A stretch of DNA of 32,542 nucleotides from positions 1-32,542 of the forward strand of contig CAJOGQ010000055.1 of assembly GCA_905234125.1 (NCBI GenBank), written 5' to 3'. Shown one piece after another: positions 1 to 32,542 of the stretch; positions within the stretch are counted from its first letter, which is position 1, and each line of letters starts with the position of its first letter. The stretch is from an uncultured Bacteroidaceae bacterium. GTDB taxonomy: Bacteria > Bacteroidota > Bacteroidia > Bacteroidales > Bacteroidaceae. Made by a program: the position numbers and the translations under genes. The notes below the pieces were generated by a model. The model saw only the letters and a program-made list of their open reading frames with translations, was not told the origin of the DNA and did no database searches.

Positions 1-36
1 GCAAAATCAAAACAAGCAAAATCATCAATGACATGA

Positions 37-44
37 CAAAGGTA
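37..44 (-). promoter_or_regulatory. Putative Bacteroidetes -7 promoter element reading leftwards out of the window
   Basis: Minus strand reads TTTTTGTTG-TACCTTTG-TC, matching TAnnTTTG; the gene it would drive lies outside the window. Confidence 0.45.
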
Positions 45-396
45 CAACAAAAATCTGAAAAAATCAGCGCTTTTGGCGGAATATTTTTCGTTTTGGACAG
101 ATTTGACCGTATTCTTTCCTCTGTAATCGACTCCCACCTGGGACTTCGCAGTAAGCTGATAGGCTATCAAAGCGCGAGATAACACGGGCCGTCTTCTCCG
201 TTTTCTGCTGTGCCAGCCAAGTGGGTCAGAACGGCAAGGCAGTACAAACTCAATATCTATTCAGCAAAACCTTACAACATTATTTGGGAACACGGATAGG
301 CTAACTTTCCTTCGCTGATGCTTTGGTCTAAGCCTCTCGACCTTACGGGGTAAGGGGGAACTAGTTCTTGTCCCATCGGATTACGCGCTTGTATGG

Positions 397-421
397 CAAA
401 AAAAACAGACAGGCATGTCTC
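397..421 (-). terminator. Short hairpin plus T-run on the minus strand
   Basis: Minus strand AGACA-TGCC-TGTCT followed by GTTTTTTTT; the stem is only 5 bp. Confidence 0.35.
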
Positions 422-599
422 AAATGACGGCAAGACTAGACCGTTGAAAAATTATCTGCGGATTTTAGGTATTCCAATTATTCCAATTCCTGTTGTTCCA
501 ATTAAAATATGAAGCACAAAAACCCCTCTTTTCGATACGTTTCTCCATCTTTTGAGCAATTTAGCCACAAAACGAAAAGCCCCTCTTTCGCTCCAGAAT

Positions 600-662
600 G
601 GTGGGTTATTTCCAAATAATGGTAGGTTATCACCCAATAATGCAGGGTTATTGCCCAGTAAA
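600..662. repeat. Three 21-bp tandem repeats, each quasi-palindromic
   Basis: GGTGGGTTATTTCCAAATAAT / GGTAGGTTATCACCCAATAAT / GCAGGGTTATTGCCCAGTAAA in perfect 21-bp register. Confidence 0.8.
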
Positions 663-675
663 GGACGCTTATTCC

Positions 676-1033
676 ATGACAGATGACAGATGACAGTTTT
701 CTCATGAGCATGATAATACAAACCATTCAACTTTTTTCAGGGAAGTACACAGTAAAGTGCCATTGTGCCATAGTGCCGTTTGGTAAATTCTTGTGCGCAC
801 AGAGCACAGAGCACAGTTTTATTAGGGATGGTATTGCAGAGCGAAAATAAGAGACTAAAATTTTTATTATATATAAAATATATATAATAAAGTTTTTTAC
901 CCTACTTTTTTACAGCTCCTCAGAAAACTGTGCTCTGTGCGCACTTGGACAATTTTCTGATTGTGTTGACAATGTTTGCTCCCTACAAAACTGTCATCTG
1001 TCATCTGTCATACACCAAACGGCACTATGGCAC
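676..1033. repeat. Composite inverted-repeat element with heptanucleotide-repeat arms
   Basis: 676-700 is the exact reverse complement of 987-1011 (25 bp); 765-784 of 1014-1033 (20 bp); 793-820 matches 924-944 apart from one extra heptad; central AT stem 863-874/880-891. Confidence 0.85.
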
Positions 1034-1047
1034 TATACAGTATGGAT

Positions 1048-1229
1048 TTTGTTGAGCCGGTGCCCCCAAGCCGTTGAGCCGGTAGCTCGAAGCCGTTGAG
1101 CCGGTAGCTCAAAGGCGTTGAGGCGGTGGCTCGTTCATGGCGGCATGCTGGCTAAAAAACAACGGCGTTGTTTGGGCAAAACATCGGTGTAGGAAGCTCA
1201 AAACAACGGCGTTGTTTCATGAAAAACGA
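1048..1229. repeat. Degenerate 22-bp tandem repeat array (about 8 units, one 6-bp phase slip)
   Basis: GTTGAGCCGGTAGCTCGAAGCC-type units at 1051, 1073, 1095 and 1117; further 22-bp-spaced units at 1142, 1164, 1186 and 1208, with identical AAACAACGGCGTTGTTT at 1157-1173 and 1201-1217. Confidence 0.75.
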
Positions 1230-1341
1230 GGAAGGGGTGAATGGAAAATAAATGAGGAAAGCATAAAATAAATGGGAAAAAGTTGGTGGATTCATTTATT
1301 GTCCGTATCTTTGGCAAAACTAATCCAAATACTTAAAAACC

Positions 1342-2829
1342 ATGCTTACACAAGAAGACAAAGATTTTCTCGCGAAGAAAGGCATTTCGGAAGAAAAGCT
1401 GAATGCGCAATTGGAGTGTTTCAAAACAGGTTTCCCTTGGTTGAAGTTGGCAGGAGCCGCATCGCCAGGTAATGGAATCACCATCCCGTCGGAGGCTGAG
1501 AAGAAGGATTACCTCGCAGCTTGGGACGCTTATCTGGACAGCACGGGTAAGGTGCTGAAGTTTGTGCCCGCATCGGGTGCTGCAAGCCGTATGTTCAAGA
1601 ACCTGTTTGAGTTTCTCGACAACGGTGAGAAGACTGCGTTCATCGAGAAGTTTGAGGCTAACCTCGACAAGTTCGCTTTCATCGACGACCTGAAAGAGGC
1701 CATCGCAAAGAATGGTGGCGACAGCAGCGTGAAGACTGCCATTGCCACGTTGTTGGGTGAAGAGGGACTGTCTTACGGCAAATTGCCAAAGGGTTTGCTG
1801 AAGTTCCACAAATATGAGGACGGCGCACGCACGCCTGTGGAGGAGCATCTGGTGGAAGGTGCACTCTATGCTGGAGGTAAGGACGGTCAGGTGAGTGTAC
1901 ACTTCACGGTGAGTCCTGAGCATCGCCCATTGTTCGAGGCTTTGGTTGCCAAGGTAGCTCCGAAGTACGAAGAGAAGTTTGGTGTGAAATACTCCATCAG
2001 TTTCTCGGAGCAGAAGGCAAGCACAGACACCGTTGCAGCCAACCCCGACAACACTCCGTTCAGAGGAAAGGATGGCAAAATCCTCTTCCGTCCAGGTGGT
2101 CATGGTGCCCTCATCGAGAACCTGAACGACCTCGATGCCGACATCATCTTCATCAAGAACATCGACAATGTGGTGCCTGACCGCTTGAAGGCTGAGACCG
2201 TTGAGTACAAGAAACTCATCGCTGGCGTGTTGGTGACGAAGCAGAAGAAGGCATTTGAGTATCTCGAACTGCTCGACAGCGGCAAGTACACCCATGCACA
2301 ACTGGAGGAAATCATCCGATTCCTGCGCGATGAACTCTCCTGCCGCAATCCTGAACTGAAGGATTTGGAGGACGCTGAACTGGCCATCTATCTGAAGAAG
2401 AAGCTGAACCGCCCCATGCGCGTGTGCGGTATGGTGAAGAATGTGGGTGAACCAGGTGGTGGTCCCTTCTTGGCTTACAATCAGGACGGAACGATCAGTC
2501 TGCAAATCCTTGAGAGCAGTCAGATTGACACCAAGAATGCAGAGTATCTGCAGATGTTCCAGAACGGCACCCATTTCAACCCCGTTGACCTCGTGTGCGC
2601 CGTGAAGGACTATAAAGGCAAGAAGTTCGACCTCACGAAGTATGTGGATCACCAGACTGGCTTCATCTCGAACAAGAGCAAGGACGGAAAGGAACTCAAG
2701 GCGCTCGAATTGCCAGGTCTCTGGAATGGTGCCATGAGCGACTGGAACACCATCTTCGTGGAAGTACCGCTCGGCACGTTCAATCCTGTGAAGACGGTGA
2801 ACGACCTGCTGAGAGAACAACACCAATAA
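1342..2829 (+). CDS. DUF4301 family protein
   Basis: 495-aa ORF; MLTQEDKDFLAKKGISEEKLNAQLECFKTGFPWLKLAGAASPGNGI resembles the DUF4301 N-terminus. Confidence 0.85.
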   Translation: MLTQEDKDFLAKKGISEEKLNAQLECFKTGFPWLKLAGAASPGNGITIPSEAEKKDYLAAWDAYLDSTGKVLKFVPASGAASRMFKNLFEFLDNGEKTAFIEKFEANLDKFAFIDDLKEAIAKNGGDSSVKTAIATLLGEEGLSYGKLPKGLLKFHKYEDGARTPVEEHLVEGALYAGGKDGQVSVHFTVSPEHRPLFEALVAKVAPKYEEKFGVKYSISFSEQKASTDTVAANPDNTPFRGKDGKILFRPGGHGALIENLNDLDADIIFIKNIDNVVPDRLKAETVEYKKLIAGVLVTKQKKAFEYLELLDSGKYTHAQLEEIIRFLRDELSCRNPELKDLEDAELAIYLKKKLNRPMRVCGMVKNVGEPGGGPFLAYNQDGTISLQILESSQIDTKNAEYLQMFQNGTHFNPVDLVCAVKDYKGKKFDLTKYVDHQTGFISNKSKDGKELKALELPGLWNGAMSDWNTIFVEVPLGTFNPVKTVNDLLREQHQ

Positions 2830-2833
2830 ATGT

Positions 2834-3466
2834 ATGCAAATCATTCAGAAGTATTTTCCATATTTGACGGAGCTTCAGGTTGAGCAATTCGCTCAGCTTG
2901 AGGCTCTTTATAACGACTGGAACGCGAAGATTAACGTGATTTCCAGAAAGGACATCCAGAACCTCTACGAGCACCATGTGTTGCACTCCTTAGGCATCGC
3001 GAAGGTGGTGAACTTCAAGGATGGCACCACGGTGATGGATCTCGGAACAGGTGGTGGATTTCCTGGCATTCCATTAGCCATTCTCTTCCCAAACACGCAG
3101 TTCCACTTGGTTGACAGCATCGGGAAGAAGGTGAAAGTGGCAAATGAGGTAGCAACAGCTATCGGACTGAAAAACGTGAAGTTAAGCCACGCAAGAGCTG
3201 AGGAAATCAAAGAGCAGTATGACTTTGTGGTGACTCGTGCCGTGATGCCGATGGTGGAGCTGATGAAGGTGGCTCGGAAGAACATCAAGAGGGAACAGCA
3301 CAACGCGGTACCCAACGGCATCATCGCCCTGAAAGGTGGAGAACTGGCTGGCGAAATTGCTTCGATGAAGAACATCTGCACCGTGTGGGAATTGAGCGAT
3401 TTCTTCGAGGAAGAATACTTTAAGACCAAGAAAGTGGTGCACGTCACCATCGTCAACAAGAAATGA
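2834..3466 (+). CDS. rsmG: 16S rRNA (guanine(527)-N(7))-methyltransferase RsmG
   Basis: VMDLGTGGGFPGIPLAILFPNTQFHLVDSIGKKVKVANEV is the GidB/RsmG SAM-binding signature. Confidence 0.93.
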   Translation: MQIIQKYFPYLTELQVEQFAQLEALYNDWNAKINVISRKDIQNLYEHHVLHSLGIAKVVNFKDGTTVMDLGTGGGFPGIPLAILFPNTQFHLVDSIGKKVKVANEVATAIGLKNVKLSHARAEEIKEQYDFVVTRAVMPMVELMKVARKNIKREQHNAVPNGIIALKGGELAGEIASMKNICTVWELSDFFEEEYFKTKKVVHVTIVNKK

Positions 3467-4113
3467 ACATGAACATCAAAACATTTGAAGTCAACCCGCT
3501 CTGTGTGAACTGCTATGTGTTGAGTGATGAAACCAAGGAGGCTGTCATCATCGACTGTGGATGTTCCGACGAATACGAGTGGACAGACATCAGGAAATAT
3601 ATCGCTACGGAAGGATTGCAGGTGAAGCATCTGCTCAACACCCACCTGCATTTCGACCATGTGTGGGGCAACGCATTTGCCTATAGAGAACTGGGCTTGC
3701 GTCCTGAAGCCAACTACGAAGACCTGCACATCTACGAGAACATGGACGAACAAATCCGTTCGGTTGTGGGTGTAGGTCTTCCCCACCCTCCCATTCCTCC
3801 CCTCGGCACATCCCTCTTAGATGGAAGTGAGGTAAGCTTCGGCAACACAACACTAAAAGTCATCGCCACTCCTGGACACTCGCGTGGCTGCATCTGCTTC
3901 TACTCCCAAGCGGATGGTGTGCTCTTCTCAGGCGACACCCTCTTCTGTGGCAGTTGTGGACGCACCGATTTGGAAGGTGGAAACTATCAGGACATCATGC
4001 AAAGTCTCAAAAAACTGGCAAAACTACCTAACGAAACCAAGGTGTATTGCGGACACGGGCCATCCACCACAATTGGAAGGGAGAAGACCTATAACCTCTA
4101 CATGAGAGGCTAA
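3463..4113 (+). CDS. MBL-fold metallo-hydrolase (glyoxalase II-like)
   Basis: THLHFDHVWG (HxHxDH), TPGHSRGC, FSGDTLF and CGHGPSTTIGREK motifs. Confidence 0.9.
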   Translation: MNMNIKTFEVNPLCVNCYVLSDETKEAVIIDCGCSDEYEWTDIRKYIATEGLQVKHLLNTHLHFDHVWGNAFAYRELGLRPEANYEDLHIYENMDEQIRSVVGVGLPHPPIPPLGTSLLDGSEVSFGNTTLKVIATPGHSRGCICFYSQADGVLFSGDTLFCGSCGRTDLEGGNYQDIMQSLKKLAKLPNETKVYCGHGPSTTIGREKTYNLYMRG

Positions 4114-4160
4114 CAATTCCCTTCTTACACTCCCTCTTTGCAAAAAACTGACAGAAAGTC

Positions 4161-4192
4161 ATTGCCCATTGCGAAAAAAGCAGTAACTTTGT
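4161..4192 (+). promoter_or_regulatory. Putative Bacteroidetes promoter (-33 TTG / -7 TAACTTTG)
   Basis: ATTGCCC then about 19 nt then TAACTTTG, upstream of the ATG at 4213. Confidence 0.6.
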
Positions 4193-4212
4193 CACGATTT
4201 TCAGAAAGCAAT

Positions 4213-5520
4213 ATGAACGACAAGATTATACAACAGGTAAAACAGCGGTATGGCATCGTGGGGAACTATGAGGGACTGAACCGCAGTATCGACGTGGCCA
4301 TTCAGGTAGCGCCGACTGAATTGTCTGTGCTGATTTATGGTGAAAGCGGTGTGGGCAAGGAGGTTTTGCCAAAGGTGATTCATGATAACTCTGCACGAAA
4401 GCACAACAAATATTTCGCCATCAACTGTGGTTCCCTGCCTGAAGGCACCATCGATTCAGAACTTTTCGGTCACAAGAAAGGTGCATTCACAGGTGCGCTG
4501 GATGACCGTGAGGGTTATTTTGGTGTGGCAAACAAAGGTACGCTGTTTTTGGACGAAGTGGGTGAACTGCCTTTAGCCACCCAAGCAAGATTGCTGCGTG
4601 TGCTGGAGACTGGTGAATACATCCGCGTGGGCGAAAGCGAAGTGAGGAAGACTGATGTGAGAATCGTGGCAGCCACCAACGTGAACATGCAGAAAGCCAT
4701 CCGCGAAGGGAAATTCAGAGAGGATTTGTATTACAGACTGAACACCATCCCCATCAACATGCCCCCTCTCCGCGAACGAGGCAAGGACATTGAATTGCTG
4801 TTCAGGAAGTTTGCCTATGACATATCGGAGAAATACCGCATAGAACCCGTTCGGCTGACAGATGACGCGCGCGAACTATTATTAAGATATAAGTGGCCAG
4901 GCAACATCAGACAGTTGCGCAATCTGGTGGAGCAAATCAGCATCATCAGCAAAGAACGGGAAATCACATCCGAAATGCTGAGAGGCTATGGGGTGACTGA
5001 CGATTCGCAGGGTGAGACTGGATTGGTGTTGCACGGAGCCAACCGCATGGAACACACGGCTGAGGTGCATAGTTATGAAAAGGAACGTGATTTGTTGTTC
5101 CAACTGCTCTCCAGCATCGGCAAAGAGGTGAAGGATCTGAAGGAGCTGGTACACAGCAACATGGAACACATACAGAATGTTCCCGCAGAGGGCTATCGGA
5201 TGTTTGAGGAAGAAAAACCCAACATCGGCACACCTGTACAGTATGGCCGTCAGACGCCTGTGCAACCGTCCAAGCCTTATTTCGTGAATGAGCAACGCTA
5301 CCAACCACAAGGGAACGTGTCCTACCCTGACCACCATATTCAGGATGTTGACGTAGAGGCGATAGAGGAGACACCCATGTCGAACAAGGAGCTGATGAAG
5401 AAGAACATCATCGACTCGCTGAAACGCAACAATGGCAACCGCAAGAAGACAGCCAAGGAACTGGATATCTCAGAACGAACGCTGTACAGGAAAATCAAGG
5501 ACTACGGATTAGATATTTAA
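4213..5520 (+). CDS. Sigma54-dependent transcriptional activator (AAA+ plus Fis-type HTH, no receiver domain)
   Basis: GESGVGKE Walker A, GAFTGA motif, LFLDEVGELP Walker B, C-terminal NGNRKKTAKELDISERTLYRKIKDYGL. ATG at 4213 preferred over the track's TTG at 4138, which precedes the promoter motif. Confidence 0.9.
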   Translation: MNDKIIQQVKQRYGIVGNYEGLNRSIDVAIQVAPTELSVLIYGESGVGKEVLPKVIHDNSARKHNKYFAINCGSLPEGTIDSELFGHKKGAFTGALDDREGYFGVANKGTLFLDEVGELPLATQARLLRVLETGEYIRVGESEVRKTDVRIVAATNVNMQKAIREGKFREDLYYRLNTIPINMPPLRERGKDIELLFRKFAYDISEKYRIEPVRLTDDARELLLRYKWPGNIRQLRNLVEQISIISKEREITSEMLRGYGVTDDSQGETGLVLHGANRMEHTAEVHSYEKERDLLFQLLSSIGKEVKDLKELVHSNMEHIQNVPAEGYRMFEEEKPNIGTPVQYGRQTPVQPSKPYFVNEQRYQPQGNVSYPDHHIQDVDVEAIEETPMSNKELMKKNIIDSLKRNNGNRKKTAKELDISERTLYRKIKDYGLDI

Positions 5521-5521
5521 G

Positions 5522-6028
5522 ATGAAGAGATACGCAATCATACTGAGCCTGTTGGTGGGTGTGTTGTCCGCTTGCACCATCAGCTACAAGTTCACGGGCA
5601 CGAGCATCGACTACACGAAGACCAAGTCAATCAGCCTCGACAAGTTCCCCATCCGCGCCAACTATGTGTGGAGCCCGATGGAGTCGATGTTCTACAACTC
5701 GCTGAGTGACGCTTTTGCACGAAAGACAAAACTGAAGGTGCTGAAGCGTGGTGGTGACTTGCAACTGGCAGGTGAAATTGTGGAATACAGCCAAACGAAC
5801 AAGAGCGTCAGTTCGGACGGCTATTCAGCACAAGTGCAGCTGAAAATCACGGTGAACGTCAGGTTTGTGAACAACGTGAAGCATGAAGAGGATTTCGAGC
5901 AACGATTCAGCGCCACAGCAGATTATGACTCATCACAGCAATTGGCCACCGTACAGGAGAAACTGGTGCAGGAAATGATTGACAACATCGTTGACCAAAT
6001 ATTTAACGCAACCGTAGCAAACTGGTAA
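5522..6028 (+). CDS. lptE: LptE-family LPS assembly lipoprotein
   Basis: Lipoprotein signal MKRYAIILSLLVGVLSAC; CTISYKFTGTSIDYTKTKSISLDKFPIRA pattern of Bacteroidetes LptE-like proteins. Confidence 0.8.
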   Translation: MKRYAIILSLLVGVLSACTISYKFTGTSIDYTKTKSISLDKFPIRANYVWSPMESMFYNSLSDAFARKTKLKVLKRGGDLQLAGEIVEYSQTNKSVSSDGYSAQVQLKITVNVRFVNNVKHEEDFEQRFSATADYDSSQQLATVQEKLVQEMIDNIVDQIFNATVANW

Positions 6029-6059
6029 TCAATAAGAAAACTACCTTTACATGTAGTAT

Positions 6060-6794
6060 ATGATAAACATAAAAGAACTAATAGAAGATACATCCAAACT
6101 CAATGCGGACACGCTTCCCGAGTTGAAAGGACTCTTAGAGAGACACCCCTTTTTCCAAGTGGTTCGTTTGCTTTATATTGCTAATCTCTACAAGCTTCAC
6201 TCGCCAGACTTTGGAGCTGAACTAAGAAAGGCAAGCGTGTTTGTTCCTGACCGAACCGCTCTGTTCACGCTGACTGAGGGCATCAACTATCAATTCCCCA
6301 ACGAAGTGTCGAATGCGGACATCGAAACGGAATATGACAGCAACAGAACCATGTCGCTCATCAATGGGTTCTTGGCTGACAGAATTGAGACAGATGACAA
6401 CGATGCGGAAGAAAAGTATGTGCCCTCTGTGGCTGACCTCACTACCGACTATGCATCATTCCTCATGCAACAAGATCAGCAAGACGACAAAAAGACCAAA
6501 GACTCCCCCAAACTGAAAGGCGAAGAACTGATAGATTCCTTCATCGAAGAGACAAAAGGCAAACAACGTTTTGAGATGCCCAACATCGACGATGAAGAGT
6601 TCGCCTCACCTGAGTTTTCGGAAGAAGATGAAGAGATTTATACCGAAAGTATGGTCAATATTTACATCAAACAGGGCCGATATCAGCAAGCTTTAGAAAT
6701 ATTACGCAAAATTTCTTTGAATAATCCAAAAAAAAGTCCTAACTTTGCAGCGCAAATCAATCTGCTCGAAATCATACTGAACGGTCAGAAGTAA
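6060..6794 (+). CDS. Conserved hypothetical protein, TPR-like C-terminus
   Basis: 244-aa ORF between lptE and secG; C-terminal YIKQGRYQQALEILRKISLNNPKKSPNFAAQI is TPR-like. Confidence 0.75.
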   Translation: MINIKELIEDTSKLNADTLPELKGLLERHPFFQVVRLLYIANLYKLHSPDFGAELRKASVFVPDRTALFTLTEGINYQFPNEVSNADIETEYDSNRTMSLINGFLADRIETDDNDAEEKYVPSVADLTTDYASFLMQQDQQDDKKTKDSPKLKGEELIDSFIEETKGKQRFEMPNIDDEEFASPEFSEEDEEIYTESMVNIYIKQGRYQQALEILRKISLNNPKKSPNFAAQINLLEIILNGQK

Positions 6795-6855
6795 GATTCG
6801 GGCATGTTGACATGTGTTGAAACGACAGAATAACATTAACAAAAACTAAATAAAA

Positions 6856-7185
6856 ATGTACTCATTAATCATTGTACTCATTCTGATCGCATCAGTACTG
6901 ATGTGCGGAATCGTTCTTATTCAAGAATCAAAGGGCGGTGGTCTTGCATCCAGCTTCGCTTCTTCAAACCAAATCATGGGTGTACGTAAAACAACTGACT
7001 TTCTGGAGAAAGCAACATGGGGCTTAGCTATCGCTATGGTGGTGCTCAGCGTCGTTTCTGCTGCATTCGTGACAAAAGCAACGGTGGAAGAAACACCTAT
7101 CAACATCAGCGCACCTGCTCAGTCAACTGACGCAGGCAATGTTCCTTCATTCCCTGCTGCAGGTACACAGACTCCAGCTGAATAA
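6856..7185 (+). CDS. secG: Preprotein translocase subunit SecG
   Basis: Two hydrophobic segments plus LIQESKGGGLASSFASSNQIMGVRKTTDFLEKATW. Confidence 0.93.
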   Translation: MYSLIIVLILIASVLMCGIVLIQESKGGGLASSFASSNQIMGVRKTTDFLEKATWGLAIAMVVLSVVSAAFVTKATVEETPINISAPAQSTDAGNVPSFPAAGTQTPAE

Positions 7186-7207
7186 AGAACACAAAAAACT
7201 CAAAAAG

Positions 7208-7243
7208 AAAAGAGCTACATGTTTTTTCATGTGGCTCTTTTTG
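7208..7243 (+). terminator. Intrinsic terminator after secG
   Basis: AGAGCTACATG-TTTTTT-CATGTGGCTCT followed by TTT. Confidence 0.8.
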
Positions 7244-7328
7244 TCAAAATCTTGTTCACATTGAGAAGATTTGATACATTTTTGCAAAAAAATTGTATTT
7301 ATTTTGCTGATATTTGAAAAAAAGACAA

Positions 7329-7336
7329 TATCTTTG
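7329..7336 (+). promoter_or_regulatory. -7 element TATCTTTG upstream of the HU-CCDC81/SPOR gene
   Basis: TAnnTTTG match just before the ATG at 7341. Confidence 0.5.
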
Positions 7337-7340
7337 TAAC

Positions 7341-8441
7341 ATGATTACTTTGGCAAAACACATAGAATTGCTGTTGCTGGATCACGATTGTGTGATTGTA
7401 CCAGGATTGGGAGGCTTCATCGCCAACCATGCTGACGCAATGTATGGAGGGGAACAAAAGGATTGTTTCCAGCCCCCCTATCGCACCATCGGATTCAACC
7501 AACAACTTCAGATGAATGATGGTCTGCTTGTGCAGTCCTACATGATGGCATACGACACATCCTATCCATTCGCCAACCTCCAAATGGAAAAAGATTTGGA
7601 AAAGATGTTGCATGAACTGGAAATGGATGGTGAGTACACGCTCGAAAACATTGGAACGCTGAAAAAAGGCATCAACCAGAACATCACATTCGTGGCTCCA
7701 GAGACAGGCATACTGTCTCCGGCTCTCTATGGTCTTCACGCATACGACATCCAATCGCTGAGCAGTGTCGTCAAAGAAAAAGAGATAGAGAAGAAACTGC
7801 GGGAGGCAACTGCTACCATGCACATTGTCAGTCATGAAGACAGAGAAGAAAAGAATGAGCCGAAGAAGCGGAAGGATGTGGTTATACACCTGAACCGCCG
7901 TTGGATAGACTTCGGCATCTCCGTTGCTGCAGCAGCCGTTCTCCTCTTCTGTTTCTCCTACCCAACCATGAAGAATGTGGGTACCGAAACTGACACAGTC
8001 GTGGCTACGTTCACACCCATGCAGAATGTTCCTCTCAAAGCCAAAGAAGTGGCAAAAACCTCCAAACCTGCGACAAAAATGACTGGAGAGAAAGAAGAAA
8101 AGGTACAACAAGTGGAGCAGAAGGAACAAGAGGTGAAAGAAATGGTGGAAGTGAAGGAAGAGAAGCAAGAGAAAGAAAAGAAGCAAGAGACGGTGAAATC
8201 CGCAGCAACAGAAGCACATTTCTCCATCGTGTTGGCAAGTTACGTCAGCCAAGCAAATGCCGAGACCTTCATCAAGCAACTGGCAAAAGCAGGCTACAAT
8301 GAAGGGAAATACATCAAGAACGGGAAAGTAAGCCGTATTCTTTACTCTGAATATGCAACGGAAGCTGATGCCCAAAAAGCATTGCAGACATTCCGCAAAG
8401 AGAATGCTGACTTTGCCGAGGCATGGATTTTGGAGTTATAA
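7341..8441 (+). CDS. HU-CCDC81-like and SPOR domain-containing protein
   Basis: N-terminal MITLAKHIELLLLDHDCVIVPGLGGFIANHADA; central TM segment; E/K-rich linker; C-terminal SPOR FSIVLASYVSQANAETFIKQLAKAGYNEGK. ATG 7341 preferred, since 7314 precedes the promoter motif. Confidence 0.87.
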   Translation: MITLAKHIELLLLDHDCVIVPGLGGFIANHADAMYGGEQKDCFQPPYRTIGFNQQLQMNDGLLVQSYMMAYDTSYPFANLQMEKDLEKMLHELEMDGEYTLENIGTLKKGINQNITFVAPETGILSPALYGLHAYDIQSLSSVVKEKEIEKKLREATATMHIVSHEDREEKNEPKKRKDVVIHLNRRWIDFGISVAAAAVLLFCFSYPTMKNVGTETDTVVATFTPMQNVPLKAKEVAKTSKPATKMTGEKEEKVQQVEQKEQEVKEMVEVKEEKQEKEKKQETVKSAATEAHFSIVLASYVSQANAETFIKQLAKAGYNEGKYIKNGKVSRILYSEYATEADAQKALQTFRKENADFAEAWILEL

Positions 8442-8455
8442 ACAAGGAGGAAAAG

Positions 8456-8980
8456 ATGAAGAGAGTTAGATGTCCTAAGTGTGACAGTTACATTGTTTTC
8501 GATGAGACAAAATACACCGACGGACAATCATTGATTTTCGTGTGCGAGCATTGCAAGAAAGAGTTCGGCATTCGTATAGGAAAGTCGAAACTTGCCAATC
8601 GGCACGAAGAAAAAACTCTTGATGAACAAGCATACAATCAGGATTTTGGAAGCATTGTGGTGGTGGAGAACCGCTTTGCATACAAGCAAGTGATTCCTTT
8701 GGATTTGGGAGAGAATGAATTTGGCAGATACGTTCGAGGCACTAACATCAACAAACCGATTGAGACGCGTGACCCGAGTATTGACACGTTCCATTGCGTC
8801 ATTACTGTCAGAAAAAACAAGCAGGGGAAGTTGCAATACATTCTACGTGATGCACCAAGCGATACTGGTACTTTCTACATGAACGACATTCTGCGCGACG
8901 TGGATCGTGTCAATCTGGAGGATGGAGCCATCATCACCATCGGCGCAACGACGCTGATATTGCGTGCTGCAACCAACTAA
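8456..8980 (+). CDS. Zinc-ribbon plus FHA domain protein
   Basis: MKRVRCPKCDSYIVFDE...FVCEHCKKEFGIRIG (two CxxC pairs) followed by FHA-like FGRYVRGTNINKPIETRDPSIDTFHCVITV...LEDGAIITIGATTLIL; AGGAGG before ATG 8456. Confidence 0.85.
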   Translation: MKRVRCPKCDSYIVFDETKYTDGQSLIFVCEHCKKEFGIRIGKSKLANRHEEKTLDEQAYNQDFGSIVVVENRFAYKQVIPLDLGENEFGRYVRGTNINKPIETRDPSIDTFHCVITVRKNKQGKLQYILRDAPSDTGTFYMNDILRDVDRVNLEDGAIITIGATTLILRAATN

Positions 8981-9017
8981 ACAGAGACAGATACGATATA
9001 TAATAAAGGTAACAACA

Positions 9018-9947
9018 ATGACGACATTAAAAGGAGACCTAATTACCGAAAAAGACGCACTTGGCGTTTTCTTCTCTTCCTACGAAGGGAAATACGTCAT
9101 CATGGACAACATCGATGAGAAGAACGTCCCTATCATACAGGCCAGAGAAGAGATTTACAACGCAGACTACATGTATGTGACCGTGGTGCTTAGGGGTACG
9201 CTTCATATCATTGTTGGAGGTACAGAACTGGACGTGAAAGCCAACGAGTATCTGGCCGTCATGCCCTGCATGAGCGTGGAAGTGAAAGAGTCCAAATGTA
9301 TCTTTTTCTCTTTCTTGACACTCAGTCATCTCATGGGCGACATCTATACGCGTACATGTGTGAACAAGAAGTTACACTTTAACGCGTTCAAATTCCGCCA
9401 CATGCACTTCACCCCTGAACAAATTTCCGTACTGTTAGATTGTTACCAACGCGTCAAGCGGGAGCACCTACGTGAAGATTATCCTATGAAAGAGATTGCG
9501 CTTCGAGCTTATCAGAGTGCCTACATCGCCAAATTCTTCTCCTTCGTCAATAATGAGAACATTATCAGTTACACCACGCAGCGCAATAAACGTCAATATG
9601 AACTGTTCAATTCTTTCATTTTTTTGCTGAATGAGAAGTACAAACAAGAACGTTCCGTGTTTTATTATGCTCAAGAACTCAAGATCACGCCAAAATATCT
9701 CTCGAACGTCGTTCAAGGATTCACAAAACTGACAGCGTCACAGGTCATCGACCAATATGTTGCTTATTCCATCAAGCAACATCTTTACAAGAACGATCAA
9801 AGCATCAAGGCCATCAGCGAGATCTTCAACTTCCCCAGCCAAAGTTTCTTTGGGCGATACTTCAAACGCATTACTGGTGTTTCACCTCATCAGTACATCA
9901 AACAGCATAATATCAAATCTATTAACTTCGCAACAGATAAAAGATAG
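9018..9947 (+). CDS. AraC-family transcriptional regulator (first of a tandem pair)
   Basis: C-terminal AraC HTH: YAQELKITPKYLSNVVQGFTKLTASQVIDQYV...SISEIFNFPSQSFFGRYFKRITGVSPHQYI-type architecture. Confidence 0.88.
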   Translation: MTTLKGDLITEKDALGVFFSSYEGKYVIMDNIDEKNVPIIQAREEIYNADYMYVTVVLRGTLHIIVGGTELDVKANEYLAVMPCMSVEVKESKCIFFSFLTLSHLMGDIYTRTCVNKKLHFNAFKFRHMHFTPEQISVLLDCYQRVKREHLREDYPMKEIALRAYQSAYIAKFFSFVNNENIISYTTQRNKRQYELFNSFIFLLNEKYKQERSVFYYAQELKITPKYLSNVVQGFTKLTASQVIDQYVAYSIKQHLYKNDQSIKAISEIFNFPSQSFFGRYFKRITGVSPHQYIKQHNIKSINFATDKR

Positions 9948-9958
9948 AGGACTAAGCC

Positions 9959-10900
9959 ATGCCTTACGATACACCTCAACCCACCATCCACAACACGCGA
10001 TATGTGGAATATACTGATGTTTTTGCCGACAAGAACATCATTCCCTCTGCAGCTGTACGAGAGAACCTTCTACTGTTCGACACTTTCGATGGTAAAAATC
10101 CGCTCCTGCAGATATTTCCCAACAAGGAAAAGCACAAGATGTATCAGAAACTATACATCTATATTATACGTGGAGAAGCTGTCATCGAGATCAATGGAAA
10201 GCCCAACACCCTGAACGAAAACATGTTCATCTCCATCATGCCGGAGAACACCACCAGCCTAACTTCAGCTTCGCATGATCTAAGATACCTCATGATGGTT
10301 GTCTATCCGCGTCTTTCCAACCAGATATACAACGAGATAGGTGTCACCTATACAAACACGAAACTCACCCTCAAACATTTCATTTCTCAGCTGACCCCAG
10401 AACAGGCACAACGCGTGTGCACTCTCTACAATGACATCAAATCAGACCTGCTTGCTCCTGCCTATGAGGAGAGGGAAGCCTATATTCATAGCCTTTTGCA
10501 GGCCTTTGTCGTTGAGAACATCAACATCCACAAATACAATCCAATGCCCCTGCAGGGTGACAGCAATTCACGTCAATACGATGTCTATTGCCGTTTCCTC
10601 ACCCTGCTCAACAAACATATCAGCGAACGTCGCACCGTCAGCTACTATGCTAAGACGCTTGGCATCTCCAGCAAATATCTATCGTATGTCTGCACCTGTT
10701 ACAGTCAGAAAAACGCTTCGACATGGATAGATGAAGCCGTCATTCAGAAAGCAAAGGCGCTGATCGTGGTACACAACTATACATTCTCTGAGACAAGCAT
10801 TGCACTCAATTTTCGAACCGTCAGCTGTTTCACCCGATATTTCAAGCGTGTCACAGGCATGACACCCAAGCATTTCCTCAAAAAGCATCAAAAGCAGTAA
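9959..10900 (+). CDS. AraC-family transcriptional regulator (second of a tandem pair)
   Basis: YAKTLGISSKYLSYVCTCYSQKNASTWIDE...ETSIALNFRTVSCFTRYFKRVTGMTPKHFLKK. Confidence 0.88.
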   Translation: MPYDTPQPTIHNTRYVEYTDVFADKNIIPSAAVRENLLLFDTFDGKNPLLQIFPNKEKHKMYQKLYIYIIRGEAVIEINGKPNTLNENMFISIMPENTTSLTSASHDLRYLMMVVYPRLSNQIYNEIGVTYTNTKLTLKHFISQLTPEQAQRVCTLYNDIKSDLLAPAYEEREAYIHSLLQAFVVENINIHKYNPMPLQGDSNSRQYDVYCRFLTLLNKHISERRTVSYYAKTLGISSKYLSYVCTCYSQKNASTWIDEAVIQKAKALIVVHNYTFSETSIALNFRTVSCFTRYFKRVTGMTPKHFLKKHQKQ

Positions 10901-10931
10901 ATTCAAATTCAACAGATAAAAAGATTGTTTT

Positions 10932-12347
10932 ATGCGACTAATTCCTCTCTACACGTGGAACAAAGGTCTCCACAACATGAAGCTCTCCCAGATGAACTTC
11001 ATGAAACAACCTTGGGCAGGAGGAGTAACCCTATTGGTTTGCGTCATCGTTGCGATGTTGCTTGCCAACTTACCAGCCACTGCCCATTTCTATCATGAGC
11101 TTTTGGAGACGAACCTCTCCATGACCATCAGCAACGAGAACTTCTCCATCAGTTTCCCACAAAACATGACTGTGGAAAAATTCATCAACGACATCCTGAT
11201 GGTCGTGTTCTTCTTCACCGTAGGACTTGAAATCAAACGAGAAGTCGTCTGTGGTGAATTATCCAGCGTGAAGAAGGCTCTCTTGCCTGTCATCGCCGCT
11301 GCTGGCGGTATGGCTGTCCCAGCCCTCTTCTACACGTTCTTCAACATCGGAACTACCACTGCTGGCGGATGGGGAATCCCTACTGCCACCGACATCGCCT
11401 TTGCTGTGGGCATCATGTCTATCCTCGGCAACAAAGTACCCATCTCATTGAAGGTTTTCCTAACGGCACTTGCCATAGCGGATGACCTTGGAGCCATCCT
11501 TGTCGTGGCATTTTTCTACGGAGGAGACATCAACCTTCCACTGCTCTTTGTGGCCATCTTGTTACTGGCAGGAATCTTCCTCATGAACAAGTTAGGTGAA
11601 AAGCGCATGATGTTCTACCTCATACCAGCCATCGTCGTCTGGTTCCTTTTCTACTATTCCGGCATTCACTCCACGATGTCTGGTGTGGTAATGGCCTTCA
11701 TGATTCCTATGGACGCACGTTTCAGCAGATCATATCTCGATCGAAGCAACAAGAAATATCTCAGGCGCATCGAACGATACGACCACGACGAGTTTGAACA
11801 AGGAATCCCCTTCCCCAATGGGCCACAGCGTCATTGCCTGCGCCGCATGAGCTACATCACCAACAACTCTATTGGCATGTCTTATCGTTTAGAGCATGCT
11901 CTCGACAGATGGGTTAATTTCCTCATCATGCCCATCTTCGCCCTCGCCAATGCAGGTGTGGTCATTCCCGATATTAGCTTCTTCAACATCTTCCAGACCC
12001 TTCCTCTCGAAGGTGTCGGCTTCGTTGGAATGGGTATCTTCTTCGGACTCCTGCTCGGAAAACCCATCGGCATCACGATAGCCTCGTTCATTGCCATCAA
12101 GTGCAAGGTTGGTGCAATGCCTGAAGGTGCTTCATGGAAGATGCTCTTCGCTGTAGCCTGCTTAGGTGGTATCGGCTTCACGATGGCCATATTTGTTGAC
12201 ACCCTCTCCTTTGGTGAACTCGACCCCACCACCACCGACATGCTCCGTTCCTCTGGTAAGATAGCCGTTCTGCTCGGTTCACTCTGTGCTGGCATCCTTG
12301 GCGCTGTGCTTATTAGCATCTTTGCGAAGATGGAGAAAAACAGATGA
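10932..12347 (+). CDS. nhaA: Na+/H+ antiporter NhaA
   Basis: FFFTVGLEIKREVVCGEL, GWGIPTATDIAFAVGIMSILG, ALAIADDLGAILVVAFFY (DD pair), FALANAGV. The true start may be 10977. Confidence 0.95.
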   Translation: MRLIPLYTWNKGLHNMKLSQMNFMKQPWAGGVTLLVCVIVAMLLANLPATAHFYHELLETNLSMTISNENFSISFPQNMTVEKFINDILMVVFFFTVGLEIKREVVCGELSSVKKALLPVIAAAGGMAVPALFYTFFNIGTTTAGGWGIPTATDIAFAVGIMSILGNKVPISLKVFLTALAIADDLGAILVVAFFYGGDINLPLLFVAILLLAGIFLMNKLGEKRMMFYLIPAIVVWFLFYYSGIHSTMSGVVMAFMIPMDARFSRSYLDRSNKKYLRRIERYDHDEFEQGIPFPNGPQRHCLRRMSYITNNSIGMSYRLEHALDRWVNFLIMPIFALANAGVVIPDISFFNIFQTLPLEGVGFVGMGIFFGLLLGKPIGITIASFIAIKCKVGAMPEGASWKMLFAVACLGGIGFTMAIFVDTLSFGELDPTTTDMLRSSGKIAVLLGSLCAGILGAVLISIFAKMEKNR

Positions 12348-12403
12348 GAAGATAGTGATAGAGAGACTATAGGACAAAACTTGGTAAAACAGAATAAAAA
12401 CAG

Positions 12404-12443
12404 AAACGGTGGCCTTCTCTTGCAAGAACGCCACCGTTTTTTA
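12404..12443. terminator. Bidirectional terminator between convergent nhaA and the LruC gene
   Basis: AAACGGTGGC...GCCACCGTTT hairpin with TTTTTT on the plus side. Confidence 0.8.
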
Positions 12444-12459
12444 TCTTGTCTAATACCTT

Positions 12460-14985
12460 TTATTCCTCAATGGTAAAAGCAGAATGCTTATAAGTGCATT
12501 TCTCCACTTCTGGATTATCATACCAATCCTTATTCGACTCTCTATCTGCAACCCATTTCAGAAATGCCGGATATGCATCTTTGATACAAATGCCTTCCAA
12601 CGGATAATCAAAATCCTTTGGTATCATAACTGCATGGGGATCTTCACCCATCACGGAAAGACGAATTTCTTTACCTGTCGTTGCATTATATATGTAGAGA
12701 ACCTTATCAAGATCATAGAAACTAAAAGAAGGATCAACTGTGAATGTTTCCTTAATAGGATCCACGTGGGACGAACCGGCATTCACTATTCCTGTCGTGC
12801 TATAAAGCGAGTGAAGTTCTGTTTCCTCATTCAGTTTCTCGCCATGAAGGTTGCGCAGGTACACTTTATCCGTACCACCACACGCCTCTACACTATAAGT
12901 AACATGGGTATAGTCTGTACGTACAGCCTTTATGACAACATCATTCATGTCATAGTCTCCGTCTTCACGGTCTTCGAAACAGAATGTATATACTTGATTA
13001 AGTAAATCAGGTATATCGCCAAATGACTCAACACCACCTCCCAACTCTACGATGACATCGCTGTACTGCGTATCGGCACCTTCCTCAAAGCAGAGGTACA
13101 TCTTTCCGTTGGCGGTAAACATAGCAATACGGGGATCGTCCTCTTCCATGCCATAATAAGTGAGGGCACTTTTGAACTGGCCGAAGGAGTTGATTTCCTT
13201 GTTGAGTTCTCCGTAGCCGTACAGGCATCCAAACTTATCATTCGTCAGAGTCCAATTAGCATCAGTTTGACCATTGTCCTTTCTGATGAGGAAACCGATA
13301 CGATAACCGGTAGGAATGATAGCCGAAGCTTTTTCGCTCTTGGCAGGATGGATATTGGGGAAGTATTGGACAGGCAATTCACAATCGGTAATGGCTGTAG
13401 CCGATGAACCTGTATATTCCTCAAATGACCAGAGTCTGGTCTCACCTTTATTCTTTCCGCCATTTCCAATCCAAACTCCAGAAACAGACTTCAAACAATT
13501 GCCCATGCCATTTTCAAAAATGTAGATATTTGTTCTACTGTCAGTCTGTTTAGCGTTGGGGTCGCAAATACGGAAGCAGAACTTATCCAGATTCTTACTG
13601 TCGAAGTCTTTAAGTACGACCCCATTTTTTTCTTTTCCTACGTAACACAGGAACTGCTTGGCATATACATTATACAGCATCACCTTCACATTGTTAGGGT
13701 CGCTGCTGTTTGTAAACACCTGCCATAGCTGCTTCTCCACATCCTCGGTATATGCATCTTTCAGGTTTTCAGATGGGTCAGCGTATGTAAAATAATTGTT
13801 CTTACCTTCTGACGCATTATGGATGCGATAAAACTTGGCATCGGTCTTGTAGCCAAGATAACTCAACGTCTGGGGATACGATTCAAAGTCTGAAGGGTCA
13901 CCATAGTAGGGCAGTAGATACTCGTGAATTCTGAGGAAGTTTTCGTCTCTATTATTCTTAGCAATACCCGTCTTCTCGCTAAATGCCTCTCTTTCCAGTC
14001 CCAGGTCAACGGCTTTGTACTTCGGCAACGACTTGATATAATCAGCCTCAGAGATACCTGACGGAATGTTCTCTTGTTTATAATAATAATAATAGATGTC
14101 GCACATGTGTGCTTCTGTAGAAGCCATCTGCACGGGAATCAACGTGATGCCAGCCAGGCCGGTGCTCACCATATGGTTGTTGAAGAACTTCACGGCTTTG
14201 CCTTCACGAATAAGGGACAGGTTGTCTCTTTTTTTATTATGACCATTTTTGTCATCGCGATAGAGTGACGAATTAAAGATGTCCACCAAAGTGGCTTTAT
14301 CCTCATCTGAGAGAGTAGGCGCGTCCGAGTATATGGTGTTACTTTTTATGGTCCAGCCATTAGAACTGGTGGGACCCGATGGAAGCCACATACGCTCATT
14401 TTCCCAGTTTTTACCCTTCCAGTTGCTGAAAGTAGCGTCATCCGACAATGCACGTCTGGCATTAAATGACAGGAAAGAATCGCTGTATTTCAACTCGATC
14501 TCATCGATGTTAGGCATGTTTGCTGCTGCTCTAGTTTCGCCGACGGCACGGGTCGATGGACTGTTCGTGAAGGATACTTCCGAGTCGGTTGTATTGAAAC
14601 CCTTGATGTAGTACTCACCCTTGCTACTGACGCATGCTGCAATCAAACGCGTGTACGTCTTAGGAGCGTCATAGGTGAGCGTCACAGTCTGACCATTCGT
14701 CACTTCTGCTTCGGTCAACACATACGCATCGACATTGAAAAAAGGCGACTCAGTCAAAATTCGCACCTTGACAATATCTTCCATCTCAGCATCAGCTGTC
14801 ACCGTAACACTTCCACTATTTACTGTGCTCCAGTCATGTTCGGTGTCAACTTTCACACCTAACTTGAGAGCCGCATTGTATAATGCTTCCTCATCTACAG
14901 GCGTCGGCACTTCACCATAGTCAAAGTCCTGACAACTTGCAAGCATTAACATGCCCATTGACAATAAAAAACCTAACTTTTTCAT
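12460..14985 (-). CDS. LruC/DUF4842 domain-containing lipoprotein
   Basis: Lipoprotein signal MKKLGFLLSMGMLMLASCQDF; C-terminal EDREDGDYDMNDVVIKAVRTDYTHVTYSVEACGGTDKVYL is LruC-like. Confidence 0.85.
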   Translation of the reverse strand: MKKLGFLLSMGMLMLASCQDFDYGEVPTPVDEEALYNAALKLGVKVDTEHDWSTVNSGSVTVTADAEMEDIVKVRILTESPFFNVDAYVLTEAEVTNGQTVTLTYDAPKTYTRLIAACVSSKGEYYIKGFNTTDSEVSFTNSPSTRAVGETRAAANMPNIDEIELKYSDSFLSFNARRALSDDATFSNWKGKNWENERMWLPSGPTSSNGWTIKSNTIYSDAPTLSDEDKATLVDIFNSSLYRDDKNGHNKKRDNLSLIREGKAVKFFNNHMVSTGLAGITLIPVQMASTEAHMCDIYYYYYKQENIPSGISEADYIKSLPKYKAVDLGLEREAFSEKTGIAKNNRDENFLRIHEYLLPYYGDPSDFESYPQTLSYLGYKTDAKFYRIHNASEGKNNYFTYADPSENLKDAYTEDVEKQLWQVFTNSSDPNNVKVMLYNVYAKQFLCYVGKEKNGVVLKDFDSKNLDKFCFRICDPNAKQTDSRTNIYIFENGMGNCLKSVSGVWIGNGGKNKGETRLWSFEEYTGSSATAITDCELPVQYFPNIHPAKSEKASAIIPTGYRIGFLIRKDNGQTDANWTLTNDKFGCLYGYGELNKEINSFGQFKSALTYYGMEEDDPRIAMFTANGKMYLCFEEGADTQYSDVIVELGGGVESFGDIPDLLNQVYTFCFEDREDGDYDMNDVVIKAVRTDYTHVTYSVEACGGTDKVYLRNLHGEKLNEETELHSLYSTTGIVNAGSSHVDPIKETFTVDPSFSFYDLDKVLYIYNATTGKEIRLSVMGEDPHAVMIPKDFDYPLEGICIKDAYPAFLKWVADRESNKDWYDNPEVEKCTYKHSAFTIEE

Positions 14986-15039
14986 ATTCTTTTGTTGTTA
15001 ATATACACTTTTGTTTACTTTGTGCTTCAATTTGATTTG

Positions 15040-15047
15040 CAAATTTA
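15040..15047 (-). promoter_or_regulatory. -7 element TAAATTTG upstream of the LruC gene
   Basis: Minus strand TAAATTTGC, about 55 nt from the ATG. Confidence 0.4.
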
Positions 15048-15271
15048 CACATTATTATATTTATATAGAACACAAATAGGGAATATTTTGTATGATTTTA
15101 ACAAAAAATAACATTATTAAGAAAAACCATGTCCGTTTTTGTTTCCAACAGGTGTTTAACGAATGTCGATTATGTTTCCGATACATTTACATAACGATAT
15201 GAAAATATTAAAAGGCTTTTCCACAACACCCCTTCTTTTGCGGACCAAACCAATTTATGTTAGAATGGGAG

Positions 15272-15430
15272 CGAGCCGGTAGCTTAACGGGAGTCATCTA
15301 CCGACAAGAAGGGAACAAGCCGGTAGCTGGCGAGTTTTCAGCGACCGCCCCTCAAAAAAGTTCACCGCCCGTCGAGAATTTCGGCGGGCGATGAAAAGAA
15401 ATTCAGCAGGCGCTGAATTCCAAATTTCGA
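15272..15430. repeat. 22-bp-phased repeat region sharing AGCCGGTAGCT with the 1048-1229 array
   Basis: AGCCGGTAGCT at 15274 and 15318 (exactly 44 bp apart), inverted CTACCG at 15298, then GC-rich units at 15340-15430. Confidence 0.6.
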
Positions 15431-15454
15431 TGCCATCAGAAGATGAACTTTTAG

Positions 15455-15528
15455 AGCCTCTTGTCGGATTCGAACCAACGACCCCGAGATTACAAATCAC
15501 GTGCTCTGGCCAACTGAGCTAAAGAGGC
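15455..15528 (-). tRNA. tRNA-Thr (anticodon TGT)
   Basis: Minus strand GCCTCTTTAGCTCAGTTGGCCAGAGCACGTGATTTGTAATCTCGGGGTCGTTGGTTCGAATCCGACAAGAGGC; T-loop GGTTCGAATCC; loop TTTGTAA. Confidence 0.93.
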
Positions 15529-15532
15529 GGGT

Positions 15533-15615
15533 GGGTAAGCTGACTACATCGCGTACCCTTGCTGCGGTCAAGCCCTGGGGGGATTCCAAGGGAGCTGGCC
15601 GTATAGGACTTACCC
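15533..15615 (-). ncRNA. ffs: Signal recognition particle RNA (4.5S, small bacterial type)
   Basis: Minus strand GGGTAAG...CTTACCC terminal pairing; CAGGGCTTGACCGCAGCAAGGGTACGCGATGTAGTCAGC resembles the bacterial SRP domain IV strand and the 3' GATGTAGCTGGC region; preceded by a TACCTTTG promoter. Confidence 0.75.
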
Positions 15616-15633
15616 ATTTTTGTTTAGCGGGTG

Positions 15634-15641
15634 CAAAGGTA
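15634..15641 (-). promoter_or_regulatory. -7 element TACCTTTG for the SRP RNA / tRNA-Thr unit
   Basis: Minus strand GCTACCTTTGCACCCGC about 20 nt before the SRP RNA 5' end. Confidence 0.7.
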
Positions 15642-15780
15642 GCGCTTTTAGGCGAACTGACCAAACTTTTTAAGGTAAAAGTGAATGATGAGAGGTGAAA
15701 AATTTGTCACAGCTATAGAAAGTAAGGTGGCGAGTAGCAATTTTTTCACTTTTCACTCTTTCCCTTTCACTTTTTTTCCG

Positions 15781-15788
15781 TACCTTTG
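15781..15788 (+). promoter_or_regulatory. -7 element TACCTTTG for dedA
   Basis: TACCTTTGCACCCATT immediately precedes ATG 15797. Confidence 0.65.
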
Positions 15789-15796
15789 CACCCATT

Positions 15797-16429
15797 ATGG
15801 AAGAATTCATTCTCAATTTGACGAACGGAGCACTTGACAACCTGAACTATGGTTGGGTAATTCTGTTCATGACGATAGAAAGTTCATTTATTCCCTTCCC
15901 GTCGGAAGTCGTGATGATTCCTGCAGCATATATGGCAGCGGAGACTGGCGAAATGACCTACCCCATGATTATCCTTTGTGGCACATTGGGGGCTTTGGCT
16001 GGAGCTTTAATCAACTATGGACTTGCCTATTGGTTGGGACGTCCCATTGTGTATGCGTTTGCCAACAGTCGATTTGGTCACATGTGTCTGATTGATGCAG
16101 AGAAAGTGGAGAAGGCTGAGGCGTACTTTGACAAGCGTGGTGCCATCTCGACTCTGATTGGCCGTATGATTCCAGCCATCCGCCAGCTCATCAGCATTCC
16201 TGCTGGACTGGCCAAGATGAATCTGCTGTCGTTTTGCCTCTACACCGCTTTGGGTGCAGGACTTTGGAACAGCATACTTGTGGGCATTGGGGCAGCATTT
16301 CACAGCACCATGCCGAAGCAGGAGCTCATCGACATCATTGCGCACTATTCACACATCATTGGTGTGGCTGCCATCATCATTGTAGTGGCTATCATCGCGT
16401 ACCTTATATATAAAGGTTTAAAGAGGTGA
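15797..16429 (+). CDS. DedA family membrane protein
   Basis: FIPFPSEVVMIPAAYMAAETG, LGALAGALINYGLAYWLGRP, GRMIPAIRQLISIPAGLAKM motifs. Confidence 0.93.
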   Translation: MEEFILNLTNGALDNLNYGWVILFMTIESSFIPFPSEVVMIPAAYMAAETGEMTYPMIILCGTLGALAGALINYGLAYWLGRPIVYAFANSRFGHMCLIDAEKVEKAEAYFDKRGAISTLIGRMIPAIRQLISIPAGLAKMNLLSFCLYTALGAGLWNSILVGIGAAFHSTMPKQELIDIIAHYSHIIGVAAIIIVVAIIAYLIYKGLKR

Positions 16430-16441
16430 AAGGCCAATAGT

Positions 16442-16469
16442 GGTTATGGGTTACAGGTTATAGGTTACT
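16442..16469. repeat. Heptanucleotide array (4 units)
   Basis: GGTTATG GGTTACA GGTTATA GGTTACT. Confidence 0.75.
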
Positions 16470-16492
16470 GAATAAAGGTAAAAGTTTACGAT

Positions 16493-17827
16493 ATGTTTGA
16501 AAATCTTAGCGAGAGACTTGAACGGTCTTTCAAGATACTGAAGGGTGAAGGCAAAATCACCGAAATCAATGTAGCAGAGACGCTGAAGGATGTGCGCAAG
16601 GCACTTTTGGAGGCTGACGTGAACTACAAGGTGGCCAAGACTTTCACAGACACGGTGAAGGAGAAAGCGCTGGGTCAGAATGTGCTGACTGCTGTGAAGC
16701 CTGGACAGATGATGGTCAAGATTGTCCACGACGAACTGGCTGAACTGATGGGCGGTCAGGCTACAGAACTGAATCTGACGGGGCATCCGACGATCATTTT
16801 GATGGCAGGTTTGAATGGTGCTGGTAAGACGACGATGTCTGGCAAATTGGCTCTACGTCTGAAGACGCTGAACCACAAGAAGCCCCTTTTGGCTGCCTGC
16901 GACACGTTCCGCCCTGCGGCAATGGAGCAGTTGCGTGTATTAGCCGAACAGGTGGATGTTCCTTGCTATCTCGAAGAAGGAGCCACCGATCCCATCGCTG
17001 TGGCTCAGCATGCTATTCAAGAGGCCAAGTCGAAGGGCAACGATGTGGTGATTGTCGATACGGCTGGCCGCCAGTCGATTGATGAGGAGCTGATGGTGCA
17101 GATTGAGCAGATCAAGGCTGCCGTCAATCCCCATGAGACCCTTTTGGTTGTGGACGCAATGACGGGTCAGGACGCTGTCAACACAGCCAAGACCTTTAAT
17201 GAACGACTGGAGATTGACGGTGTTATCCTGACCAAGCTGGATGGTGACACTCGTGGTGGTGCAGCCTTGTCTATCCGCACGGTGGTGACGAAACCCATCA
17301 AGTTTGTCGGCACAGGCGAGAAGATGGAGGCACTCGATGTGTTCCACCCAGAACGTATGGCCGACCGCATCCTGGGTATGGGTGACATCGTTTCGTTTGT
17401 GGAACGCGCTCAGCAACAGTTTGACGAGGAAGAAGCCAAGCGCTTGGAGAAGAAGATAGCCAAGAACAAGTTCGACTACAACGACTTCATCGGCCAAATC
17501 AACCAAATCAAGAAGATGGGCAACGTCAAGGATTTGGTTTCGATGATTCCTGGCGTCGGAAAGATGATGAAAGATGTGGACATCGATGACAACGCCTTCA
17601 AGTCGGTGGAGGCCATGATTGGTTCGATGACCCCCTACGAACGTGAGCATCCTGAGTGCATCAACATGTCGCGCAAGATGCGCATCGCCAAGGGTTCGGG
17701 CATCTCCATCGACGAAGTGAACCGCATCACGAAGCAGTTTGAGCAAATGCGCAAGATGATGCGTCAGATGACCAATCCCAAGATGGCACAGGCAATGGCG
17801 CAGATGCAACGAATGAGAAAATTCTAA
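16493..17827 (+). CDS. ffh: Signal recognition particle protein Ffh
   Basis: GLNGAGKTTMSGKLA, DTAGRQSIDEELM, TKLDGDTRGGAALS, C-terminal Met-rich M domain. Confidence 0.97.
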   Translation: MFENLSERLERSFKILKGEGKITEINVAETLKDVRKALLEADVNYKVAKTFTDTVKEKALGQNVLTAVKPGQMMVKIVHDELAELMGGQATELNLTGHPTIILMAGLNGAGKTTMSGKLALRLKTLNHKKPLLAACDTFRPAAMEQLRVLAEQVDVPCYLEEGATDPIAVAQHAIQEAKSKGNDVVIVDTAGRQSIDEELMVQIEQIKAAVNPHETLLVVDAMTGQDAVNTAKTFNERLEIDGVILTKLDGDTRGGAALSIRTVVTKPIKFVGTGEKMEALDVFHPERMADRILGMGDIVSFVERAQQQFDEEEAKRLEKKIAKNKFDYNDFIGQINQIKKMGNVKDLVSMIPGVGKMMKDVDIDDNAFKSVEAMIGSMTPYEREHPECINMSRKMRIAKGSGISIDEVNRITKQFEQMRKMMRQMTNPKMAQAMAQMQRMRKF

Positions 17828-17833
17828 GAAAAT

Positions 17834-18712
17834 ATGCAACTGATAGACGGAAAAGCAACTGCAACAGCCATCAAGGCTGAGATAGCAGAAGAAGTACAGA
17901 AGATTGTGGCATCAGGTGGCAAGCGCCCTCACCTCGCAGCCATTCTCGTTGGGCACGACGGTGGTAGCGAGACATACGTGAAGAACAAGGTGCTGGCCTG
18001 TGAGACTTGTGGGTTCACCTCTACCCTCCTCCGTTTCGAGGACGACATCACGGAAGACTTTCTGCTCAAGCAAGTGGAGAAACTCAACAACGATGCCGAT
18101 GTGGACGGTTTCATCGTGCAACTGCCTCTGCCCAAGCACATCTCTGAGCAGAAAATCATCGAAGCCATCGACTACCGCAAGGATGTGGACGGCTTCCATC
18201 CCATCAATGTGGGACGCATGGCCATCGGACTCCCCTGCTACGTGTCAGCTACTCCATTAGGCATCATTACGTTGCTCAAGCGCTACAACATCGAGACCAG
18301 TGGTAAGAAGTGTGTCATTCTTGGTCGTTCCAACATCGTGGGAAAGCCTATGGCACAACTGATGATGCAGAAGCAATATGGCGATGCGACCGTAACTGTG
18401 TGCCACAGCCGCTCCAAGAACCTGAAGGAGGAATGTCAACAGGCCGACATCATCATCGCCGCCATAGGCAAACCCAACTTCGTGACTGCCGATATGGTGA
18501 AAGACGGTGCAGTCATCATCGATGTAGGCACCACTCGTGTGCCTGACCCCACTCGCAAGTCTGGTTTCCGTCTGAATGGCGACGTCGATTTTGAGCATGT
18601 TTCTCCAAAGTGTTCGTTCATCACTCCTGTGCCTGGAGGTGTCGGTCCAATGACCATTTGTTCCCTGATGAAGAACACGTTGAGTGCTGGTCGCAAGGAA
18701 TTTTACAAATAA
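17834..18712 (+). CDS. folD: Bifunctional methylenetetrahydrofolate dehydrogenase / methenyltetrahydrofolate cyclohydrolase FolD
   Basis: [50 protein letters not shown]. Confidence 0.97.
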
Positions 18713-18758
18713 ATCGCATTTTCTTCGACTTTTGTTTGGTCAGTCCAAATAAATGCCG

Positions 18759-18766
18759 TACCTTTG
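18759..18766 (+). promoter_or_regulatory. -7 element TACCTTTG for tRNA-His
   Basis: CCGTACCTTTGCACTC upstream of the tRNA. Confidence 0.65.
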
Positions 18767-18794
18767 CACTCGCAAATGGGAAATGACCCTACAT

Positions 18795-18869
18795 GGTGGA
18801 TGTAGTTCAGTCGGTTAGAGCGTCAGATTGTGGTTCTGAATGTCGTGGGTTCGAGTCCCACCCTCCACC
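18795..18869 (+). tRNA. tRNA-His (anticodon GTG)
   Basis: GTGGATGTAGTTCAGTCGGTTAGAGCGTCAGATTGTGGTTCTGAATGTCGTGGGTTCGAGTCCCACCCTCCACC; G(-1) opposite a C discriminator; loop TTGTGGT. Confidence 0.93.
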
Positions 18870-18883
18870 CTACCAATTAGAAG

Positions 18884-18912
18884 GCGAGAATTTTAACAAT
18901 TCTCGCTTTTTT
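18884..18912 (+). terminator. Terminator after tRNA-His
   Basis: GCGAGAATT-TTAAC-AATTCTCGC-TTTTTT. Confidence 0.9.
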
Positions 18913-18952
18913 GCTAACATAAAAATACCAACATATAAAAACCAATCCACTC

Positions 18953-20371
18953 ATGAAACCTTTTATGGATGAAAACTTCCTGTTGCAGAGCGAAACTGCG
19001 CAGAAGTTATATCACGAGCACGCGGCCAAGATGCCGATCATTGACTATCATTGTCATTTGGTGCCACAGATGGTGGCTGAGAACAAGCGTTTTGAATCCA
19101 TCACGCAGATTTGGCTGGGTGGTGACCACTACAAGTGGAGAGCCATGCGTTCGAATGGCGTGGCTGAACGTTTCTGCACAGGCAAGGACACCTCCGATTG
19201 GGAGAAGTTCGAAAAATGGGCAGAAACCGTTCCCTACACCTTCCGCAATCCGCTCTATCACTGGACACACCTCGAGCTGAAGACAGCGTTCGGAATCGAC
19301 AAGACGCTGAATCCAGAGAATGCCCGTGAGATTTACGATGCTTGCAACGAACTCATCAAAAATGACCCCAAGTTCACGCCACGTGGCCTGATGAAGTACT
19401 ACAACGTCGAGACAGTCTGCACCACCGACGACCCCATCGACACCCTCGAATGGCACAAGCAAGTGGCCGACGACCCGACGATGACCACTAAGATGCTTCC
19501 TACCTGGCGTCCCGACAAGGCGATGGCCGTGGAAGTGCCTGCCAACTTCAAGGCATACGTTGACAAACTCTCTGAGGTGAGTGGCAAAAGCATCAATGGT
19601 TTCAACGACTACATCGATGCCATCCAGGCACGCCACGATTTCTTCGCCTCGATGGGTTGCAAACTTTCCGACCACGGTATCGAGGAGTTCTATGCCGAAG
19701 ACTACACCGACACTGAAATCAAAGCCATCTTCGACAAAGTATATGGTGGTCAGTCCCTCACGCAGGAGGAAGTGCTGAAGTTCAAGTCAGCCATGATGCA
19801 CATCTTTGGCGTGCAGGATGCTGAAGCAGGATGGGCACAGCAGTTCCACTATGGCGCCATCCGCGACAACAACTCCAAGATGTTCAAGCAGTTAGGTCCC
19901 GACACAGGTTTCGACTCCATCGGCGAGTTCAACACCGCTAAGAAGTGCTCCAAGTTCCTTGACCGCCTCAATGCCGAGGGCAAGCTGGCCAAGACCATTC
20001 TCTACAACCTCAATCCTTGCGCTAACGAGGTGCTGGCCACGATGCTTGGAAACTTCCAGGATGGTTCCATCCCCGGCAAGATTCAGTGGGGTTCAGGTTG
20101 GTGGTTCCTCGACCAGAAGGACGGTATGACCAAGCAGATGAACGCCCTCTCGCTCCTGGGTTTGCTGAGCCGATTCGTGGGCATGCTCACCGACTCGCGT
20201 TCATTCCTCTCCTACCCACGCCACGAGTACTTCCGTCGCATCCTCTGCAACCTCGTTGCCACCGACATCGAGAACGGCGAAGTGCCCTACACCGGTTACG
20301 AGGCCAAGCGCGTGAACCAGATGATTGAGGACATCTCTTACAACAACGCCAAGAACTACTTCAACTTCTAA
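18953..20371 (+). CDS. uxaC: Glucuronate isomerase UxaC
   Basis: MKPFMDENFLLQSETAQKLYHEHAAKMPIIDYHCHLVPQMVAENKRFESITQIWLGGDHYKWRAMRSNG. Confidence 0.95.
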   Translation: MKPFMDENFLLQSETAQKLYHEHAAKMPIIDYHCHLVPQMVAENKRFESITQIWLGGDHYKWRAMRSNGVAERFCTGKDTSDWEKFEKWAETVPYTFRNPLYHWTHLELKTAFGIDKTLNPENAREIYDACNELIKNDPKFTPRGLMKYYNVETVCTTDDPIDTLEWHKQVADDPTMTTKMLPTWRPDKAMAVEVPANFKAYVDKLSEVSGKSINGFNDYIDAIQARHDFFASMGCKLSDHGIEEFYAEDYTDTEIKAIFDKVYGGQSLTQEEVLKFKSAMMHIFGVQDAEAGWAQQFHYGAIRDNNSKMFKQLGPDTGFDSIGEFNTAKKCSKFLDRLNAEGKLAKTILYNLNPCANEVLATMLGNFQDGSIPGKIQWGSGWWFLDQKDGMTKQMNALSLLGLLSRFVGMLTDSRSFLSYPRHEYFRRILCNLVATDIENGEVPYTGYEAKRVNQMIEDISYNNAKNYFNF

Positions 20372-20383
20372 TCAGCCCACACA

Positions 20384-21133
20384 TTGGGCGTTTTTCCGCA
20401 TTCAAAATTGGCTATTCAAGAATTCCAATTCAAACAATTCACCATCCGCCACGACCGCTCTGCCATGAAGGTCGGGACGGATGGCGTGTTGTTAGGGGCA
20501 TGGGCCAGTCCCCCAACTGTCAACGGTCAACAATCAACTATCAACTGTCTTGACATCGGCACAGGCACAGGACTCATTGCCCTCATGCTGGCACAGCGAT
20601 TCCCCGACGCCCAAATCATGGGAATAGACATCGACGAAGCGTCTGTCAGAGAAGCCAAGTATAATGTCGAGGCATCCCCTTTCAAAGAACGGATAACCAT
20701 CCGACAACAAGATTTTTCTCACTTTGGTAATTTCTTGAATAAATATGATTTAATTGTCTCAAACCCACCGTTCTACAAAGAGGACACTTTAAGTGGGAAC
20801 ATAGCTCGCGATATAGCTCGCCACACCACCTCTTTGTCCTTCGGAACATTGGTTGCCAACACGGCGAAACTCTTGGCAGAGGGAGGTCTATTCAGCGTCA
20901 TCATTCCCACCCAAAGTGCCCTTGAATTCATCAGCATCTGCATCGCCAACCGACTCTATCTGACACGCCGAACGAACATCCGCCCAAGGGAAATCAAACC
21001 ATTCAATCGCGTCCTATTAGAGTTCAGTACTACAATCCGACCAACCGAAAACAGCGCCCTAACGCTCTACAATGCCGACCACAAACGTACACCTGAATAC
21101 GTACAACTGACCAAAGACTTCTATTTGACGTAA
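20384..21133 (+). CDS. tRNA1(Val) (adenine(37)-N6)-methyltransferase TrmN6-like
   Basis: FQFKQFTIRHDRSAMKVGTDGVLLGAWA, LDIGTGTGLIALMLAQRF, DLIVSNPPFY (NPPF catalytic motif). Confidence 0.9.
   Translation: MGVFPHSKLAIQEFQFKQFTIRHDRSAMKVGTDGVLLGAWASPPTVNGQQSTINCLDIGTGTGLIALMLAQRFPDAQIMGIDIDEASVREAKYNVEASPFKERITIRQQDFSHFGNFLNKYDLIVSNPPFYKEDTLSGNIARDIARHTTSLSFGTLVANTAKLLAEGGLFSVIIPTQSALEFISICIANRLYLTRRTNIRPREIKPFNRVLLEFSTTIRPTENSALTLYNADHKRTPEYVQLTKDFYLT
20514..20548. repeat. Heptanucleotide array inside the trmN6 CDS (5 units)
   Basis: CAACTGT CAACGGT CAACAAT CAACTAT CAACTGT in uninterrupted 7-bp register. Confidence 0.85.
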
Positions 21134-21670
21134 ATGAATTTCCAAGCAATTATCGACAAATACTATCCTGAGGACAACGAGTTGCGCCACATCCTGATGG
21201 TGCACAGCCGTCAGGTGACCGAAAAGGCACTCTTCATCGTCGACCATCATCCCGAACTGCAAGCCGACCGTTCCTTCGTTGAAGAATCAGCCATGCTCCA
21301 CGACATCGGCATTTTCCAATGTGATGCCCCCGGCATCCAGTGTTTTGGCACCGAGCCCTACATCTGCCACGGAACCCTTGGCGCAGAGATCCTCCGAAGC
21401 GAGGGATTTCCACGCCATGCCAGAGTGTGCGAACGTCATACTGGCGCAGGCCTCTCGCTCCAAGACATTATCCGTCAGAACCTGCCCATTCCCCATCGTG
21501 ACCTCCTGCCCGAAACCATCGAGGAGCAAATCATTTGCTATGCCGACAAATTCTTCTCCAAGACCAAACTCACTCAGGAAAAGACACTGGAACAAGCCAT
21601 CCACTCCTTGTCCAAGTTTGGTACAGAAGGAGTAGATCGCTTTGTCAAATGGTCGAATATGTTCGGATAA
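21134..21670 (+). CDS. HD domain-containing protein (putative phosphohydrolase)
   Basis: LRHILMVHSRQVTEKAL, SAMLHDIGIF (HD), YADKFFSKT. Confidence 0.87.
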   Translation: MNFQAIIDKYYPEDNELRHILMVHSRQVTEKALFIVDHHPELQADRSFVEESAMLHDIGIFQCDAPGIQCFGTEPYICHGTLGAEILRSEGFPRHARVCERHTGAGLSLQDIIRQNLPIPHRDLLPETIEEQIICYADKFFSKTKLTQEKTLEQAIHSLSKFGTEGVDRFVKWSNMFG

Positions 21671-21718
21671 TAAAAGCAAAAAGCAAACTGTTTTCTTTGT
21701 TTTGTGCTCACTTTTCCG

Positions 21719-21726
21719 TACCTTTG
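21719..21726 (+). promoter_or_regulatory. -7 element TACCTTTG upstream of the ATP-grasp gene
   Basis: CCGTACCTTTGCACCCG, 20 nt before ATG 21747; argues against the ORF-track start at 21642. Confidence 0.65.
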
Positions 21727-21746
21727 CACCCGAAATTGAAAAAGAT

Positions 21747-22598
21747 ATGAGAATTTTAGGAATCAGAAGGGAATTGAACTTCTCACCGAACCTGGCAGGG
21801 AACGACGCAGCCATCTTCATGGGAGTGGCGGACGAGCTAAAGGTCATGGGGCATGAGGTGGCGTACATCAACGAAAATGAGATGGTGAACACAGACTTCG
21901 AGCCTTACGACCGCGTGGTGACGATGGCGAGGGACGTGCATTCGTTGACCATACTGAAGGAGAAGAATGTAGAAAAGCAGACGCAGTTTTTCAACTCAGT
22001 GGAGGGAATCCTGGCTTGCTCGGACAAGGCCATGGTGGCCACAATCATGCAGCAAATGGATATTCCCCAACCAGCGTTCATCCCATCGGAGGACAGAAAA
22101 CTCCCCATCTCCGAGGAAGGGGTCGGAGATATCCCCTACCCTGTCTGGCTGAAGAAATGCGACGGGTGTGCAGAGCGGAAGTGGGACACCATATTCTGTC
22201 AAAGCATGAAAGAGACATGTCATGCGAACAAAATTATGAAACGGACACACTACCAGCGCTGGATGGCGCAAGCGCATCAAAAAGGCGACCTCGTGAAGTT
22301 CTATGGTGTGGAGGGTACGGACTTCTTCCGTTGGCAATATGCGAGCCACGGTCATTCGAAGTTCGGATATGAGGAAATCAATGGTCCTGAGATGGGTTAT
22401 CCCTTCGATTCTCATCGCATCAAGGAGTATGCCGACCGGCTGGCGAAACAGCTGAATGTGCCCATCTATGGTGGCGATGTCATCATCGACGAGAATGGTG
22501 AACCATGGTTCATCGACTTCAACGACTTTCCCAGTTTCTCAAGTTGTCGAGAACAGGCGAGCAAGGTTATTGCACGAAGGGTCGTTCAGGATTTATAG
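21747..22598 (+). CDS. ATP-grasp-like protein
   Basis: MRILGIRRELNFSPNLAGNDAAIFMGVADEL...; C-terminal PIYGGDVIIDENGEPWFIDFNDFPSFSSCREQ is an ATP-grasp metal-binding signature. Confidence 0.78.
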   Translation: MRILGIRRELNFSPNLAGNDAAIFMGVADELKVMGHEVAYINENEMVNTDFEPYDRVVTMARDVHSLTILKEKNVEKQTQFFNSVEGILACSDKAMVATIMQQMDIPQPAFIPSEDRKLPISEEGVGDIPYPVWLKKCDGCAERKWDTIFCQSMKETCHANKIMKRTHYQRWMAQAHQKGDLVKFYGVEGTDFFRWQYASHGHSKFGYEEINGPEMGYPFDSHRIKEYADRLAKQLNVPIYGGDVIIDENGEPWFIDFNDFPSFSSCREQASKVIARRVVQDL

Positions 22599-22640
22599 TT
22601 TAGAGTTTAGGGTTTAGAGATTATAGTTTAAGGTAGAGAT
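22590..22640. repeat. Degenerate heptanucleotide array at the 3' end of the ATP-grasp gene
   Basis: ATAGTTT AGAGTTT AGGGTTT AGAGATT ATAGTTT AAGGTAG; overlaps the TAG stop. Confidence 0.65.
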
Positions 22641-22646
22641 TAAATC

Positions 22647-23633
22647 ATGAAAGAACAGATACAACAGACATTCAAGTCGGGCGACACGGAGGAATGGTTG
22701 GACGTGGTTTGGACGCGTCCCATCGGCTATCAGTGGGCTCGATTGTTCGATGCGCTGAACGTGCATCCCAACACGGTGACGGTGCTCTCGATGATAATCG
22801 GCGTCGCGTCGGCCTATTTCTTCTGCTTCGGCAGTTGGCGCATGGCGGGCACCGAGGGACTCATCATGAATATCATCGGCATTCTACTGCTGGCTTGGGC
22901 GAATTTCTACGACAGCGCAGACGGACAACTGGCTCGCATGACGGGCAAAAAGACCCAGCTCGGACGCATTCTCGATGGCGCGGCTGGCGACGTGTGGTTC
23001 TTTTTCCTCTACCACGCGCTGTTCATTCGCTTTTATCAGTATCACGACGCAGAGTTCCAATGGCTCGGCATCGAGAACAACGAACGCAACACGCTCATCG
23101 CCTGCATCATCTTCTACATTGCCATCTGGGTGTCTGGTCTTTTCTTCCATGCCCGTCAGTGTGGTCTCTCAGACTATTATCGCCAGATTCATCTCTTCTT
23201 CCTGAAGGGCAAAGCTGGCAGTGAGCTCGATTCATCGGAACAGCAGAAGCGCATCTATGAGGAGACCCCATGGAAGGGCAACGTCATCTACAAACTCTTC
23301 CTGCGCACCTACATCAACTACACCAGCAGTCAGGAGAAGCAGACGCCTGAGTTCCAACGGCTCTGGAAGACGCTGAAGGAACGCTATGGTTCGGTGGACA
23401 AGATTCCGCAGGAGTTCCGCGACCAGTTCCGTTCGCTCAGTCTTCCGATGATGAAGTGGGCGAACATCCTCACGTTCAACACCCGTGCCATCACGTTCTA
23501 TATTTCCTGTCTGCTCGACCTCCCATGGCTCTACTGGGTGATGGAGATGACTGTGTTCACAGCACTCTATCTGTATATGAGGAAGACGCATGAAGGGTTC
23601 TGTAAAAGTTTAAAGTTGAGAGTTGACAGTTGA
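22647..23633 (+). CDS. CDP-alcohol phosphotransferase-like membrane protein
   Basis: NFYDSADGQLARMTGKKTQLGRILDGAAGD resembles DxxDGxxARx8Gx3Dx3D; multiple TM segments. Confidence 0.85.
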   Translation: MKEQIQQTFKSGDTEEWLDVVWTRPIGYQWARLFDALNVHPNTVTVLSMIIGVASAYFFCFGSWRMAGTEGLIMNIIGILLLAWANFYDSADGQLARMTGKKTQLGRILDGAAGDVWFFFLYHALFIRFYQYHDAEFQWLGIENNERNTLIACIIFYIAIWVSGLFFHARQCGLSDYYRQIHLFFLKGKAGSELDSSEQQKRIYEETPWKGNVIYKLFLRTYINYTSSQEKQTPEFQRLWKTLKERYGSVDKIPQEFRDQFRSLSLPMMKWANILTFNTRAITFYISCLLDLPWLYWVMEMTVFTALYLYMRKTHEGFCKSLKLRVDS

Positions 23634-23659
23634 GAGTTTAGGGTTTAGAGTTGAGAGTA
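23608..23659. repeat. Heptanucleotide array (about 7-8 units) spanning the stop codon of the CDP-AP gene
   Basis: AGTTTAA AGTTGAG AGTTGAC AGTTGAG AGTTTAG GGTTTAG AGTTGAG AGTATAT. Confidence 0.8.
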
Positions 23660-23660
23660 T

Positions 23661-24398
23661 ATGATACAGGCCATCATTTTTGACTACGGAGGTACCATCG
23701 ACACCAACTCCATACATTGGAGCGAGGTGTTGTGGGAAGGCTACCAACACATAGGCATCCCTGTGAGCAAGGAGCATTTCCGCCAAAGCTATGTCGTGGC
23801 TGAGCGAGCCTTGGCCAAGCATCCCTACATCTTGCCTGAGCATAACTTCCTCGACCTCTTGACCATCAAGTGTGACATCGAAACCAAAGATTTGATGGAA
23901 AGAGGAATCTGGAAAGTGGGCGATAAAGAGAGGAAGCAGAAGAGCGATGCCGTGGCACAGTATTGCTACAAGTATGTGCTGAAGGTTCTCGAGGTGAGCC
24001 GTCCCATCATTGCAGACTTGGCAAAGAAATATCCCCTCGTGCTGGTCAGCAACTTCTACGGCAACATCGAGACCATCCTGAAGGACTTCCGTTTGGAATA
24101 TTTCCAGCATGTGGTGGAGAGTGCCGTCGTAGGTGTCAGAAAGCCCGACCCGCAAATCTTCCAGTTGGGCGTCGATGCCCTCAGACGCATCATGGGCAAG
24201 ACCGCAGAGGAACTTCCAGCCCAGGACATTCTCGTGGTGGGCGACAGCTATTCAAAGGACATCGTACCTGCCACCAGCATTGGTTGCCAGACCGTATGGG
24301 TGAAAGGCATCGGATGGAGAAACGAAGAGGTGGATGAGTCAGTGCCCACCCACATTATATATAATATAAAAGAACTTCCAGAAGTAGTGAAGGAGTGA
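23661..24398 (+). CDS. HAD family hydrolase
   Basis: Motif I FDYGGTIDTN, motif II LVSNF, motif III RKPDPQIF, motif IV VVGDSYSKDIVPA. Confidence 0.88.
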   Translation: MIQAIIFDYGGTIDTNSIHWSEVLWEGYQHIGIPVSKEHFRQSYVVAERALAKHPYILPEHNFLDLLTIKCDIETKDLMERGIWKVGDKERKQKSDAVAQYCYKYVLKVLEVSRPIIADLAKKYPLVLVSNFYGNIETILKDFRLEYFQHVVESAVVGVRKPDPQIFQLGVDALRRIMGKTAEELPAQDILVVGDSYSKDIVPATSIGCQTVWVKGIGWRNEEVDESVPTHIIYNIKELPEVVKE

Positions 24399-27001
24399 AA
24401 AGAGAGATTTTTGGCATATTACTTTTGTTGATTAGCCTCATGGCAAAGGCTCAGGTGACAGGACGTGTCATCGACAGCAAGACCCGCGAGGCGCTGGACT
24501 ATGTGAATGTCTATTACGACGGCAAGAACGTGGGCGAGCAGACTGATGAGGATGGCCGGTTCGTCATCAAGGAAGACAGCACATGGAAGGAACTGACCAT
24601 ATCGACGATGGGCTATCAGACGCAGACCATCAAGCTGAAGGACTTCGGCAAGAACAAGGATATCACCGTCAAGCTCGTGCCCGACAGCAAGACGCTCTCG
24701 GCTGTGACGGTGTCAGCCAAGAAAACTCGCTACAGCCGCAAGAACAACCCAGCCGTGGAACTGATGAAGAAGGTCATCGCCAACAAGAAGCAGAGCGACC
24801 TCCACTCGAAGGACTTCTTCACCTACACGAAATATGAGAAGATGACCTTTTCGCTCAACGAGGTCAGCGACAAGGTGTTCGACGAAGGCGAATACAAGCG
24901 CTTCGCCTTTCTGAAAGACCACGTGGAACGCTCGCCACAGACGGGCAAACTCACTTTGCCCCTCACGGTGGACGAGACCCTCTCCGAAATCTACTACCGC
25001 AAAGACCCGCACTCCGAGAAGCAGGTCATCAAAGGCGAGAGCAACAAAGGCGTGACGGAGCTGGTCAACACAGGCGAAATCCTCACCACAACGCTCAAAG
25101 ACATCTTCACCGATGTGGACATCTACGACAACGAGTGCCGTCTGTTGCAGTATCCCTTCCGTTCTCCCATCGCCGACAACGCAATCTCCTTCTACCGCTA
25201 CTACCTGCAAGACACCATCTTCATTGAACAGGACAAGGTGGTGGATGTCGGCTTCCTGCCCAACAACCAGCAGGACTTCGGCTTCTCTGGCCATCTCTAC
25301 ATCCTGCTTGACCCCGACTCCACCTATCAGGTGCGCCGTGTGGAGCTGAGCATCCCGCGCCGTAGCGACGTGAACTTCGTGGAGAACATGCTCATAGCGC
25401 AGGACTTCACCGAACTGGAGACAGGCGACCGCATCGCCTCCACCAACGACATGCTCGTCGAACTCCAACTCTCCAAGTGGTTAGGCAAGTTTCAGGTGCA
25501 ACGCGTCACCCGCCTGAGCAACGTGAGCTTTGATGAGATACCCCGTTCCCTCTTCAAGCACATCAAGGGGAACACCCTGCGCGAGCCCGATGCCTCCATG
25601 CAGGACGAAGCCTTTTGGAACGAATACCGGCAGGTGAAACTCACATCGTCCGAGGACAAGATGGACAGTTTCCTCGACCGCCTCACCCACATCAAGGGCT
25701 TCAAGTACGTGCTCTTCGGATTCAAGGCGCTCGTGGAGAACTTCGTCGAGACTGGCGACTCGCTCCATCCCAACTATGTGGACATCGGCCCTGTCAACAC
25801 CATCATTTCCGCCAACCACTACGACGGACTCCGTTTCCGCGCTTCCGCTCTCACCACAGCCAACCTCTCCCCCCACCTCTTCGCCAACGGCTATGTGTCC
25901 TACGGAACCAAGACCCACAACGTCTATTGGAAGGGACAGCTCACCTACGCCTTCAACAAGAAAGCCTATCTGCCACGTGAGTTTCCCCAACACAACCTGA
26001 GCATCTATTGGTGGGACGACATCATCTCTCCCTTCGACAAGTATGTGCCCACCGACAAGGACAACATGTTCACCGCCTTCCATGCCTCCACGGTGGACCA
26101 ATACCATCACACACGCGAACTGCACATCGACTACACACGCGAGTTTGAGGACGGAATCAAGGTGAACGCCCAATTCACCAGCACACGCAACCATCCAGTC
26201 GATGCCCTCTTCTACCAACGTCTCGATGGCGTCGGCATCCCCTCCAACGACCCCTCCAAATGGCTCGCAGGCATCACCACCTCCGAGTTCAAGATTGGCG
26301 TCTCCTACGAACCCAACGTCACCTACGTCAACACCAAGCAACGCCGTGTGAAGGTGAACCACGACGCCCCCATCCTCTCGCTCACCTACACCAAAGGCAT
26401 CGACGGCCTCTTCGGTGGACAATACAACTACAACCTCACCGAGGCCGGCATCTACAAGCGCTTCTGGTTGGGGCGGTTCGGCAAATTCGACGCCAATGTC
26501 AAGGCTGGCATACAATGGAACAAAGTGCCATTCCCCCTGCTCATCCATCCTGCCGCCAACGCCTCCTACATCATCGAGGACAACACCTTCTACCTCATCT
26601 CCAACCTCGAATTCCTCAACGACCGCTATGCCTCCCTCATCTCCGAGTGGGACCTCAACGGATGGCTCTTCAACCGTGTTCCGCTGCTGAAGAAGCTCAA
26701 GTGGCGCGAGTGCGTGGGTGTCAACGTGCTGTGGGGACAGCTCACCGACCGCAACAACCCTTCCACCCTCAACTACTCCGACCCCGACCTCTTCTACTTC
26801 CCCGGCCACTTCCACGCCGACGGCACCTACGAACAGAACACTGTCCGCATGGACGAGCGGAAGCCCTACGTCGAGGTTCGCGTCGGCATCCACAACATCT
26901 TCAAGCTCATCGAGATAGACTACGTGCGCCGCCTCACCTACATCAACAACCCCAACACCAACAAGTGGGGCATCCGCTTCAAAGTCCGCATGACATTCTA
27001 A
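24395..27001 (+). CDS. DUF5686 / carboxypeptidase-regulatory-like domain outer-membrane protein
   Basis: GTG start overlapping the HAD stop; signal peptide; VTGRVIDSKTREALDYVNVYYDGKNVGEQTDEDGRFVIKE; long C-terminal beta-rich region ending in ...WGIRFKVRMTF. Confidence 0.85.
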   Translation: MKREIFGILLLLISLMAKAQVTGRVIDSKTREALDYVNVYYDGKNVGEQTDEDGRFVIKEDSTWKELTISTMGYQTQTIKLKDFGKNKDITVKLVPDSKTLSAVTVSAKKTRYSRKNNPAVELMKKVIANKKQSDLHSKDFFTYTKYEKMTFSLNEVSDKVFDEGEYKRFAFLKDHVERSPQTGKLTLPLTVDETLSEIYYRKDPHSEKQVIKGESNKGVTELVNTGEILTTTLKDIFTDVDIYDNECRLLQYPFRSPIADNAISFYRYYLQDTIFIEQDKVVDVGFLPNNQQDFGFSGHLYILLDPDSTYQVRRVELSIPRRSDVNFVENMLIAQDFTELETGDRIASTNDMLVELQLSKWLGKFQVQRVTRLSNVSFDEIPRSLFKHIKGNTLREPDASMQDEAFWNEYRQVKLTSSEDKMDSFLDRLTHIKGFKYVLFGFKALVENFVETGDSLHPNYVDIGPVNTIISANHYDGLRFRASALTTANLSPHLFANGYVSYGTKTHNVYWKGQLTYAFNKKAYLPREFPQHNLSIYWWDDIISPFDKYVPTDKDNMFTAFHASTVDQYHHTRELHIDYTREFEDGIKVNAQFTSTRNHPVDALFYQRLDGVGIPSNDPSKWLAGITTSEFKIGVSYEPNVTYVNTKQRRVKVNHDAPILSLTYTKGIDGLFGGQYNYNLTEAGIYKRFWLGRFGKFDANVKAGIQWNKVPFPLLIHPAANASYIIEDNTFYLISNLEFLNDRYASLISEWDLNGWLFNRVPLLKKLKWRECVGVNVLWGQLTDRNNPSTLNYSDPDLFYFPGHFHADGTYEQNTVRMDERKPYVEVRVGIHNIFKLIEIDYVRRLTYINNPNTNKWGIRFKVRMTF

Positions 27002-27019
27002 GAGTCTGCAACCATATAC

Positions 27020-27062
27020 GAAGAAGGGCTCGTGCAACCAACCATTGCACAAGCCCTTCTTC
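27020..27062. terminator. Long hairpin between convergent DUF5686 and tRNA-Ser units, no T-tract
   Basis: GAAGAAGGGCTCGTGCAA-CCAACCA-TTGCACAAGCCCTTCTTC, about 18-bp stem with one mismatch. Confidence 0.55.
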
Positions 27063-27094
27063 AAGCTATAAGCGGGAAAATACGCTTTATCAAG

Positions 27095-27181
27095 CGGAAA
27101 GTGAGGGATTCGAACCCCCGGAACAGTTACCCGTTCACCGCATTTCGAGTGCGGCCCGATCGACCACTCCGGCAACTTTCC
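27095..27181 (-). tRNA. tRNA-Ser (anticodon CGA)
   Basis: Minus strand GGAAAGTTGCCGGAGTGGTCGATCGGGCCGCACTCGAAATGCGG...GGGGGTTCGAATCCCTCACTTTCC; long variable arm typical of Ser. Confidence 0.93.
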
Positions 27182-27186
27182 TTGCT

Positions 27187-27505
27187 AAGGGGCAGACTTA
27201 TTTTGTAAGTCCACCCCTTATAAAAAGCCGGGAGGAGATGTGATGAAACTCCGATGTAATAAGATTTGAGTATTTACCGTCCTTTGTAATCCACCGACTC
27301 AGAGGTTTCCAGAGGCCGAATCCCCATGCTCGATGACATGGCGACTTCTGGGTTGTGGCCCGCCATTGGAACGGTAAAATCATCTCGGTTTCTGTAAATA
27401 ATTTGATGAGTATCCCGATCGATCCTGTACCCCGGCTATATGTTAACGTCAGCCTCCTTTTTTCATGTCGATTCGCCTACCAACTCGGAGTGCTTTTGTT
27501 GTTTC
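27187..27505 (-). ncRNA. Candidate structured RNA / leader between a -7 promoter and tRNA-Ser
   Basis: Minus strand: TACCTTTG at 27518-27511, then about 300 nt with candidate helices AGCCGGG/CCCGGCT, TTTACCGTtCC/GGACGGTAAA and ATGGCG/CGCCAT, ending with AAGGGGTGGACTTA/TAAGTCTGCCCCTT. No ORF or known family recognised. Confidence 0.4.
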
Positions 27506-27510
27506 TATGG

Positions 27511-27518
27511 CAAAGGTA
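27511..27518 (-). promoter_or_regulatory. -7 element TACCTTTG upstream of the candidate RNA and tRNA-Ser
   Basis: Minus strand GTGCTACCTTTGCCATAG. Confidence 0.6.
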
Positions 27519-27538
27519 GCACTTTCCGTTCATACAAA

Positions 27539-27579
27539 CAAGGGATTTGAAGATTTTTTCCTCAAATCCCTTATTTTTT
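27539..27579. terminator. Terminator downstream of the degP-like gene
   Basis: AAGGGATTTGA...TCAAATCCCTT hairpin, A/T-rich flanks on both sides. Confidence 0.7.
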
Positions 27580-27593
27580 AACATTCGGAGCGA

Positions 27594-29144
27594 TTATTCG
27601 CCCAAATAGATGGCAAATGACATCGGTCTGCCGGCTGGAGTCTTACCCCAAATCCAGAGAGTCTGCTCGTCGCTTGCCTGAGCTGAACGGAAGGCCGATT
27701 CCATGTCTGCAGCCGACTTGATGTTCTGGTTGTTGGCCTTCAGGATGATGAAGTCTTGTGGCACACCTGCATCCTTCAGATAACCATCCTTGAGTTTGCT
27801 CACTTGCACGCCGTATGAGAGATGCAGAGTCTTCTTCTGACTTTCGGTCAGCTCCTTGAATTCGGCTCCGAGAGCATCCACCTTCTGGGTCTTGATGACG
27901 TTGGTGCTACCCTTGGCATTGCGGAAGGTGATGGTCGTGGTCTTCTCCTTCTTGTCGCGGATGTAGCCAATCTGCGCCTTGTCGCCAGGATGATACTTCG
28001 TGGTGGCTTCCTGCAACTCCGACATCTTTGTCACGTTCTTGCCATCCACCGACACAATCACGTCGCCCGACTTGATGCCTGCCTCTTCTGCTGCACCATC
28101 CTCCGACACTTCTGCCACATACACACCATCGTTCGTGCCAAAGTCGGCGGTGAACTTCTCGTCTTCGTGCTTCTTCGCATCGATATAGTCGTGGAGTGTC
28201 ATACCGCTGATACCAATCATCGCACGCTGTACAGTTCCGTAGGCCTGCAGGTCACCCACCACTTTCTTCATGATGGTGGTTGGGATGGCAAAACCATAAC
28301 CCGTGAAGGAACCCGTCTGCGAATAGAGCATCGCGTTGATACCTACCAGTTCGCCACGCGTGTTCACCAAGGCACCGCCAGAGTTACCAGCATTGATGGC
28401 CGCATCAGTCTGGATGAACGACTCGATGCCATTCTTGTGGGCACCGATGTTACGAGCCTTTGCCGACACGATACCAGCCGTCACCGTTGAGGTCAGGTTG
28501 AAGGGATTGCCAACAGCCAGCACCCACTCCCCCACTTTCAGCTGCTCAGAGTCGCCAATCACGATGGCAGGGAGACCTGTGGCTTCAATCTTCAAGAGCG
28601 CCAAGTCGGTGTCAGCATCAAGACCTATGACACGTGCAGAGAACTCGCGGTTGTCATTCAACGTGATGGTAATTTCGTCGGCATTCTCCACCACATGATT
28701 GTTCGTCACGATATATCCGTCGTCGGAGATAATCACGCCCGAACCAGCTGCCTCACGCTTGGGAGTCTCCACCTGACGACGCTGAGTGCCACCACCGCCA
28801 CCACGTCCGAAGAAGTCGCCAAAGAAATCCTCGAATGGGTCGCGATACTCGATGGTCTGCGTCTTGCCCTTCTGCACCACCTTAATATATACCACAGCAT
28901 TGCAAGCCTTCTCGGCCGCTTCGGTCAAATCGACGGGCTGGACAGCGGGCATTGATGCTTGCGATAACTGCATGCCCATATTCTCGGCTAGTTCTTCCGA
29001 CTTCTGGGGTTCGGTGAACGAGAACATGGGCAACATTGTGCTTGCCGACTTCTGCGAGAGAGAATAAGCGAACGCACCAGTCAATCCTGACAAGAAGGCC
29101 ACACCAATCAGTGCGCCATAAAACCTTTTAGTAGTCTGTTTCAT
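27594..29144 (-). CDS. DegP/HtrA (Do) family serine endopeptidase with PDZ domains
   Basis: GYIVTNNHVVENADEITITL, DTDLALLKIEA, TDAAINAGNSGGALVN catalytic triad context; PDZ GIKSGDVIVSVDGKNV. Confidence 0.95.
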   Translation of the reverse strand: MKQTTKRFYGALIGVAFLSGLTGAFAYSLSQKSASTMLPMFSFTEPQKSEELAENMGMQLSQASMPAVQPVDLTEAAEKACNAVVYIKVVQKGKTQTIEYRDPFEDFFGDFFGRGGGGGTQRRQVETPKREAAGSGVIISDDGYIVTNNHVVENADEITITLNDNREFSARVIGLDADTDLALLKIEATGLPAIVIGDSEQLKVGEWVLAVGNPFNLTSTVTAGIVSAKARNIGAHKNGIESFIQTDAAINAGNSGGALVNTRGELVGINAMLYSQTGSFTGYGFAIPTTIMKKVVGDLQAYGTVQRAMIGISGMTLHDYIDAKKHEDEKFTADFGTNDGVYVAEVSEDGAAEEAGIKSGDVIVSVDGKNVTKMSELQEATTKYHPGDKAQIGYIRDKKEKTTTITFRNAKGSTNVIKTQKVDALGAEFKELTESQKKTLHLSYGVQVSKLKDGYLKDAGVPQDFIILKANNQNIKSAADMESAFRSAQASDEQTLWIWGKTPAGRPMSFAIYLGE

Positions 29145-29465
29145 TATCTGTTTGTTTAAGTTATTATTTATGATTTTTCGATTTCGGGTGCAAAATAACT
29201 ACAAATTGATGGGATGACAAAACATTTTCCCTGCATTTTTTCCTTTCTTTGAATTAGTTTAACAAATGCGCTCCGAGTGTTAACACCGATTAAGAGAAAA
29301 TCTTAAATTATTCACATTCCATTAACACAATCCAAAGAAACCAATTTGACAGACTTTGTGCTAAGAACAAGGAGAATCAGACAAATTATCGAGCCATTAG
29401 GGACAAAAATCGGTAAAGAACTGATAAAAAAGAACTTAAAATTTTGAAGATAGAAATAAAAGCCC

Positions 29466-29473
29466 TACCTTTG
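29466..29473 (+). promoter_or_regulatory. -7 element TACCTTTG upstream of the TMEM43-like gene
   Basis: CCCTACCTTTGCAACG. Confidence 0.6.
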
Positions 29474-29527
29474 CAACGTCAATAACAATTTCAACAATAC
29501 TATTTATTACTTAATTTATTAAGATTT

Positions 29528-30859
29528 ATGGCTTATCAAGAAACGAAAACCACGGGTTATGGAACTCGTGTGGGCAATTCCTTCAAGAGTATTCTCTCTG
29601 GATTTGTTCTGATTATTGGTGCTACCATTCTGCTTTGGTGGAATGAAGGTCGCGCAGTAAAGACCGCCGACATGCTTGAGGATGCACAGGGTGCATGCAT
29701 CGAGATGCCGAACCCCGACAAGAAGAGCGCCGAGTTTGACGGCGAACTCGTATGTGCTACGGCAATGGCCACTACCGACGATGTGCTGACCGACACACAG
29801 TTCGGCATCAGCGAGAACGCTATCGGCCTGAGCCGCTCAGTTGAGTATTTCCAGTGGGTTGAGCACAAACAGGAGGAGAAAGAAGACAAGCTCGGAGGTA
29901 AGGAAGTGACCACCACCACCTACACTTACACGCAGGAGTGGGTCAGCAGTCCTATCAACAGCGGAAACTTCAAGGATCCTGCCTATCAGGGCAAGAACTA
30001 CACTTGGGCTCAGGTGGACGAACAGGATCTTTGGGCTGAGACCGTGAAGTTCGGTGCATACGTGCTGAGCGAGTCACTCATCCACTCCATCAGTTCCACT
30101 GAGGCTGTCGAGCTCAACATCAATGAGAACGTGCTCCAGTCCATCAACAAGACGGTGGCAGACACCTATGCAGTAAGAAAAGGCCTGCCCACTCAGACTG
30201 CACAGACTGAGGCTCAGCCAGCAGTTGCTGACAGCTCCAAGACTGTGATTGCCGACTCTATCGCCCAGGACAACAAGGTTGACCTCGAGTATGTTCACCA
30301 GATGGGCAACGTGCTCTACTACGGTCGCAGCATGAACGCTCCTGAGATTGGTGACGTGCGCATCACTTTCGAGAAGACCGTTCCAGCCAAAGTGACTGTC
30401 GTTTCTCAGGTTGACGGCAACACCTTCAAGCCTTTCACCGCCAAGAACAAGAAGAAGTTCGAGACGCTCCGCATGGGCAAGAAGAGCATCGACGAGATTT
30501 TTGATGAAGAGAACGAAGCCAACAACATGTGGACATGGGTTCTCCGCATCATCGGCATCATCCTCGTCATCTCCGGCATCAGAAGCCTCTTCTCATTCGT
30601 CGAGACCCTGCTCAAGGTGGTTCCATTCCTCTCCAGCATCTTCGCATTCGGTGTGGGCATCATCAGCTTCATCCTCGGATTGGTTTACTCACTCATCGTC
30701 ATCGCTCTCGCATGGATCTTCTACCGTCCAGTGCTTGGCATCATCCTCTTAGTCATTGCAGGATTCCTCGTTTGGGTGTTCGCCTTCAACGGCAAGAAGA
30801 AACTCGTCGAGTTGGCCAACAAGGGTAAGGCTGCACCAGCAACGGCACCAGCAGAGTAA
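29528..30859 (+). CDS. TMEM43 (LUMA)-family membrane protein
   Basis: ILSGFVLIIGATILLWWNEGRAVKTADMLEDAQ N-terminus, large soluble domain, cluster of C-terminal TM helices. Confidence 0.82.
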   Translation: MAYQETKTTGYGTRVGNSFKSILSGFVLIIGATILLWWNEGRAVKTADMLEDAQGACIEMPNPDKKSAEFDGELVCATAMATTDDVLTDTQFGISENAIGLSRSVEYFQWVEHKQEEKEDKLGGKEVTTTTYTYTQEWVSSPINSGNFKDPAYQGKNYTWAQVDEQDLWAETVKFGAYVLSESLIHSISSTEAVELNINENVLQSINKTVADTYAVRKGLPTQTAQTEAQPAVADSSKTVIADSIAQDNKVDLEYVHQMGNVLYYGRSMNAPEIGDVRITFEKTVPAKVTVVSQVDGNTFKPFTAKNKKKFETLRMGKKSIDEIFDEENEANNMWTWVLRIIGIILVISGIRSLFSFVETLLKVVPFLSSIFAFGVGIISFILGLVYSLIVIALAWIFYRPVLGIILLVIAGFLVWVFAFNGKKKLVELANKGKAAPATAPAE

Positions 30860-30881
30860 CAAACATCAAACAACGAAACAT

Positions 30882-30918
30882 AAAGGTCTGGGTAGCCCAA
30901 GGTTATCCAGACCTTTTT
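30882..30918 (+). terminator. Terminator after the TMEM43-like gene
   Basis: AAAGGTCTGG...CCAGACCTTT followed by TTC. Confidence 0.8.
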
Positions 30919-30962
30919 CGACTCCCCTATATATATAATATAATGTATAAAACCAAACGAAT

Positions 30963-31607
30963 ATGAAGAAAGTACTGATTAGTTTAGGCATCGTGGGCAT
31001 CCTGCTGTTTGGCGCCTGCGATGGCAAGAAGACCGAGAACGGCAACGGTGAGGGCACAGACTCAGTCGAAACAAATGCTCCCACGAAAACATCCGAAATG
31101 ATTCCGGCTGGCGACACAGAGATGGAGGCAGACGGAGTGGAGACAGCTCCCGCCGAGGAGTGGACTGAAGAAGCTGTGGCAAAGCAAATCAAGAAAGTCT
31201 ATGCTGAAGTCAGCAAGGCATACGCTCCCAGCGCAGACGGAATGGAAAACAACACAGACCTCGATGCCATGTTCTGCACGAAAGACTTCAACCTGCTGCA
31301 ACAGCAGATTCGTGCCATCAATGCCAAGAAGTCCTCAGAAAGACGCTTCGAACGGGAAGACCTGCGCTGGACCTACGGCATGGACGTCCCTGTCACACCC
31401 AAGAACATCAAGGTGGAGCTCCTGACTGGCAACACCGCTGTAGCCTCATTCGAATTAAGCTCCGGCGAACAGTGGATGTACACGAAACTGACCCTCGATT
31501 GGGAAGACGGCCAATGGAAAATTCGTTCATGGAGCGAAGTTGGCGACGACACCAGCGACCTCATCGACGAGATGTTTGAATATGTAGAAGCCAACTCAAA
31601 ACACTAA
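30963..31607 (+). CDS. Putative lipoprotein
   Basis: MKKVLISLGIVGILLFGACDGKK lipobox; C-terminal YTKLTLDWEDGQWKIRSW. Confidence 0.8.
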   Translation: MKKVLISLGIVGILLFGACDGKKTENGNGEGTDSVETNAPTKTSEMIPAGDTEMEADGVETAPAEEWTEEAVAKQIKKVYAEVSKAYAPSADGMENNTDLDAMFCTKDFNLLQQQIRAINAKKSSERRFEREDLRWTYGMDVPVTPKNIKVELLTGNTAVASFELSSGEQWMYTKLTLDWEDGQWKIRSWSEVGDDTSDLIDEMFEYVEANSKH

Positions 31608-31613
31608 GAAAAG

Positions 31614-32207
31614 ATGAAAAAGACATTCATGCTCATAGCCGCCGCCATCCTCACCCTGGCATCATGTGGAAACCCAATCAAGGGAAACGACAACGGCTCC
31701 GAACCACGTGACACAGACTTCATGCTCGACGGCCCAGGCTCTGTGTACGAACCAACGCCAGAGGAAGTGGGAGAAAATGCCATCGAATCCGTGCAGGAAG
31801 TTTACGAAGCCGTCAGAGAAGCCTACAGCAGCGAGAATTGGCAGGAGAAATCCTCCGAACTCGACAAGAAGTACTGCTCCAAGGACTGGAACACCACCCT
31901 CAACGCCGTCATCGAGAAGGACAAAGACCTCGTGGAAGAGATTGGCTTCTTCGATGCAGACTATTGGGTGATGGGTCAAGACTTTGACGAGAAGAATCTC
32001 CACGCCACCGACTTCGTACTCGAGAAACTTCTGTTGGACGACACCCCATGGCGGGCTGTGGTAACGCTCAAACTCCAAAACTACGGAACAAAGCCCGTGC
32101 GTGTTGACCTCGTGATGGAAGATGGAGTCTGGAAGGTGGACGACCTCACCGACCTCTCTTACGACCTTGACTGGAAAAAGAGCATGAAGGAGTACTTGGA
32201 AGAATAA
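31614..32207 (+). CDS. Putative lipoprotein, possible divergent paralogue of the preceding gene
   Basis: MKKTFMLIAAAILTLASCGNPIK lipobox; RVDLVMEDGVWKVDDL resembles LTLDWEDGQWKIRSW. Confidence 0.8.
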   Translation: MKKTFMLIAAAILTLASCGNPIKGNDNGSEPRDTDFMLDGPGSVYEPTPEEVGENAIESVQEVYEAVREAYSSENWQEKSSELDKKYCSKDWNTTLNAVIEKDKDLVEEIGFFDADYWVMGQDFDEKNLHATDFVLEKLLLDDTPWRAVVTLKLQNYGTKPVRVDLVMEDGVWKVDDLTDLSYDLDWKKSMKEYLEE

Positions 32208-32208
32208 A

Positions 32209-32246
32209 AAAAGAGGGTGTGTCAAATGCACACCCCCTTCTTTTTT
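32209..32246 (+). terminator. Terminator after the tandem lipoprotein genes
   Basis: GGGTGTG-TCAAATG-CACACCC then CCTTCTTTTTT. Confidence 0.85.
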
Positions 32247-32296
32247 ACTTCATCATTAGCTTAGATGCCCATTTGCGTGCATCGCGTCAGCCCTGT

Positions 32297-32317
32297 CAAC
32301 TGTCAACTATCAACTGT
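32297..32317. repeat. Heptanucleotide array (3 units) abutting the 3' end of the minus-strand CDS
   Basis: CAACTGT CAACTAT CAACTGT. Confidence 0.75.
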
Positions 32318-32542
32318 CACCTCTTTCCAAACGCCAGATACATACCTTCCTCCACCTCGCTGCGGTTGATGTCCTTCAGCTTGCAGCCATTCTCCACACA
32401 GGTCATCGCCATGACGAAGTCGATGGCTTCTTCCTGCTGGTCGGCGTAGGGTGCGTTGGCCACGATGGTGTGGGTCTCTGGGAGATTGCCCATCAGTTCG
32501 CACACTCGGCGCGTGTAGGCTTGTGGGTCGTTCTTGCCGTCG
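32317..32542 (-). CDS. C-terminal part of an unidentified protein (truncated by the window edge)
   Basis: Open minus frame DGKNDPQAYTRRVCELMGNLPETHTIVANAPYADQQEEAIDFVMAMTCVENGCKLKDINRSEVEEGMYLAFGKR*; continues past 32542. Confidence 0.6.
   Translation of the reverse strand, partial: DGKNDPQAYTRRVCELMGNLPETHTIVANAPYADQQEEAIDFVMAMTCVENGCKLKDINRSEVEEGMYLAFGKR

Follow-up and report, generated by a model that had tools for sequence, protein, structure and literature searches.

Crossed inverted repeats in a rumen Bacteroidaceae genome look like a patchwork of dispersed hairpins with matched arms

The stretch of DNA analysed here, called the window throughout, is 32,542 nucleotides long and is contig C55 of a rumen Bacteroidaceae MAG, a draft of 2.7 Mb that is 84% complete. 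A block of inverted repeats at 676-1033 lies on the 5' side of a gene (1342-2829) for a DUF4301 protein, the nearest relatives of which are found in rumen Bacteroidaceae MAGs, with up to 96% identity, and in Candidatus Minthosoma, with 86-88%. In the related MAGs the start of the DUF4301 gene is kept, the upstream genes are other ones, the repeat block is absent and nothing upstream can be aligned. The window begins at a contig end, and the DUF4301 gene led to no orthologous empty site for it.

The block is part of a composite repeat at about 514-1217 that consists of a leader, hairpins, a 22-nt array and a tail; the ends 514 and 1217 were set by eye from the content that the copies on contigs C5 and C23 have in common. 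The AT hairpin, the tail and the composite as a whole are given without strand and all its other parts on the forward strand. The leader carries three 21-nt repeats like AATGGTGGGTTATTTCCAAAT (597-659), common to the copies on C5, C23 and C51. Arm A (676-700), which reads (ATGACAG)3TTTT and continues as TTTTCTCATGAGCA, is the left end of a reverse-orientation element of the hairpin family and stands solo on C5. It is followed by a module AACCATTCAACTTTTTTCAGGGAAGTAC (721-748), found ahead of GTGCCAT-armed hairpins both here and on C69 and ahead of a GTGACAA-armed hairpin in genome G009, and then by arm B (754-784, perfect part 765-784), built of period-8 GTGCCAT units. Arm C (793-820), reading (GCACAGA)2GCACAG TTTT, opens element C, which is complete and in forward orientation; it holds a central AT hairpin D/D' (857-897) and closes with arm C' (924-944), with the conserved inner motif GCTCCTCAGAAAACTG ahead at 915-930. 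Arm A' (987-1011) lies directly inside arm B' (1014-1041, perfect part 1014-1033). Beyond these stand an array of 22-nt GTTGAGCCGGTAGCTCAAAGGC units (1051-1133), which is an independent dispersed repeat, and the tail (1157-1217), in which the perfect palindrome AAACAACGGCGTTGTTT stands twice in identical form, at 1157-1173 and, after a gap of 27 nt, at 1201-1217. The tail is present in the C23 copy, and its palindromes recur there and in other composites.

Both the array and the leader repeats are also found apart from the composite. Arrays like that of the window, with 3-4 units, typically start with GAGCCGGTACCCCC and often end with GAGGCGGTGGCTC. They recur at no fewer than a dozen scattered intergenic sites (among them L026, L027, L031, L032, L034, L035, L039 and L040), in many cases right behind the end of a gene, and their units make small stems, TTGAGC/GCTCAA and TTGAGGC/GCCTCAA, that apparently co-vary. 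In genome G009 the hairpin arms (L087-L089) are accompanied by another 22-nt array, GGTCGGAGCGGGAGGCTTTCCC, and other tail palindromes, GATACGCCGTTTCG, alike in plan to those of the window and different in sequence.

The crossed geometry is real. The original prediction had given the order A B C D D' C' A' B', and an inverted-repeat search bears this out: A/A' crosses B/B', with perfect pairing over 25 bp between 676-700 and 987-1011 for the former and over 20 bp between 765-784 and 1014-1033 for the latter, both as predicted, and B/B' can be extended to 762-784/1014-1036 with 22 of 23 positions paired. The arms are also tandem repeats themselves as had been described, with (TGACAGA)2TGACAGT at 677-697, (GCACAGA)2GCACAGT at 797-817 and the period-8 GTGCCAT units in B. 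The C arms hold a perfect inverted repeat of 17 bp (804-820/924-940); the left C arm is one 7-nt unit longer than C', and an alternative register (793-809/928-944) pairs at 17 of 17 positions too. The AT hairpin (857-875/879-897) has arms of 19 nt with 89% complementarity. In 500 dinucleotide shuffles the longest perfect inverted repeat averaged 8.1 bp and never went beyond 13, against the 25 bp observed, and the region 660-1050 folds with a z of -7.4. The cross-complementary pairs between A and C show them to be one element family in opposite orientations and thus not independent designs: A runs on into its flank and TGCTCCCTACAAAA precedes A', which makes these the two ends of a reversed C-type element.

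A BLASTN check for further copies, proposed with the original prediction, returned one more crossed copy, on C23, together with a related one on C5 and dozens of single-part copies. The C23 paralog has the order A B A' B', with B/B' perfect over 30 bp. In place of C it has one arm, TTTTTGTGCTCTGTGCGCATTTGG, and the scar TTGTGC|TCTGTGCGCA corresponds to the window with one of its two TGTGC copies (792-796 and 928-932) and all the sequence between them removed, which matches what slippage across a hairpin would leave. The C5 copy has the leader and a solo A arm followed by a hairpin of GTGACAA units, and A' is absent; the spacer GACAAAATAAAC between its A arm and the next hairpin is present on C23 too. 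The B-type hairpin on C69 stands alone. In other copies the junctions are kept and the arm units differ, being ATTACAG on C71 and AATTCAG on C2, C3, C4, C28 and C35. The modular assembly suggested at the outset is thus supported, since the C23 and C5 paralogs share some modules and swap others, and single modules stand alone elsewhere. An empty site for the C28 hairpin was not found, its flanking genes standing apart in relatives, and the crude and noisy ORF call gave no clear rule for gene orientation around the hairpins.

A probable loss of a hairpin core is seen in related genomes as well. The site at 5000-6000 of contig C52 in genome G017 and its counterpart on contig C38 of the sister genome G055 have flanks that are 98% identical, and the full hairpin is present only in G017; G055 carries just one arm, which meets the right flank at CGCAC. 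That arm and the leader end match contig C36 of G017 at 52 of 52 bases, so that copies exchange sequence too. Solo arms are common elsewhere (L088, L089, L091, L102, L104 and L106). Such arms would be left if the hairpin were bridged by slippage from one short direct repeat to the other and its core thereby lost. We infer that the C23 and G055 cases are probably both losses rather than pre-insertion states.

The hairpins form a class with a common plan, in which arms of 2-4 tandem units of 7-9 nt usually enclose an AT-rich hairpin in the loop, with a conserved junction of CAG-TTTTATAGGGA on one side and GCTCATGAGAAAA-CTG on the other. Element C is complete and stand-alone in G009, with arms of 29 bp, and a 24-bp version is found in another genus; the arms in relatives are made of GCACAGA, ATATCAG, TTGACAG, TATACAG or TACTCAG with similar junctions. 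A covariance model built on ten elements was used for the class searches. It gave 23 matches in the own genome, counting both strands. Matches were found in at least 28 of 45 genomes of the genus, in at least 18 of 101 genomes and 7 of 30 genera of the family (a sample that includes the own genome) and, of 198 genomes sampled from the order, in at least one that lies outside the family; in these wide searches few candidates were scored per genome, and the lower counts are lower bounds. Some element ends are missing because draft MAGs break at repeats. Lower-scoring subfamilies, with units such as GTTGCAGT, GTTACAGT, ACGCACC and GTACCAGC, keep the tandem-unit arms around some 85-160 nt with an AT hairpin, the junction motif not always being kept, and are treated as grouped with the class by architecture alone and not by common descent. 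A literature search of partial coverage found no paper describing these hairpins, and any novelty is relative to that search.

The family is one of dispersed hairpins whose arms differ between copies and yet almost always match each other. In the alignment of ten elements 12 of 26 outer-stem pairs are changed on both sides and none on one side only, and none of 500 shuffles reached covariation as high. Among the 1332 aligned arm positions of 55 hairpins, 1308 are complementary, though the unit sequence varies widely; the covariance model used to gather these hairpins favours paired arms, which biases the figure upwards. The ACGCACC subfamily of G017 and G055 gives a closer view. In a comparison of five intact copies, which leaves out G017 C67, three have private variants in both arms (AGCGCACC on G017 C7, AACGCACC on G017 C36 and CGTGCGCAC at the tip on G017 C52), and the outer arms are unlike in the other two (G055 C37 and C57). 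Likewise, the AGTGCCAAT unit is in both B and B' on C23 and in neither in the window. Template switching between hairpin arms is known to homogenise the arms of inverted repeats and to yield multi-base compensatory changes (PMC8604942, PMC8794818). We infer that the arms here are kept matched by homogenisation of this kind at the DNA level, together with slippage. One arm would template the other in replication by template switching within the hairpin, slippage would add or remove tandem units, and the two combined would keep the arms of each hairpin matched while one copy comes to differ from another. The few mismatches could also come from the recent spread of elements that were already symmetric.

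We put the probability at about 0.6 that dispersed non-coding hairpins, with arms matched by template switching, make up the block as a mosaic within a larger intergenic composite. The crossing then seems to follow from the patchwork and not from the design of a knot. C5 keeps the leader and the solo A arm with a different hairpin next to them, so that A and A' are most likely parts of different modules. In both the window and C23, A' is immediately inside B', within the loop of the B hairpin, and the module AACCATTCAACTTTTT...GAAGTAC, which adjoins B-type arms on C69, stands ahead of B in the window. The elements would spread between intergenic sites, presumably moved by an enzyme, and enter or abut one another; the solo A arm of the leader module would thereby have come to lie left of a B hairpin whose loop carries an ATGACAG-subfamily fragment beside B', and A and A' would pair because both are of the (ATGACAG) subfamily. 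A B hairpin with an ATGACAG fragment in its loop, next to a solo ATGACAG arm, is the simplest account of the crossing. A single inversion between the A/A', B/B' or A/C' arms was also worked through on paper, and none restores a nested order. A further, independent crossed locus (L248 in genome G023) likewise has an intact hairpin with an extra arm of its own unit nearby.

Other readings of the block have to be weighed against this mosaic. The elements could be MITE-like non-autonomous transposons moved in trans, with the units as ordinary TIRs and their diversity as a sign of many families. They are multi-copy, short, non-coding, intergenic and bounded by inverted repeats, five near-identical AATTCAG copies are present in the genome, and in G017 and G055 the similarity between copies stops at about the outer end of the hairpin arm. 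However, conservation is found in the internal motif and variation in the outermost arm sequence, which is the reverse of normal TIRs, and the composite unit includes the leader and has no bounding inverted repeats of at least 12 nt. The original prediction had held that this is not a simple MITE, and that part stands as far as the varying outer arms and the conserved inner junction go; as to target-site duplications, none were seen by eye in the flanks of the copies, and no clean single-event empty site was found. A conventional MITE recurring elsewhere had been named as the finding that would speak against the crossed reading. The block does recur, but with varying outer arms and without one conserved terminal sequence, and we consider a MITE somewhat unlikely. 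A RAYT/Y1 transposase was considered as the mobiliser and is absent from the own genome: Y1_Tnp (PF01797), the sole transposase family searched, has 0 matches in this 84% complete assembly. It is doubtful, though conceivable, that the hairpins are a distinct mobile class of the Bacteroidaceae, in which the machinery that moves or excises them reads the internal junction, while the heptad arms outside it keep being replaced in matching pairs, for example by copying of the other arm or of tandem arrays at the target. An invertible switch, whose arms would be recombinase sites flipping the loop as in the phase-variable promoters of Bacteroidales, is highly improbable. The hairpins, with arms of 17-35 bp around about 100 bp, fall within the range of such switches, and A and C do lie in opposite orientations. 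Against this, the loop faces the same way with respect to the leader in all 6 intact copies of one G017/G055 subfamily, and the arms differ between loci, which would leave one recombinase without a fixed site.

On the reading as a functional RNA, the region would be transcribed and selection on the RNA fold would maintain its stems, perhaps as a pseudoknot or as a switch from A/A' to B/B' and back. The strong fold and the double-sided changes in the outer stem speak for this, and B and B' change together between the two crossed copies, so that the pairing of each arm set is maintained. RNA selection is, however, expected to leave an excess of G-U pairs. The outer stem has no one-sided (G-U) changes, and the mismatches in the 55 hairpins are 10 G-U, 7 A-C and 7 other; with numbers this small, from a set biased towards paired arms, the lack of a clear G-U excess is a pointer rather than a proof against RNA selection. 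There is also no credible Rfam match (two sub-threshold matches to eukaryotic miRNAs, both to the C hairpin, were judged to be chance), the A arm is unpaired in the C5 paralog and the unit counts differ between the two arms. The pseudoknot that the original prediction had offered gains no specific support. The pseudoknot-free fold with A/A' and C/C' has -127.1 kcal/mol against -114.2 kcal/mol when B/B' and C/C' are forced, and on C5 the A arm has no partner. With only two crossed paralogs to compare, B/B' co-vary and A/A' has one G-U-type mismatch in C23. A pseudoknot is geometrically possible and nothing found requires one, and we regard selection for an RNA structure as improbable. The hairpin may be without function for the cell.

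Several known systems resemble parts of the mosaic. BrickBuilt of Porphyromonas gingivalis is, in the part of its description used here, a Bacteroidales intergenic composite of about 20 copies, with tandem 22-23 nt repeats flanked by a leader and a tail and with modules that may be missing, as in the composite of the window (PMC4596501). The tandem 22-nt array with leader and tail is analogous to it in architecture. BrickBuilt is described with small inverted-repeat ends, whereas none were found at the ends of the window composite, where no inverted-repeat pairs of at least 10 nt join 500-600 to 1140-1300; the 22-nt array here also stands alone at many loci, and heptad-armed hairpins do not appear in that part of the BrickBuilt description (PMC4596501). 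Bacterial MITEs are likewise short, non-coding, dispersed and bounded by inverted repeats, but the hairpins here have variable, internally tandem arms and a conserved motif inside them. REP/REPIN elements, with their RAYT (IS200-like) transposases, are also hairpin-forming intergenic repeats, often in mosaics; here, in contrast, the arms are tandem heptads and not a fixed palindrome, and no Y1 domain was detected in the 84% complete draft genome. The TAACTGA heptamer repeats of Beggiatoaceae, Cyanobacteria and some Bacteroidetes are tandem 7-nt intergenic units as well, but have one fixed unit in direct orientation, with one inverted case reported (PMC4679880), whereas the hairpins have a variable unit that both arms carry in mirrored form. 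In template-switch (quasipalindrome) inverted repeats the mechanism renders the arms identical and yields two-sided changes, as we propose here; those cases are single short repeats or RNA genes, and here the process would act on a dispersed family (PMC8604942, PMC8794818).

The value of this family is that it supplies natural hairpins by the dozen, whose arms vary and whose junctions are largely conserved, and that the joint change of both arms can be traced in them between close species. Two-sided compensatory change is normally taken as proof of a functional RNA stem, and these hairpins allow template switching at the DNA level to be weighed against RNA selection. They are also a warning that crossed inverted repeats in intergenic DNA can come from mosaic repeats and need not imply a pseudoknot.

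Hairpins of the family are found in other arrangements as well. At L219:300-677 three of them, with GATGGCAG, CTTACAG and ATACAG arms, form a properly nested counterpart of the window. Three mutually complementary arms in the order arm, arm', arm, which allow two alternative hairpins, stand at L239:421-733 and L253:216-554, two loci of different genomes with flanking sequence in common. Two left arms with differing units lie in series at contig ends in genome G005 (L098:510-578 and L099:490-638), and probably come from additional nested or crossed hairpins that the assembly has truncated. In G017 and G055 a different leader of tandem repeats of about 23-24 nt, GGGGAACACTTGCATGCGCTTGT, stands ahead of each ACGCACC hairpin (L227, L331-L336), and this leader is itself found at dozens of sites.
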